Below are positions 1 to 64,000 of a stretch of 64,000 nucleotides of DNA, one piece after another (position 1 is the stretch's first letter; each line of letters opens with the position of its first letter). Where the stretch lies: contig NZ_LDNM01000044.1 of NCBI RefSeq assembly GCF_001028135.1, forward strand, positions 1-64,000. Reading direction: 5' to 3'. The notes beneath the pieces are model-generated. The model did no database searches. It was not told the DNA's origin and was given only the letters and a program-made list of their open reading frames with translations. Source of the DNA: Xenorhabdus griffiniae. GTDB lineage: Bacteria; Pseudomonadota; Gammaproteobacteria; Enterobacterales; Enterobacteriaceae. Both the position numbers and the translations under genes were made by a program.

Positions 1-88
1 CAGCTCTTTACTCGAAGCAACCTGTTTATTTTTGACTAAAAAACATTCGTGATCTTGCCCTGCTTGTTCCCGTACCTGAGAATTTTCT

Positions 89-331
89 ATGTCATTTAAA
101 TACCGAGACAGCCCGTTATTTTATCGGGTTGCGCGCGAGGCCGCAAAAATTGAACGCGAGGGCGATTATCGTCGGGCATCAAAAGTGTGGAATAAAGCGG
201 CGCGGCATTCGCGCAATGAATTAAACATTAAATGGGCAGAAATTCGTTCTGATTTTTGCCTAAAACAAATTGAACGGGATCAATTCAATGAAAATCAGAG
301 AGGACGTAATAGAGCGATATCTGGTTATTGA
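89..331 (+). CDS. ANR family phage-type transcriptional regulator
   Basis: This 80-residue basic protein reads like the ANR (aggregate-negative regulator) family of small regulators common on prophages and P4-like elements. The visible signature is YRVAREAAKIEREGDYRRAS near residues 12-31, followed by W..A...S...N..WA..RSDFC, which is the family's conserved E-R-x-G-D-Y, W and WA..R..FC pattern. The ATG at 89 has only a weak upstream GAG. Its 3' end overlaps the next gene by 44 bases in another frame, so the two are probably co-transcribed. The 88 bases before it carry no supportable gene and run off the window. Family assignment is from the pattern alone; the regulated target cannot be inferred. 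Confidence 0.75.
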   Translation: MSFKYRDSPLFYRVAREAAKIEREGDYRRASKVWNKAARHSRNELNIKWAEIRSDFCLKQIERDQFNENQRGRNRAISGY

Positions 332-554
332 GGTGAAAAAAGCGGGCGGCATTGCCTATAAATTTGTTTCCCCTGGTCGCCGTGGTGTTCCTGACCGTAT
401 TGTTGTTTTACCCAATGGGCGTGTGATATTTGTCGAGTGCAAAGCACCGGGCGAAAAACCTCGCCCTGACCAGTTACGGGAACACGAACGTCTACGGGCA
501 CTGGGGCAAACAGTTGTTGTTTTGGACAGTAAAAATGTGGAGGGGATTTTATGA
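288..554 (+). CDS. VRR-NUC domain nuclease (PD-(D/E)XK fold)
   Basis: An 88-residue stand-alone VRR-NUC nuclease, as found in P4-like and other phage elements next to an SNF2-type helicase. The catalytic core is visible: GRRGVPDRIVV (metal-binding D), then VIFVECKAPGEKPRPDQ with the E-x-K pair and the conserved Q. The ATG at 288 is preferred over a TTG six codons upstream because the family usually starts shortly before the E-x-x-I-E-x-Y-L helix. It overlaps the ANR gene at its start. Its TGA overlaps an ATG at 551 that opens a 14-codon peptide. Function is inferred to be element DNA processing together with the helicase; no direct evidence of substrate. Confidence 0.85.
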   Translation: MKIREDVIERYLVIEVKKAGGIAYKFVSPGRRGVPDRIVVLPNGRVIFVECKAPGEKPRPDQLREHERLRALGQTVVVLDSKNVEGIL

Positions 555-595
555 ACTTTGGGGTAAAAAACTTTACACCTCCGAATCACCCATAG
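551..595 (+). other. 14-codon ORF overlapping the nuclease stop; possible relic of the helicase start
   Basis: An ATG overlapping the VRR-NUC stop (ATGA) opens a 14-codon frame, MNFGVKNFTPPNHP, ended by TAG. The overlap is the arrangement expected if the nuclease and helicase were once directly coupled, and the short peptide loosely resembles the helicase N-terminus further down (MKPFTPRPYQ). This may be the abandoned start of the helicase gene left when the unknown gene at 681-1130 arrived. The similarity is short and could be chance. Confidence 0.3.
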
Positions 596-680
596 TTACC
601 ATTGAAAATAGTAGTGAAAGCTATGAATTCCAGAATATAAATTGGAAGTAATATACTTTTAATAATTGGAGAAAATATAA

Positions 681-1130
681 ATGAACAATGAATTTAACGA
701 AGAATCATCATTCGCTGCATATATTAATAAATTATCACCTAAAATCACCGCAGAAATAGAATTAACCGATTTCGCACAGGGCGGGGATGGTAAAGCGGTG
801 GCATTTGGAAAAGTATTTAATGATAGTAAAAAACGATTTAACGATGGCGATGAGATAATAACATCTCTGGTTCGCAATGCTGAAACGTATAAAAACGATG
901 GGTATATAATAACCCGAAATTCCATTTATAAAATAAGGGAGCCAAAGACAGACGACACAATTAAAAGAGAAATAAAACTAAGTGCAATAAAGGTACTTAA
1001 AGAAGCATGTAACTTAGCAAAAGAACACAACGTAGCTGAAATCCCCATTGAGGTAGATATCTTATTAAAAATATTTACCGAAATAGAAACTCTCACCACT
1101 AAGTTAACTGAATATGAAAATAACAATTGA
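681..1130 (+). CDS. Hypothetical protein, AT-rich gene inside the integrative element
   Basis: A 149-residue acidic soluble protein with no motif I recognise. It has a good GGAG ribosome binding site eight bases before the ATG. The N-terminal two thirds looks like a small alpha/beta domain, with the stretch DGDEIITSLVRNAETYKNDG around residues 56-75. The C-terminal third is helical and charged (residues 95-149, rich in K, E, L and I), which could mediate oligomerisation. The gene and its flanks are clearly more AT-rich than the neighbouring helicase and sit between the nuclease and the helicase, so it behaves like a cargo gene inserted into an otherwise standard phage pair. No signal peptide or membrane segment. 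Function unknown. Confidence 0.65.
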   Translation: MNNEFNEESSFAAYINKLSPKITAEIELTDFAQGGDGKAVAFGKVFNDSKKRFNDGDEIITSLVRNAETYKNDGYIITRNSIYKIREPKTDDTIKREIKLSAIKVLKEACNLAKEHNVAEIPIEVDILLKIFTEIETLTTKLTEYENNN

Positions 1131-1170
1131 TGCACATAATATTAACGTACGTGTCAATTAGGGGCAAAAT

Positions 1171-2553
1171 ATGAAACCATTCACACCACGCCCCTACCAA
1201 AACCTTATTATTAATCACGAACTGGATTTACCCCGCTGCAATGTGTGGGCAGGAATGGGTATGGGCAAAACTGTAGCAACACTAACTGCACTGGAAGATC
1301 TTTATATGGTGGGTATGGAAACCCAACCAACACTAGTTTTGGCCCCGTTGCGTGTGGCTCGTTCCACATGGCCGGATGAGGTGGACAAATGGAACCATTT
1401 CCACAATATCGACGTTCAGCCCATTGTGGGCAATGTTAAAGAGCGCAGGGACGCGCTCAAAAACACCAACGCCAGCGTATTCACCACCAACTACGATAAC
1501 CTCGTCTGGCTGGTGGAAACGCTGGGGGACAAATGGCCGTTCGCTACCGTCATTGCCGATGAGAGCACGCGGCTAAAATCATTCCGGTTGCGTAAAGGAG
1601 GCAAAAGAGCCGCCGCTCTGGCAAAAGTTGCGCACAAACATGTACGCCGCTGGGTGAACTTAACCGGCACGCCCTCTCCTAATGGTCTGGTCGATTTATG
1701 GGGGCAATCGTGGTTTATCGATCAGGGCGAACGACTGGGCCGGACGTACAGTGCGTTCACCTCGCGCTGGTTCAATAGTATTCGGTTCCCTGGGCAATCA
1801 TGGGTGAAACTGGAACCGTGGCCGTTTGCTCAGGAGCAAATGCAAACAGCACTAAACGATGTGACCATCGCTCTCAACGCGGCGGACTGGTTCGATATTC
1901 AGGAACCAATTCACAATGTTATTCGTGTCGATTTACCGTCCACAGTCCGGCAGCAGTACCGCGCGATGGAAAAAGAGCTGTTCATGGAGTTGGGTAGTAT
2001 CGGGGTTGAGGCGCTGAACGCAGCGGCCAAAACCGTTAAATGTCTGCAAATCGCCAGCGGGGCTATCTATACTGACGAGAACGGCGCTTGGCAGGAACTG
2101 CACGACGCCAAAATTCAGGCATTAGACAGCATCATTAATGAGTCTGGCGGTATGCCTGTACTGGTCGCCTACCACTGGAAACACGATTTAGAAAGGTTAC
2201 TGAAAGCATTTCCCAAAGGCAGGCACCTTGATTTAGATCCGCAGACCCTGCGCGACTGGAACGCCGGAAAAATTCCCGTATTGTTCGCCCACCCTGCCAG
2301 CGCCGGTCACGGCCTGAACCTGCAAGACGGCGGAAACATTTTGGTGTTTTTCTCCCACTGGTGGGACCTGGAACAGTATCAGCAAATCAATGAACGTATC
2401 GGCCCTACCCGACAGATACAGGCAGGGCACAACCGCCCTGTGTTTATTTACCACATTATCGCAACCGATACGGTCGATGAGCTGGTGATGGAACGGCGTA
2501 ATTCCAAACGGGAAGTTCAGGACATTTTATTAGAGGCTATGAAACGCCGGTAA
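1171..2553 (+). CDS. SNF2-type DEAD/DEAH helicase of a P4-like element
   Basis: A 460-residue SF2 helicase of the phage SNF2-like type. Helicase motifs are in order: Q-like FTPRPYQ at residues 4-10, Walker A GMGMGKT near 28-34, motif II ADES near 128, motif III NLTGTPSPNGL near 168-178, and the C-terminal lobe with SAGHGLNLQDG and motif VI QINERIGPTRQ around residues 410-420. Such helicases are regularly found beside VRR-NUC nucleases in phages and satellites and are thought to act in element replication or recombination. The gene is GC-richer than the unknown gene before it. Start ATG at 1171 gives the family's standard beginning. Ends with two consecutive stop codons (TAATAA). Confidence 0.88.
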   Translation: MKPFTPRPYQNLIINHELDLPRCNVWAGMGMGKTVATLTALEDLYMVGMETQPTLVLAPLRVARSTWPDEVDKWNHFHNIDVQPIVGNVKERRDALKNTNASVFTTNYDNLVWLVETLGDKWPFATVIADESTRLKSFRLRKGGKRAAALAKVAHKHVRRWVNLTGTPSPNGLVDLWGQSWFIDQGERLGRTYSAFTSRWFNSIRFPGQSWVKLEPWPFAQEQMQTALNDVTIALNAADWFDIQEPIHNVIRVDLPSTVRQQYRAMEKELFMELGSIGVEALNAAAKTVKCLQIASGAIYTDENGAWQELHDAKIQALDSIINESGGMPVLVAYHWKHDLERLLKAFPKGRHLDLDPQTLRDWNAGKIPVLFAHPASAGHGLNLQDGGNILVFFSHWWDLEQYQQINERIGPTRQIQAGHNRPVFIYHIIATDTVDELVMERRNSKREVQDILLEAMKRR

Positions 2554-2557
2554 TAAG

Positions 2558-2710
2558 CTGCGCCGTTTACTTAACATTGATATTCAACCTAAACGGTTAA
2601 CAGAAATACTAGCCCTAGCCCTACCCGAATTTAAACGTGTCATGTCGCCATATCAGAAGAGCAAATGCCTACCTGTGATGTGGCTGCGGCACTACGTAGA
2701 AAGGAGATGA
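2558..2710 (+). other. 50-codon open frame without a standard start; likely gene remnant
   Basis: Just after the helicase, the +1-shifted frame stays open for about 55 codons up to a TGA at 2708-2710 and has protein-like composition (for example LRRLLNIDIQPKRLTEIL and KSKCLPVMWLRHYVERR). It has no ATG near its beginning; CTG at 2558 or an internal ATG at 2642 (22 codons) are the only candidates. The last codons overlap the AlpA gene's ribosome binding site. It may be the tail of a decayed element gene or an initiation-coupled small gene. I do not recognise it. Confidence 0.3.
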
Positions 2711-2713
2711 AGG

Positions 2714-2935
2714 ATGGATAAGCTTTTAAACGCAAAACAAGTATGTAAAGCAATGTCGATAAGCAAGCCGACTCTGTATAGAAAGATTAAGTCTGGACAG
2801 ATACCAGAGCCTCTCAAGGATGGAAGATACTCAAAATGGAAAGAGAGCGACATAACTCACTATATCAACTCTCTATCCAGGGGCTTCTTAGCTGAGCCGG
2901 TTAAAAAGGAGTCAACTATTGATGATTTCAAGTAA
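2714..2935 (+). CDS. AlpA-family helix-turn-helix regulator (putative excisionase)
   Basis: A 73-residue DNA-binding protein with the MerR/AlpA-like winged helix seen in P4-like elements: LLNAKQVCKAMSISKPTLYR at residues 4-23 is the helix-turn-helix, followed by GQIPEPLKDGRYSKWKESDI, the conserved wing of the family. AlpA proteins activate or assist excision by acting on the neighbouring integrase gene. A strong GGAG lies ten bases before the ATG. Its last 24 bases overlap the 3' end of the convergently transcribed integrase, an unusually tight arrangement. Role as excisionase is inferred from family and neighbour. Confidence 0.8.
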   Translation: MDKLLNAKQVCKAMSISKPTLYRKIKSGQIPEPLKDGRYSKWKESDITHYINSLSRGFLAEPVKKESTIDDFK

Positions 2936-4096
2936 CACCTTTGTCCACTCTTCCATCATGTCTATCCTCTCTCTCATGTATTCAGCGTGATTATATGCGG
3001 CTATTGACTTGTTTGTTTCGGAGTGTGATAGCTGCTTCTCTATAAGCTCACTTCTAAACCCCATTTCATACAGCATAGTTGATGCAGTGGCCCTAAAGTC
3101 ATGGCATGTTATATCCCCACTTTTAAACCCTAGGTTCTCTATTGCTCTGTTTGGGGTTGATTTGCTTATCTTCCCTCCGTTAGTTCCCTGAAACACTAAA
3201 TCGATATTTTCGCTTTTAGTATATCTTCTTGAATCTGTCATTAACGATAAGACGTAATCAGAAAGCGGGACTATGTGTAACTTTCCCATCTTCATTCTAT
3301 CCTCACTTATAATCCACGTCTTATTCTCCATGTCAATCTCACTCCATAGAGCACCTCTTAACTCCGATTGCCTAACGAACAAAAAAGGGAGAATTTTGAG
3401 GAATAATTTTACCACTGAAGTTGATTTTGATTTCTCAAGTCTTTCAAAATAGAGTTTTATCTCTTCTCTTGATAGGCATCTGGAGTGATTTGTTTTTGGG
3501 GTTATTATTGACCCAAGTAATGTGCTGGCAGGATCAAATTCAGCTCGTAAAGTTGATACTGCATACCGGAAAATAGAGGAGCATATCATTCTGACTTTTA
3601 CTGCTGATGAGGGGGAGCCATTGGACTCGATACGCTTTAGTACTACAAGTATATCTCTGGATGTTATGTCTTTGATTGGTTTATCGCCAAAAATTGGGTA
3701 GCAATTATTGAACAAAAAACTTCTGTAGATTCGAATTGTAGATTCGGTTAATGTCTTTTCTTTTCTTTCTAGCCACTCTATAGATATCGATTTAAATGTA
3801 TTTAATCTATCTTCATCAAGTAATTTCTTATTGGATTTTTTAACTGCTGTTGGATTTAACCCTTTCTTTACCTGCTGTCTAGCCCATTCAGCTTCTTTCC
3901 TCGCCTCGGCAAGGCTTACGTATGGATACTCGCCAATCGTATATCTTCCATCCTTAGTTGGTGTCACCCAAAATCTATATCTCCAGAATTTTGAGCCGGA
4001 GGGTCTGATCTCTATGTATAACCCCTTTTCGTCTGTTAGGTTGTACGGCCTATCCTTTGGCTTTGCGTTTCGTACTTTTATATCTGTTAAGGGCAT
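2912..4096 (-). CDS. int: P4-type tyrosine recombinase / integrase
   Basis: A 394-residue integrase that inserts and excises the element. The N-terminus is the arm-binding DUF4102-like domain (MPLTDIKVRNAKPKDRPYNL, then GLYIEIRPSG.KFWRYRF), followed by a SAM-like core-binding domain around residues 100-190. The catalytic domain shows the tyrosine recombinase residues: Arg in RQSELRG (about 263), HDFR (about 333-336), LSHSE (about 358) and the nucleophile Tyr near NHAEY (about 372). A GGAG precedes the ATG at 4096. It is the last gene of the element on this side, so the attachment site should lie in 4097-4281, but there is no tRNA there. Confidence 0.92.
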   Translation of the reverse strand: MPLTDIKVRNAKPKDRPYNLTDEKGLYIEIRPSGSKFWRYRFWVTPTKDGRYTIGEYPYVSLAEARKEAEWARQQVKKGLNPTAVKKSNKKLLDEDRLNTFKSISIEWLERKEKTLTESTIRIYRSFLFNNCYPIFGDKPIKDITSRDILVVLKRIESNGSPSSAVKVRMICSSIFRYAVSTLRAEFDPASTLLGSIITPKTNHSRCLSREEIKLYFERLEKSKSTSVVKLFLKILPFLFVRQSELRGALWSEIDMENKTWIISEDRMKMGKLHIVPLSDYVLSLMTDSRRYTKSENIDLVFQGTNGGKISKSTPNRAIENLGFKSGDITCHDFRATASTMLYEMGFRSELIEKQLSHSETNKSIAAYNHAEYMRERIDMMEEWTKVLLEIINS

Positions 4097-4097
4097 A

Positions 4098-4141
4098 GCA
4101 GGACTCCAAACAAGATTTAGTTGTCCTGTAAGTTGTCCTGT
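4098..4141. repeat. Direct repeats upstream of the integrase, possible arm-type sites
   Basis: The 11-mer AGTTGTCCTGT occurs at 4119-4129 and 4131-4141, and the inverted core CAGGAC lies at 4099-4105, next to the integrase start. Closely spaced short repeats beside int are what arm-type integrase binding sites look like. The rest of 4142-4281 is AT-rich with no tRNA or other recognised target, so the attachment core remains undetermined. Confidence 0.4.
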
Positions 4142-4281
4142 TTTTTGTGATATGTCAAGACATCACTTAACACCACAAGAGACTAAAGCCAATAATTTTA
4201 AATAAAAAAATCAAACCATTGATACCCAGCGACATCATCTGATATTAAGATTATTTTTCTGCAATAAAAAGACGCATGGAA

Positions 4282-4752
4282 TTATTCAAAAACTTCAATG
4301 AGTGTTCCACCTGAGCCTGGCTCAGTCAGTTCACCAATAGCAAAAAAATCAATGTCGTGGCTTCGTGCAACGGCTTTCGCCTCTTCCACGGCATCCGGCA
4401 AAATTGCCAGCAATAAACCACCCGAAGTTTGTGGGTCACACAGGAGATAACGTTGACAGGGAATCATCTTTCCAATTAAGTGCCCAGCGCTGTCAAAGTT
4501 GCGTCCCGTGCCTCCAGGTACACAACCTTTTTCGATATAAACATCAACATCTGACAATCTCGGAATTTGTGAAAATTTGACTTTCGCCTGAACGCCAAAA
4601 TCTCCACAAATTTTACTCAAATGCCCTAACAGACCGGAGCCTGTCACATCCGTCATAGCTGTAACACCCTCAATTCCTGCAAAATCTGTCCCCGCTTTAT
4701 TCAACTGGCACATCGTTTCTTTCGCTTGAGTCAGACGGATTTTAGTTGACAT
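4282..4752 (-). pseudogene. selD: selD (selenide, water dikinase) with in-frame internal deletion
   Basis: SelD makes selenophosphate from selenide and ATP; the enterobacterial protein has about 347 residues. Here only 156 remain. The first nine, MSTKIRLTQ, match the normal SelD N-terminus, and from residue 10 the sequence continues in frame with what is normally residue 195-200 onward (KETMCQLNKAGTDFAGIEGV), through AMTDVTG, GCVPGGTGRNF and CDPQTSGGLL to the C-terminus. The segment with the catalytic Cys/Sec and Lys and most of the ATP-binding domain is gone. The normally conserved VTGFGLLGH reads VTGSGLLGH. A ribosome binding site GGAG is intact. It follows ydjA by 31 bases, as in other enterobacteria, but the usual next gene topB is replaced by the integrative element. 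It cannot be an active SelD. Confidence 0.85.
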
Positions 4753-4783
4753 GAGTCGCTCCAGTTAAGAAGTTGCTGACAAA

Positions 4784-5335
4784 TTAGAAATAACTGACAA
4801 AATTCGTCAAATCGGGTGTTGCGACTTTTGCAGGTGCCCTGAGTTCTGGGGTTCCTAAGTAAAGGAATCCAACAATTTTGTCATTTTCCTCACATCCCAA
4901 GCCCGCTCTGACAATGGGATCTTCTGTCCATGAGCCTGAACGCCATATACCGCCAAAACCTTGGGTGACTGCGGCCATTTGCATTGCGTGAACAGCACAC
5001 CCCGCAGCAACGACTTGTTCCCATGCCGGAACTTTTGCATGTTCAACGACCTTAGCGATAACGGTAATAATCATTGGTGCCCGGTAAGGGGCATTTTTTG
5101 CTTTCTCCTCAACTTCCTTGCCCATTCCGCCTTCAATTGCGGCTTTTTCAAGGAGATTACTGAATTTATCTATACCTTCCCCTTCCATCACAATAAAATG
5201 CCAAGGACGCAAAGCCCCATGGTCAGGCGCTCTCATCCCAGCGGCTAAAATATGTTGCAATTCAATATCTTTTGGTACGGGGGTTGTTAAGCGTGAAACT
5301 GAACGACGATTTAACAAAAGTTCCAAAGCATTCAT
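4784..5335 (-). CDS. ydjA: NAD(P)H nitroreductase YdjA
   Basis: A 183-residue FMN-binding nitroreductase of the small YdjA type. The N-terminal [20 protein letters not shown] carries the family RRS motif that contacts FMN phosphate. [11 protein letters not shown] at about residues 36-46 and GFGGIWRSG near 129-137 are also typical, as is the C-terminal GFLYLGTP. It likely reduces nitro or quinone compounds; physiological substrate unknown. It is divergent from sppA and upstream of the broken selD, the same order as in Escherichia coli. The ATG is preceded by AGGAG. Confidence 0.93.
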
Positions 5336-5504
5336 TATTTTCTCCTAAAGTAAGATAATCTGTCTCAGACCGACATTCTCTGTTTATTCGTTAATGAATG
5401 AAAGCACATAAACTGTTTTTTCAATCAATAACATGATTTCCAGCTGACATTTTCAAGCAGGATGATTAGGATAACCCTATTTGATACCCTGACCGGAGAA
5501 CAAT

Positions 5505-7382
5505 ATGCGAAAATTATGGCACTTCACGGCAGCATTATTTAAATGGAGCTGGAAACTCCTAAATTTTGTTCGCCAATTTATTTTCAATCTTATTTTTATT
5601 CTGTTGATTGTTGTTGTCGTTGTTGGCGTCATCGTTTACCAACAACAATCCAAACTTGACGATAACTATCACGGAGCATTGTATGTTAACTTATCCGGGA
5701 TTGTTCTTGATCGCGTAACTGATCGCAGTCCATTTGAACAATTCGCCAAAAATCTTTTGGGTCCATCCAATAGCAATGACAAAGAAACCTCTGTGTTTGA
5801 CATTGTTGACAGCATTCGCCGCGCAAAAAACGATCCCAAAATTACTGGCATGGTATTAAAGCTGGATGATTTTATCGGTACAAACCAGACCTCTATGAGA
5901 TATCTTGGCAAGGCCATCAACGAATTTAAAGCGGCAGGCAAACCTGTTTTTGCGATTGGCGATTCTTATAGCCAATCACAATATTATTTAGCCAGCTATG
6001 CCAATGAAATCTCTCTCTCTCCATTAGGCTCTGTTGATATCCATGGTTTCTCCACCAACCAGTTATATTACAAATCATTGTTAGATACACTGAAAGTGTC
6101 TACCCATATTTTCCGTGTAGGTACTTATAAATCAGCCGTCGAACCTATGTTACGTGACGATATGTCAAAAGAAGCTCGTGCATCTGACAGCCTCTGGCTC
6201 AACGAACTGTGGAACGATTATTTAAATACCATCGCAGTTAACCGGCATATCCCTGCTGATCAGGTCTTCCCCGGCACCGCAAACTTTATCGAGAAATTCC
6301 GTAAAGCAGGCGGAGACGCTTCACTGTATGCGTACCAAAACAAACTAGTGGACTATATTGAACCACGCAGTGTCGTTGAAAAGAAAATGCAGGAAAAATT
6401 TGGTTGGAATAAGGAACAAAAACATTTCAATTACATCAGTATCTATAACTACATTGACCAAAAACCAATACAAAACACAAATAATAAAGGCAACATTGCT
6501 GTTATTGTTGCTGAAGGGGCAATTTTAGACGGCAAACAATCACCGGGTATCGTTGGCAGTGACACCCTTGTTGAACAACTGCGCGAAGCGCACCATAACC
6601 CCAATATCAAAGCGATCGTATTACGAGTAAACAGCCCAGGTGGCAGTATCGGGGCGTCTGAAATTATTCGCAATGAGTTAGCCGCAATCCGGGATGACAA
6701 AACCGGAAATGCGAAACCCATCGTCGTTTCAATGGGGGGATTGACTGCTTCAGGCGGTTACTGGATATCAACTCCAGCTAACTATATTATTGCTGATCCG
6801 AGTACCTTAACAGGCTCGATTGGTGTTTTTGGTGTCATTCTAACCGTTGAGAAGAGCCTCAATTACGTTGGTGTGAATACCGATGGGGTTTCAACAACAC
6901 CATTAGCCGATATTTCTGCAACTAAAGGTATCAACCAGACATTCTCAGATGTCATGCAACTCGCTATTGAAAATGGTTACAGTAAGTTTATCGGGCTAGT
7001 TGCAAACTCTCGTAATAAATCTTTAGACGAGATCAATGACGTCGCTCAGGGGCGTGTCTGGAGTGGCATTGATGCCAAAAAGCATGGTTTGATCGATCAG
7101 CTGGGTGATTTTGATGACGCCGTTAAAAAAGCCGCTGAACTGGCAAAGATCAAAGATGTATCACTGGACTGGATGCAGCCTGAATTTTCATTCTCGGAAA
7201 AATTCATGCGGGGAATGACTTCATCAGCACAAGCACTATTGCCAAATACTTTGCAGTCAATGTTGCCGGCTCCATTTGCCGAAGTCGCTCAAGATGTGAA
7301 AAAACAAGCTACATTTTATAACAATATGAAAGATCCGCAGAATATCTACACATTCTGTCTGAATTGTGTCGATATCCGTTAA
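5505..7382 (+). CDS. sppA: Protease IV, signal peptide peptidase SppA (67K type)
   Basis: A 625-residue inner-membrane serine protease that degrades cleaved signal peptides. A single N-terminal membrane segment (about residues 24-46, FIFNLIFILLIVVVVVGVIV) anchors two tandem SppA domains facing the periplasm. The catalytic dyad is recognisable: Lys in FRVGTYKSAVEPM (about 208) and Ser in GGLTASGGYW (about 410). Length is close to the 618 residues of the E. coli enzyme. It stands alone between divergent ydjA and ansA and is followed by a strong intrinsic terminator. A GGAG precedes the ATG. Confidence 0.96.
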   Translation: MRKLWHFTAALFKWSWKLLNFVRQFIFNLIFILLIVVVVVGVIVYQQQSKLDDNYHGALYVNLSGIVLDRVTDRSPFEQFAKNLLGPSNSNDKETSVFDIVDSIRRAKNDPKITGMVLKLDDFIGTNQTSMRYLGKAINEFKAAGKPVFAIGDSYSQSQYYLASYANEISLSPLGSVDIHGFSTNQLYYKSLLDTLKVSTHIFRVGTYKSAVEPMLRDDMSKEARASDSLWLNELWNDYLNTIAVNRHIPADQVFPGTANFIEKFRKAGGDASLYAYQNKLVDYIEPRSVVEKKMQEKFGWNKEQKHFNYISIYNYIDQKPIQNTNNKGNIAVIVAEGAILDGKQSPGIVGSDTLVEQLREAHHNPNIKAIVLRVNSPGGSIGASEIIRNELAAIRDDKTGNAKPIVVSMGGLTASGGYWISTPANYIIADPSTLTGSIGVFGVILTVEKSLNYVGVNTDGVSTTPLADISATKGINQTFSDVMQLAIENGYSKFIGLVANSRNKSLDEINDVAQGRVWSGIDAKKHGLIDQLGDFDDAVKKAAELAKIKDVSLDWMQPEFSFSEKFMRGMTSSAQALLPNTLQSMLPAPFAEVAQDVKKQATFYNNMKDPQNIYTFCLNCVDIR

Positions 7383-7413
7383 AATAATTGACTAAGTTTT
7401 CAACAAATTTAAA

Positions 7414-7440
7414 GCCTGATGTCACCATCAGGCTTTTTTT
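7414..7440 (+). terminator. Intrinsic terminator of sppA
   Basis: GCCTGATG (7414-7421) and CATCAGGC (7426-7433) form a perfect 8-bp stem with loop TCAC, followed directly by seven T residues. It lies 31 bases after the sppA stop and separates it from ansA. Confidence 0.93.
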
Positions 7441-7491
7441 ATTCTTGATACTCCCTATAATCCGGCTAAATGTTTTTATTGAGGTGTTACC

Positions 7492-8511
7492 ATGCAGAAG
7501 AAATCGATCTATGTTGTTTACACTGGCGGTACTATTGGGATGCAACATTCCCCCAATGGATACATTCCCGTTTCCGGTCATTTACAGCAACAACTTGCTA
7601 AAATGCCAGAATTTCACCGTCCAGAAATGCCGACATTCACGATCCGTGAACACCAACCCTTGATTGATTCTTCTGATATGAGTCCTGACGACTGGAACAT
7701 TATCGCAAATGATATTTATCAGAATTATCATGACTATGATGGCTTTGTTATTCTGCACGGTACAGATACCATGGCTTTCACGGCATCAGCACTCTCCTTC
7801 CTGTGTGAAAACCTGAATAAGCCTATTATTGTGACAGGGTCACAAATTCCGCTGGAAGCCTTGCGTTCCGATGGGCAAACCAATCTCCTTAATGCACTGT
7901 ATCTCGCAGCAAATTACCCTATTAACGAAGTCAGCTTATTTTTTAACAATAAGTTATTTCGGGGCAATAGAACAATTAAAGCCCATGCAGATGGCTTCAA
8001 TGCTTTTTCATCCCCGAACTGCCCCCCACTGATGGAAGCCGGGATAAATATTCGCACTTTCAAAACAAATCCTATACCTGTTAGTCAAGGCGAATTCTTT
8101 GTAAATCCAATCAAATCGCAACCAATTGGTGTCGTGACCATCTATCCGGGATTATCCAGTCAGGTGGTAGAAAATATTCTGATGCAACCCGTCAAGGCAT
8201 TGATTTTACGCTCATACGGGGTTGGCAATGCTCCGCAACGCGTTGATTTATTGCAAACGCTAAAGACAGCAACGGAACGAGGCATTATTGTGGTTAATTT
8301 GACTCAATGCATTTCTGGCCGAGTCAACATGGGAGGTTATGCGACGGGTCATTCTCTGGCTGCATCAGGTGTTATCAGCGGCTATGACATGACTTTCGAG
8401 GCAGCTTTAACAAAATTGCACTATTTACTGAGTCAATCTTATCCCCCTGAAGAGATCCGCGACTCGATGCAACAAAATCTGCGGGGAGAATTGAGTTACG
8501 CTGATGAATAA
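7492..8511 (+). CDS. ansA: Cytoplasmic L-asparaginase I
   Basis: A 339-residue asparaginase hydrolysing L-asparagine to aspartate and ammonia in the cytoplasm. The first catalytic threonine motif is YTGGTIGM at residues 10-17 and the second is HGTDTMAFTASAL at about residues 89-101. There is no signal peptide, which distinguishes it from periplasmic AnsB. Length matches the E. coli enzyme (338). It is followed after 21 bases by pncA, the same pair as in other enterobacteria, suggesting one transcript. Confidence 0.96.
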   Translation: MQKKSIYVVYTGGTIGMQHSPNGYIPVSGHLQQQLAKMPEFHRPEMPTFTIREHQPLIDSSDMSPDDWNIIANDIYQNYHDYDGFVILHGTDTMAFTASALSFLCENLNKPIIVTGSQIPLEALRSDGQTNLLNALYLAANYPINEVSLFFNNKLFRGNRTIKAHADGFNAFSSPNCPPLMEAGINIRTFKTNPIPVSQGEFFVNPIKSQPIGVVTIYPGLSSQVVENILMQPVKALILRSYGVGNAPQRVDLLQTLKTATERGIIVVNLTQCISGRVNMGGYATGHSLAASGVISGYDMTFEAALTKLHYLLSQSYPPEEIRDSMQQNLRGELSYADE

Positions 8512-8532
8512 CAAATAGATAAGTCGAGAAAT

Positions 8533-9171
8533 ATGATGAAAACAGCATTATTACTTATCGATCTGCAAAATGACTTTTGTACCGGAGGAACACTGGCAGT
8601 CAAAGATAGCGACGCAGTGATTGAGACAGCAAATGATGTGATTGCGCTATGCCAGGAAAACAATATCCCGGTCATCGCAACTCAGGATTGGCACCCTGCT
8701 AACCATATGAGTTTTGCAGAAAACTCAGGAAAAAAAGTAGGTACATTAGGAAAACTCAATGGTATTCCTCAAGTATGGTGGCCGAACCATTGTATACAAG
8801 GAGAGTTTGGTGCAGAGTTTCATGCTTTGTTAAATCAATCTGCTATTCAAGAAATTTTCCGTAAAGGTGAAAACCCCCAGATAGATAGCTATAGTGCATT
8901 CTTCGATAATGACCATAATAGTAAAACCCGCCTGGATGCATGGTTAACAGAACAAAATATACAACGCCTGCTTATCATGGGTATCGCCACTGATTACTGC
9001 GTAAAATTTACTGTACTTGATGCCCTGACACTAGGTTATGAAACCTATGTCATTGTTGATGGCTGCCGGGGTGTTAATATCCAGAAAGAGGATAGCCAGC
9101 GGGCATTTGAAGAAATGGCCAGAAAAGGGGCTAAGTTAGTTCCACAAAATGAAATTATATCTATTTTATGA
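8533..9171 (+). CDS. pncA: Nicotinamidase / pyrazinamidase
   Basis: A 212-residue isochorismatase-fold hydrolase converting nicotinamide to nicotinate for NAD salvage. Catalytic triad residues are visible: Asp in LLIDLQNDFCTGG (about 10), Lys in IFRKGEN (about 117) and Cys in GIATDYCVKFT (about 157). The metal-binding motif DWHPANHMSF is at about 53-62. Two consecutive ATG codons open the gene; the second (8536) is equally possible. Co-oriented with ansA. A bidirectional terminator follows. Confidence 0.95.
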   Translation: MMKTALLLIDLQNDFCTGGTLAVKDSDAVIETANDVIALCQENNIPVIATQDWHPANHMSFAENSGKKVGTLGKLNGIPQVWWPNHCIQGEFGAEFHALLNQSAIQEIFRKGENPQIDSYSAFFDNDHNSKTRLDAWLTEQNIQRLLIMGIATDYCVKFTVLDALTLGYETYVIVDGCRGVNIQKEDSQRAFEEMARKGAKLVPQNEIISIL

Positions 9172-9229
9172 CTTAATCCATTACTACAGCAGCCTTAACC
9201 ATTAATAAAATTAATTTATAAACTAAAAA

Positions 9230-9264
9230 GAACCTCGTCCTTAACAAAAAACAGGACGAGGTTC
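9230..9264. terminator. Bidirectional terminator between pncA and yeaC
   Basis: An 11-bp perfect stem, GAACCTCGTCC (9230-9240) and GGACGAGGTTC (9254-9264), with a 13-base A-rich loop, preceded by A residues. It lies between two convergent genes and can serve both. Confidence 0.85.
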
Positions 9265-9279
9265 TCAATTCAGGCCATT

Positions 9280-9561
9280 TCAATCTTCCGACTGGGGTTT
9301 TAATTTTGCGACCATGTCAGACTGAAATATCGCCTTTAACTCCTGTTTACTTTTTATGGTAATTTGGCCATCTGTGCCAATCGTCATATGTTCAGGATCA
9401 TGATTATGTTTTGCTTGCCAGAGCATCACCGCCTGTAAACTGTATTCTTTCTGTTCTGGTGTGAGCGGTACACCATCCTGCCATTTTCCCAGTTCAACAG
9501 CCTGAATTAATCGCTGATAAATTTCAGGCGTCATGGCGGAGAGTAAATCATCCAACTTCAT
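9280..9561 (-). CDS. yeaC: YeaC, DUF1315 family protein
   Basis: A 93-residue protein of the DUF1315 family, which has no assigned function. It begins MKLDDLLSAMTPEIYQRLIQ and contains the family core GKWQDGVPLTPEQKE..LQAVMLWQ, then the short C-terminal strand region HMTIGTDGQI. No membrane segment or cysteine cluster. Neighbours pncA, msrB and gapA are the same as around E. coli yeaC. The next 200 bases up to msrB are AT-rich and hold no recognised element beyond its promoter region. Confidence 0.92.
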   Translation of the reverse strand: MKLDDLLSAMTPEIYQRLIQAVELGKWQDGVPLTPEQKEYSLQAVMLWQAKHNHDPEHMTIGTDGQITIKSKQELKAIFQSDMVAKLKPQSED

Positions 9562-9766
9562 CGAAATTTCCTTACTTAATGGCTATGTGCTCTATTTCAC
9601 TACATATACTACATATCTTACTTGTAGGGCTGTAAGCCAACATGAGTATGAATCATATATTGACCTTAAGAACAGTTAAAAATATTTTATCAAAAAAAGC
9701 TGAATCGTTTCTTTTTAGCTCATAAAGCCAAAATCTCATTTAAATTCAGAATATTCAAACGTAACA

Positions 9767-10180
9767 TTAACCTGTCGTTTCTTCGCCTGTTTCTTTATCA
9801 ACAAAACGCAGCGCTGCTGAATTAATACAAAAACGTTCTCCTGTCGGTTTGGGACCATCGGGAAAGATATGCCCCAAATGTGCCTGGCATTGGCTACAAC
9901 GCACTTCTATCCGATGCATATTATGAGAATAATCATCAATATATGTAACAGAACCATCACGAATCGGTTGGTAGAAGCTCGGCCATCCACATCCCGAATC
10001 AAATTTCGTATCAGAAACAAATAATGGCTGGCGGCAACACAGGCAATAATAGATACCATTTTTTTTGTTATGGAGTAATTTTCCTGAAAACGGCGGCTCA
10101 GTACCTGCTTCTTGCGTAACATAGCGCTGTATTTTACTAAGCTGTTTTATAGAAAGGGAAATATTTTGACTTTTAGTCAT
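9767..10180 (-). CDS. msrB: Peptide-methionine (R)-S-oxide reductase MsrB
   Basis: A 137-residue repair enzyme reducing methionine-R-sulfoxide. The pattern [19 protein letters not shown], two zinc-binding CxxC pairs (CLCC and CSQC), SGCGWPSF and the catalytic Cys in [13 protein letters not shown] are all present. The ATG at 10180 is chosen over a GTG at 10189 because AAGGTG sits at normal ribosome binding distance from it, and the GTG overlaps that motif. Divergent from gapA as in E. coli. Confidence 0.95.
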
Positions 10181-10417
10181 AATGATCACCTTTTAAGGTC
10201 AATATTTTCAATAAAATATCATCGGAAACAACCCAAAATTAACACCAAAATGTCAAAATGCATTCTAACCCATCCAACATAGCAATTTACTTTACTAATT
10301 GTGATAAGTCTCACATAACTAACCAATGGTAACTTTAAATATCTCCTTATACCCCGATAATGGTGTACGTAGAGCTTGCTCCAGCTGTATAACAATCGTC
10401 TGAATAGTGATTATTAA

Positions 10418-11518
<1,101 letters not shown>

Positions 11519-11538
11519 TCGAGCTTTTATCCACTTTC

Positions 11539-11566
11539 AAAAGCCATCTGTTTTCAGGTGGCTTTT
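11539..11566 (+). terminator. gapA terminator
   Basis: AAAAGCCATCTG (11539-11550) pairs with CAGGTGGCTTTT (11555-11566) around a TTTT loop, with one G-T pair. It lies 20 bases after the gapA stop and ends in a T run. Confidence 0.88.
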
Positions 11567-11646
11567 ATGTTTATATAACTAAAATATTGAGATATTCTTA
11601 TTCCTTAGTTCAACTGCCAATTTAAGTGTACATAAGGTCATGACAG

Positions 11647-12543
11647 ATGCTTGATAAAATTTTCTCATTACCGATTGTAGAACAGCTCTCCCCTTATATT
11701 AGCCAGCGAAACATTGATGGTTTTCCGTTAATTGTTGTTTCCCATCCTAAAGCTCGCGGCGTGATCAGCCTTCAAGGTGCACACCTGATTACCTGGCAAC
11801 CCAATAACGAAAAACCCGTATTATGGGTCAGTGATAACACGCTTTTCAGCGCAGGTACTGCTATTCGTGGTGGTATTCCCATCTGTTGGCCTTGGTTTGG
11901 TGCGTTTGCAGCGCCCAGTCATGGATTTGCACGGATACTCCCCTGGGAACTCAAAGCTCATGATGAGAATGAAAATGGCGTTATTTTGACATTCACATTG
12001 CAGGATAACGCATATACCCGTAAGTTATGGCCACATGAATTCACGCTGATTGCCCGCTTTAAATTGGGGGAAACTTGCGAAATAGAATTAGAACCCCACG
12101 GTGAATATCAAGCCACGTGTGCTCTTCACTCATACTTCAATGTGAGTGACATCAATCAAATTCAGATTAGCGGGCTTGGTTCACATTTTATTGATACTCT
12201 CACCGAGAGTGAGCAATATATTGATGAAGATTTAGTCTTCCGCGGGAGAACAGACCGAATTTATACCAAACCAGACGATTTTAACCTGCTCAGAGATCCG
12301 CTATGGAAACGAACAATTGAAATACACCACTATCACCATAGCGAAGTCGTCTGCTGGAATCCTGGCGCTGCACTTTCCAGTAGTATGAAAGATATGAGCA
12401 AAGAAGGTTATAAGAATATGGCGTGTATCGAAACTGCACGTATCAATAACCCATTGCAGCCTAAGAATGGCAACCCTGACAGACTTTCTGTCATGATCCG
12501 CTGCCGTAAGTTTGCAGATAATAATCAATCAAGTGGGATATAG
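11647..12543 (+). CDS. yeaD: D-hexose-6-phosphate mutarotase YeaD
   Basis: A 298-residue aldose-1-epimerase-fold enzyme that interconverts anomers of glucose-6-phosphate. Typical segments are GAHLITWQP near residues 44-52, AIRGGIPICWPWFG near 74-87, the catalytic His in HSYFNVSD near 161, and VVCWNPG near the C-terminus. It directly follows gapA as in E. coli (294 residues there) but has its own promoter region after the gapA terminator. No signal peptide. Confidence 0.95.
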   Translation: MLDKIFSLPIVEQLSPYISQRNIDGFPLIVVSHPKARGVISLQGAHLITWQPNNEKPVLWVSDNTLFSAGTAIRGGIPICWPWFGAFAAPSHGFARILPWELKAHDENENGVILTFTLQDNAYTRKLWPHEFTLIARFKLGETCEIELEPHGEYQATCALHSYFNVSDINQIQISGLGSHFIDTLTESEQYIDEDLVFRGRTDRIYTKPDDFNLLRDPLWKRTIEIHHYHHSEVVCWNPGAALSSSMKDMSKEGYKNMACIETARINNPLQPKNGNPDRLSVMIRCRKFADNNQSSGI

Positions 12544-12545
12544 AA

Positions 12546-12581
12546 CAGGCATTTATTCCAAAACCAAGATAAAAATGCCTG
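12546..12581. terminator. Bidirectional terminator between yeaD and dadX
   Basis: CAGGCATTT (12546-12554) and AAATGCCTG (12573-12581) form a 9-bp stem with an 18-base loop between two convergent genes. Confidence 0.7.
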
Positions 12582-12602
12582 AATTATTCAAAATAGAAAG
12601 GA

Positions 12603-13670
12603 TTAAGCCACAGTGACAGGAACGCGCTTCGCTAAAGCACACAAAAGCTCATAACCAATGGTTCCTGCCGGGTTTGCGACTTCATCTACGGGTAGATTTT
12701 CTCCCCACAACTCGGCAATGCTGCCTATGTTTGCCTGAGGACACGGAGTCAAATCAACCGTCATCATGTCCATTGATATAGCCCCCAATAACCGGGTACG
12801 AACACCATCAACCATAATAGGTGTTCCCGTTGGGGCATGCCGCGGATATCCATCCGCATAACCACAGGCAACTGTACCGACTCGCATGGGTGTTTGGGTT
12901 GTATAGCGGCTGCCATAGCCAATTTCTTTTCCCTCGGGAAGTTCATGTACTGCAATGATTTCACTTTGTAGCGTCATGGCTGGTTTCAACCCAATATCGG
13001 CAATATCACACCATTTTCCACTCGGAGACACACCATAAAGAATAATACCTGGCCGTACCCAATCTTTATGTGTTTTCGGATGCCACAACACAGCACCAGA
13101 ATTCGCCAGACAATGGGGCAGTGAATTCATTTGCAAACACTCAACAACCGCGAATTGTTCATCAATACCCATTTCATTATCCGAATTGGCAAAATGGGTC
13201 ATTAAAGTCACTGACTTAATATTTTTAACCTTTCTCGCCATTGAAACTATCTGTGGATACTCTTTTAGGATGAATCCCAACCGATTCATACCACTATTGA
13301 GTTTCAAATAGATATCAATAGGCGTATCCAATTTGGCTTTTCCTATCTCATCAAGCTGCCAATGACTATGTACTACGGTTGTCAGGCGGTATTTATTGAT
13401 AATCTGTAAATCGGCGGGCTTAAAAAAACCCTCCAATAGCAAGATTGGCCCTTGCCATCCCTGCTCCCTTAAATAAATAGCTTCATTCATGTCAAGCAGT
13501 GCAAATCCATCTGTCTGCATGAGTGATTGCCATATTCTGTCCAATCCATGCCCATACGCATCCGCTTTTACTACCGACCAAATTTTACTGTTACCCACCA
13601 TTTGACGAATAACCGACAGATTATGGCGAAATGCGTCGAGATGGATCGTTGCCAAAATAGGACGTGGCAT
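12603..13670 (-). CDS. dadX: Alanine racemase, catabolic type
   Basis: A 355-residue PLP-dependent fold-type III racemase interconverting L- and D-alanine. The PLP lysine is in WSVVKADAYGHG (about residue 34), and the other catalytic Tyr is in GYGSRYTTQTPMRVGTV (about 253). GAISMDMMTVDL near 297-308 is also characteristic. It lies 19 bases downstream of dadA in the same direction, which marks it as the catabolic DadX of a dadAX operon. It feeds D-alanine to the dehydrogenase or supplies it for peptidoglycan. Confidence 0.95.
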   Translation of the reverse strand: MPRPILATIHLDAFRHNLSVIRQMVGNSKIWSVVKADAYGHGLDRIWQSLMQTDGFALLDMNEAIYLREQGWQGPILLLEGFFKPADLQIINKYRLTTVVHSHWQLDEIGKAKLDTPIDIYLKLNSGMNRLGFILKEYPQIVSMARKVKNIKSVTLMTHFANSDNEMGIDEQFAVVECLQMNSLPHCLANSGAVLWHPKTHKDWVRPGIILYGVSPSGKWCDIADIGLKPAMTLQSEIIAVHELPEGKEIGYGSRYTTQTPMRVGTVACGYADGYPRHAPTGTPIMVDGVRTRLLGAISMDMMTVDLTPCPQANIGSIAELWGENLPVDEVANPAGTIGYELLCALAKRVPVTVA

Positions 13671-13689
13671 GACGACCCCTTCTTATAGT

Positions 13690-14991
13690 TTATGCCGTGT
13701 GTAAATGAGGCTTCATTGGAAACACTTTTATATTGAAGCCATCAATGTATCTGGATACAGAGAGATCATCTGCCGCAATATCGGGCTTTTTGCCTGAAAT
13801 TAAATCAGACAGTAACTTCCCTGAACCACAGGCCATCGTCCAACCTAGTGTTCCATGTCCTGTATTTAAATAAAGATTCGCATATTTGGTTGGCCCAACA
13901 ATAGGAGTACCGTCCGGGGTCATAGGACGCAAACCTGTCCAGAATGAGGCCTCCGTAATATTGCCACCATTATGGTATAGATCCTGTACAACCATTTTTA
14001 ATGTTTCACAACGATTCTGGAGGACATTCAAATTAAATCCAACCACTTCCGCCATACCACCAACGCGAATACGATTATCAAAACGCGTAATGGCAATCTT
14101 GTAAGTTTCATCCAGCACAGTTGAGACAGGTGCTTTTGATTCGTCCATGATCGGCATTGTTAATGAATAACCTTTCAGCGGATAAACCGGAATTTTAACC
14201 TGTTCTTTTAATATTTCAGTGGAATAAGATCCCATCGCTACCACATAGTGATCCGCCGTCATGATGCCATCATCACATTGAATACCCGTGACTTTATTTC
14301 CATCCACCAAAATCTGTTTAACCCGCTTGTTGAATACAAACTGCACACCAATATCTTCTGCCATTTTGGCCAGAGTTTTGGTAAAAAGTTGACAATCACC
14401 CGTTTCATCATTCGGTAATTGCAACCCGCCTGTCAGTTTATGGGAAGCATTGGCAAGCGCTGGCTCCACTGTCGCCAATTGCCCGGCAGTCAATAATCGA
14501 TAAGAAACCCCCTCTTGCTCTAACACTTTGATATCATTGGCTGCATTATCAAATTGCTTGGTGGTCCTGAACAATTGCAGAGTTCCTCCCTGGCGCCCTT
14601 CATATTGGATCCCCGTATCGGCCCTTAATTGTTTAATACAATCCCGACTATATTCTGCCAAGCGTACCATTCTGCTTTTATTCATCGCATAATGGCCTGC
14701 ATCACAATTACGCAGCATTTGCCACATCCAACGTAACTGAAACAGGGAACCATCAGGGCGAATAGCTAAAGGCGCGTGACGTTGAAACACCCACTTTATT
14801 GCTTTTAGTGGGATACCTGGAGCCCCCCAAGGGGTCGCATACCCTGGTGAGATTTGACCGGCATTGGCGGCACTAGTTTCTTCTGCGGCACTGTTCTGGC
14901 GATCAATTACGGTAACTTCATGGCCTGCTTGTGCAAGATACCATGCGCTGGTTACGCCAATAACACCGCTGCCTAAAATAAGGACCTTCAT
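13690..14991 (-). CDS. dadA: D-amino acid dehydrogenase, small subunit
   Basis: A 433-residue FAD-dependent dehydrogenase oxidising D-alanine to pyruvate and ammonia at the inner face of the membrane. It starts [20 protein letters not shown], the dinucleotide-binding GxGxxG motif, preceded by GGGGGTAA. The C-terminal [16 protein letters not shown] and [16 protein letters not shown] are typical. A frame extending 28 codons further upstream (to 15075) encodes a hydrophobic stretch that mimics a signal peptide; I reject it because homologues begin at MKVL. First gene of dadAX. Confidence 0.96.
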
Positions 14992-15589
14992 TTTACCCCC
15001 TACTGGCAAGTGATGCCCGCAAGCATAATATGCTAAACATAAAAAGCCAATACAGAATAATAGACCATGACGCAATTAATTAACTTTTAGGATTTAAGTC
15101 ACATTTACATTACGAAATACAAAAAAAACATTTCTTCAAAAAGCGTAGAGTTTTAATATAAATTGATATAAATCAAATAGTTAAAAAAGATAAAAATACT
15201 GTTTATCCCTTCATTTCTTACTTATTAAAGTGTTTTTTATGGCAAAAAATAAACATTGCATTCACAATGCTAGAATTCATAAAACTCCAGACAAATGAAA
15301 ATTTTTGGAATTTTATCTAGCATCGTTATTAATTAAGTAGAATAATAATTTAAAAAACTGCATTACACAGTTGGGCGTTTTTCTAAATAGCACACACGTG
15401 TTAAGTGATGATCAGAGAAATGCCCCAGAAACATAGATAATGATGCATCATATAATTGCATATTATATGACCTAATTATGAGATAACTACATCACTGGGG
15501 TAAATAAATGTAACCAATCGCGAGGCAAACAAAAAACGAAGAGTTTAACCAACTTAAGACGTGTTTCTGTTAATTCGTTGATCTTTCTG
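14992..15589. other. 598-bp AT-rich intergenic region upstream of dadA
   Basis: No open frame of convincing length. The part nearest dadA (15080-15330) is extremely A/T-rich with several A tracts, the sort of region bound by global regulators such as Lrp or H-NS, which would fit dadA control, but no site can be called. Near 15430-15510 there are short palindromes (TGATGCATCA at about 15440, and ATATAA.TTGC.ATTATAT) flanked at a distance by inverted CCCCAG/CTGGGG. I see no RNA gene of a known family. Confidence 0.5.
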
Positions 15590-15622
15590 TTAATTCGTTG
15601 ATCTTTCTGTCAATTCATTGAT
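15563..15622. repeat. Three 20-bp tandem repeats spanning the fadR stop codon
   Basis: Three head-to-tail 20-bp units start at 15563, 15583 and 15603. The first two differ by one base; the third has two further changes. In the fadR sense the unit reads ATCAACGAATTAACAGAAAG. The fadR stop (complement of 15590-15592) falls in the middle unit, so the last residues of FadR are repeat-encoded. Confidence 0.9.
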
Positions 15623-16312
15623 CATAATACTTTGCATACTATGCCAGATAATGCCACTCTCTTTACCATAATTACGCACACAACCCATGATCTTGTCATA
15701 GGCTTTTTCCCGGCATAATAAACTTAACTGCTGGTAGAAATTCAACGCTAAATTACGTGCTTCAGGACTGGAGAAATAATAACGACCAACACGGGTATAC
15801 AACCCTTTCAGCCCGTTAATAATCAAACCGTAAATTGGGTTTCCTGACGCAAAAGCCAGACCACGAAAAATATCATAGTCCACAGAACTGAAAGCTTCAG
15901 CGGTATCTTCCACGTTTTCTTTTTCCGCCAGAATTTCCAATGATTTTTCAGGATTGTTCTTAAATGCCGTACGGATAAAGATAGCGGCAATATTGGTTCG
16001 CACAGCTAATAAGTTGTCAATCAACTGGGGAACACGATCATGATCAAGACGCGCCAAAGTTTCCAGAATATTAAGACCGGATGTTTCCCAGAAATTATTA
16101 ACCTTGGTTGGTTTACCATGCTGAATAGTCAACCAACCATCACGGGCAAGGCGCTGCAATACTTCACGCAAGGTCGTGCGGGTGACACCGATCAATTCAG
16201 ATAATTCACGTTCTGCTGGCAGTATGGAGCCGGGTGGAAAGCGATTATTCCAAATACTTTCAATGAGATACTCTTCCGCGAAACTCGCAGGACTTTGAGC
16301 CTTAATTACCAT
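15590..16312 (-). CDS. fadR: Fatty acid metabolism regulator FadR
   Basis: A 240-residue GntR-family regulator that represses fatty acid degradation and activates unsaturated fatty acid synthesis; acyl-CoA releases it from DNA. The N-terminal winged helix is clear: [20 protein letters not shown], then [20 protein letters not shown] at about residues 29-48. The C-terminal acyl-CoA-binding helical domain follows. Start MVIKAQSP at 16312 matches FadR of other enterobacteria (239 residues); a 44-codon upstream extension is rejected. Divergent from nhaB as usual. The C-terminus ends in a tandem DNA repeat and differs from what I would expect of FadR. Confidence 0.95.
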
Positions 16313-16589
16313 AATTTTAATTATTCCAAAGCAGTTTTCTTGGCTAATAATAGCGGTTGATGATACCAGAATGTGCTTGCCCGACATAGTTACCTGGTAA
16401 ATAAACCGTGAAAGAGTGAAAGGGTTCATAAAAAATGCGATCATTGGTAGATTAATTATTCGCTAATGCCCTTAAATTGCTATCGCATTGAGCGTACAAT
16501 ACCGCTCCGATATGTTTCTATAGTGGTCGTTTTGATTTATCGCTACTTAGATTTTTTCTACATATCCACAAAGAGGAATATTAATAATA

Positions 16590-18134
16590 ATGGAAATCAG
16601 TCTCCAACGCGCAGTGGTGAAGAACTTTCTCGGCAATTCGCCGGATTGGTACAAACTGGCTATCATTGTTTTTCTGATTATCAATCCACTGGTCTACTTC
16701 TTTATCAACCCTTTTGTTGCTGGCTGGATGCTCGTCGTTGAGTTTATCTTCACACTAGCAATGGCATTAAAATGTTATCCTCTGCAACCTGGAGGATTAC
16801 TCGCTATTGAAGCAGTCATCATTGGAATGACTTCGCCAAAACAAATAGGTCATGAAATTGCCAACAATCTGGAAGTCATTTTATTGCTGATTTTCATGGT
16901 TGCGGGCATTTACTTCATGAAACAATTATTGCTGTTTGTTTTTACAAAGCTGCTACTGAGTATCCGCTCCAAGAAAATGCTGGCACTGGCATTCTGTCTG
17001 GCGAGTGCTTTCTTATCCGCTTTCCTTGATGCCCTGACTGTAATTGCTGTTGTCATCAGTATTTCAATCGGGTTTTACGCCATCTATCACCGATTCCTTT
17101 CCCACAACGGCAGTTCTGAACTGAATGATGATAAGTACATTGACAGTGAGGATAAAAGACAGACGCTGGAACAGTTCCGGGCATTTCTGCGCAGTCTGAT
17201 GATGCATGCGGGGGTTGGTACTGCACTGGGCGGCGTGATGACTATGGTTGGTGAACCCCAAAACCTGATTATTGCCAAACATGTTGATTGGGATTTTGTC
17301 ACATTCTTTATTCGTATGTCGCCAGTCACCATTCCTGTGTTTATTTGTGGCTTGCTGGTCTGTTTGCTGGTTGAACATTTTAAATTATTCGGTTACGGTG
17401 CTGAATTGCCTGAGCGTGTTCGCTCTGTTCTGGAAGATTACGACCAAAAAGCCAGTGAAAAACGTACCCGCCAAGAAAAAGCCCAGCTTGCTATTCAAGT
17501 ATTAATCGGCATCTGGCTGATTGCCGCCCTGGCTTTTCATTTGGCTGAAGTGGGTTTGATTGGCCTATCAGTCATTATTTTAGCGACTGCATTCTGTGGT
17601 ATTACCGAAGAACATGCGTTAGGTAAAGCATTTGAGGAAGCCTTACCGTTTACTGCCCTGTTGACCGTGTTTTTCTCTGTGGTTGCCGTCATTGTTGACC
17701 AACAACTGTTTACGCCATTTATTCAATTTGTCTTGCAGTCTTCACCCGCTTCACAGCTTTCCTTATTCTACCTGTTCAACGGATTACTCTCCACGGTTTC
17801 TGATAACGTTTTCGTCGGTACGGTTTACATTAATGAAGCGCTGAACGCCCTGAAAAGTGGCCTGATTTCACAACAGCAATACGAGTATTTGGCCGTTGCT
17901 ATCAATACAGGAACTAACTTACCATCCGTAGCAACCCCTAATGGACAGGCCGCTTTTCTGTTCCTGCTAACGTCTACCTTATCTCCATTGATCCGTCTCT
18001 CTTATGGTCGCATGGTAATAATGGCCTTGCCTTATACCGTTGTGATGACACTAGTGGGTCTGTTGTGTGTTGAATTCTGGTTAGTGCCAGCCACTGAATA
18101 TCTCATCAAACTTGGTTTGATCACCCCACTATAA
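16590..18134 (+). CDS. nhaB: Na+/H+ antiporter NhaB
   Basis: A 514-residue inner-membrane sodium/proton antiporter with about a dozen hydrophobic segments. Conserved parts include the N-terminus [37 protein letters not shown] (about residues 139-156), [17 protein letters not shown] (about 214-230) and [18 protein letters not shown] near 440-457. Length matches E. coli NhaB (513). GAGG lies about ten bases before the ATG. Divergent from fadR and followed by dsbB, the standard order. Confidence 0.97.
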
Positions 18135-18226
18135 TTGGAGACTGAATTTATCGTTATATCCTGCCGGATGGTGTGGTTTTGCACAATAACCCCGTTATTT
18201 ATATTGAAAAGATGGGAAGAAAAAAA

Positions 18227-18745
18227 ATGTTTCAATTTTTAAATCAGAGTTCCCAAGGGCGAGGCGCATGGATATTGATGGCGTTGACAGCTCTTATCCT
18301 GGAAGCGACAGCACTCTATTTTCAACATGTGATGCAGTTACAGCCTTGCGTAATGTGCATTTATGAGCGTGTTGCGTTGTTTGGTATTCTAGGTGCGGCG
18401 CTGCTCGGTGCAATCGCACCTAAAACGCCTTTGCGCTGGTTGGCGATCCTGTTGTGGATTTATAGCGCATGGCAAGGATTACAACTGGCATGGGATCACA
18501 CCATGATGCAGTTATACCCTTCTCCGTTTAATACTTGTGAATTTCTTGTCCAATTCCCATCTTGGTTACCGTTGAATGATTGGCTACCCTCGGTGTTTCA
18601 GGCGTTTGGGGATTGTTCGATGAAACAGTGGGAATTTTTAACGCTGGATATGCCGCAATGGCTAATTGGCATTTTTGCCGCTTATCTGCTGGTGAGTATA
18701 TTGGTGTTAGTGAGCCAATTTTTTCGGATTCAGGATAGATCTTAA
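18227..18745 (+). CDS. dsbB: Disulfide bond formation protein DsbB
   Basis: A 172-residue inner-membrane quinone reductase that reoxidises DsbA. Four membrane segments; both periplasmic cysteine pairs are present: CVMC at about 41-44, and Cys in FNTCEF (about 104) and FGDCSM (about 130). The ATG at 18227 starts [15 protein letters not shown], matching DsbB, and has GGGAAGA before it; an 18-codon upstream extension is rejected. It is the last core gene before the siderophore island. Confidence 0.96.
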
Positions 18746-18763
18746 GAGTAAAAATTTGCCCCC

Positions 18764-18787
18764 AAAGGAGTCGCTAAAGGCTCCTTT
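18764..18787 (+). terminator. dsbB terminator
   Basis: AAAGGAG (18764-18770) and CTCCTTT (18781-18787) form a 7-bp stem with a 10-base loop, 18 bases after the dsbB stop. The following sequence is moderately T-rich. Confidence 0.6.
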
Positions 18788-18849
18788 AATACCTTTCCTA
18801 TATTCAGTTCTCTATCACCATAATAAAAAACGCGATCTGGATTGCAGAT

Positions 18850-18958
18850 TATAAATCAGAAAAAACGGAAAGATAAATTTTACTGATTTATAGGCTGAAA
18901 AAATGGTAGACTTTTTAAGTCGAAAAAATATTTTATAAAACAGTTAGATAAAATTAGA
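18850..18958 (+). promoter_or_regulatory. AT-rich leader-like sequence before the solitary CRISPR repeat
   Basis: About 110 bases of A/T-rich sequence lead directly into the CRISPR repeat, as a type I-E leader does. It contains a perfect 10-bp inverted repeat, TATAAATCAG (18850-18859) and CTGATTTATA (18883-18892), and TGGTAGACTTTTTAAG near 18905. This is the expected position for the promoter of the CRISPR RNA. Assignment as leader is by composition and position only. Confidence 0.5.
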
Positions 18959-19026
18959 GTGTTCCCCGTAAGCACGGGGATAAACCGCACGGTAGCCACA
19001 ACGATTTAGTGTTTCGTTGGTGTTCC
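18959..19026 (+). CRISPR. Orphan type I-E CRISPR unit: one repeat, one 32-nt spacer, 7-nt stub of a second repeat
   Basis: A 29-nt repeat at 18959-18987 begins GTGTTCCCCG, has the hairpin core CCCCGTAAGCACGGGG (6-bp stem, AAGC loop) and ends ATAAACCG, which is the type I-E/Cas6e repeat pattern. The next 32 bases (18988-19019) have exactly the I-E spacer length. Then GTGTTCC at 19020-19026 restarts the repeat before the sequence diverges. No cas genes are in the window. A single-repeat CRISPR RNA, NilD, is known in Xenorhabdus nematophila, where it is processed by Cas6e and needed for nematode colonisation; the layout here is similar, but sequence identity to nilD is not something I can verify. 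Confidence 0.85.
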
Positions 19027-19061
19027 TACCAATTAACAACCTTATGCCACACCCGAAATTT

Positions 19062-20042
19062 CTACTGACTTTCCGCTGTAATACTTTCTTTCAGTAATGT
19101 GTGATTCACAGCATATTTTGCTTGCCATGCTTTAGGGTTGATTAAATAATGTTGCCGGAAACGTTTAGAAAAATGACTTGGGCTGGAATAACCCACTGCG
19201 GCAGCAACCTCAATGACATTCATCCCTTTCTTCAATAAATCTTCCGCTGTGGTCATACGAACGTTTTCCAGATATTGATGGAAGGTACGGAAAACAACCG
19301 CCCGGAATCCCTCTTTTAATTTCCGCTCATTCAACCCCACGGCTCTTGATAACAATTTTATAGTCCAGGGGTAATGATAATCGTTATTAATTATTTTTAT
19401 CGCATTATAAACAGCACGGCGCTGCAATCCGCTAATCACATTATATTGGCAATCATAAATTTGAGCTGCCACACAAGCGAGTATTTCTAACGCCTTTGCC
19501 TTTAAATAGACCTTTCTGACACTCCCGTTTAATTGACATTCTTCTATTTGATTCACTATCTGCATAAAGGGGGGATAGATAGGGCAAGCCATCATCAAGG
19601 CATCACTATAACTCGCGTTTTTCTCAAAACCAGCCGTTAACCTGGTAAACGATGGTAACTCCTGAGCTTCAATTTCGTTCAGAGAAAAACGGATATCGAG
19701 AATATGCCAGATTCCGCAGCCAAAGAAATTCATACCCCGCGTCATCGTAGGCGAATAAAAAAATACCATCGTTCCCGGATTAATATCTAAAACCTCGCCA
19801 TTCTCAATTGCCATTTTCCCCTTGCCACTGAGAACAAAAGCTATTGACACTGTTGGCGGTCCTTCACAATATTCTGTAAAATCTTGGCTTAATTCAAGAT
19901 GGATACGGTTGATGTGAATTCCATCAGAAAGCTCCTCGGTCAGCAATAAAGGCGTTGTGTTATTTTCCTCTGCTGGCGAATGCCTATTATTGCTATGGCC
20001 CGCCGTGAAAATTCCCAATGTCTCGCTATAGATCGTCTTCAT
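19062..20042 (-). CDS. AraC-family regulator of the siderophore cluster (YbtA-like)
   Basis: A 326-residue transcription factor. Residues about 40-210 form a ligand-sensing N-terminal domain and the C-terminal 100 residues carry two helix-turn-helix units: TIKLLSRAVGLNERKLKEGF and VIEVAAAVGYSSPSHFSKRF. This is the architecture of YbtA and PchR, which bind the ferric siderophore and activate receptor and biosynthesis genes. The ATG at 20042 is preferred because AGAGG lies five bases before it; a GTG at 20072 is weaker. It is divergent from the receptor gene and shares its Fur-box-containing intergenic region, so it is probably iron-repressed and acts on the adjacent operon. Role inferred from family and position. 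Confidence 0.88.
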   Translation of the reverse strand: MKTIYSETLGIFTAGHSNNRHSPAEENNTTPLLLTEELSDGIHINRIHLELSQDFTEYCEGPPTVSIAFVLSGKGKMAIENGEVLDINPGTMVFFYSPTMTRGMNFFGCGIWHILDIRFSLNEIEAQELPSFTRLTAGFEKNASYSDALMMACPIYPPFMQIVNQIEECQLNGSVRKVYLKAKALEILACVAAQIYDCQYNVISGLQRRAVYNAIKIINNDYHYPWTIKLLSRAVGLNERKLKEGFRAVVFRTFHQYLENVRMTTAEDLLKKGMNVIEVAAAVGYSSPSHFSKRFRQHYLINPKAWQAKYAVNHTLLKESITAESQ

Positions 20043-20187
20043 GAAATCCTCTGTAAAATTAGCATCAGACACCCATCATTTCAAAAAAAACGCTTTCCAA
20101 AATAAAAACAGCATGTTATGCGTATTAAAGACATTATTCTTTTATTTTATATAGTTATATACAGATGTGAATATCACGCAATTTATC

Positions 20188-20206
20188 ATTAATGAGAATC
20201 ATTATC
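20188..20206. promoter_or_regulatory. Fur box in the divergent regulator/receptor promoter region
   Basis: ATTAATGAGAATCATTATC matches 16 of 19 positions of the Fur consensus GATAATGATAATCATTATC. It lies between the AraC-type gene and the receptor gene, so iron-loaded Fur could repress both. Confidence 0.85.
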
Positions 20207-20289
20207 AATAGTACGTATCGCGCTATTTTTGTCCCTATCCCGTTAGCTCTTCTTTTCTATTCCAGTTAGTTTCATCAGATATGTTTCCG

Positions 20290-20322
20290 GGTTTACCACA
20301 CTTGTTTGGTTTACCACATTTG
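20290..20322. promoter_or_regulatory. Direct repeats upstream of the receptor gene, candidate AraC-protein operator
   Basis: GGTTTACCACACTTG (20290-20304) and GGTTTACCACATTTG (20308-20322) differ at one base and start 18 bp apart, about two helical turns, ending 41 bases before the receptor ATG. AraC-family activators typically bind such tandem half-sites next to the -35 region, so this is the best candidate site for the divergent regulator. Confidence 0.55.
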
Positions 20323-20363
20323 ATCTTTTTAAAACATGATTTGGAAAGGCATAAAGAGTATTT

Positions 20364-22346
20364 ATGAAAAAAAAATATGCGAAAGCGTCTGTCTTATGTT
20401 GTCTGATCACACCTGTTGTGGCCTGGGCGGAGCCTTCACCCAAAGCCACAGAAGATGTTTTGATTGTGACGGCTAACAAACGAGCAGAAGCATTAAATAA
20501 AGTTAATGGCAGCATTTTGGTAAAAACTGGCGAGGAACTTGAGCAAACGGGTATCACTCAGGTACAGGATCTTGAACGCGCTTTCCCTGGCTTACAAATC
20601 CGCTCTCGCGGTAACCGAACCTATTCAGCGACCACAATTCGGGGTATCAGTTCACCCGATTACTATTCACCTTCCATTCGCATTTATGTTGATGGTGTTC
20701 CTCAGGATCACCAGTTTCTGACACAAGAGTTAATCAATGTAGAACGTGTAGAATTATTACGTGGTCCGCAAGGCACTTTATATGGTGGCAACGCTCAGGC
20801 CGGTGTTATCAATATTATCACCCGTTCTCCGAAAGAAGGTCCCTGGCTTAACCTTTCTGGTCATTATTCCAAGTTAAAACAAGGCGGTTCCTTCAGCGGT
20901 TCAATGCCGCTTATTGAAGACATGCTTTATGGCAGCATGAGTCTACGCTGGGTAAAAGAGCCAGGACAAATTGATGCACCAAATCGCGGTGATAAAAATA
21001 TTGATGCCAGCAAAACCTGGCTCGGTAAAGGAAAGCTGACATTTGCACCAGACGATTCTCCTTTCAGCGCTGAACTTAGCTTTGCTCATGAAGATCTCAA
21101 TTCACATGAAGAGCTTTATTTAACTGACGAACAGTTCCGGCAGAAAAAATATGATGGCCCTATCCCGGATTTAACACGACGCGTCAACAGTTATGCCCTC
21201 AAAGCGGAATATGATTTTGGCAACAACGTATTAACCAGTGTCACCGCCTATCAGGATCGCGATATTTTCCGTGATTTTATCGGGGGTAAATGGAAAGAAA
21301 AACACCACGCCACAACCCAAGAGTTGCGTTTAAATTCCAGCTACTCAAATGGGATTACCCATGTTCTCGGTGGCTGGTTCTCAGATGAAACTAACAAACA
21401 TTATACTCGCTATAATGATGCGCATAACAAAATCAAAGGAAAATCGCTAGCCCTGTTCGGTGAAGTTAAATTACCCATTGCATCTCAATGGGATCTTACC
21501 CTTGGCGGACGTCTGTCACATGAAAAATCCCAGATCAATTATTCAGGATCTGACATCATGAAGATTGACGCTTTTGATAATCAGGTTTCCAGCAACGAAT
21601 TTATACCTAAAGCAGCTCTGGGCTGGCAATTGACACCTGATAGCCGTTTCTATCTCTCTGCCACCAAAGGATACAAACCGGGCGGGTTCAACAACATCGT
21701 TTCTTCCATCAATAATAGAAAGCCTTATGATACCGAAACCTCAGGCAATTATGAGTTCGGTTGGCATACCTCGTTCTTTAATAACGCAATGACACTAAAC
21801 AGTGCGGTTTACTACATCCGTTCCAAAGATAAGCAGATCTATGTTGGACCTATGGGAGGGCAATTTATCCGCAACGCCGGAAAAGCAGAAAGTAAAGGTA
21901 TTGAACTGAGCAGCCAGATTAAGCCAATGCAAGGGCTTAGACTTTCTCTGGGTGGTAGCATAGGTAAGTCAAATTTCACTGATACAACACAGGGTGTAAG
22001 TTATAAAGGCAAACGCCTGCCTTATGCACCAGATGTCATGCTTAATGCAAGTTTCGACTATCTGATTGATCAAACATTGTTACCGGGTAACCTCTATTTC
22101 AATGCCGCCACTCGCTATTATTCAAAAAGCTACTTTGATGAAGCGAATACCCTTGAACAAGGGGGATATACTCTCTATGACGCGTCACTCAGTTTAGAAA
22201 TGGATCATGGCATCAATGTCAAACTTTATGGCGAAAACTTAGGTAACAAACAGTACCGTGTCTCTAGTTTCCAGCTTATGAACGGTACGCACAGCATGAT
22301 AAGTAAGGGCTTGAATGTGGGGCTGGATGTGAGCGTTGCACTATGA
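20364..22346 (+). CDS. TonB-dependent ferric siderophore receptor (FyuA family)
   Basis: A 660-residue outer-membrane receptor that would import the ferric siderophore. A signal peptide (about residues 1-22, MKKKYAKASVLCCLITPVVA, cleavage near WAEP) is followed by a TonB box-like segment EDVLIVTANKR. The plug domain contains VERVELLRGPQGTLYGGNAQAG (about 128-149), and the beta barrel ends NVGLDVSVAL. The length and motifs resemble FyuA/Psn (673 residues) of yersiniabactin. It is the first gene of the long operon, downstream of the Fur box and the direct repeats, and its stop overlaps the next start (ATGATG at 22343). Confidence 0.92.
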   Translation: MKKKYAKASVLCCLITPVVAWAEPSPKATEDVLIVTANKRAEALNKVNGSILVKTGEELEQTGITQVQDLERAFPGLQIRSRGNRTYSATTIRGISSPDYYSPSIRIYVDGVPQDHQFLTQELINVERVELLRGPQGTLYGGNAQAGVINIITRSPKEGPWLNLSGHYSKLKQGGSFSGSMPLIEDMLYGSMSLRWVKEPGQIDAPNRGDKNIDASKTWLGKGKLTFAPDDSPFSAELSFAHEDLNSHEELYLTDEQFRQKKYDGPIPDLTRRVNSYALKAEYDFGNNVLTSVTAYQDRDIFRDFIGGKWKEKHHATTQELRLNSSYSNGITHVLGGWFSDETNKHYTRYNDAHNKIKGKSLALFGEVKLPIASQWDLTLGGRLSHEKSQINYSGSDIMKIDAFDNQVSSNEFIPKAALGWQLTPDSRFYLSATKGYKPGGFNNIVSSINNRKPYDTETSGNYEFGWHTSFFNNAMTLNSAVYYIRSKDKQIYVGPMGGQFIRNAGKAESKGIELSSQIKPMQGLRLSLGGSIGKSNFTDTTQGVSYKGKRLPYAPDVMLNASFDYLIDQTLLPGNLYFNAATRYYSKSYFDEANTLEQGGYTLYDASLSLEMDHGINVKLYGENLGNKQYRVSSFQLMNGTHSMISKGLNVGLDVSVAL

Positions 22347-23614
22347 TGCACAATACCTCACATCGCCGTCACATCTCGTTACTACTTTTGACTTTGGCGG
22401 GTGTTTACACCATCCAAAGTACCATTGGTATGTTAACGTTACAAAGCATGCCGGCATTTCTACGCAACCACGGTGTTACCCCAGATAAGATAGGGTTACT
22501 CTATCTATTGATGCTACCTTGGGCATTTAAATTCCTCTGGGCTTCCGTTGTAGAACGCTATCGCAAATCAGGTTCGGGGGATACTCACCCCCGCCGTCTC
22601 ATGCTCTGCGGCAATCTGTTAATTGTCCTGCTTTTTGGTTCAATATCATTGGCAAAACCTGCTGAACATATGCCGCTCATTATCGCGGCTCTGTTTCTGA
22701 TTACGCTGTGCCTGACTGTGGTAGATACCACCACGGATGGTCATGCTATTGACCGATTATCACCACAGCATCGCCCCTGGAGCAACGTCATGCAGGTTGG
22801 GGGCAGTTATCTGGGGGCTATGATCGGCAGCGGCCTGTTTTTATATCTTACTTCACTGTATGGCTGGCACATTGGTGCAGGCATGTTAGCTATAGCGATC
22901 CTATTAATGTCGCTGCCTGTCTTGTTCATTCGGAAAACGCAGGGGCAGGGAGAATCAAATGGGTCAAAAACGCCAAGTACAGCATCTTCAAATCTATCTC
23001 AAAAACCATCGCTAAAGGATGCATTACGCCGTACTCCGGTTAAACAAGCGCTGATGTTAATACTGTTGTGTATGATTGGGACACGCCTGTCACTCGGTAT
23101 GCTCTCCCCATTTTTAGTCGATCGCGGCGTAGACTTGACCCAATTAGGCATCATTGCTGCCAGTGGGGGGGCATTAGCCGGTTTATCCGGTGTCCTGCTT
23201 GGTGGCATCGTGGTACGTAAGTTAGGTGCCGTCCAGACATTATTGGCGGTAATGCTGCTTGAATGTCTGGTATTAGTCAGTATTTTTTGGCTTGCCCAAC
23301 AACCAGAAACTCCCCTATCCCTGCTTTCAGCCGCATACGTTTTTATTACGTTAATCACCGCCACCAAATTTGTTGCCCTGTATACCCAAATGATGTCTCT
23401 GGCGGCCGGCATACAGTCTGGTGTGGATTTTGCGTTGATGCAATCCGCAGATATGAGCATTGCGATCATCTGTTCAATACTGGGTGGATTGATTGTGACC
23501 AAAGCAAGCTATGCCTCTCTTTTCGCGCTTGCATCACTCTTCACCCTCGCAGGCTTGTTCTGGACATTACGTAAGCGCCACGATTTCCAAAAGGAAAACA
23601 CCTATGCTCAGTAA
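22343..23614 (+). CDS. RhtX/FptX-type MFS siderophore transporter (YbtX/Irp8-like)
   Basis: A 423-residue major facilitator with about 12 membrane segments. It begins with a short cytoplasmic tail, then LLLLTLAGVYTIQSTIGMLT; LPWAFKFLWASVVERY at about residues 54-69 and CLTVVDTTTDGHAIDRLSP near 127-145 are characteristic of the RhtX/FptX family, single-component inner-membrane importers for rhizobactin and pyochelin; YbtX of yersiniabactin clusters is of the same kind. It starts inside the receptor stop codon and overlaps the next ABC gene by 11 bases, so translation is coupled. Import rather than export is inferred from the family. Confidence 0.85.
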   Translation: MMHNTSHRRHISLLLLTLAGVYTIQSTIGMLTLQSMPAFLRNHGVTPDKIGLLYLLMLPWAFKFLWASVVERYRKSGSGDTHPRRLMLCGNLLIVLLFGSISLAKPAEHMPLIIAALFLITLCLTVVDTTTDGHAIDRLSPQHRPWSNVMQVGGSYLGAMIGSGLFLYLTSLYGWHIGAGMLAIAILLMSLPVLFIRKTQGQGESNGSKTPSTASSNLSQKPSLKDALRRTPVKQALMLILLCMIGTRLSLGMLSPFLVDRGVDLTQLGIIAASGGALAGLSGVLLGGIVVRKLGAVQTLLAVMLLECLVLVSIFWLAQQPETPLSLLSAAYVFITLITATKFVALYTQMMSLAAGIQSGVDFALMQSADMSIAIICSILGGLIVTKASYASLFALASLFTLAGLFWTLRKRHDFQKENTYAQ

Positions 23615-25388
23615 TGACCCTTCTGTTCAAAACTCTCCCGAGCAGCGTGCGGCTGACGCCGGTGTCATTAAGACATTGTGGGCGATGATGCGCCCATACC
23701 GCACGCTGAGTTATGTTGCCATTGCACTGGCGGTTGTTTCCGCAGGCTTGCAAATACTGCCGGCGGCAATTGCCGGTCTGATTACCCAATCTCTCTATGA
23801 CGGGCAATATGACGCCTTACTGAATTACGGCATCATGTTATTAAGCTTTACCTTTGCCGCTATGCTGACTTTCAGTGGTTCAACGTTTGTCTCCCATTTG
23901 ATCGCTGCCGATGTTCAGGCTGATATTCGTCGTCATATCAGCAATAAATTGAAGTCTGTTCCCTTGGGCTTCTTTATGCAGACTGACAGCACTGAAATAA
24001 AGAAGATGATGCTAGATGACGTCGAACAGCTTGAAGATGGTATTGCCCACATTATTCCAGAAATGTCAGCAACCTTGTTCGGCCCATTGATTGCATTGGG
24101 TGTGATGTCAGCCATTGATTGGCGATTAGCATTGGCGGCTTTTGCCCCAACTTTGGGTGCCTGCTTATTATTCATTTATATTCAGATGAAAGTTCAAACT
24201 ACGACTCAGCGTTTTTACGCCGCCCAAAATCGTATTGCTTCGACAATGGGTGAAGTTATCAACGCAATTCCTGTAGTAAAAACCTATTCAGGCGGCAATA
24301 TTGCACTACAGCGAGCAGAAGACGCATTTACCGCGCTGACGCGAATTATTGATGTTTGGATTGAGAAAGTGCAGGTTAAATCCAGCCGGTTTTTTGTGCT
24401 GTCCAGTGCTAATTTGCTGTTTGTCCTCCCTTTAGCGATCGGGTTATTTAACCGACAAGAGATCACTTTATTCGAGTTCACTTTCTTTATTCTGGCTGCT
24501 ATGGCATTCGGCAATATTGCGTCATCCATGTTCTCTGTGATGACACGTTTGCAGCAGCAAGAGGCGTTAATCACACGTTATCGTTGGCTAATGAATCAAC
24601 CTGAATTAGCGCCATGTACTCAAAGCCAGACTCCTGCCGATCATACTGTGACTTTGCATAATGTCAGCTTTTCCTATCAGGATAAGCAGGACAATGCCTT
24701 AAATAACCTCTCATTTTCCGTCCCTGCCGGCAGTTCACTCGCTCTGGTCGGCGCCAGTGGTTCTGGCAAATCCACGATAGCCAGCCTGATTGCCCGTCTT
24801 TGGGATCCTCAACAAGGTAAAATTACTGTTGGGGGAGTTGATATCCGCAACATGGATGAACCCACGCTGCGTAATAACATCTCTTTTGTGTTCCAGCGGG
24901 TGTTTCTGTTCAACGATACGATAGCCAATAATATCCGCCTGGCCCGTCCTGATGCTTCACAAACAGAAGTTGAAGCGGCGGCCCTCGCAGCACAAGCCCA
25001 TCAATTCATCCAACAGTTACCACAAGGTTACAACACCGTGATTAACCACGGTATCAGCTTGTCTGTAGGAGAAAAACAGCGTATCGCCGTTGCCGCCGCT
25101 ATCCTGAAAAACGCCCCCATTCTTGTATTGGATGAAGCCACCGCCTATGCCGATCCCGAATGTGAAAAAGAGATGCAACAAGCACTCAATGCGTTATGCC
25201 GCAATAAGACAGTAATTGTTATCGCCCATCGTCTGCCAACCACCCGTCACCTTGATCAAATACTGGTTCTGGATAAAGGACACATCGTTGAGCAAGGCAC
25301 TCATGATGAACTGGTTGCACAGCAAGGCGCGTATGCCAAACAGTGGGCAGCCTGGCGGGGGGAAAAGACCGGAACAGGAGTAAATTAA
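23604..25388 (+). CDS. ybtP: ABC transporter half-molecule, permease-ATPase (YbtP/Irp6-like)
   Basis: A 594-residue fused membrane and ATPase protein, one half of a heterodimeric exporter-fold importer of ferric siderophore. Six membrane segments occupy about residues 35-310. The ATPase has Walker A VGASGSGKST and Walker B ILVLDEATAYADP. The ABC signature is LSVGEKQRIA rather than LSGGQ, with Val replacing the first Gly of the pair, which suggests an asymmetric dimer with one weakened site. The ATG at 23604 (MLSNDPSVQ) follows AAAAGGAA and overlaps the MFS gene; upstream in-frame codons to 23511 lie within that gene and are rejected. Partner of the next gene. Confidence 0.92.
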   Translation: MLSNDPSVQNSPEQRAADAGVIKTLWAMMRPYRTLSYVAIALAVVSAGLQILPAAIAGLITQSLYDGQYDALLNYGIMLLSFTFAAMLTFSGSTFVSHLIAADVQADIRRHISNKLKSVPLGFFMQTDSTEIKKMMLDDVEQLEDGIAHIIPEMSATLFGPLIALGVMSAIDWRLALAAFAPTLGACLLFIYIQMKVQTTTQRFYAAQNRIASTMGEVINAIPVVKTYSGGNIALQRAEDAFTALTRIIDVWIEKVQVKSSRFFVLSSANLLFVLPLAIGLFNRQEITLFEFTFFILAAMAFGNIASSMFSVMTRLQQQEALITRYRWLMNQPELAPCTQSQTPADHTVTLHNVSFSYQDKQDNALNNLSFSVPAGSSLALVGASGSGKSTIASLIARLWDPQQGKITVGGVDIRNMDEPTLRNNISFVFQRVFLFNDTIANNIRLARPDASQTEVEAAALAAQAHQFIQQLPQGYNTVINHGISLSVGEKQRIAVAAAILKNAPILVLDEATAYADPECEKEMQQALNALCRNKTVIVIAHRLPTTRHLDQILVLDKGHIVEQGTHDELVAQQGAYAKQWAAWRGEKTGTGVN

Positions 25389-25390
25389 TC

Positions 25391-27163
25391 ATGGGATTAT
25401 TTCATCGTCTCCAACAACATCTGTCTGCAAAGCTACAACGGGTCTGGTTTGGCGGGTTGTTATATAAACAACTTGATACCATTGCGATTATGGCTCAACT
25501 GGCTATCGCCGCCTGGGCTATCACTCATCTGGAGGAAAATCATCTGCAAGAAAGCGGCAACGCTATGCTGCCACTTATCACGCTGACACTATTAGTTGTT
25601 TTACTGTTGCTGCGGTTCGCTTTTATGTCTCGCGCATTACGTAAACTCACCATTGCCGCTTATGGGTTGGGAATAGAAATCCGTCGCGCTTTGCTACAAC
25701 GGCTTGTCAGTATGTCCGTAGCGACAATTCGCGGATTAAGTGCCGGAAAAATAGCCCTGACGTTATCCGAAGATGTGCAATGGCAGGAAAATCAATCAGC
25801 CTATACCACCCCACAAATCACCTGCCAGATTATGATGCTGGCGCTTATCTATCTGACTTTATTCTGGTTCGACTGGGTAGTTGCTGGCTGTGCCCTGTTA
25901 GTCTTGATGGTTGGATTACTGATCCTGGGGGGTATCCGGCAAAAACTTAATGAAATACTGCGTCGGCGGGCTGCGATGATGGCTGATGTCTCCGAATCAA
26001 TCGTAGAATATGCTCAGGGCATGGCTTTTATTCGCGCAGCGGCTGCGACCACAACGGTAGAACAACGTTTTGACCGGGAAATTGAACAACTACGTGCCGC
26101 ATTCCGCCGTGGCATATTCAAAAGCATACCGTTGCTGAGTCTGTTCTACATCATTATTGATACCAGCGTGGTGGTTGGCATTCTGGCGGGAGCTTTACGC
26201 TTTAATGAAGCACTCACTCTTCCTGAGATGCTGATCACTATTCTATTGTTGTTCGCCACGATTACCCCTTTACGCGGGATCATTCCCCTGCTCAACGTGA
26301 CCGCATTGACACAAGTCGGTGAAACACATATTGCAGAAATAGAAGCGATTGCAACGCAAACTTCCGGGCCATTAGCCGCACCAAATAAATATGATGTTGA
26401 AGTTAACAACATCTCATTTAGCTACCCGGGTACTCACCAGCCCGCTATCCAGAACGTGTCATTTTATGCACCACAAGGCAGTATGACCGCGATTGTGGGG
26501 CCAAGTGGCAGTGGTAAATCCACGCTGGCCTACTTATTACTCGCTTTCTATCAACTGGATAAAGGTGAAATCCGTTTGGGTGGAAACCCTATTCATCATT
26601 ACCAGACTCAAGCGCTGTACGACACCGTCACAATGGTATTCCAGGAAACCGCACTCTTTCAGGATACTGTCGCCAACAATCTCCGTTTGGGTGATCCAAA
26701 TGCGACACAATCAGCGCTGGAACAGGCTGCCCGCCTCGCCAGAATTCACGATACAATTATGGCATTACCGCAAGGGTACGATACACCTTTAGGTGTGGAT
26801 GGCGGTACGTTATCTGGCGGGGAGCGCCAACGGCTCGCCATTGCGCGCGCGATCCTAAAACAGTCCCCGGTGCTATTCCTGGACGAGGCAACTGCATCAC
26901 TGGATCCCGAAAATGAGCAATTGATACAAGAAGCCTTTGATTCTCTCACTCAGGATAAAACCGTTTTTGTTATCGCTCATCGTCTGAGCACGATAACCCG
27001 TGCTGATCAAATATTGGTCATGGATCATGGAACCCTCTGTGATAGCGGTACACATGATGAATTACTGAAACGTTGTCCACTTTACCAATCCCTTTGGAAA
27101 AATCACCTTGGCTCAGAAGAGCATTGGCACTTACATCCCAGTATTCACTTAAATAAGGTGTAA
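25391..27163 (+). CDS. ybtQ: ABC transporter half-molecule, permease-ATPase (YbtQ/Irp7-like)
   Basis: A 590-residue partner of the preceding transporter, again with an N-terminal six-helix membrane domain and a C-terminal ATPase. Walker A is VGPSGSGKST, the signature is a canonical LSGGERQRLA and Walker B is VLFLDEATASLDP, so this half carries the intact catalytic sites. It begins two bases after the stop of the previous gene, with GGAG upstream of ATG at 25391. Together the pair corresponds to YbtPQ, which are needed for yersiniabactin-iron use. The next gene follows after 47 bases. Confidence 0.92.
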   Translation: MGLFHRLQQHLSAKLQRVWFGGLLYKQLDTIAIMAQLAIAAWAITHLEENHLQESGNAMLPLITLTLLVVLLLLRFAFMSRALRKLTIAAYGLGIEIRRALLQRLVSMSVATIRGLSAGKIALTLSEDVQWQENQSAYTTPQITCQIMMLALIYLTLFWFDWVVAGCALLVLMVGLLILGGIRQKLNEILRRRAAMMADVSESIVEYAQGMAFIRAAAATTTVEQRFDREIEQLRAAFRRGIFKSIPLLSLFYIIIDTSVVVGILAGALRFNEALTLPEMLITILLLFATITPLRGIIPLLNVTALTQVGETHIAEIEAIATQTSGPLAAPNKYDVEVNNISFSYPGTHQPAIQNVSFYAPQGSMTAIVGPSGSGKSTLAYLLLAFYQLDKGEIRLGGNPIHHYQTQALYDTVTMVFQETALFQDTVANNLRLGDPNATQSALEQAARLARIHDTIMALPQGYDTPLGVDGGTLSGGERQRLAIARAILKQSPVLFLDEATASLDPENEQLIQEAFDSLTQDKTVFVIAHRLSTITRADQILVMDHGTLCDSGTHDELLKRCPLYQSLWKNHLGSEEHWHLHPSIHLNKV

Positions 27164-27210
27164 CACTTCCAATTGATTTATCAGGTACTGTCATTTTATA
27201 GGATTTACTC

Positions 27211-30200
27211 ATGCACACGGACCTTCTCTCTCCTGATTCATTGCGCCAGCTTATCGCTGGCCTGTTTAATCAAAAACATATTTTGGTGGGCGATCATGAC
27301 GATTTAATCCGCCATGGGCTGGATTCAATGCAAATCATGGCATTGCTGAACCAGTTTAGACGCCAGGGCCATCGTGTCACTCTGCGCGAGCTTTACCAAA
27401 AACCAACGCTGCATGCCTGGAGCCAGCTTCTGCAACGCTATGCCCCTGTCACCCACACAATCCCCCAAGAGACAGCGCCACTGCCACGGATTGCGGATGC
27501 TCGCCCATTCCCATTGACGGCGGTACAACATGCTTATTTTGTTGGGCGTTCACCGGCGCAAACGTTGGGGGGCGTGGGTTGTCATTTGTATCATGAGTTT
27601 GAGGGGATCGGGCTGGAGCCTGAACGACTGGAAGCGGCTATTCACATGCTGATCCAGCGGCATCCGATGTTACGTGTGCGTTTTTTGCCGGATGGGCGCC
27701 AGCAAGGTATGACCCGTGCTTACTGGAAACAATTAACGGTTCACGATCTCCGCCATCAGTCAGTTGATGAACAGCAACAAACGCTGGACAATATACGCGA
27801 ACAACTCAGCCATCGCGTATTACGGGTTGAAGAAGGGGAAACGTTTGATCTTCAACTTAGCCTGTTTGGTAATAATCAACATCGGCTGCATGCCAATATC
27901 GACCTGCTGATCATGGATGCCGCCAGTTTTAGCCTGTTCTTTACCGAACTGGCGGCATTAATTGCCAAACGCAGTCTGCCTGTTATTTCTTCTGACTATG
28001 ATTTTTGCAGTTACCTGACACAATATCAGACTCAATTTAAGCAGGCCCGACAGGAAGCAGAGGCATTCTGGCGTCACCGATTAGACACCTTGCCACCAGC
28101 CCCCCAACTTCCGCTGGCCAGAGATCCTTCCCTGATAAAAAATGTCCGGATCCAGCGCAGATGTTTTCGTTTATCGCCTGAACATTGGGAACGTTTTAAA
28201 CAACTCGCGCAACAAAATGGCGTGACGCCAACGATGGCATTGGCGACGGCATTTGCCGCTTTATTGTGTCGCTGGAGCAATGCAACACGCTTGTTGTTCA
28301 ACCTGACGCTATTTGACAGAGTTCCGCTGCATAACGCGGTTGATAGCATTCTGGCCGATTTTACTAATATTCTGCTGTTAGACATTCCCGGCGATAATTT
28401 ACCATTCAGCCAACTGGCTCAGGATGCACAGGCAACATTTACCGAAGCTTACGAACATCGTCATTGGTCTGGTGTCGAAGTTCTGCGTGAACTCAAGAAG
28501 CGAGGTAACCACCCTCATGGCGCACCAATTGTGTTTACCAGCAATTTAGGCCGGCCTTTGTATGGTGAGAATACGGGTGATGTCCTGGGAAAACCGAGCT
28601 GGGGAATATCACAAACACCGCAGGTATGGCTGGATTTTGTTGCCTTTGAACATGAAAACGCCCTGAATATCCAGTGGGACAGCAACGACGAACTTTTCCC
28701 TGCCGGTTTGATGGATACGCTATTCACAACCTATCAGGGGTTGATTGAGAACCTGACGGAAAACGCGACACAATGGCACGAAAAGTTACCGGATCTGATG
28801 CCTGAGTCGCAATACCGTCTGCGACGCCAAATGAATAACACGGTTGAACCGTTACCCAATGCCTTGTTACATGAAGCGGTGTTTATACAAGCAGAACAGA
28901 CCCCCAATGCTGTCGCTTTAATGACTCAGCACGAACAAATGAGTTATAGCGAACTCAGCCTGACCGCCCGCCGATTAGCCGCCGGATTGCAAAAAATATC
29001 GGTTATGCCGGGCGATCGTGTTGCTGTTAGCATGGAAAAAGGCATCGGACAAATTGTCGCTGTACTGGCTGTACTTTATGCCGGTGGTGTTTATGTTCCG
29101 CTTCCCGTGGATCAGCCACTAAACCGACGTCGGGCTATCTGTGAAAGTGCCGGAATCAATGTCGTTATTATTGATCCTAAGCAGCAGAACAATGCCTGGT
29201 CACAGGATATACATTGCATTTCCTGGCATCAGGATGCGCAGTTATTGCCCTTAACTCACATGGCTAAGTGCGCGGTGACTGATCCGGCTTATATCATTTA
29301 TACCTCTGGTTCAACCGGTATGCCAAAAGGTGTGGTGATTAGCCATCAAAGCGCACTGAATACCTGTCTGGATATCAATCGGCGTCATCAAGTGCAACGC
29401 CATGACCGTTTGCTGGCACTCTCCGCCCTGCATTTCGACCTCTCTGTTTATGACATTTTTGGCATTCTCAGTGCCGGAGGTGCGCTGGTATTAATTAATG
29501 AAGCACAACGCCGCGATCCATCAAGCTGGGAAATGCTGATCGAGCGCCATCACGTTACGTTGTGGAACAGTGTACCGGCACTGTTTGATATGTTGCTGAC
29601 CTATTGTGAAGGGATGGAAGTTGGTACACCGAAAACGCTGCGTACTGTGATGTTGTCCGGGGATTGGATCGGTTTGTCGCTGCCTGAACGTTACCGTGCA
29701 TTCAATCCTGAGGGTGTATTAAGCGCAATGGGAGGCGCAACGGAAGCGGCTATCTGGTCAAATGAATATATTGTTAAGGACGTTGACCCACAGTGGCGTT
29801 CTATCCCTTATGGTTATCCTCTCGCAAACCAATGTTACCGTGTCGTGGGTGAAGATGGCCGTGATTGCCCTGACTGGGTTGTTGGTGAACTGTGGATTGG
29901 TGGTGCCGGTGTAGCGCCAGGCTATTTTAATGATGAAGAACGCACGGCGGCCCAATTTGTTATTGATCAGGGAGAACGCTGGTATCGGACTGGAGATCTG
30001 GGTTGCTATCACCCCGAAGGCTGGCTTGAATTTATGGGGCGCCGTGATAGCCAGGTGAAAATCGGGGGTTACCGGATTGAGCTGGGAGAAATTGATGCCG
30101 CCCTCAGTCAAGTCACTGGTATCAGTAAAGGTGTTGCCTTAGCCCGTGGTGAAAAAGAAAAGTCTCTGGTGGCATTCCTGGAGTTGGAAGGTAATACTTT

Positions 30201-33200
30201 ATGCCAACGCATAAATCGTGCGCCACAATTACCCACGCACTATCGTGATCTGTTCCCGGCAATGCAGGTAATAACCGATGATAATCATAAACATTATGAC
30301 GAAGTTGCGCTATTCCTGCTTGAACACCTGTCGCATCACGGCATTACATTTACTTCACCGCAATCGCTCGCCGATTGTCTGAAACACTATCAACCACTGC
30401 CGGAATACCATCACTGGTTTGCCCGTATGCTGGCGCATCTTTGCCAGTGCAAACTCTTGGCTGAACCTGCACATCATCTCTATCAGGCCGGATTGCCATC
30501 CACCTCATTCAGTCATGAAGCAAAATCTATTCCTGCACGCTGGCATTCTACGCTGCGTCATATTCTTACCGGACAGCAGGCCGCCGTCACATTACTTGAT
30601 GATCCGCAATTTGCACCGGAGCAACAACTCTTTATCCAACCAGAAACCCCGCAATGGCTGACAGGATTGCAACAGGTCATCATTGCCCTTTCCCAGCGGT
30701 TACAACGCCCCGTTACTTTGATGGAGTTCGATGCCCGCAGTGGTCTCTGTGCTCAATGGCTGGCAGAACATATTACTGACCAACATCTGTCTTATATCGG
30801 TTTTGAACGTTCTCAGGCGCTGATTAACCAGATGCAAACAAGGTTAAGTGGCTATACTCACACATCAGTACACTATTGGTCTGAGAAAAATAGTCCCGAA
30901 TCGCTACAACATCAGGCAGATATCATCCTGCTAAACAATGTATTACACCGCGAAGAAGACCCAGCAAGTTTCATCAGAGCATTACTTCCACTGGCACAAC
31001 CGGGTGCGTTGGTATTGGCAATGGAGTTGCAACAAGCATCTCCTATTTCCCTGATTACAGCTGAGTTACTTTCACCGCAAGGTATTCAGTTACGTTCTGC
31101 ATCAGAGTGGTTATCTCTTCTTCCATTGCACGCGGAAACACCGATTACCCTCGGCAATCTGAATGTGCTGTTGATGCAAACAAGTGACAACGTCACCATA
31201 CCTGATCGGGAAAAAATCAAATCCGCGCTGGCACAACATTTGCCAGGCTATATGATCCCACAGCGCTTGCATGTTATTCCGCACCTGCCCCTGACACCTA
31301 ACGGCAAAATTGACCGTAAAGCGCTGGCACAATCTCTGCAATTCGCCACAACATCCACCACAAAAACAGACACAGCGACGTCTCAGCCTGAAATAACTTT
31401 ACTAAATGCGGTGGAGCAAACCGTTGGCGATATTTGGCAACGCCTGCTGAATACTGAACAATTGGGCCGTCACAGCGACTTTTTCCAACTTGGCGGTGAC
31501 AGTCTTTTAGCTACCCGTTTAATTGGTGAACTGGCACAACAAGACCTTAAAGGCGAACTGGGTCACCTGTTCCGTCACCCGCAATTAGCAGCATTTGCCT
31601 CAACACTGACTTATTTATCTGAAACTTCATCAGAAGCCTATGCAATTTCAGAAGAGCAAGATGAATATCAGCCGTTCCCATTAACCGAAGTTCAGCAAGC
31701 TTATCTGGTCGGACGCTACCCTGGTTTCGCTCTGAGCGGCATTGGGGCACATTTCTTTATCGAATACCGGATAGAACAGTTAGATGTTCAGCGCCTGAAT
31801 CGGGTGTTAAATCGCCTGATCCAACGTCATCCTATGCTCAGGACGGTTGTGATTAACGGGCAACAACAGATATTACAAAATGTCCCGGCCTTCTCAGTTA
31901 AACAACACCGATTTGCCGATATTACTGAAGCAGACACCTTACGCGACCGTCTGTCACATCAAGTATTAGATGTCAGTCGCTGGCCGGTGTTCGATTTCCA
32001 ACTTGCACAAGACAACAACCCTGTCTCCCGACTGTTTGTTAGTCTGGATAACCTGCTATTAGATGGGTTAAGTATGCAGATATTGCTGGCTGAATTAGAG
32101 CAGCTATATCTCAACGAACAACACACCTTACCGCCACTGAAAGTGGCATTCCGTGATTGTGTATTACGCCAGCAACACATGCCGGTACATCAGAGTTCCC
32201 TGCAATACTGGCAAGAGCGAGTGAAAACATTGCCATTGGCCCCGCAATTACCATTGCGTATGGCACCAGCACGTGTTCAAACCCCGCATTTTGTGCGCTA
32301 TAGCGATCGGTTATCTGCACAGGAATGGGCGCAGTTAAAACAACAGGCGGCCTCCCACCAAATAACACCTTCTGCGCTCCTGCTTGCCGCTTATGCCGCC
32401 GTTCTGTCCGCATTTAGTACCAGACCGGAGTTAACCCTTAACCTTACCCTGTTCGATCGCCCACACTGGCATGAGGATATTAAACATATTCTGGGTGATT
32501 TCACCTCATTGTCACTACTGGCCTGGCATCCGGAGAAAAACTGGTTATCCAGTGCACGCCGGCTGCAACAACAGCTATGGCAAGATCTGGATCACCGCCA
32601 TATCTCAGCGATCAGAGTGATGCGCGAACTGGCGCAGCGCCGTGGCCCTGATGCTGCCGTCATGCCCGTCGTTTTCACCAGTGCGTTGGGCACACACGAA
32701 GGACAGTTCCTGTCACGTTCATCATGGATGAAACCGGTTTGGGGGATCTCGCAAACGCCGCAAATCTGGCTGGATCATCAGGTTTACGAATCTGATGATG
32801 AACTTTGCCTGAACTGGGACGCAGTCGAAGAATTATTTGAGCCACACCCGTTACAAAACATGTTTAACCGCTATATGGCGCTATTGCGCACCCTCGCTGC
32901 ACAACCCGAAAGTTGGCGTTCAGCTTTGGAGCAACTGCTGCCACGCCAGCAAACCATGATCGTTGCAGATAATCCTGCTGTGGCTATTCCACGCGCAGAA
33001 GGAGCCGGGCCACAAATATGCCGTGAAACATGCAATGAAATTCAACGCTTGTTTTTATCTGTAACCCATTGTCCGATAAATGCACAACAAAACTTTTTTG
33101 AGGCAGGAGCCAGCTCGCTACAGCTCATCCAACTGCATAACAAATTACAAGATGCAGGCTTCCGGCATCTTGCTGTTACTGATTTATTTGCTTATCCGAC

Positions 33201-33333
33201 GCCAGAGTCGCTCAGTTTGCGTTGCCGCAAAGAGGCTCAAAACGAAAATGACCGGTCAATCCCCCTTCGTCAACGTCAACAACAAAAGCGTCTGCAACAA
33301 CGGGAAAAACGTCATAAAGGAGCTGCACAATGA
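27211..33333 (+). CDS. irp2: HMWP2-like nonribosomal peptide synthetase: ArCP-Cy-A-(MT)-PCP-Cy-PCP
   Basis: A 2040-residue synthetase with the domain order of yersiniabactin HMWP2. An aryl carrier domain (Ser39 in GLDSM) takes salicylate. Cy1 (about residues 99-540) has the cyclisation motif D231-x4-D236. The adenylation domain (about 550-1370) has TSGSTGMPKG at 698-707 and specificity residues D, L, Y, N, L, S, then I and W, the cysteine code. A methyltransferase-like insert splits it (about 1000-1330), but its SAM motif reads LMEFDARSG and looks dead. PCP1 has Ser1431. Cy2 has D1613-x4-D1618. PCP2 has Ser1969. It would build hydroxyphenyl-thiazoline-thiazoline. The stop overlaps the next ATG by four bases. 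An AGGA lies before the ATG. Confidence 0.95.
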   Translation: MHTDLLSPDSLRQLIAGLFNQKHILVGDHDDLIRHGLDSMQIMALLNQFRRQGHRVTLRELYQKPTLHAWSQLLQRYAPVTHTIPQETAPLPRIADARPFPLTAVQHAYFVGRSPAQTLGGVGCHLYHEFEGIGLEPERLEAAIHMLIQRHPMLRVRFLPDGRQQGMTRAYWKQLTVHDLRHQSVDEQQQTLDNIREQLSHRVLRVEEGETFDLQLSLFGNNQHRLHANIDLLIMDAASFSLFFTELAALIAKRSLPVISSDYDFCSYLTQYQTQFKQARQEAEAFWRHRLDTLPPAPQLPLARDPSLIKNVRIQRRCFRLSPEHWERFKQLAQQNGVTPTMALATAFAALLCRWSNATRLLFNLTLFDRVPLHNAVDSILADFTNILLLDIPGDNLPFSQLAQDAQATFTEAYEHRHWSGVEVLRELKKRGNHPHGAPIVFTSNLGRPLYGENTGDVLGKPSWGISQTPQVWLDFVAFEHENALNIQWDSNDELFPAGLMDTLFTTYQGLIENLTENATQWHEKLPDLMPESQYRLRRQMNNTVEPLPNALLHEAVFIQAEQTPNAVALMTQHEQMSYSELSLTARRLAAGLQKISVMPGDRVAVSMEKGIGQIVAVLAVLYAGGVYVPLPVDQPLNRRRAICESAGINVVIIDPKQQNNAWSQDIHCISWHQDAQLLPLTHMAKCAVTDPAYIIYTSGSTGMPKGVVISHQSALNTCLDINRRHQVQRHDRLLALSALHFDLSVYDIFGILSAGGALVLINEAQRRDPSSWEMLIERHHVTLWNSVPALFDMLLTYCEGMEVGTPKTLRTVMLSGDWIGLSLPERYRAFNPEGVLSAMGGATEAAIWSNEYIVKDVDPQWRSIPYGYPLANQCYRVVGEDGRDCPDWVVGELWIGGAGVAPGYFNDEERTAAQFVIDQGERWYRTGDLGCYHPEGWLEFMGRRDSQVKIGGYRIELGEIDAALSQVTGISKGVALARGEKEKSLVAFLELEGNTLCQRINRAPQLPTHYRDLFPAMQVITDDNHKHYDEVALFLLEHLSHHGITFTSPQSLADCLKHYQPLPEYHHWFARMLAHLCQCKLLAEPAHHLYQAGLPSTSFSHEAKSIPARWHSTLRHILTGQQAAVTLLDDPQFAPEQQLFIQPETPQWLTGLQQVIIALSQRLQRPVTLMEFDARSGLCAQWLAEHITDQHLSYIGFERSQALINQMQTRLSGYTHTSVHYWSEKNSPESLQHQADIILLNNVLHREEDPASFIRALLPLAQPGALVLAMELQQASPISLITAELLSPQGIQLRSASEWLSLLPLHAETPITLGNLNVLLMQTSDNVTIPDREKIKSALAQHLPGYMIPQRLHVIPHLPLTPNGKIDRKALAQSLQFATTSTTKTDTATSQPEITLLNAVEQTVGDIWQRLLNTEQLGRHSDFFQLGGDSLLATRLIGELAQQDLKGELGHLFRHPQLAAFASTLTYLSETSSEAYAISEEQDEYQPFPLTEVQQAYLVGRYPGFALSGIGAHFFIEYRIEQLDVQRLNRVLNRLIQRHPMLRTVVINGQQQILQNVPAFSVKQHRFADITEADTLRDRLSHQVLDVSRWPVFDFQLAQDNNPVSRLFVSLDNLLLDGLSMQILLAELEQLYLNEQHTLPPLKVAFRDCVLRQQHMPVHQSSLQYWQERVKTLPLAPQLPLRMAPARVQTPHFVRYSDRLSAQEWAQLKQQAASHQITPSALLLAAYAAVLSAFSTRPELTLNLTLFDRPHWHEDIKHILGDFTSLSLLAWHPEKNWLSSARRLQQQLWQDLDHRHISAIRVMRELAQRRGPDAAVMPVVFTSALGTHEGQFLSRSSWMKPVWGISQTPQIWLDHQVYESDDELCLNWDAVEELFEPHPLQNMFNRYMALLRTLAAQPESWRSALEQLLPRQQTMIVADNPAVAIPRAEGAGPQICRETCNEIQRLFLSVTHCPINAQQNFFEAGASSLQLIQLHNKLQDAGFRHLAVTDLFAYPTPESLSLRCRKEAQNENDRSIPLRQRQQQKRLQQREKRHKGAAQ

Positions 33334-36300
33334 CTCACTTAACGCCTCACTACGATAATTGCGATCCCATCGCAGTGATTGGCCTTGCCTGCCGTTTTCC
33401 ACAGGCACCCGATAGCGATACTTTTTGGCATAACCTGCAACATGGGGTTGAGTGTACAAAGACACTTTCCCGTCAAACATTATTGGATGCCGGTATTTCT
33501 CCTGAACTCATTGATAGTGAAAACTTTGTCAATCAGGCGGCAATACTGGAGAACGCGGAACAATTTGACGCCTCGCTGTTTGGCTATTCACGTCAGGAAG
33601 CAGAAATGCTCGATCCTCAACAGCGTCTATTTCTGCAAACAGCCTGGCATGCGCTTGAACATGCCGGTTATGCGCCACGTCATGTCCCGCTGAAAACCGG
33701 TGTCTTTGGTAGTAGCCGGATCAGTACCTGGCCTTCATGGTCACAGTTTGCGATGACCGATGCTGGCAAGGTGAAAGGGTTACAAGCGTTAATGAGTAAC
33801 GATAAAGATTACCTTGCGACCCGGACTGCCTATAAATTAAACCTGAAAGGCCCTGCTCTCACCGTACAAACCGCCTGTTCAAGTTCACTGGTTGCCGTAC
33901 ATATGGCTTGTGAGAACCTGCGTTCCGGTGAGTGTGACATGGCTCTGGCCGGGGGTGTGGCGGTTTCTTTCCCACAAGAAAGCGGTTACTTGTATCAACC
34001 AGGGATGATCTTCTCACCTGACGGGCACTGTCGACCCTTTGATAGTCAGGCAAATGGCACCTACGGCGGCAATGGTGTTGGTATTGTCGCACTGAAACGT
34101 CTGAGTGATGCCTTACGCGATGGCGATCCCATCATGGCCGTGTTACGGGGCAGTGCCATTAATAACGATGGCAACGAAAAAGTGGGCTTTACGGCACCTT
34201 CGGTGAAGGGTCAGCACCGTGTGATTAGCGAAGCATTACAACTGGCTGATGTCAGCATTGATGACGTCGGCATGATTGAAGCACACGGCACAGGGACACC
34301 ACTTGGTGATCCCATTGAAGTTGATGCATTACGCACGGTATTCTCTGACCGCAGTGGGTCAGTACCGCCTTGTTATCTTGGTTCAGTAAAAAGCAACATC
34401 GGTCATCTCGATACTGCCGCAGGTATTGCCAGTTTGATCAAAGCGGTTCTGGCCGTCTGGCAGGGTTACATTCCCCCAACGCTCAATGTACAGCAACCCA
34501 ATCCGGCATTACGACTGCAAGAAAGCCCGTTCAGGCTGGCAACACAAGGGCAACGTTGGACGCAAGAATTGCGTACCGCCGGCGTTTCTTCATTCGGCAT
34601 TGGCGGCACTAACTGTCATATTGTGGTGCAATCATTGCCAACAGAATTACATCGTCGCCGTATTAACCATTCACCAACAGCACCGTTGCTGCTCTCTGCG
34701 GCTTCGGAAGCCTCATTGCGTCAATTGGCGCAACGCTACACGGCTGCACTCAATAATACCCCGGAACATGATACCGATCTGGCCTGGACTGCATTGCAGG
34801 GACGTGATCTTTCACTGCCCTGGCGTTTAGCGCTGACATTAGCGCCACAAGATAGTGAAAAAAATGTGGAGAGCCTATCCGCTTTTGCGAACAATATCGC
34901 AACACCAAACATCTTTAGCGGGCAAACCAAAAATGAAAACAAGCAACTGTGGCAATTCAGCGGTCAGGGTTGTCAATGGGCTGGCATGGGAAAAGCCATG
35001 TATGCCAGTTCTCCTGTTTTCTCCGCGATGTTAGATCGTTGCTGTGCCGCCTGTGCCACCGAATTAGCACTGCCACTAAAAGCCGTGATGTTCGGCGAGC
35101 ATGATGCCGACTTAGCGACCACCGAATATGCACAACCGGCCATTGTGGCTCATCAAATTGCGCTGGCAGCCCATTGGCGTGCACTTGGGCTAAAACCGGA
35201 TTATATCCTGGGGCATTCCGTCGGTGAATTCGCAGCTGCCGTGGTTGCCGGCATTCTCACACCTGAGCAAGTCATGCCACTGGTCGCGGTACGGGGCAAA
35301 CTGATGCAAAGCTGTTCTCAAGGAGGAGCAATGTTGGCAATCTTTGCCAACGAAGAAGATATTTCTCCTTTTACGGATTCATTGTCTTTGGATCTGGCGG
35401 TTTGCAATGGCCCGCAACACTGGGTCTGGGCCGGTAAAGAGACAGAAATTGCTATCCTGACACAACGGCTGGAACAGCAGCAGATTCGTTACCAGCACCT
35501 TGATGTTGCCTGTGCCGCACATTCAGCCATGCTTGAGCCTGTTCTGGCCGAATTTTCCCTGTATTGCAGCCGGTTACAACCAGCATCGGGAGAAATTCCG
35601 CTCATTTCTACCTTGACAGCCAATCTGGCAGAGGATGAGCAATTAGGCGCACCTGATTACTGGCGTAACCATATGCGCCACACGGTACGTTATCATCAGG
35701 CCATTGAGTTTGCCCGCCAGCAAGGTGTTGCACTGTTCATGGAATTTGGGGCTGATGCACCGCTAACAGGGATCGGACGACGAGCCAGTCTGCCGCAGGA
35801 AACCTGGATTGCGAGTGCCTATCGTCAAAGCTCCCCAGAAGCAGATCAACAAACGGCACTTATGCAACTTTACTGTGCCGGTGCACAACTTGACTGGCCG
35901 CATCTCTTCCCATTCACCGGGGTAAAATGCCATGCCCCACTCTATCCATTTGATGAGCAGCATTACCGCTTCTCCGCAACCGAATTACCTGTAAGCAAAA
36001 CCGAGCCGCTCTTAGCCAACACTAAGCTTGATGTCAATTCCCTGCTTGATCCTGCCATTGAACAAAACGCCGATGCAGCAATATTGCGGGCATTGTATAC
36101 CGATGCATTGATATATCAGTGTCATGGGCGTGAGGCTGAACAAGGTTTCAGTGCCATCGACACGATTCGGGCTGGTCGGCTACAACCTTGCTGGCGGGCG
36201 TTGCTGGAGCAGTTATTAAGCCACTGTGTGCAGCAAGGTTATTATCAGGAAATTTCCGCGCCAACGGTAAGTAAAATATATCGTCCTTACCGTGCCTTGC

Positions 36301-39300
36301 CTTATGCCAGACGCCGGTTACTGGAGGCGGGTTTGTTCACGGCTTTCCCGGCACTGATTTATGCGGGTGAGCGCCTATTCGCGCTGCTGAGTGATCGTGC
36401 TGATCTGCCCCGTCAGTCAGTGGCATCCCGATCGGTGACAAAAACCTGGCTTCCTGCACCGCAGCCATGCCCTGATACTCACTATGCCCTGCATTGGCGC
36501 ACAATAAATACCGCAAATATACCGGGATCTTCAACGCGCTATACCCTTCGCTCTTCAACCGCAAATGGCGGGGTGATTAATCATTGGCGTCATGGCATTC
36601 ATTTACAGCCTGAAAACGGCAATCGGTTACTGCTGCTTGAAGGCAATGAGGTTACAGAATTATGTGATCAGGTTATTAGTGAACTAAAACGCGATGAAAC
36701 AGCACCTTTAACCGTTGTAACCTGCTGTGCCCAAGCAGGATCCACCTTATTAAAAGAAGATATCAACCCCGCCCAATACGCTATTTGGGCCTTGCTGCGG
36801 GTCGCGGTTGAAGAGTATCCCCACCGCCGCATTCAGGCGATTGATATCGCTGATATTTACGATACGGACGCGTTGTCATTAGCGCTTGGCTATCTGGATG
36901 CACGGAATTATGGACACCATCGCTGGCTGAGAGTACGCGGAAATCAAATCGCTGTGCCGGTTTTACAACGCCAGTCATTATCACAACCACTGTCACAACA
37001 GCCGATATCGATTCCTCATCAGGGTTGGCACATTATTACAGGCGGAATGGGGGGTATCGGTCGCATTTCCATCCGTTGGTTGCTGACTCAGGGCGCACGC
37101 AAGATTGCCGTGTTTGCCCGCCGCAAACATGCGGATTGGGATGATTTTGTGCAAGAATTGTCACTGAGTAGCGAATGTGAAATACGCTGGATTAACCTTG
37201 ATGTCACAGATACACCCGCCTTACTAAATGCAGTGCAGGCTCTGGCACAAGAAGATCGTATCGCGGGCGCGATCCATGCCGCAGGCATTGCCGACCATAC
37301 TCCACTGGCAGAACTTGAGCGTCAGCACCTGTCACACGTGTTATCCGTCAAGGCTCACAGCGCCACGGCGTTGCAAACTGCGCTCCAACAACATCATGCC
37401 CAATATCTGCTGCTGCACGCTTCTGCCGCCTCAATGTTAGGTGCCCAAGGACAGGGGGCTTATGCCATCGCCAACGCTTGTCTGGAATCTTTAGCGCTGA
37501 CAGCACCAAATCAATTGATGGTTAAAACGTTGGTTTGGGGCGTTTGGGGTGGCATTGGTATGGCCAGCGACCGGCGGTTGGTAGAAAAACTGGCGCAGGA
37601 TGGCATGTTACCGTTCAGCACAAATGAAGGTATCTGGCATCTCCATCAATCTCTGTACACCGTATCACCTTGCTATCTGGCCATGCGGTTAGATGAACAT
37701 CACCCTGATATTTCGCGCCGCTTGCAGACTGATGTTCCCCCCATAATTGCAAAATCCGCATCTTCACTCCCTGCCGATAACACGCGGTATCTGGACAGTG
37801 AACAACGGCTTAACTGGCTGCGTCAGCGTATCGCAACTTTATTGCGGCTGGAACAGCCGGAACGTTTAGATCCACGACAGGATTTATTACAATTCGGTTT
37901 GGATTCCCTGCTATTTCTGGAGTTAAACGCGGCGATCCACCAGCAATTTGGCTTTAGATTGACCGCGGGTTTGGCTTACCAAAATATGACACCAGAGGGG
38001 CTTAATACGCTCATTGGGGAGGCCCTGCCTGAACAGCCGATTATCTCTTCCCAACCAGAGGTTATTATTGACAACTCCCGGCGCCACGCCCCCTTTCCTC
38101 TGACTCCCATTCAGCACGCTTACTGGATTGGTCGTACACAGGCCATTGATTTTGGGGGAGTCGCTTGTCACGTCTTATTTGAATGGGATCTGGCACTGGA
38201 TAACTTTGATATCCCGCGTTTTGAACAGGCATGGAATGCATTGATCCAGCGTCATGGCATGCTGCGCATGATAGTCGATGAAGACGGGCAACAACGGATC
38301 TTGCCGGAAACACCGTGGTATGTTCTGTCTCAGGCTGATTTGCGCACACGGGATGATACCGCCTGCGAACAGGCTTTGGCTCAACGTCGTCATACCCTCT
38401 CCTACCAAGTACCACCGGCAGAACAGTGGCCGTTGTTTGACGTCTCTGTATCACTGCTACCGAATGAACGTTGTCGCTTACATATGAACCTAGATCTGTT
38501 GCAGTTTGATGTACAAAGTTTCCGGATCATGATGGACGATCTCCAACTCGCTTATCATCAACAACCTCTGGTCCCACAAGCATTTACTTTCCGCGATTAT
38601 GTGATGGCAGAACATGCGCAACGTGAAAGTAAAGAGTGGCGGGCATCATGGGCATACTGGCAGGAACAACTACTTTCATTGCCGCCCGCGCCACGATTAC
38701 CGTTGGAATCACGATTATCTCAACCACAATTATCTCAACGTAACCAGCCTCAATTCACGACTTATGAAGGTCGGGTGGCGCAATCTGACTGGCAACACCT
38801 TAAACAGTGCTGGAAAAAATGGGGAGTCACACCTTCCGCTGGCCTGTTGACGCTGTTTGCCCATACTCTTGAATGGTACAGCCGTCACCCGCTGTTTACG
38901 CTCAACCTGACATTCTTTAACCGACAACCTTTCCATCCAGAGGTGCAAGAACTGATTGGTGATTTTACCTCAGTCATGTTGATGGATTTTGATTTACGCA
39001 AGACAACGTCCCTGCGTGCCAGCATGGAAAAAACCCAGGCTTTGCTCTGGCAACGGTTAAGCCACAGTCATGTCAACGGTGTTGAAGTGTTGCGGGAACT
39101 TGGCCGCCAAAAAAATGGCGAAACCCAAAGCAGACAGCCGCTGACACCGGTCGTTTTCACCAGTATGTTAGGGATGGCACAAGACGGTGTCGCTATCAAA
39201 CAATCCATCACTCAATTACTGGGCGATCCGGTCTTTGTTCTGAGCCAGACGCCACAAGTCTGGTTAGATCATCAGGTTATGGAGGTCGATGGTGATCTGC

Positions 39301-42300
39301 TGTTTAACTGGTATTGCATGGATGATGTGCTAGAGGCAGGGGTTATTGAGTCGCTGTTTGCCGCTTATGACGCGCTGTTAGTGCAAATTTGCCACCAGCC
39401 TGAACGCATGGCGTATTATGATCTGCATACGCCACCGTCTGGTCATACGCGTTATGACTTCTGGCCGCAACACCCTGAATTGCGTCAGGCCGAACACTAT
39501 CTGCGTACTAAACCTGAAATACGGCTGGCAGAAATTCAGCCTCGTCAGGACGATACACAAGGTTACAACCTGTGGTTGGTTGCAGAAGATCATTTGCCAT
39601 TATCACTGCCAGAACCACGGGTTATCAACACCGACACCTTACCGCTACCCACGTTAGCAGAACAACAAGCGTTTGAGCGCTCCTGGCAACATATTGAGCA
39701 ACAAGCGTTATTTGGCCTGAGCCAGACCTTACTGCGCCATAACTTATTCACTGCTGCACAACAATATCACTCTCGTGAAGAGATTGAACAACGCTTACAA
39801 CTGGCGCCACAGTATCAACGCCTGCTGACTCAATGGCTGACGTTATTCAATAATCAGGGGTTTATTGAAAAAAACGCTGACGGATATCGTTGCCTGCAAC
39901 CACTTAGCCATGTTCCGGTCCCTACAGCAAAACTGGATGATGCAGTATGGTGTCAAACCATTAGTCGTTATGTCTCAACCTGCATCGAACAACATGACTC
40001 CCTGCTTGCCGGACGTGGTAATGCATTGGAGCTGCTGTTCGCCGAGAAACAAATCACAACCAGCCTCTACAGTGAGAACCCCGCATTACGTTGCCTGAAC
40101 CAGGCTGCCGCTGAAATTGTCCGGCAATTGAGCCAGACATCCGAACATTTCTCTGTACTGGAAGTTGGTGCAGGAACCGGAGCAACCTCAGAGAAGGTAC
40201 TGGCACACAATGCACACGCCATTCAAAGCTACCACTTTACGGATGTTTCACCGCTATTCCTGGATGATGCCCGCCAGTTACTCAATCATTACGGAGAAAC
40301 GGTAAAATTTGCCCTGTTCGATATTAACCAGCGTATTGATTTTAGTCAGCACCCGGCATCCGGTTATGACCTGATTATGGCGGTTAACGTATTACATGAT
40401 GCGATCCATCTGAGAAATACCCTGCGACGCCTCTCCCGTTTATTGAAAGCCGGTGGCGGGTTGCTGATTATTGAATCCACCAAACGCGAAAGTGCCATGC
40501 AACTCACCAGTGTCGGATTTATTGAAGGTATTAACGCCTGGGTTGACGATCGCGGTGGTGATCACGGTAATAGTGCATTGATGGAACTTGCAGGCTGGCG
40601 TCAGTGCCTGACGCAATCCGGTTATCGGGTTGCATTGGAATGGCCGGGGCAAAACGGGCCAGAACTGCATCAACAACTGATCCTGGCACGGGCTGAACAA
40701 CAAGCTCGGCTTAATATCAGCGAAATAGCAGCCCGATTTTCCACCTTGCCTTACTCATTGCATATTCAACAGCAAGAGCAATTGCCGTTGATGGTGACAG
40801 CGAAAGAGAGCATGGTACAACCGTTAATCACGAAAACCGGACAACCAGAAACAGAAGATGCCCCGCTTCATGATATTGAACAACAAGTCATTGCGCTCTG
40901 GCGTTCACTGCTGCCTCAGTCAATACAGCGTCACAGTGACTTTTTCCAAAGTGGCGGAGACAGTCTGATTGCCACCCGAATGGTGGTGCAATTACGCCGC
41001 CAGGGTTACGAACAAGCCAGTCTGCAACAGCTATTCGAACACCCTGAGTTGAGTGAATTTTGCCGTACTCTGCGGGTAGCCGAACCCCGTTCAGCGCCAC
41101 TTGCGATACCGCCTCAAACTGAACCGGCATCTGAGCAGATTTTGCCACTTACCGCACTGCAATACGCTTATTGGCTGGGAGAGAGCCAACTGTTCCAATT
41201 TGGTAACGGTATCGCGCATTTCTATGCTGAACTGGCTATCAACGGGCTTGACCTGCCTCGTTTCACCGCCGCCTGGAACCGTGTGATAAATCATCATGCG
41301 CAATTACGCGGTTATGTGAAGGAGGGGCAATATCGTATTTTGCCGGAAGTTCCCCGCTATACACCAACCGTCATTGATTGCCGTGACATGTTGTCAGATG
41401 AGCGCGAGGCGCAACTGGATCATGCCCGCAACACGCTACGTACTCAAGGCGTTCCCAGCGACAACTGGCCGCTGTTTGATTTAACCCTGTACCATACCGA
41501 TGATCAGGCATATTTATTGCATTTGACTATCGACCTGCTGGTTGCAGATGGTAAAAGCCTGACATTAATCTTGCGGGATTTACACCACGGGTATCAGGAA
41601 CCTGACTGGCAGCCAGAGCCGCCGGCAGCAACGATTGGCGACTATATTCAGGCACTGGAGAATGAGAAAACCGAAGAAACCTGGCAACAAAGCCGGCAAT
41701 ACTGGCTTGATCGCTTACCTTCGTTGCCGGATGCGCCGGTGTTACCACTGCAAGATCACCCGTCACAGCAACTCGATCAACAGTGTCTGACCGGACATAT
41801 CAGTCCACAACAATGGCAGCGTTTGCAACAACGTGCCGCAGAATACCGCGTATCACCTTCACAAGTGATGCTAACCCTATTTGCTCATGTTTTGTCCACG
41901 TGGAGCAACAACGAGCATTTCACCATCAATGTCCTGCATGGTAACCGCCTGTTAATGCCTCAGTATTGCGATACGTTAGTCGGCAATCTGTCGACCACAT
42001 CATTGCTGGAAGTGGATCTACGCAATATTACAGGGTTCAGTGATGCTGTAAGCCGGATACAACGGCAATGGCTGGCCGATCTTCAACATGCGCTGTTTGA
42101 CGGGCAACAGGTACTCAGGGAGAAAAATCAACACCGCCACAACCTAAACGCCGGTATGCCGATTGTATTCAACGATACAACCGGTACAGCGGGCAAAGGG
42201 CCATCAGGGTTGGGAACACTCAATCTCTTTGGTGCGCAAACTCCCCATGTTTATCTCGACTGTATGTTAATTTCCGGCGCAGAAGGCGGTATCACCCTAC

Positions 42301-45155
42301 AATGGGCGATCTTGCCACAATTGTTCCAGCCTCAGGTTGCAGAAAACATGTTTGCCCATTATCAAGCGTGTATCACTGCCTTGCTCGAACCGGATTATTC
42401 ATGGAGTACCCCGCTGCCTGACTGGCTGCCAGCAAACGATCGCGCTTTGTGTCAGAACAGTAATGCGACAAAAATCGTTTTTCCATCGCATACGCTCTGC
42501 TCGCTCATTGAACAGGCAGTAAATCGTTATCCTCAACGTACTGCGGTGGTCGATACCTCGCGTCAGATCGACTATCGCACTTTGTGGTCACACAGCCTGA
42601 CACTGGCAGCCCATCTGCAAGCGCAGGAAAATCAGGCTTCCTCCCTGATTGGTGTGGTCATGGAAAAAGGCTGGGAACAGGTTGTCGCCGTTCTTGCCAT
42701 TGTATTGGCAGGGCGGGCTTATCTGCCTATTGATGCCAGTTATCCGCAACAGCGGAGCCATCAGTTATTGGCATCAGGGCAAGTTGATACCGTACTGACA
42801 CAACCTAAGTTTGCTCAACAGATGAATTGGCCTGAGCATGTCTGCGTCATCTCTCTGGATGAAACATGGCTCAATAATTTACCCGTAACCGAAGAACAAC
42901 GTTTATCTGTACAGCCAGAAGATTTAGCTTATGTTATCTTCACCTCCGGCTCGACCGGAAAACCCAAAGGCGTAATGATAGACCATCGGGGTGCTGTCAA
43001 CACGATCCTTGATATTAATCAACGTATTGCACTCAATGAGCACGACAGTGTGCTGGCAATATCAGAGTTAACCTTCGATCTTTCCGTTTATGACCTCTTC
43101 GGCACGTTGAGCCGTGGAGCAAAACTGGTTATTCCTGCACCTGGGGACACTAAACAACCTGACAAACTGCTGGCATGGTTACAACGAGAATCGGTAACTG
43201 TCTGGAATTCCGTGCCGGCATTTGTGCAACTGCTTGAGGAGTATGCCCGAAGCTATTCTCATTCTCTAAATCCCCTGAATAGCCTGCGCTGGATATTGAT
43301 GAGTGGTGACTGGATCCCCACCCATTTGCCGGCAAAATTGTCTGCTCTTCACCCTGCGCTTAACCTGCTCAGTTTGGGCGGCGCAACCGAAGCATCAATA
43401 TGGTCTATTGCTTATCCTATCGCACAGGTTGAGCCTCATTGGTGCAGCATCCCCTATGGCAAGCCTTTAGCCAATCAGACTTTCTACGTGCTTAATTCAG
43501 CACTGTCACCTTGTCCAGTCTGGGTAACCGGCGAGCTTTATATTGGTGGAAGTGGGCTTGCCCTGGGTTATTGGAATGATACAGAAAAAACGCAACAAGC
43601 CTTTATCATCCATCCCCAAACGGGCGAACGGCTCTACCGTACCGGTGATTTAGGTCGCTGGCGGCCAGACGGTAATATCGAATTTTTAGGGCGTAATGAT
43701 CACCAGATTAAAATTCGTGGCTACCGGATTGAACCGGGCGAAATCGAGCATCGCTTATGTGAACACCCTGCGATACAACAAGCGATAGTTTTTGCACATA
43801 CGACGTCAAACGGTGCATTGCAGCTCGTCGCTGGCTTACGTTTAACCGGTACTGCGCCAGTTTCTGCCGAACTGTTACCGATACTGCCTCACTGGTTGCA
43901 GCAAACCTTGCCGGTTTGGATGTGTCCACAGCGCTTTATTATTCTCGATACGATACCTGTATCCGACAACGGTAAAATCGACAGACGTACCTTGATGACT
44001 CTGGTTGAAAAAGCGCAAGAAGGTGATTCAGCACCATCGGTGACGCTCAGCGCGACAGGACAAACGGTATTAAACCTTTGGGAATCAGTCTTAGAGCAAC
44101 AAAATATTAACATACACGAGAGTTTCTTTACTCTTGGCGGGGATTCTCTGGCCGCAGTACGATTAATGGTGCAAATCAATCAGACAGTTAATCGCCAATA
44201 CCCCCTCAGCCTGTTGCAAACTTACGATACCGTACATTCACTGGCGGAATTTATTGAACACCAACCAGAAAATATTTGTCAGGGCGTGGTACTGAACAAG
44301 GGAAACATTGAACAATCTGCCTTAGAACAATCTGCCGCCTTAGAACAAGCTACCTTAGAACAAGCTACCTTGTTTATCGTCCATCCAATTGGGGGACACC
44401 TGTTGGGATATCGTCATTTGGCAGCTAATTGGGGTGCCCAGCGTCTGATTGGTCTGGCATTTGCACCAGAGAGCATGAATATCGATAAACCTTCTGTCGC
44501 TACGCTGGCTGCTGATTACATCAGACAAATCCGTAAGTTCCAACCTACAGGACCTTATGCACTGGCGGGTTGGTCTTTCGGTGGATTAGTGGCCTATGAA
44601 ATGGCTCATCAATTACGTGCTGCCGGTGAAAGCGTTTCTGACTGCATCCTGATTGATAGTTTCGCACCGAATGTGCGCACGGGTCTGACGCTGGATGATG
44701 CATTCTGTCATCGTCATTTCCTGCTCGATTTGCAGGGACAATTCCCGGGTCTCGAACTGAATAACAGCGCGATTGCAGCAAACACGGAAACCTTCCTGCA
44801 AGCATTACACCAAGCCTTACCGCAATCTGCCCAGATTGATGACTCACTGGCTGAGCTTTATGCCATCTGGCAGCATAATCTGCGGGCATTGCTTGACTAT
44901 TGTCCACCCCGGACTTCACAACCTTTCTGCCTTATCCGGGCAAAGCAGGCATTGCCTGATTTTATGGATTACCTCGATCCAACAACCCTCACCGCAACTG
45001 ATCTTGGTTGGCGAGCTTTCGGGCCAGTCAATGTGACACAACTTGATGGTGATCATTACAGCCTATTCCACAAACATGTCGGCTCTCTGGTTGCGTGCCT
45101 GAAAAACATCCTGAGTTCAGTGCCAACAGTTGAACCGGTTAAGGAGAACATATGA
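33330..45155 (+). CDS. irp1: HMWP1-like PKS/NRPS with extra module: KS-AT-KR-ACP-Cy-MT-PCP-Cy-A-PCP-TE
   Basis: A 3941-residue hybrid enzyme, about 780 longer than yersiniabactin HMWP1. Order: KS (Cys183 in TACSSS), AT (Ser630 in GHSVGE), a 145-residue stretch (about 895-1040) without a SAM motif where HMWP1 has its first C-methyltransferase, KR (GGMGGIG at 1238, GAYAIAN), ACP (Ser1526), Cy3 (D1722, D1727), methyltransferase (VLEVGAGTG near 2276), PCP (Ser2545), Cy4 (D2735, D2740), adenylation (about 3054-3553; residues D, L, Y, N, M, S, L, I, W indicate cysteine), PCP (Ser3606), thioesterase (Ser3749 in GWSFGG, His3909). The final Cy-A-PCP is absent from HMWP1. It should add a malonyl unit reduced to an alcohol, a methylated thiazoline and a fourth cysteine ring, then release the chain. 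Confidence 0.95.
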   Translation: MTHLTPHYDNCDPIAVIGLACRFPQAPDSDTFWHNLQHGVECTKTLSRQTLLDAGISPELIDSENFVNQAAILENAEQFDASLFGYSRQEAEMLDPQQRLFLQTAWHALEHAGYAPRHVPLKTGVFGSSRISTWPSWSQFAMTDAGKVKGLQALMSNDKDYLATRTAYKLNLKGPALTVQTACSSSLVAVHMACENLRSGECDMALAGGVAVSFPQESGYLYQPGMIFSPDGHCRPFDSQANGTYGGNGVGIVALKRLSDALRDGDPIMAVLRGSAINNDGNEKVGFTAPSVKGQHRVISEALQLADVSIDDVGMIEAHGTGTPLGDPIEVDALRTVFSDRSGSVPPCYLGSVKSNIGHLDTAAGIASLIKAVLAVWQGYIPPTLNVQQPNPALRLQESPFRLATQGQRWTQELRTAGVSSFGIGGTNCHIVVQSLPTELHRRRINHSPTAPLLLSAASEASLRQLAQRYTAALNNTPEHDTDLAWTALQGRDLSLPWRLALTLAPQDSEKNVESLSAFANNIATPNIFSGQTKNENKQLWQFSGQGCQWAGMGKAMYASSPVFSAMLDRCCAACATELALPLKAVMFGEHDADLATTEYAQPAIVAHQIALAAHWRALGLKPDYILGHSVGEFAAAVVAGILTPEQVMPLVAVRGKLMQSCSQGGAMLAIFANEEDISPFTDSLSLDLAVCNGPQHWVWAGKETEIAILTQRLEQQQIRYQHLDVACAAHSAMLEPVLAEFSLYCSRLQPASGEIPLISTLTANLAEDEQLGAPDYWRNHMRHTVRYHQAIEFARQQGVALFMEFGADAPLTGIGRRASLPQETWIASAYRQSSPEADQQTALMQLYCAGAQLDWPHLFPFTGVKCHAPLYPFDEQHYRFSATELPVSKTEPLLANTKLDVNSLLDPAIEQNADAAILRALYTDALIYQCHGREAEQGFSAIDTIRAGRLQPCWRALLEQLLSHCVQQGYYQEISAPTVSKIYRPYRALPYARRRLLEAGLFTAFPALIYAGERLFALLSDRADLPRQSVASRSVTKTWLPAPQPCPDTHYALHWRTINTANIPGSSTRYTLRSSTANGGVINHWRHGIHLQPENGNRLLLLEGNEVTELCDQVISELKRDETAPLTVVTCCAQAGSTLLKEDINPAQYAIWALLRVAVEEYPHRRIQAIDIADIYDTDALSLALGYLDARNYGHHRWLRVRGNQIAVPVLQRQSLSQPLSQQPISIPHQGWHIITGGMGGIGRISIRWLLTQGARKIAVFARRKHADWDDFVQELSLSSECEIRWINLDVTDTPALLNAVQALAQEDRIAGAIHAAGIADHTPLAELERQHLSHVLSVKAHSATALQTALQQHHAQYLLLHASAASMLGAQGQGAYAIANACLESLALTAPNQLMVKTLVWGVWGGIGMASDRRLVEKLAQDGMLPFSTNEGIWHLHQSLYTVSPCYLAMRLDEHHPDISRRLQTDVPPIIAKSASSLPADNTRYLDSEQRLNWLRQRIATLLRLEQPERLDPRQDLLQFGLDSLLFLELNAAIHQQFGFRLTAGLAYQNMTPEGLNTLIGEALPEQPIISSQPEVIIDNSRRHAPFPLTPIQHAYWIGRTQAIDFGGVACHVLFEWDLALDNFDIPRFEQAWNALIQRHGMLRMIVDEDGQQRILPETPWYVLSQADLRTRDDTACEQALAQRRHTLSYQVPPAEQWPLFDVSVSLLPNERCRLHMNLDLLQFDVQSFRIMMDDLQLAYHQQPLVPQAFTFRDYVMAEHAQRESKEWRASWAYWQEQLLSLPPAPRLPLESRLSQPQLSQRNQPQFTTYEGRVAQSDWQHLKQCWKKWGVTPSAGLLTLFAHTLEWYSRHPLFTLNLTFFNRQPFHPEVQELIGDFTSVMLMDFDLRKTTSLRASMEKTQALLWQRLSHSHVNGVEVLRELGRQKNGETQSRQPLTPVVFTSMLGMAQDGVAIKQSITQLLGDPVFVLSQTPQVWLDHQVMEVDGDLLFNWYCMDDVLEAGVIESLFAAYDALLVQICHQPERMAYYDLHTPPSGHTRYDFWPQHPELRQAEHYLRTKPEIRLAEIQPRQDDTQGYNLWLVAEDHLPLSLPEPRVINTDTLPLPTLAEQQAFERSWQHIEQQALFGLSQTLLRHNLFTAAQQYHSREEIEQRLQLAPQYQRLLTQWLTLFNNQGFIEKNADGYRCLQPLSHVPVPTAKLDDAVWCQTISRYVSTCIEQHDSLLAGRGNALELLFAEKQITTSLYSENPALRCLNQAAAEIVRQLSQTSEHFSVLEVGAGTGATSEKVLAHNAHAIQSYHFTDVSPLFLDDARQLLNHYGETVKFALFDINQRIDFSQHPASGYDLIMAVNVLHDAIHLRNTLRRLSRLLKAGGGLLIIESTKRESAMQLTSVGFIEGINAWVDDRGGDHGNSALMELAGWRQCLTQSGYRVALEWPGQNGPELHQQLILARAEQQARLNISEIAARFSTLPYSLHIQQQEQLPLMVTAKESMVQPLITKTGQPETEDAPLHDIEQQVIALWRSLLPQSIQRHSDFFQSGGDSLIATRMVVQLRRQGYEQASLQQLFEHPELSEFCRTLRVAEPRSAPLAIPPQTEPASEQILPLTALQYAYWLGESQLFQFGNGIAHFYAELAINGLDLPRFTAAWNRVINHHAQLRGYVKEGQYRILPEVPRYTPTVIDCRDMLSDEREAQLDHARNTLRTQGVPSDNWPLFDLTLYHTDDQAYLLHLTIDLLVADGKSLTLILRDLHHGYQEPDWQPEPPAATIGDYIQALENEKTEETWQQSRQYWLDRLPSLPDAPVLPLQDHPSQQLDQQCLTGHISPQQWQRLQQRAAEYRVSPSQVMLTLFAHVLSTWSNNEHFTINVLHGNRLLMPQYCDTLVGNLSTTSLLEVDLRNITGFSDAVSRIQRQWLADLQHALFDGQQVLREKNQHRHNLNAGMPIVFNDTTGTAGKGPSGLGTLNLFGAQTPHVYLDCMLISGAEGGITLQWAILPQLFQPQVAENMFAHYQACITALLEPDYSWSTPLPDWLPANDRALCQNSNATKIVFPSHTLCSLIEQAVNRYPQRTAVVDTSRQIDYRTLWSHSLTLAAHLQAQENQASSLIGVVMEKGWEQVVAVLAIVLAGRAYLPIDASYPQQRSHQLLASGQVDTVLTQPKFAQQMNWPEHVCVISLDETWLNNLPVTEEQRLSVQPEDLAYVIFTSGSTGKPKGVMIDHRGAVNTILDINQRIALNEHDSVLAISELTFDLSVYDLFGTLSRGAKLVIPAPGDTKQPDKLLAWLQRESVTVWNSVPAFVQLLEEYARSYSHSLNPLNSLRWILMSGDWIPTHLPAKLSALHPALNLLSLGGATEASIWSIAYPIAQVEPHWCSIPYGKPLANQTFYVLNSALSPCPVWVTGELYIGGSGLALGYWNDTEKTQQAFIIHPQTGERLYRTGDLGRWRPDGNIEFLGRNDHQIKIRGYRIEPGEIEHRLCEHPAIQQAIVFAHTTSNGALQLVAGLRLTGTAPVSAELLPILPHWLQQTLPVWMCPQRFIILDTIPVSDNGKIDRRTLMTLVEKAQEGDSAPSVTLSATGQTVLNLWESVLEQQNINIHESFFTLGGDSLAAVRLMVQINQTVNRQYPLSLLQTYDTVHSLAEFIEHQPENICQGVVLNKGNIEQSALEQSAALEQATLEQATLFIVHPIGGHLLGYRHLAANWGAQRLIGLAFAPESMNIDKPSVATLAADYIRQIRKFQPTGPYALAGWSFGGLVAYEMAHQLRAAGESVSDCILIDSFAPNVRTGLTLDDAFCHRHFLLDLQGQFPGLELNNSAIAANTETFLQALHQALPQSAQIDDSLAELYAIWQHNLRALLDYCPPRTSQPFCLIRAKQALPDFMDYLDPTTLTATDLGWRAFGPVNVTQLDGDHYSLFHKHVGSLVACLKNILSSVPTVEPVKENI

Positions 45156-46249
45156 TAACGCCACGGCGGGTTTTGATTGTCGGTTCAAAATTTGGTGAAC
45201 TGTATCTTAATGCGTTTCTACAGCCTCGGTCAGATCTGGAACTGGCCGGGATCTTGGCGCAAGGAAGCCCTCGTTCGCAGCAACTTGCCCGAGATTTCAA
45301 TGTGCCCCTCTTCCGCTCATTGGATGAATTGCCGGATGATATCGATATTGCCTGTGTGGTCATCCGTGCAGAGGTGATTGGTGGCAAAGGCGACCAATTA
45401 ACCCAGGCGTTATTGGCACGGGGTATTTCGGTCATTCAGGAACACCCTCTTGATGCAGAAGCGATCAAAAGACACCAGTCAACAGCTAGCCAGCATAATG
45501 CTATGTTTTGGGTAAACAGCTTTTACAGCCAATGCCAGGCTGGCAGAAGCTGGTTACATGCGGCTCATCAAATCAGTCTGTTATCACAGCAACGTCCGGT
45601 AAGCGGTTATCTGACAACCAGCCGCCAGTTACTCTTTTCAGCCCTTGATCTGCTGTTACAGGCCTGTCATTGTCCAGAACAGATTGAGATAGCCTATGTG
45701 GGCCAACGGAGTAACGGATTTCATTGCTTTGAACTCAGCTTTGCGGGAACCACAATAACGTTAGACGTTCAATCCTATCTGAACCCCAGCGATCCCGATA
45801 TGCACAACCTAGTTATGCATAAAATGACGCTGATCTGGCCGGCCGGTTATCTGACGCAGGAAGCCAGCTATGGCCCGGTTATCTGGACACCGGTTCTTCA
45901 TGCGCCAGACCATCTGAATAATGAACAAAGCCTTTACCTGAATGCCGGCCAGCCGGAAGGCGCTTATCTGCATCAGGCAACATCCCTAATTCTTTGTCCG
46001 GCCACGCAAAACTGGATGACCGCATTTGAATGTGATGGTGCCGCAGGTGTGGCACGACTCCTAAATGCCTTGAATTCGGTATTGAATGGGGCACGCTGCC
46101 CCCCTGCTTTTAGCTACGACTACCAATTGCGGCTGGCAGGCTTGTGGCAACAAATTTTACGCATGATGGGAGAGCCGGTTACTCAGGATCTACAGCCCCC
46201 CGTCTGGATTGATCCCGCACAATTGATACTGACGAAGGAAATATTCTGA
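45152..46249 (+). CDS. irp3: Thiazolinyl imide reductase (YbtU/Irp3-like)
   Basis: A 365-residue NADPH-dependent reductase that converts one thiazoline ring of the enzyme-bound chain to a thiazolidine, as YbtU does for yersiniabactin. An N-terminal Rossmann motif RVLIVGSKFGELYLNAF (about residues 6-22) is followed by IACVVIRAEVIGGKGDQLTQ and SVIQEHPLDA (about 100-109), both characteristic of the oxidoreductase family Gfo/Idh/MocA to which these enzymes belong. It overlaps the preceding PKS stop (ATGA) and the following thioesterase start by one base, so it is translationally coupled in the operon. Confidence 0.92.
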   Translation: MITPRRVLIVGSKFGELYLNAFLQPRSDLELAGILAQGSPRSQQLARDFNVPLFRSLDELPDDIDIACVVIRAEVIGGKGDQLTQALLARGISVIQEHPLDAEAIKRHQSTASQHNAMFWVNSFYSQCQAGRSWLHAAHQISLLSQQRPVSGYLTTSRQLLFSALDLLLQACHCPEQIEIAYVGQRSNGFHCFELSFAGTTITLDVQSYLNPSDPDMHNLVMHKMTLIWPAGYLTQEASYGPVIWTPVLHAPDHLNNEQSLYLNAGQPEGAYLHQATSLILCPATQNWMTAFECDGAAGVARLLNALNSVLNGARCPPAFSYDYQLRLAGLWQQILRMMGEPVTQDLQPPVWIDPAQLILTKEIF

Positions 46250-47052
46250 TGACGTGGAAACTCCCGGCCCATCCGATGATCCGTCCATGCCTGACGACGC
46301 ACAACAAACCTAAATATACGCTGCTCATCTGCCCCTTTGCCGGGGGCAGTACCAGTGCATTTCGGAACTGGTCCATATTGGAAAATCCAGATATTGCGGT
46401 TTCACTGGTGATTTACCCCGGACGTGACAGCCGTATGAATGAACATGCTGTTACCCGCATTACGCCATTGGCTCAGTCACTTTCTGATGTGATCAGATCA
46501 TTGACTCCCGCACAGAGAGAGAACCTGATACTGGCCGGCCACAGCATGGGAGCGCAAGTCGCTTTTGAAACCTGCCGACGCCTTGAACAACATCACTGTG
46601 CTCCTAAGGCATTGGTACTTTCGGGATGTCATGCTCCTCATCTTCAATCCCGCCGCCAACTGAGTGGATTACCGGATCATGAATTCATTGAACAACTGAT
46701 TGATATTGGCGGTTGCAGCCCGATTTTACGGGAAGATCCTGAATTACTTGCCCTGTTCTTACCCATGTTACGGGCTGATTTTTTTGCTACAGAGCACTAT
46801 TACCACGCTATTCAGCCTGATTCAGTAAAGCTACAAACCCCCACATTGTTGCTTTATGGCGATGAAGACAAAGAGGCCTCCGCTCTGGAAGTTCAGCAGT
46901 GGCACCATTGGCTTGCCAGTGACAAACAAAATCTTGCAGATTGCTGCCAGGAGATTGCCGGCGATCATTTTTACATTACGCAAAAACCACAGAATTTTAT
47001 TCTTCCCGTTACCCAATTTATGCAATATGTTTATTCAAAGGAGTTCGCATAA
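46249..47052 (+). CDS. irp4: Type II thioesterase (YbtT/Irp4-like)
   Basis: A 267-residue stand-alone alpha/beta hydrolase that clears mis-primed carrier proteins of the synthetases. The nucleophile motif is AGHSMGAQVAF (about residues 98-108), the Asp is in LLYGDEDKEA and the His in AGDHFYIT near residue 242. The oxyanion region CPFAGGSTSAFRNW near residues 27-40 is typical. It is distinct from the terminal thioesterase domain in the large synthetase. Start and stop overlap both neighbours (ATGA-type and TAATG), which fits a single operon. Confidence 0.93.
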   Translation: MTWKLPAHPMIRPCLTTHNKPKYTLLICPFAGGSTSAFRNWSILENPDIAVSLVIYPGRDSRMNEHAVTRITPLAQSLSDVIRSLTPAQRENLILAGHSMGAQVAFETCRRLEQHHCAPKALVLSGCHAPHLQSRRQLSGLPDHEFIEQLIDIGGCSPILREDPELLALFLPMLRADFFATEHYYHAIQPDSVKLQTPTLLLYGDEDKEASALEVQQWHHWLASDKQNLADCCQEIAGDHFYITQKPQNFILPVTQFMQYVYSKEFA

Positions 47053-50015
47053 TGGCACCTTTTTCTATCCCAGAGAACACACTGACGATGACGCCAAACT
47101 ATTTTTGGAATGGCAAAACGCTGGATCAGCAGCTTGCCGGATGGTCCAGTATCTGGGGGAATAAAACAGCACTGATCTATCACGAGCAGCGGCTCACTTA
47201 CCATGAACTCCATCAATCGGCGGAAAGGCTGGCAAGCGGCTTGTATCATCGTGGAATACGCCGTGGTGATCACGTTATGGTACAACTACCTAACCGTATC
47301 TCCTTTGTTGTCACCTGTTTTGCTTTGTTTAGGCTGGGCGCTCATCCAATATTATTAATGCCTACCCAACGGGCACATGATGTCCATGCGCTTTGCCAGA
47401 TTGCACGTCCGGTGGCTTATATTATTCCTGATTGTATCCACGGCTTTGATTATCGGGAAATGGCACGGGAAGTTGCAGCATCTTGCCCCGAACTGAAACA
47501 CATTATCGTTGATGGAGAAGCAGACGAATTTATCCCCTTCGCTTCCATTGAGGATGAACCCCTCAATATTATTGGCCCAGGTTATGGCGATATTGCCGTA
47601 CTTCTGCTTTCCGGCGGAACGACAGGGACACCCAAATTAATCCCGCGTACTCACGATGCTTATACCTATAATTTTGTGCTTTCCGCCCGTCTGTGCGCAA
47701 TCAATACTGAAAGTGTTTATTTAGCGGTATTACCTGTTGCACATAACTTCATTTTAGGCAGCCCCGGGATCCTGGGCACGCTTTCTCAGGGAGGATGTGT
47801 ACTCCTCAGTGATACAGCGAGTTGTGATGAAGCCATGCCATTGATCGAAGAGCATAAGGTAACACATTTAGCATTAGTCCCGGCTCTTGCACGGCTCTGG
47901 GAACAAGCGCGTGACTGGGAACAAAGCGACCTTTCATCCCTGCGCTGCTTACAAGTCGGAGGTGGCAGGCTCACACCGGAACTGGCCGAACAGGTCATGG
48001 CACGCCTTGGTCCTTTGCAACAGGTATTTGGTACAGCGGAAGGATTACTCTGCTATACCCGACTGGACGACCCTTATGAGGTTATCATTAATACCCAAGG
48101 ACGCCCATTGTCAGAAGAAGATGAGATCAACCTTGCTGATACCAATCTGCAACCTGTTGCACCTGGTGAAGTCGGTGAGCTGATTACACGCGGTCCCTAC
48201 ACCATTACAGGATATTACCGTGCTGAACAGCACAATACCGTCGCTTTCACCACGGATGGATTCTACCGTACAGGCGATTTGGTTCGCATCAGACCTGATG
48301 GCAACCTGCTCGTTGCAGGACGGATTAAAGAGCAGATTAACCGCAGCGGTGAAAAAATTTCAACGCTAGAAGTTGAAACATTATTACTGCAACATCCAGA
48401 TATTGATGACGCCGTTGTGATCGCTGTCCCAGACGAACTACTGGGTGAACGCATTTGTGCTTGCCTGCCAAAGAGCATCAATCAACCCGATCCTGCACAA
48501 ATGCAAGCATTCTTGCATCAGAAAGGCGTTCAGCGTCATAAAATCCCTGACCAATGGTTATTTGTGGCGTACTGGCCATTAACCGCAGTAGGAAAAATCA
48601 ACAAACGCCAGTTAGTACAAATGGCGCAAGCAGAAAATACAGAAACAGCAGAAAATAACAGCCTGATGAAGCAGTATCATGAACACACTATTGCTATTAC
48701 CAGCACGCCGTTAGATCTGGTTACCCACTTGCTTGCCGATAATGATGCCCCACCTTGTACGCTCTATGAGATGAAAGGTGAATGGTCATTGGGAATAGGT
48801 TGCGCCGCAACCATCAGTGCCGATGCATCGGGACAATTGATTGATTCACAGGGTCATCGTCATCCATACGATATCAGCACATTAAGCCAGAAACTTGAGC
48901 AAACGTTCAACGCTGTTCCGATTAAAGACTGGCGTGCTTATGGCAGAACATTATTTGAGTTTTCCCATATGACGTATGGGTTACCATTAGAACCATCATT
49001 AGTACAACAAAATGAAGCACTAATAAAAATCACTATTCCACAACATGAATTACGCATAACTCAAGGACAGGTTCTGATACGAACTCTTGAAGAAGCACAA
49101 ATCTCCATATTGAACGAGAAAGTCAAGCGGGCAGATCAATTAGGTACACCGGCTTTTCCACAGACAAAAGAGGTGGAAATTAGCAACACAGCAGACACGG
49201 CAAAACATTATCAAGACAACGTTGCCAATGCGGTTAAGGATATTGCCTCAGGTCACTACCAAAAAGTGATCCTGTCACGCCGGGTTGAGCTGGGTTCAAA
49301 TATTGATATTACACACAGTTACTGGCTGGGGCGTCAGGCTAACACACCTGCCCGCTCTTTCTTCTTACGTGATGGCGATTTCTCTGCTTATGGTTTCAGT
49401 CCGGAAACCGTCGTTGAGGCAGAGGGTTCGGGCTGGATTAATACCCAACCGTTGGCAGGCACCCGAGCATTGACACATGACAAGGAGCAAGATCAGCAAC
49501 TGCGGGCCGATTTACTTTCTGATCCGAAAGAAATTTCCGAACACGCGGTTTCGGTTAAACTTGCATTAGAAGAATTAGCACCGATTTGTCAGCCAGAAAC
49601 GCTTTGTGTATCAGAATTTATGGCTATTCGTGAACGTGGTTCGGTACAACATTTGGCATCACGAGTAAAAGGGTTGCTACACACAGACAAAAACCGCTGG
49701 GATGCATTTATTGCCTTATTCCCGGCAGTCACTGCGTCAGGGATACCGAAAAAACCGGCTTTACACACCATTTCTCGTTATGAAGGTGAACCACGTCGGC
49801 TTTATAGTGGTTGTGTCATGCTCTTAGACAGCACAGGTAAACTGGATGCTGCACTGGTATTACGTTCTCTCTATCAGCATAAAGAACGCTGCTGGCTTCA
49901 GGCTGGGGCTGGTTTGGTCAGAAATTCAAGGCCAGAAAGAGAATGGCAGGAAACCTGTGAAAAACTGGAGTGCATTATGAAATATGTTCGTCCTTATTCC
50001 GCCAAAGAAGACTAA
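47052..50015 (+). CDS. Fused salicyl-AMP ligase / salicylate synthase (YbtE-YbtS fusion)
   Basis: A 987-residue bifunctional protein. Residues about 1-525 are a stand-alone aryl adenylation enzyme like YbtE/Irp5: NYFWNGKTLDQQL at the start, P-loop SGGTTGTPK near 187, YRTGDLVRI, GRIKEQINRSGEKIS and the catalytic Lys515 in AVGKINK. After a 20-residue Ala/Glu/Asn-rich linker, residues about 540-987 are an MbtI-type salicylate synthase like YbtS/Irp9: KVILSRRVEL, GFSPETVVEA, PLAGTRAL, FPAVTASGIPKKPAL and LQAGAGLVRNS. In yersiniabactin clusters these are two separate genes. The frame is continuous; an in-frame ATG at 48666 has no good ribosome binding site. The start at 47052 (TAATG overlap, AAAGGAG before it) is chosen over 46941. 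Last gene of the operon. Confidence 0.93.
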   Translation: MAPFSIPENTLTMTPNYFWNGKTLDQQLAGWSSIWGNKTALIYHEQRLTYHELHQSAERLASGLYHRGIRRGDHVMVQLPNRISFVVTCFALFRLGAHPILLMPTQRAHDVHALCQIARPVAYIIPDCIHGFDYREMAREVAASCPELKHIIVDGEADEFIPFASIEDEPLNIIGPGYGDIAVLLLSGGTTGTPKLIPRTHDAYTYNFVLSARLCAINTESVYLAVLPVAHNFILGSPGILGTLSQGGCVLLSDTASCDEAMPLIEEHKVTHLALVPALARLWEQARDWEQSDLSSLRCLQVGGGRLTPELAEQVMARLGPLQQVFGTAEGLLCYTRLDDPYEVIINTQGRPLSEEDEINLADTNLQPVAPGEVGELITRGPYTITGYYRAEQHNTVAFTTDGFYRTGDLVRIRPDGNLLVAGRIKEQINRSGEKISTLEVETLLLQHPDIDDAVVIAVPDELLGERICACLPKSINQPDPAQMQAFLHQKGVQRHKIPDQWLFVAYWPLTAVGKINKRQLVQMAQAENTETAENNSLMKQYHEHTIAITSTPLDLVTHLLADNDAPPCTLYEMKGEWSLGIGCAATISADASGQLIDSQGHRHPYDISTLSQKLEQTFNAVPIKDWRAYGRTLFEFSHMTYGLPLEPSLVQQNEALIKITIPQHELRITQGQVLIRTLEEAQISILNEKVKRADQLGTPAFPQTKEVEISNTADTAKHYQDNVANAVKDIASGHYQKVILSRRVELGSNIDITHSYWLGRQANTPARSFFLRDGDFSAYGFSPETVVEAEGSGWINTQPLAGTRALTHDKEQDQQLRADLLSDPKEISEHAVSVKLALEELAPICQPETLCVSEFMAIRERGSVQHLASRVKGLLHTDKNRWDAFIALFPAVTASGIPKKPALHTISRYEGEPRRLYSGCVMLLDSTGKLDAALVLRSLYQHKERCWLQAGAGLVRNSRPEREWQETCEKLECIMKYVRPYSAKED

Positions 50016-50049
50016 ACGTTTATTGGAATAGGCCGTAATAATACTGCCG

Positions 50050-50079
50050 GGGAAAACCAGAGTGATATCTGGTTTTCCC
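50050..50079. terminator. Terminator at the end of the siderophore operon
   Basis: A perfect 12-bp stem, GGGAAAACCAGA (50050-50061) and TCTGGTTTTCCC (50068-50079), with loop GTGATA, 35 bases after the fusion gene. It can also serve the convergent lipoprotein gene. Confidence 0.85.
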
Positions 50080-50083
50080 TAAG

Positions 50084-50374
50084 TTAAAAGGATGTACACC
50101 CACCATCCAACAAAGCCTGTTCATTACAACGACGACCATTCGCCAATTGGCAAACAGGAACCTGATGTCCACTCAATTGCTTGGTTAATGCCGGAATTCC
50201 CCCAGCATCAGAACAACTTTCACTGGCATCTTTACTCAGATAAATACCCAGATCAGAATATTGATAATGTTTGTATCGGCTTGATGAAATATCTGCTTGC
50301 TGCCCGCTGCAACCCGCTAATATAACGCCTACCAGCAACAACTTGGCAAGGATAACTTCCCGCTTTAACAGCAT
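50084..50374 (-). CDS. DUF333-family lipoprotein
   Basis: A 96-residue lipoprotein. The signal sequence LLLVGVILAGC has a lipobox with the acylated Cys at about residue 22. The mature part carries the DUF333 pattern: CSDAGGIPALTKQLSGHQVP followed by VCQLANGRRCNEQALLDGGC, with cysteines that probably pair. DUF333 proteins are sometimes labelled putative hemolysin, but function is unknown. GGAG stands before the ATG. It is convergent with the siderophore operon and may be the first core gene on this side of the island. Confidence 0.85.
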   Translation of the reverse strand: MLLKREVILAKLLLVGVILAGCSGQQADISSSRYKHYQYSDLGIYLSKDASESCSDAGGIPALTKQLSGHQVPVCQLANGRRCNEQALLDGGCTSF

Positions 50375-50386
50375 ATTTTCTCCAGT

Positions 50387-50414
50387 TTAACTCTCTGATT
50401 TTAACTCTCTGATT
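50387..50414. repeat. Perfect 14-bp tandem duplication upstream of the lipoprotein gene
   Basis: TTAACTCTCTGATT occurs twice in immediate succession (50387-50400 and 50401-50414), just before a copy of the 105-bp repeat. It lies in the presumed promoter or leader of the lipoprotein gene. Confidence 0.9.
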
Positions 50415-50420
50415 AGGGTA

Positions 50421-50525
50421 TATACTCGATAAACTTCAAGTTGCAATCCGCAAGACGACGCGAGATCTTATATTTCCCCGCTGCGCGGGGAAATATAACA
50501 CGCATCCTGAAGTTGGATTGGTATA
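50421..50525. repeat. 105-bp MITE-like hairpin repeat, copy 1
   Basis: One of three nearly identical 105-bp units in the window. The ends are imperfect inverted repeats: TATAC, six variable bases, AACTTCAAG at the left, and the complement of TATAC..AACTTCAGG at the right. The centre is a 14-bp perfect stem built on TTATATTTCCCCGC with loop TGC. It sits between the lipoprotein gene and ttcA. No coding capacity, so if mobile it depends on another element's transposase. Confidence 0.92.
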
Positions 50526-50647
50526 AAACAGACAGTGTATATTTTTCGGTTGCTATTAGTCACTTCCTTATCGCCAATGACTGCGGTCATCGTGTTCTTT
50601 TACAACAACGCTCGGTATAGGGCCGAAACTTGTTAGACACAGACATG

Positions 50648-50676
50648 TTTCAAACAAAAAGAAAAATCCGTATAAT
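50648..50676 (+). promoter_or_regulatory. Probable ttcA promoter
   Basis: TTTCAA (50648-50653) and a consensus TATAAT (50671-50676) are 17 bases apart, about 68 bases before the ttcA ATG. The remainder of 50526-50743 shows no further feature. Confidence 0.5.
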
Positions 50677-50743
50677 CCCCCTCCTGCAAAGGATCCGTAT
50701 AGAAAATCTACAGTCGATATAATCGGCAATGTGAGAAGTCGCA

Positions 50744-51637
50744 ATGAATCAAAAAGAGACGAGAAAAGAGATACTTGAATTCAACAAACTCCAGAAACGC
50801 CTGCGGAGAAACGTTGGTAATGCCATCATTGATTACAATATGATTGAAGATAATGATGTTGTAATGGCATGTATCAGTGGTGGCAAAGATTCATTCGCGA
50901 TGTTAGATATTCTGTTGAATCTGCAAAAAGCGGCACCAATAACATTCAAAGTCGTTGCAGTGAACCTTGATCAGAAACAGCCTGGCTTTCCTGAACACAT
51001 TTTACCCCAATATTTTGAAAGCCTGGATATTCCATACTACATTGTTGATAAAGATACCTATTCTGTTGTCAAAGAGAAAATTCCCGAAGGCAAAACTACC
51101 TGCGGGTTGTGTTCAAGATTACGTCGCGGCACTCTCTATTCTTTTGCAGAAAAAATCGGGGCGACCAAAATTGCACTTGGACATCATCTTGATGACATCG
51201 TTGAAACGCTGTTCCTAAATATGTTCCATGGCGCACGTATGAAAGCGATGCCACCCAAATTACGCTCTGACGATGGCCGTAATGTCGTTATAAGACCTCT
51301 GGCATATTGCCGGGAGACAGACCTTATTCAGTATGCGGAAAGCAAAAAATTCCCAATCATTCCTTGTAATTTATGTGGTTCGCAGGAAAACCTACAGCGG
51401 CAGGCAATCAAAGCCATGCTGGTAGATTGGGATAAGAAAACACCGGGCAGAGTGGAAAATATTTTCAAGTCTATTCAAAGTATTAGCCCAAGCCAATTGG
51501 CAGACAAAACGATTTTCGACTTTGTCAACTTGCCCTTGCATCGTGAGGGGGAAAGAGAAGAGTATGCTTTTAACGAAGCCGTGGTATCGTCAACGAATAT
51601 TGATGAATCAATGTTTATTGATGTGACAAACATTTAA
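50744..51637 (+). CDS. ttcA: tRNA 2-thiocytidine biosynthesis protein TtcA
   Basis: A 297-residue iron-sulfur ATPase that installs 2-thiocytidine at position 32 of some tRNAs. The PP-loop [11 protein letters not shown] lies at about residues 44-54. The cluster-binding cysteines are in [12 protein letters not shown] (about 118-129) and [13 protein letters not shown] (about 209-221). [17 protein letters not shown] near 147-163 is also conserved. GTGAGAAG precedes the ATG. It begins the core region after the siderophore island and its terminator-like hairpin follows. Confidence 0.96.
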
Positions 51638-51684
51638 AAATAAGCCGTTTTTGTACCGGCTGTTTAAACTCTGTCAAAAAAATA

Positions 51685-51708
51685 GCCGATACTAAAACAA
51701 GTATCGGC
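51685..51708 (+). terminator. Hairpin after ttcA, likely terminator
   Basis: GCCGATACT (51685-51693) and AGTATCGGC (51700-51708) form a 9-bp stem with loop AAAACA, preceded by an A run and 47 bases after the ttcA stop. On the opposite strand the A run would be the U tract, so it may serve leftward transcription better. Confidence 0.5.
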
Positions 51709-51854
51709 ATAATTAATGAGCAATGGTTCTGTGTGAAACTCAATATGAGAAAAACTACAATTGTGGAATACAACGTTCATTGTTCAACGCTGTATTCACC
51801 TGCGGGAGCTATAGTGCCTTAATTATGGCGATCAATTATTGATTTATCTCAAAC

Positions 51855-52838
51855 CTATAGCCATTTGCTTCGCCTTAACCACCATGCAAAAGCCACCATT
51901 AATAATGACAACAAAAGAGTGAACAAACCGAATCCAAACCGAGACTCATTGCCTGGTATTCCTCCCAGATTGACACCGAACAACCCCGTCAAAAAGGTGG
52001 TCGGCAAGAATACCATCGCCAATAGAGACATCATGTAAGTACGGCGGTTCATGGCATCCGCCATCATGGAAGTAATTTCATCGGCAAGAACTGCGGTTCG
52101 GGCAATACAACCATCAAGATCATCGATTCCCCTGCTCAACCGGTCTGCAATTTCCTCCATTAAACGGCGTTCTTCATTGTTCATCCAGGGCAATTTCTCA
52201 CTGGCCAGACGGATAAAAATATCCCGCTGTGGTGCCATATATCGGCGCAGAACGATTAACTGTTTACGCAGCAATACTAACTCTCCGCGACCAGGAACCT
52301 TCTGCTCCAAAATATCATCTTCAAACTCAATCAGGTTGTCATGCAGCTCTTCAATAAAATCATTGGCCTCATCAGTAATGGCACCCGCTATTTCTACCAG
52401 CCAATTCCCTGTACTTTTCGCACCAACACCATTGCGCAAATCATCCAGAATTTGATCGATAGAATGAATTTTTCGATGTCGGCTGGAGATAATAATTTGG
52501 TCATTAATATAGATGCGAAACGAAACCAGATGATCGGGACGCGTATTATCATTACGGTTCACCGATCTTAAGGTAATCAAAGTTCCTTCACCTGTGCGCA
52601 GTACTTTTGGACGAATATTATCACTCACCAGCCCCTCTTTCACTGGCGGCGGCAGCAAGATTGTATTCATAATCCATTGATAACTATCCAGGTTTTTATA
52701 ATCAAGATGTTGCCAAACTGGCTGCTCTGCGGTTACGAGTGAATCTTCCCCGAATGCCGTAATGCCTCCCTTGCCATTTAATTGACAGGCATAAATTGCA
52801 TTTGAACCTTTAAATACCGAGCCATAGATCGCTTCCAC
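51855..52838 (-). CDS. zntB: Zinc transporter ZntB (CorA family)
   Basis: A 327-residue 2-TM-GxN transporter. A large cytoplasmic N-terminal domain (to about residue 265) is followed by two membrane helices: MSLLAMVFLPTTFLTGLFGV, leading to the pore motif GVN in FGVNLGGIPG, and LFTLLLSLLMVAFAWWL near the C-terminus, ending in RRSKWL. ZntB moves Zn2+ across the inner membrane. Length equals the E. coli protein (327). Convergent with ttcA. Confidence 0.95.
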   Translation of the reverse strand: MEAIYGSVFKGSNAIYACQLNGKGGITAFGEDSLVTAEQPVWQHLDYKNLDSYQWIMNTILLPPPVKEGLVSDNIRPKVLRTGEGTLITLRSVNRNDNTRPDHLVSFRIYINDQIIISSRHRKIHSIDQILDDLRNGVGAKSTGNWLVEIAGAITDEANDFIEELHDNLIEFEDDILEQKVPGRGELVLLRKQLIVLRRYMAPQRDIFIRLASEKLPWMNNEERRLMEEIADRLSRGIDDLDGCIARTAVLADEITSMMADAMNRRTYMMSLLAMVFLPTTFLTGLFGVNLGGIPGNESRFGFGLFTLLLSLLMVAFAWWLRRSKWL

Positions 52839-52883
52839 ATCTGCTCCTTGTTTGTACTTAAATTTCGCATTTACTCTTCATGC

Positions 52884-53030
52884 TCAATTGTGTTTTTTGA
52901 TGATATACATGGTATGACTATAGGCGACATCTTCGGGATTGGTGATCGGATATCCTTTTAACCACAATTTGATCACTCGACCATTAGTGTATTGATATTT
53001 GCTCCGTGCACATATTGTGCGTTTTTTTAT
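52884..53030 (-). other. Unlisted 48-codon open frame with ATA in place of a start codon; candidate small gene or decayed gene
   Basis: Upstream of zntB, on the same strand, a frame of 48 codons has convincing protein character: KKRTICARSKYQYTNGR, then VIKLWLKGYPITNPEDVAYS and HTMYIIKKHN before TGA at 52884-52886. There is no ATG, GTG or TTG; the natural first codon position reads ATA AAA AAA CGC, so a single change from ATG would explain it. AGG lies eight bases before. It could be a real gene started at ATA, or a recently inactivated one. I do not recognise the family. The rest of the 349-base gap between zntB and tpx shows only the tpx promoter region. Confidence 0.4.
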
Positions 53031-53187
53031 CAGGGACGCCTAATAATCACCTTGAAAATAAATTATAAGACATTGTTAATTAAAGAAAGGAAGAGTATTT
53101 CATGAATATTGCATCTATTTTTTGTGGGCAAGATCCCACTATTCCTTTACACTGACGGCGTAGTTTACTTTATAGAGGGATTAAACC

Positions 53188-53691
53188 ATGACACAAACAG
53201 TCAAGTTTCAAGGTGGTGATATCACCGTTAACGGAGATTTTCCACAAGCAGGTCAGGCAGCAAAAGAATTCACGCTAGTCGCTAAAGATCTCACTGATGT
53301 CACATTGAGCCATTACGCAGGTAAACGTAAAGTGCTTAATATCTTCCCAAGCATTGATACCGGTGTTTGTGCCACATCTGTCCGTAAATTCAACCAACTT
53401 GCCAGCGAATTGGACAATACTGTCGTGCTGTGCATTTCCGCAGATTTACCTTTTGCTCAGTCTCGTTTCTGTGGCTCTGAAGGTCTGTCTAATGTTGTCA
53501 CTCTTTCCACACTGCGTGGCGGGAAATTTCAGGAAGATTACGGCGTTGCAATAAGCGAAGGTCCATTAGGTGGACTGACTGCACGCGCTGTTGTTATTTT
53601 GGATGAAAATAACCACGTTATTTATAGCCAATTGGTCGATGAAATCACCAATGAACCTGATTATGACAGCGCATTAGCCGCATTGAAATAA
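53188..53691 (+). CDS. tpx: Thiol peroxidase Tpx
   Basis: A 167-residue atypical 2-Cys peroxiredoxin, reducing lipid and other hydroperoxides with thioredoxin. The peroxidatic Cys is in [15 protein letters not shown] (about residue 61) and the resolving Cys in [12 protein letters not shown] (about 95). The N-terminus [16 protein letters not shown] and [12 protein letters not shown] are typical. A strong AGAGGGA precedes the ATG. Stands alone between zntB and tyrR. Confidence 0.97.
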
Positions 53692-53818
53692 TTGTTTTAT
53701 TATTGCTTTTGTTTTTTCACACAGCAACGCATTTTTTAAAACATAGTCTTTAAAGACTTATTTCCCGGCGACGATAAAATCACAATTAATTATTTTATTG
53801 TCGCCAGCTTATTTTATC

Positions 53819-53923
53819 TATACTCGATAAACTTCAAGTTGCAATCCGCAAGACGACGCGACGCCTTATATTTTCCCGCTGCGCGGGGAAATATAACACG
53901 CATCTTGAAGTTGGATTGGTATA
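53819..53923. repeat. 105-bp MITE-like hairpin repeat, copy 2
   Basis: Same unit as at 50421 and 59596. It differs from copy 1 at a handful of positions, including one stem change that leaves a G-T pair (TTTTCCCGC instead of TTTCCCCGC). It lies between the convergent genes tpx and tyrR and could terminate both transcripts. Confidence 0.92.
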
Positions 53924-53957
53924 TAAGATATTGTTAAAAGCAGTCATATTTCAGTTA

Positions 53958-55550
53958 TTACTCATCGTCTTCATGATCAACTGAATGTTTCTTACCACTC
54001 AGTCCATATTCGCGTAATTTATTGGCTATTGCCGTGTGAGAAACGCCAAGCCGTTTTGCCAGCTTACGCGTACTGGGATAATGACGATAAAGACGTGTCA
54101 GCACAGAGCGTTCAAAACGCTTGCTGATTTCATCCAAAGAACCCACCAGAATATCTTCATTAAATGTTACCTCTGCTTCTAGTTCAGGTAACCGGATATC
54201 CTGCGGGCTGAGTTTGTTGCTCTCAAGTTGAGTCAATGCCTGATATATCGCATTGCGAAGCTGTCTGACATTACCGGGCCAATGATAACCACACAAAAAC
54301 TGCTCTAAATCAGCAGAGAACTTAGGTTTTTGTAAGCCCTGTTCTTGCGCAAAACGTGTTACAAAAGAGTCCGTCAATGGCATAATATCCGCCTGACGTT
54401 CCCGCAAAGGCGGTAATGTAATGGTTAGGACATTCAGCCGATAATAGAGATCTTCCCGAAACTCGCCTTTTTGTACCAGCTCAATTAAGTTTTTCTGAGT
54501 GGCACAAATGATTCTGACATTCACCTTAACTTCATTCTCTTCACCGACACGACGAAATGTTCCATCATTCAAGAAACGAAGTAATTTAGTCTGCATTTGT
54601 GGCGACATTTCACCGATTTCATCTAACAAAACCGTACCGCCATTAGCCTGCTCAAAGAATCCTTTTTTGCCTTCCAATGCATTGGGATAGGCTCCCGCTG
54701 CATAACCAAACAACTCATTTTCTACAACATCATCCGGCATCGAAGCACAATTCAGCCCAAGAAAAGGCTGTTTTCCCCTTGCACTGCGCAAATGACAGGC
54801 TTTAGCAAATTCATCTTTTCCCGTTCCTGTCTCACCGACAAGCAATAAAGGAACGTCAAGCATAGCCATTTTACGGGCCTGCTCAACGATATGAACCATT
54901 TTAGGGCTAACAGCAATAATCTGTTCAAAAGCGTTATCACCATTTACAGTTAATTTTTTGCGTGACGACTCAATATGCACCGTTGGCTGGTGTTCATCAG
55001 AACGCAACATAATGACCGCCCCTACACACTTAACCACCTGATTTTCAACTGTTAATTGCATAGAAATAATATCCATCCCATAATCTTGCCCTTTGATGGA
55101 GAGTTGTACTGAATGGGGTTGATGATGCTCACTTTCGAGCCAGCGCAGGAAATTGTAATTGCTAATCAGATGGCCTATGTTTTTTTGGCTGATTTTTTCT
55201 TTACTGACACCAAACAAGGCCAAAGCCGCAGAGTTAACCAGTTCAACATTGCCTTTCATGTCAATAGAAAAGATGGGTTCAGGAACCGATTCCAGTAGTG
55301 TCCACATCGCCCTATGCTCTTTCTCTGATGGCATAAAGGCAACTGTCCTGACATCAATGACGCCATTGATACGGCGAATTTCTGCCATCAACTCACGGAA
55401 CATATTGAAATCAATTTGAGTAAAATTAAGGTAAATACGACGCGCAGGAGAAATTTCAATTCCTTTCAGGTCAATATTTCGTAAAACCAGTAAATCAAGT
55501 AATTCGCGGGTTAACCCGATTCGATCCTGACAAGTCACTTCCAATCGCAT
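53958..55550 (-). CDS. tyrR: Transcriptional regulator TyrR
   Basis: A 530-residue regulator of aromatic amino acid synthesis and transport. The N-terminal ACT domain MRLEVTCQDRIGLTRELLDL binds aromatic amino acids; a PAS domain follows (about residues 78-180). The AAA+ domain has Walker A VGETGTGKDEFA and Walker B LLDEIGEM. It lacks the GAFTGA loop used to contact sigma-54 (AAGAYPNALEGKKGF instead), as expected for TyrR, which works with sigma-70. The C-terminal helix-turn-helix STRKLAKRLGVSHTAIANKL binds DNA. Downstream of ycjX-ycjF on the same strand. Confidence 0.96.
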   Translation of the reverse strand: MRLEVTCQDRIGLTRELLDLLVLRNIDLKGIEISPARRIYLNFTQIDFNMFRELMAEIRRINGVIDVRTVAFMPSEKEHRAMWTLLESVPEPIFSIDMKGNVELVNSAALALFGVSKEKISQKNIGHLISNYNFLRWLESEHHQPHSVQLSIKGQDYGMDIISMQLTVENQVVKCVGAVIMLRSDEHQPTVHIESSRKKLTVNGDNAFEQIIAVSPKMVHIVEQARKMAMLDVPLLLVGETGTGKDEFAKACHLRSARGKQPFLGLNCASMPDDVVENELFGYAAGAYPNALEGKKGFFEQANGGTVLLDEIGEMSPQMQTKLLRFLNDGTFRRVGEENEVKVNVRIICATQKNLIELVQKGEFREDLYYRLNVLTITLPPLRERQADIMPLTDSFVTRFAQEQGLQKPKFSADLEQFLCGYHWPGNVRQLRNAIYQALTQLESNKLSPQDIRLPELEAEVTFNEDILVGSLDEISKRFERSVLTRLYRHYPSTRKLAKRLGVSHTAIANKLREYGLSGKKHSVDHEDDE

Positions 55551-55685
55551 TTTTCTGACCTTATTTACACGATGTTCTTAACTGCCTGAATGTTACCCGT
55601 TACTCCCCAATAGATGAAGCCCTTGTCAGCAAAAGTTTACAAGAAAATAAAATGTCAATCTGGTATGACAGTTATTATTAATTGG

Positions 55686-56762
55686 TTACTTTTTTGTTGC
55701 ATCTTTGGCTGTGCTTTTGTTTTTCATTGGTAACGTACTTTTAAGCTGAATAAGCAACTGATGACGAAAATCCTTTAACTTCGGTTTATCACCATCAATC
55801 CACGGCAAAGGCCGACACAATTCCATGGCCTTGATGCCCAAACGCGCTGTCAGTAACCCTGCGCCAATCCCTTGTGCTGCGCGTACAGAAAGACGAGCGG
55901 CAATGTCCTGTGACAACCAGTCCATACCCACTTCTCTGACTAATTCTGATGCGCCTGCAAAAGCAATATTCAGCAATACTAACCGAAATAAGCGAATGCG
56001 GCTGAAATAACCTAATTCAATGCCATAAAGCGCTGCAATACGATTAATGAGCCGAATGTTTCTCCACGCAATAAAAGCCATATCCACAATAGCCAATGGA
56101 CTGACCGCGATCATCAAAGCCGATTCCGCAGCTGAACGGCTGATCTCTTGCCGGGCTTGTGTATCCAGGACAGGCTGAACTAATTGACTGTACAGCATGA
56201 CAATTTCACGATCATTTTGGGTTTCATGCACGGTAGCCTGCCAACGCTGTAATGCCGGATGTTGTCGCTCAATACCCGCTTGTTCTGCTAATTTTTCACA
56301 AAATTGCCTTCCCTTGCCAATACCGTGACTTTGCAATAGCACTTTCGCAGTATCTCGCTCTTCTGTACGCTGCCGCAAAAGGTAAAGGCGCCGCCATTCT
56401 TTTATCACGCTGCCTATTCCCGCGAATATCATCATGCTACCTGCCGCAGCGATCCCCAGCGCAATCCAGTCATGTTGCCGCCATGCCTGGTATATCCACT
56501 GAACACATTGGGCAACAACACTAGTCCCCAATAACAGGACAGCACTGATAAAAACTTTTCGCCAAAAACTGCGTTGCGGTTTCAGAGCAGCATGCACTGC
56601 ACCTTCAAATTCACTTTCCTGCTCCTCCGCTTCCCGCTCTGACATAACCGGATAGAATGCTTTTTCCTGCCCAATGAATTCTCTTTTTGCTTTTAGGGGT
56701 GGTTCGGACGCTGTTTGTACAAGATCGTCAAAATCCATGCGCGGTTTCAACGGTTCGATCAT
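55686..56762 (-). CDS. ycjF: Inner membrane protein YcjF (UPF0283)
   Basis: A 358-residue membrane protein of unknown function. It has a charged N-terminus ([14 protein letters not shown], then about 65 soluble residues), two membrane helices at about residues 70-90 and 100-120 ([20 protein letters not shown] and [20 protein letters not shown]), and a long C-terminal domain with one or two more hydrophobic stretches. The start overlaps the ycjX stop (ATGA), marking a two-gene unit co-expressed with the psp stress operon in many enterobacteria, probably in envelope stress. Confidence 0.93.
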
Positions 56763-58156
56763 GTTAATTTATCTCCCAATAAAAATTCCATCACGCTATC
56801 CAGGCGAATATGGGGTAACGGTGTGTTGACATTGGCTTGTTTTGGCCGAAATGATTCGAAATTAAATCCCTGTTTTTGCCAAAATTCACTATTCGGCAAG
56901 CGCTGTGGCACTTCGCCCGGAAAAAATGTCAATAATTTATCATCTGACAAGCGATTGCCTTTGATGGCAGGGATTTTTTCATCTTTATGCATGACAATGC
57001 CGCTCTGCGTTGCCTGAACAGATGCAAGTCCCACACAATCCATGCTGATCCCTTCAAATGCCGCATTTTGCCACGCTTCCTGTACCAAATGCTGTAAAAG
57101 TGAAACGAGATTGGCATGTTGATCTGGCGTAATATGATCCGCTTTACTGGCAGCAAACAGCAGTTTATCGATGCAAGGCGAGAATAAACGACGAAACAGG
57201 GTTCGTTTACCATAATGAAAACTCTGCATAAGTTGTGTCAATGCCAGCTGCATATCATTGAACGCTTGCGGGCCACTATTCAGTGGTTGCAAGCAATCCA
57301 CCAGCACAATTTGCCGATCAAAACGCAGAAAATGCTCTTTATAGAACGCCTTAACGATATGCTCACAGTAATAAGCAAAACGCTCACGCAACATACCGAT
57401 GTTGGTGTGTTTGCCTGCCTTCGCCAATTGCGGCTCGCCAATTTTGTCAATATTCGGCCACGGGAAAAATTGCAACGCGGGTGCTCCCGCCAGATCACCC
57501 GGCAAGATAAAACGGCCGGGTTGGATAAAGTGTAAACCTTGCTGTTTACATTGATGCAGGTAGTCCGTATAAGCCTGAGCGATTTTGGCCAGTAAATTTT
57601 CATCCGCGGGCGCCAGTGGATCACATTGCTGGCATAACGCTAACCATGACTTAACCCAATTCGCCCTTTCCCCTTTCAGTAATGCGTGCATATGTCGTGA
57701 CCACGCCAGATAATTTTGATCCAGCATGGGTAAATCCAATAGCCATTCGCCCGGATAATCGACAATTTCCAGATAAAGGGTAGACGTTTCCTTGAGATAA
57801 CGAAACAGGGAATCTTCAGAACGATAGCGCAATGCTAAACGTATTTCACTCACGCCACGGGTTGGTGTCGGCCAGTCAGGGGGAGAGTCATATAATTCTG
57901 CGATGTTTTCATCATAGGTAAAACGAGGCACCCCAAAATCTCGCTGTGGCACCCGCTTCACACCAAGCAAGCGCCCATCGCGCACGGCAGAAAACAGCGG
58001 CAATCTGGCGCCACTGTGAACATGCAAAAGTTGATTTACCAAGGAAGTAATAAATGCGGTTTTTCCACTGCGACTTAATCCTGTTACCGCCAGTCGCAAA
58101 TGACGGTCCATCCCACGATTAACAAGCGCTGTGAGTTCGTTTTGCAACCGTTTCAT
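56759..58156 (-). CDS. ycjX: YcjX, DUF463 P-loop nucleotide-binding protein
   Basis: A 465-residue predicted GTPase. Walker A is [10 protein letters not shown] at about residues 25-34 and a second nucleotide-binding segment, [17 protein letters not shown], follows near 126-142. YcjX family members are part of the phage-shock regulon in several species, consistent with its place directly downstream of pspC on the same strand. GGAG precedes the ATG. Biochemical role not established. Confidence 0.94.
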
Positions 58157-58277
58157 GTTTCTCCTAAATGGGAATACCGTGAATCAGTCTCATCTGGCCT
58201 GTAACATCGGAAATAATGGCAAATTTTGCCGATGTTACAAGCCAGAACCCATGCTATATCCACTATCTGGTTACAAC

Positions 58278-58640
58278 TCAGAGCTGGCGGAAACGGCTGC
58301 GTACATTGTAAGTATCAGAAGTCACATAGCGTTCCATTTGACGCAAACGGGCTTCGCTTGCCTTCAATTGGTCATCTATTTCGTCCAACATCTTCTGTGC
58401 TGATGGCCCTCTATATTTTTCCTCTGCTGAATATCCCGCAGGGGCGGGATCCATGACAAAGGTCAAAATAATATAAGCCAATAGCGTTATGCCAAATAGA
58501 CCAAAAAACAGTGATAATACCGTGATGGTACGAATAAGCGGAGCGGGTACGTCAAAATAGTCTGCTAACCCGGCACAAACTCCTTTAACTACCCCCTGTT
58601 CTGGCAGGCGGTAAAGTTTCCGGCGATATTGATTTGACAT
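58278..58640 (-). CDS. pspC: Phage shock protein C
   Basis: A 120-residue inner-membrane sensor protein. The N-terminal PspC domain KLYRLPEQGVVKGVCAGLAD precedes one membrane segment (about residues 38-65, TITVLSLFFGLFGITLLAYI) and a coiled-coil tail (DEIDDQLKASEARLRQMERY) that contacts PspA and PspB. Its ATG overlaps the last base of pspB. No pspD follows; the next gene is ycjX, the arrangement seen in Yersinia. Confidence 0.95.
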   Translation of the reverse strand: MSNQYRRKLYRLPEQGVVKGVCAGLADYFDVPAPLIRTITVLSLFFGLFGITLLAYIILTFVMDPAPAGYSAEEKYRGPSAQKMLDEIDDQLKASEARLRQMERYVTSDTYNVRSRFRQL

Positions 58641-58861
58641 TATGACTGTCTCCAGTTTGGATGCTCTGCGTCAAGGATATCTTCTAACGTTTTGACCCGT
58701 TCTTGCATACGTCTGGCATTCTCGGTCAACTGTTCTAGACGCTGAATTTCACTGTTCCCTAACTGATCCCGATTGCGGTTGCTGTAATGCAGCCACAACC
58801 AGATGGGTAAGACAAAAAGCACAAAAATGATCAGCGGGATACCAAGAAATATATAGCCCAT
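58640..58861 (-). CDS. pspB: Phage shock protein B
   Basis: A 73-residue membrane protein with one N-terminal transmembrane helix (FLGIPLIIFVLFVLPIWLWL) and a cytoplasmic leucine-zipper-like coiled coil (QRLEQLTENARRMQERVKTL). With PspC it senses envelope stress and recruits PspA. It ends within the start codon of pspC and begins 36 bases after pspA. Confidence 0.95.
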   Translation of the reverse strand: MGYIFLGIPLIIFVLFVLPIWLWLHYSNRNRDQLGNSEIQRLEQLTENARRMQERVKTLEDILDAEHPNWRQS

Positions 58862-58897
58862 TATCTTTCCTTAGTTATGTATGTATGACATATGTCC

Positions 58898-59569
58898 TCA
58901 TTGAGGATCTTTGATATTCATTTTATCTTTCAAGGCCGCTAATTGTGCACTGATTTCATCATCTGCCTTCAATTCTGCAAATTGCTGATCGAGTGATTTC
59001 TGTTTACCTAGTCCAAAAGCTTCTGCTTCCGCTTCCATGTGGTCTATCCGGCGTTCAAACTGTTCGAAGCGCGTCATTGCCTCATCAATTTTACCACTAT
59101 CCAACTGACGGCGTACCTGGCGCGAAGAGGCGGCGGCCTGATGACGCAGTGCCAACGATTGTTGTCTCGCACGCGTTTCTGTTAATTTATTTTCCAGTTC
59201 AATCACTTCGCCTTTGATGCGTTCCAGCGCCTCATCCAGAATGGATAATTCGTGTGTTAGTGTTTCAACTAAGCTACTGGCTTTCTGTTTTTCAATCAAC
59301 GCGGCACGCGCTAACTCTTCTTTACCCTTGCTCAGTGCCAGTTCAGCTTTTTCTTGCCAGCCATCGATTTGGTTTTCACCCATATTGATACGGCGCAAAA
59401 GCTGCTTTTTCTCTGCTAGGGTACGGGCGGAAGTCGAGCGGATTTCCACCAGTGTGTCTTCCATTTCCTGAATCATCAAACGGATCATTTTCTGTGGATC
59501 TTCTGCTTTATCCAGCAGAGAAGAAATATTGGCATTCACGATATCAGCAAAACGAGAAAAAATACCCAT
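58898..59569 (-). CDS. pspA: Phage shock protein A
   Basis: A 223-residue peripheral membrane protein of the PspA/IM30 (ESCRT-III-like) family. It is almost entirely coiled coil and begins with the membrane-binding amphipathic helix [20 protein letters not shown]. It stabilises damaged inner membrane and, when unstressed, inhibits PspF. The ATG at 59569 is chosen over one two codons upstream because homologues begin MGIFSRF and AGAGG is nine bases away. Transcribed from a sigma-54 promoter with a long leader that contains a 105-bp repeat. Confidence 0.97.
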
Positions 59570-59595
59570 AGTCATAAACCTCTTTCATTAGAATG

Positions 59596-59700
59596 TATAC
59601 TCGATAAACTTCAAGTTGCAATCCGCAAGACGACGTGAGGCCTTATATTTCCCCGCTGCACGGGGAAATATAACACGCATCTTGAAGTTGGATTGGTATA
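59596..59700. repeat. 105-bp MITE-like hairpin repeat, copy 3, in the psp leader
   Basis: Third copy of the unit. The loop side of the central hairpin carries a change (TGCACGGGG), shortening the perfect stem slightly. It lies between the psp sigma-54 promoter and the pspA ribosome binding site, so it would be part of the pspABC messenger leader and fold as a stable hairpin about 27 bases before the pspA start. Confidence 0.92.
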
Positions 59701-59764
59701 TATATGTTATGCCTGTGTATTGTTACATACGGATACAAGATACACGGTAAGGCACTTAACTAAA

Positions 59765-59780
59765 TACAAGATACATGCCA
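59765..59780 (-). promoter_or_regulatory. Sigma-54 promoter of pspABC
   Basis: On the minus strand TGGCATGTATCTTGTA fits the -24/-12 pattern TGGCAC-N5-TTGCA, with GG and G(T) ten bases apart; the -12 element reads TTGTA, as I recall for the E. coli pspA promoter. A copy of the 12-mer ATACAAGATACA (plus strand) overlaps it at 59764-59775 and another lies at 59733-59744. PspF and IHF sites would be expected in 59785-59870, which is A/T-rich. Confidence 0.7.
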
Positions 59781-59890
59781 ACTTTCTTTCTTTTCTTATC
59801 CAATTGAAATTATTGATATAATTTTTTCTTTGCTTTTTTATTGCAATTAGCTAATTTAGTCATATTAACCAATTTTTGGCGAGAAATACC

Positions 59891-60898
59891 ATGTCTCAGT
59901 TCATTGATAACCTATTAGGTGAAGCAAACTGTTTTATTGAAATGTTGGAACAGGTCTCCGCATTAGCGAAGTTGAACAAACCTGCTTTAGTTCTGGGGGA
60001 ACGAGGAACCGGCAAGGAGTTAATTGCCCGACGCTTACATTACCTTTCTCCACGTTGGCAAGGCCCTTTCATTTCCCTGAACTGTGCCGCACTCAATGAA
60101 AATCTGCTTGATTCAGAACTATTTGGTCATGAGGCGGGGGCATTCACGGGGGCCAGTTCAAAACACCAAGGGCGCTTTGAGCGAGCCGACGGCGGAACTT
60201 TGTTTCTTGACGAACTCGCTACTGCCCCCATGCAAGTACAGGAAAAATTATTGCGTGTCATTGAATATGGTCACCTGGAGCGTGTTGGCGGTACTCGGGC
60301 ATTACACGTTGATGTACGTTTGATCTGTGCCACCAACGAAGATTTGCCTGCCATGGCTGCCGGTGGAAAATTCAGGGCTGATTTGCTCGACAGGCTCGCG
60401 TTCGACGTGGTTCATATCCCACCACTGCGCCAACGGCAACAGGATATTATGTTACTGGCACAGAATTTTGCGATTCAGATGTGCCGTGAGTTAGATCTGC
60501 CATTTTTTCCCGGATTGACTGACGAAGCCAAACAACAGTTACTTTCCTACCACTGGCCTGGAAATGTTCGCGAATTGAAGAATGTCATCGAACGCTCTAT
60601 TTATCGGCATGGTAGTAGTGAAAATGAATTAAACACGATCATCATCAATCCCTTTTCACCATCACAGCGATCTGCTTCCTCATTCACTGAGAGTGAGATT
60701 ACCAATGACTCCCTTCCCAATTTACCTCTCGATTTAAGGCAATGGCAAAATGACAGCGAAAAGGGTTTAATCATACAGGCTTTGACAGAAAGTCAATTTC
60801 ATCAGAAAAAGGCGGCCGACAAACTTCATTTGACTTACCACCAGTTCCGCGGGTTAATCAAGAAACACCGTATTGAAGTTAATGGCAAGATAGAGTAG
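59891..60898 (+). CDS. pspF: Sigma-54-dependent activator PspF
   Basis: A 335-residue activator of the psp operon without a regulatory N-terminal domain. The AAA+ core has Walker A GERGTGKE (about residues 37-44), the sigma-54 contact loop GAFTGA (about 81-86), Walker B GGTLFLDELA and the arginine-finger region. The C-terminal helix-turn-helix is FHQKKAADKLHLTYHQFRGL. PspA binds and inhibits it until envelope stress. ATG at 59891 (MSQFIDNLLG) is used; a five-codon extension is rejected. Divergent from pspA and followed by a hairpin. Confidence 0.96.
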   Translation: MSQFIDNLLGEANCFIEMLEQVSALAKLNKPALVLGERGTGKELIARRLHYLSPRWQGPFISLNCAALNENLLDSELFGHEAGAFTGASSKHQGRFERADGGTLFLDELATAPMQVQEKLLRVIEYGHLERVGGTRALHVDVRLICATNEDLPAMAAGGKFRADLLDRLAFDVVHIPPLRQRQQDIMLLAQNFAIQMCRELDLPFFPGLTDEAKQQLLSYHWPGNVRELKNVIERSIYRHGSSENELNTIIINPFSPSQRSASSFTESEITNDSLPNLPLDLRQWQNDSEKGLIIQALTESQFHQKKAADKLHLTYHQFRGLIKKHRIEVNGKIE

Positions 60899-60927
60899 AG
60901 AGAGATAAAAAAGATAGGTAAAAAAGT

Positions 60928-60947
60928 AGCCGGCACCCGAGCCGGCT
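60928..60947. terminator. Hairpin after pspF
   Basis: AGCCGGC (60928-60934) and GCCGGCT (60941-60947) form a perfect GC-rich stem with loop ACCCGA. A-rich sequence on the left and AATAAAAAT on the right make it plausible as a terminator for pspF. Confidence 0.65.
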
Positions 60948-61035
60948 AATAAAAATACTGGAAGCAATGTGAGCAATGTCGTGCTTTTTCTGAGATACAT
61001 ACTTGCTATTGCAAAGTGTTTCCCTGAAAGCACAT

Positions 61036-61054
61036 GCGAATGATAATACTTATC
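61036..61054. promoter_or_regulatory. Fur-box-like sequence upstream of sapA
   Basis: GCGAATGATAATACTTATC matches 15 of 19 positions of GATAATGATAATCATTATC, with both ATGATAAT and TTATC intact. It is about 125 bases before sapA and 60 bases before its likely -35. Fur control of the sap operon is inferred, not established. Confidence 0.45.
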
Positions 61055-61116
61055 AATTACACTTGTAAAGCATTTTATTGAGAACTTTTCTCATTATCGT
61101 GATCTGCTCGTTGTTT

Positions 61117-61146
61117 TTGAGCAGAACGCGTTAATTAAGTTACAAT
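61117..61146 (+). promoter_or_regulatory. Probable sapA promoter
   Basis: TTGAGC (61117-61122) and TACAAT (61141-61146) are 18 bases apart, about 32 bases before the sapA ATG. A 7-bp inverted repeat, TCTGCTC and GAGCAGA, overlaps the -35 element. Confidence 0.5.
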
Positions 61147-61178
61147 GGCCAAACTCTTTTTTATGACTGACATTTTAT

Positions 61179-62918
61179 ATGCGTTATTTGATTTACTGGA
61201 TTATATTATTGATTTCCGCTCCGACTCTGGCGGCCAAGAATACTGCTCCAGAAATGACTGCGAATCCCATTCCAGAACCAACTAAAATGATCCCAGAATC
61301 GAGGCCAAACAGTACCTCGGAAAATCTGCCTCATATTTCAGCCTCCTTACGGCAGAACGGTTTTATTTATTGCGTTAATGGCAATTTGAATACGTTTAAC
61401 CCGCAAATGGCTATCAGTGGCTTGACGGTAGATACACTTGCTGCACAGATTTACAATCGCCTGCTGGGTGTTGATCCTCTTACCTATCGTCTGATCCCTG
61501 AACTGGCTACTGATTGGGAAATACGGGATAACGGGGCAACTTACCGCCTTTACTTGCGTCATCATGTTGCTTTCCAATCAACCGATTGGTTTACACCAAC
61601 CCGTGCAATGAACGCGGATGATGTTGTTTTCAGTTTCCGCCGTGTCTTCGATAAGACACATGATTATCATGATGTTAATGGGGGTCACTATCCCTATTTT
61701 GACAGTTTACAGTTTGGTGATTCAGTAAAAAATATTCGGAAAATCAACCAATATACGGTCGAATTTCGCCTTAATGCACCCGATGCTTCTTTTCTCTGGC
61801 ACCTGGCAACCTACTATGCTCCTATACTGTCCCAGGAATATGCTGAAAAATTGCAACAAATAAATAGACAGGGGCAAATAGATTGGAAACCGGTCGGAAC
61901 CGGTCCTTTCATGCTGGAAGATCATCAGATGGACCAATTTATCCGCCTTGTTCGCCATGATAAGTATTGGAAAGGCAAACCACGCATGGAACAGGTGGTT
62001 ATAGATACTGGCGCGGGCGGCACTGGCCGGATCTCAAAACTACTCACGGGTGAATGTGATGTCCTGGCTTATCCCGATGCTAATCAGTGGAATATTTTGC
62101 ATGATGATCCAAATCTGCGTCAGACATTACGTTCAGGCATGAATATTGCGTATCTTGCTTTTAATACCAGTAAACCACCACTGGATCAGTTAGCCGTTCG
62201 TCAGGCCATTGCTTACGCTATCAATAACCGACGCCTGATGAAATCCATTTACTATGGTACGGCAGAGACAGCGGCTTCTATTTTGCCTCGTGCATCATGG
62301 GCGTATGATAGTCGCGCTGAAATCACCGAATACAACCCGGAAAAATCCCGCAAGATGTTAAATGAGCTAGGATTAAACGGGTTGGAATTAACTTTATGGG
62401 TTCCGACAGCGTCACAATCCTATAACCCAAGCCCGCTGAAAATGGCGGAGCTGATTCAGGCCGATTTGGCACAAGTGGGTATTAAGATGTCTATTCGTCC
62501 CGTCGAAGGCCGTTTTCAGGAAAACCAACTCATGGATAAAACCCATGATATGACGCTGGCAGGCTGGTCTACTGATAGCAATGATCCCGATAGTTTTTTC
62601 CGCCCATTATTAAGTTGTGCCGCCATTGCGTCGCAAACGAATCTGAGCCGTTGGTGTAACTCAGTTTTTGATAATGCGCTTCATGAGGCCTTATTAAATC
62701 AACAGCTTGCTTCACGCATCAAAAATTATCATGTTGCACAAGAAATTCTTTCGCAACAATTACCCGTGTTACCTCTGGCTTATTCGATGCGTTTACAAAT
62801 TTCTCGTTATAACATTCAAGGATTGGTGCTCAGTCCGTTTGGCAATAGTTCCTTTGATAAAGTCTACCGCGAACAGGAAGCCACCGTTCCTGATGAAAAT
62901 ACAAAGGGAAGCAAATGA
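61179..62918 (+). CDS. sapA: Peptide ABC transporter substrate-binding protein SapA
   Basis: A 579-residue periplasmic binding protein of the peptide/oligopeptide (SBP family 5) type. A signal peptide [19 protein letters not shown] is cleaved near residue 19, followed by a Pro/Thr/Glu-rich stretch of about 35 residues that makes it somewhat longer than E. coli SapA (547). The family motif [20 protein letters not shown] is at about residues 81-100. SapABCDF is linked to resistance to antimicrobial peptides and, in Haemophilus, heme uptake. The stop overlaps the sapB start (ATGA). Confidence 0.94.
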
Positions 62919-63880
62919 TTATTTATATCCTGCGTCGTTTATTGCTTCTGGTTGTAACGTTGTTTTTTCTTTCATTAATCAGTTTCAGCCTGATGTATTT
63001 CACTCCTCATGGTGCCTTAAGTGGTGCATCACTGACAGACGCTTACGTATACTATTTCCGTAGTTTACTTCAATGGGATTTTGGTATTTCCAGAATTAAT
63101 GGGGAACGGATTATTGAACAGCTGTACACTGTTCTCCCAGCCACGATGGAACTGTGTGTCCTCTCTTTTTCCATGGCATTGTTAATTGGCATCCCTCTTG
63201 GGATTATTGCGGGTGTCTGGCGCAATAAAAAAGTCGATATCATTATCAGTACGTTCGCCCTATGCGGTTTTTCCATTCCTGTTTTCTGGCTGGCGTTGCT
63301 GCTGACTCTGTTTTTTTCACTTTATTTGGGCTGGCTGCCTGTCTCAGGACGTTTTGATTTACTCTACCGGATGGAGCCTGTCACTGGTTCTGCACTGATT
63401 GATGCCTGGCTATCAAAATCACCTTATCGCAATGAAATGATCATGAGTGTTATTCTGCATATGGTTCTGCCCGTTATGACACTGGCCGTTGCTCCTACTA
63501 CTGAAGTTATCCGTTTGATGCGCAATAGTGCAGAAGAAGTTTCAGGGGAAAATTACATCAAGTCGGCAGCAACACGTGGTTTATCACAGTTAACTATCAT
63601 TCGTCGCCATTTATTGCATAATGCCTTGCCACCCATCATACCTAAGTTAGGGTTGCAATTTTCAACCATGCTCACATTAGCTATGACGACAGAGCAAGTC
63701 TTTAACTGGCCTGGTTTAGGGCGTTGGCTTATCAGCGCTATCCGCCAGCAGGATTATTCCGCCATCTCGGCGGGCGTCATGGTGGTAGGCACGCTGGTTA
63801 TTTCCGTTAATATTCTGACAGATATTATTGGTGCAATGGCTAATCCCCTAAAGCATAAGGAATGGTATGCCGTTAGATAA
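62915..63880 (+). CDS. sapB: Peptide ABC transporter permease SapB
   Basis: A 321-residue inner-membrane permease of the DppB/OppB type with about six membrane helices. The first helix is [20 protein letters not shown]; the EAA-like loop that contacts the ATPase is [20 protein letters not shown] near residues 213-232. It overlaps sapA by four bases and sapC by 14, so the three are translationally coupled. Confidence 0.95.
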
Positions 63881-64000
63881 TTTTTACCGCGAAAAGAAAA
63901 TGCCGTCGCCATTGAGAGTTATCTGGCGGTTTTTCTATTCAGATATATTAGCAATGACAGGTTGTTATGGGGTGTTAATTTTAATTGCACTGTGCCTGTT
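63867..64000 (+). CDS. sapC: Peptide ABC transporter permease SapC (N-terminal part)
   Basis: Only the first 44 codons are in the window; the gene continues past the right edge. It starts [20 protein letters not shown], then [20 protein letters not shown], matching the beginning of SapC with its first membrane helix. The ATG lies 14 bases before the end of sapB in another frame, the usual overlap in this operon. Confidence 0.88.

What the first reader, a model, noticed from the sequence alone, without database searches (positions are those of the whole stretch)
18959..19026. Solitary type I-E CRISPR repeat with one 32-nt spacer, NilD-like
A full 29-nt I-E repeat, a spacer of the exact I-E length and a 7-nt start of a second repeat follow a leader-like AT-rich region, with no cas genes nearby. 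Xenorhabdus nematophila has a known orphan CRISPR RNA (NilD) with this minimal layout, made with Cas6e and needed for nematode colonisation through its spacer. This locus may be the same gene or another regulatory crRNA, or a decayed array.
Basis: partly seen in the sequence, partly recalled or inferred. Interest (0 to 1): 0.78.

Follow-up and report, generated by a model that had tools for sequence, protein, structure and literature searches.

The report
Remnant of a deleted CRISPR array
A bacterial virus-defence memory array next to the gene dsbB has been cut down by a deletion to one repeat and one spacer, an ordinary kind of decay already described at the same place in a close relative.

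Summary
In detail: a perfect 29-nt type I-E repeat (18959-18987), a 32-nt spacer (18988-19019) and 7 nt of a second repeat (19020-19026), behind a well-preserved CRISPR leader. The site, between dsbB and an araC-type gene, carries leader-linked I-E repeats in 8 of 30 Xenorhabdus genomes (up to 98 repeats). One deletion, from nt 8 of repeat 2 to 34 nt past the last repeat (measured on strain BG5), explains the anatomy. The genome (4,182,327 bp, 230 contigs) fits strain BMMCB (4,183,779 bp, 231 contigs), for which PMC11566119 reports no dsbB array; in X. griffiniae ID10 that paper calls the same array a one-repeat remnant. Interference genes, cas6e included, lie on another contig; cas1 keeps only about 50 N-terminal residues of its reading frame and no cas2 is found, so the array cannot regrow by its own system. 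The spacer occurs in no other of 30 genomes, and phage, plasmid and IMG/VR searches gave no credible target. It is not at the place, and has not the spacer, of the one isolated unit in the genome that I take for X. nematophila. A crRNA may still be made; a NilD-like regulatory role is not supported, though not excluded.

The parts
18828..18958 (+). CRISPR leader, well preserved
   Evidence: Aligns to leaders of other Xenorhabdus arrays; no consensus promoter was found in it
18959..18987 (+). single full type I-E repeat with intact hairpin; expected Cas6e cut before ATAAACCG (cut position recalled from the E. coli system)
   Evidence: Exact sequence; same sequence as repeats of the dsbB-linked array of strain BG5; hairpin in predicted fold
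18988..19019 (+). leader-proximal spacer, 32 nt
   Evidence: no credible target
19020..19026 (+). first 7 nt of the second repeat, cut off by the deletion
19027..19061 (.). outer part of the array trailer, joined to the cut repeat
   Evidence: Homology to the flanks of G029 and G005 starts at window 19028; TACCAATTAAC lies 34 nt after the last repeat in BG5
18173..18745 (+). dsbB, upstream neighbour
   Evidence: ORF; protein found in 30 of 30 genomes of the genus; the name follows PMC11566119 for this site, no family search was made
19062..20072 (-). AraC-type regulator, convergent downstream neighbour
   Evidence: ORF; found beside dsbB in 9 of the 30 stretches held; the name follows PMC11566119, no family search was made

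Best explanation
It is the leader end of a decayed type I-E CRISPR array, the dsbB-linked 'array 2' of the X. griffiniae group. A deletion ran from nt 8 of the second repeat to 34 nt beyond the last repeat (measured on BG5) and left the leader, repeat 1 and the leader-proximal spacer (inferred from comparison with relatives). The array is frozen: cas1 is broken and no cas2 was found (shown on this draft). Most likely the leader still drives some transcript, Cas6e can cut in the one repeat and leave an 8-nt handle plus spacer, and the 3' end, without a second hairpin, is set by transcription end or trimming (all inferred). Such an RNA could at most guide Cascade against one unknown invader; I expect no present function that selection maintains.
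For: Arrays at the same place behind the same leader in 7 other genomes: 98 repeats in BG5, 63 in G017, 59 to the contig end in IM139775, 18 in X. griffiniae VH1, 10 in X. kozodoii, 4 in X. thuongxuanensis, 1 plus a degenerate one in G029 (degenerate repeats counted). Flank homology begins at window 19028 in G029 and G005 and 19030 in G015, which has no array. Cut inside repeat 2. Cas1 and Cas2 families found in 17 and 19 of 30 genomes, in neither case in G000. A one-repeat remnant at the same site is described in X. griffiniae ID10 (PMC11566119, section 19 read).
Against: No relative shows the pre-deletion array with this spacer, so the ancestral state is inferred. The leader agrees with 47 of 47 invariant columns, which a long-dead locus need not keep; it fits a recent deletion or remaining use. 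A hairpin over spacer and junction is more stable than most shuffles, unexplained.
Confidence: 0.9

Rival explanations
1. A retained regulatory crRNA gene that works like NilD: a single Cas6e-processed RNA whose spacer pairs with a gene or transcript of the bacterium and alters its expression.
For: Intact repeat hairpin and well-preserved leader; intact-looking cas6e and Cascade genes in the genome.
Against: Spacer in 1 of 30 genomes; no second site in the own genome for its first 20 nt within 3 mismatches (the reversed control pattern had one); only full-length or near-full-length pairing was tested, so short seed pairing is not excluded. The other one-unit remnant at this site, G029, has a different spacer. 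In the predicted fold the spacer pairs with the junction.
Confidence: 0.05
2. A repeat-mimicking RNA anti-CRISPR (Racr), a solitary repeat unit of a mobile element.
For: One full repeat without a second full one.
Against: Racrs are described on viral and plasmid sequences (PMC10651486, abstract and passages); this unit has an array leader and lies at a chromosomal array site shared with relatives.
Confidence: 0.02
3. An assembly artefact: a longer array collapsed in a draft genome.
For: Draft of 230 contigs.
Against: A collapse joins identical sequence; here 7 nt of a repeat are joined to a point 34 nt beyond the last repeat as measured on BG5, with no shared sequence seen. If it is BMMCB, reads were 300 x 300 bp at 232x (PMC4505129, passages), longer than the 68-nt element.
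Confidence: 0.02

Closest known systems
Array 2 (nhaB-dsbB site) of Xenorhabdus griffiniae ID10 (PMC11566119, section 19)
   Same: Same chromosomal site; one clear left repeat and one spacer; called a remnant there.
   Different: ID10 is said to keep a degenerate right repeat; here only 7 nt of repeat 2 remain. G029, which fits that description, has another spacer.
dsbB-linked arrays of Xenorhabdus sp. BG5, X. griffiniae VH1, sp. IM139775, X. thuongxuanensis, X. kozodoii
   Same: Leader, type I-E repeat and position; BG5 has the same repeat sequence.
   Different: 98, 18, 59 or more, 4 and 10 repeats against one here.
NilD CRISPR RNA of Xenorhabdus nematophila (Veesenmeyer et al. 2014; not read, recalled)
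   Same: Single crRNA unit in the same genus; Cas6e encoded in the genome.
   Different: The candidate unit in G013 lies elsewhere, has another spacer, has a full-length degenerate second repeat and shows no match to this leader. No expression or colonisation data here.
Racr, RNA anti-CRISPR (PMC10651486, passages)
   Same: One full repeat without a second.
   Different: Not on a mobile element; has an array leader and a spacer of standard length with the start of repeat 2.

Membership tests
Type I-E CRISPR array | I-E repeat of 29 nt with hairpin | tested here: met
Type I-E CRISPR array | Spacer of about 32 nt and a leader of the family | tested here: met
Type I-E CRISPR array | At least two repeats | tested here: not met
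   One full repeat plus 7 nt; hence a remnant, not an array
Type I-E CRISPR array | I-E interference genes in the genome | tested here: met
   cas3, cse1, cse2, cas7, cas5, cas6e on C163
Type I-E CRISPR array | Adaptation genes cas1 and cas2 | tested here: not met
   cas1 fragment only, no cas2
NilD | Same place in the genome as the isolated unit of X. nematophila | tested here: not met
   G013: unit at C2:881837-881926, dsbB at C2:2506626-2507165 without repeats; identity of G013 and of the unit inferred
NilD | Same spacer | tested here: not met
   Window spacer absent from G013 within 3 mismatches; different sequences
NilD | Cas6e-dependent small RNA | not testable with these tools
   Only the gene is shown
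NilD | Role in nematode colonisation | not testable with these tools
   Needs a mutant and nematodes
RNA anti-CRISPR (Racr) | Solitary repeat carried by a virus or plasmid | tested here: not met
   Lies between dsbB and an araC-type gene at an array site shared with relatives; window 18900-19060 has no match in phage records
RNA anti-CRISPR (Racr) | Inhibits the host system | not testable with these tools
   Needs an interference assay

The most novel reading that the evidence does not exclude
The deletion turned an immune array into a single-guide RNA gene that is now kept because its one spacer regulates a gene of the bacterium, as proposed for NilD, with the spacer-trailer hairpin standing in for the second repeat.
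Probability: 0.04. Interest if true: 0.6.

Novelty: new member of a known kind. Interest (0 to 1): 0.17.

Why it matters
Little in itself. If the genome is BMMCB, it amends a published account (PMC11566119, section 19): the dsbB site is not free of CRISPR but holds a leader-repeat-spacer remnant, casD is present, and cas1 as well as cas2 is damaged. The dsbB array is now seen cut to one unit in two genomes with different spacers (the window's and G029), which warns against reading one-unit CRISPR loci of Xenorhabdus as nilD.

Tried and rejected
Rfam over 18700-19300: no family. Consensus scan of 18740-19200: one promoter-like site, downstream of the unit (shuffles average 1.3), and two terminator-like sites, both on the minus strand; so neither a promoter nor a terminator of the unit is shown. 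Window 18900-19060 in phage records: no match. Spacer in phage records: 16 records, best E about 3, at most 20 of 32 nt; in plasmids: 6 records, best E about 3, at most 25 of 32 nt at 88%; in IMG/VR: 0 for each of three patterns. I treat these as no credible target; exact-pattern scans miss diverged ones.

A possible shared spacer: searches show an 80% match over 69-70 nt (repeat included) in the 63-repeat array of G017. Checked: that spacer is the best of 244 spacers from six dsbB-linked arrays, with an alignment score of 7; 6 of 200 shuffled spacers did as well, and 9 of 60 other spacers have as good a best partner. I dropped it as weak; it is not within 3 mismatches.

Hairpin over spacer and junction (18991-19031): 8 of 1000 shuffles as stable for that stretch, 17 of 1000 for 18988-19035, 225 of 1000 for the spacer alone, and 15 of 800 nearby 41-nt windows as stable. 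The stretch was chosen after seeing the fold, so I give it little weight.

nilD paper: not held. Searches 'NilD, Xenorhabdus, CRISPR' and 'Xenorhabdus nematophila, CRISPR RNA, colonization' listed 9 papers each; passages of three (PMC11566119, PMC10484321, PMC5709968) do not give its sequence or layout. What I say about NilD beyond that is recall.

Full report
Observation. The window holds GTGTTCCCCGTAAGCACGGGGATAAACCG at 18959-18987, a 32-nt spacer at 18988-19019 and GTGTTCC at 19020-19026, followed by TACCAATTAAC. The repeat is the only match within 3 mismatches in 64 kb, and none arose in 100 shuffles. It is not chance.

Surroundings. Upstream is dsbB (ORF 18173-18745), downstream and convergent an AraC-type regulator (19062-20072). 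The stretch 18828-18958 is a CRISPR leader. Of 29 loci compared, 26 align to 18828-18987 over at least 110 nt at 74-97% (two of them one and the same place), two over short stretches and one not. In the alignment of the window with 17 of them it agrees at 47 of 47 invariant and 31 of 33 nearly invariant leader columns. The 411-nt query 18700-19110 has some match in 23 of 60 related genomes, own genome included, from two of 31 genera; not all of these are leader matches: the only match listed for G015 is to the right flank, and those for G007 cover little more than the repeat.

The site in relatives. DsbB is found in 30 of 30 genomes of the genus. In the stretches held (up to 1.5 kb on each side), 8 of 30 have this leader with I-E repeats beside dsbB; 22 have not, and in three of these (L170, L175, L183) the contig ends within about 620 nt of the gene. 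Repeats at the site, degenerate ones included: 98 in Xenorhabdus sp. BG5, 63 in G017, 59 up to the contig end in sp. IM139775, 18 in X. griffiniae VH1, 10 in X. kozodoii, 4 in X. thuongxuanensis, one clear repeat and a degenerate one in G029, one in the window. In G029 an open frame that looks to me like an insertion-sequence transposase follows; I did not search it.

The junction. Homology of the right flank begins at window 19028 in G029 and G005, and at 19030 in G015, which has no array here. In BG5, TACCAATTAAC lies 34 nt after the last repeat; G029 and G005 show a similar trailer behind what looks like the rest of a repeat. The window lacks that trailer piece and everything from nt 8 of repeat 2 on. 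One deletion explains this. The spacer left is the leader-proximal one, by the known polarity of adaptation the latest acquired. I saw no shared sequence at the two ends, which speaks against an assembly collapse.

The machinery. On G000:C163, on one strand, lie cas3 (916 aa), cse1 (539), cse2 (183), cas7 (345), cas5 (257) and cas6e (222 aa as scanned). Each scores above the cut-off of at least one NCBIfam model of its family; the full-length Cas3 model and one of the two Cse1 models stay below theirs. The 113-aa frame next to cas6e matches only positions 2-51 of the 269 of Cas1e, 51 bits against a cut-off of 215.6. Alignment to BG5 shows two stretches missing in G000: 544 nt inside cas1 and about 500 nt that hold cas2 (with positions). 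By Pfam search cas6e is in 20 of 30 genomes, G000 included; Cas1 in 17 of 30 and Cas2 in 19 of 30 (one of them a weak partial match), in neither case G000. Interference is thus possible, adaptation not. The cas-linked array has 7 repeats at regular spacing, the leader-proximal one with a changed 3' end (ATAAATTT), and 518 nt further two degenerate ones.

Spacer. It is found at its own place only, in 1 of 30 genomes, with up to 3 mismatches and also when positions 6, 12, 18, 24 and 30 are free. Its first 20 nt have no second site in the own genome within 3 mismatches; the reversed control pattern has one. Phages, plasmids and IMG/VR gave no credible target. The most similar of 244 spacers of six relatives' dsbB-linked arrays lies in G017 and is not beyond chance. 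Lack of a known target is common for spacers and says little about function.

Which organism. G000 has 4,182,327 bases in 230 contigs; PMC4505129 (abstract and one passage) gives 4,183,779 bp in 231 contigs for BMMCB. PMC11566119 (sections 10 and 19 read in full; passages; supplements not seen) says that BMMCB lacks casD and cas2, lacks the arrays at eda and dsbB, and has a second array of two spacers among phage genes. G000 lacks cas2 and has such an array among phage genes on C18. I therefore take G000 to be BMMCB, which that paper finds likely conspecific with the X. bakwenae type strain SF857. Two of its statements then need amending: a one-unit remnant is at dsbB, and casD is present. G029 fits its account of ID10 (remnant at dsbB, two cas6e genes), but this is not shown.

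NilD. The paper is not held. From recall: a single crRNA of X. nematophila that needs Cas6e and is conditionally needed for nematode colonisation. The pair's spacer differs from the window's, BLAST of the window's 16001-22500 against its surroundings finds only the repeat, and the dsbB site has no repeats. The window locus is not that element.

Mechanism. Inferred: transcription from the leader, one Cas6e cut that leaves ATAAACCG plus spacer, and a 3' end made without Cas6e. In the predicted fold of 18959-19060 the repeat hairpin forms and the spacer pairs partly with the junction (z = -2.38, 3 of 200 shuffles as good). That would rather hinder than help targeting.

Verdict. A decayed array, of a kind already described at the same site in a close relative. 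What is new is a detail; interest is low.

Noticed in passing
G000:C18:16484-16788 (L150 14485-14789), outside the window: Mini CRISPR-like array among phage tail-type genes: three repeats of the form ATGTTCCCCGCNNNNGCGGGGATAAACCG, differing in the stem from the genome's own repeats; two 32-nt spacers; the fourth repeat runs straight into CTTTTTTT like an intrinsic terminator. The last spacer differs at 6 of 32 positions from the Roi/antirepressor-like gene just upstream. Two IMG/VR patterns found only one contig, of the same length and with the same spacers. PMC11566119 mentions a two-spacer array of BMMCB among phage genes, at a contig edge; here it lies about 5 kb from the contig end. A phage-borne array against related phages is possible.
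   Followed up: partly
G000:C163 (L149 8594-8969), outside the window: cas1 has lost an internal piece (544 nt against BG5) and cas2 is missing (about 500 nt), while the interference genes look intact.
   Followed up: yes
G000:C163:87571-88513, outside the window: The leader-proximal repeat of the cas-linked array ends in ATAAATTT instead of ATAAACCG, and 518 nt separate the regular repeats from two degenerate ones.
   Followed up: no
L184 (G013:C2:881837-881926) and L186 (near G013:C2:1814239): The isolated repeat-spacer-degenerate repeat unit of G013 has a near copy, with the start of its first repeat missing, downstream of an array near 1814 kb. If it is nilD, there are two copies of most of it.
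   Followed up: no
window 18991-19031: Spacer and deletion junction together form an imperfect palindrome, GGTAG...CTACC around CAACGA...TCGTTG; it might have shaped the deletion end or be chance.
   Followed up: partly
window 19062-27163: AraC-type gene, then ORFs that read by eye as a TonB-dependent receptor, an MFS transporter and two ABC transporters; PMC11566119 labels araC, fyuA and mfs near this array in relatives. It looks like a siderophore uptake cluster.
   Followed up: no
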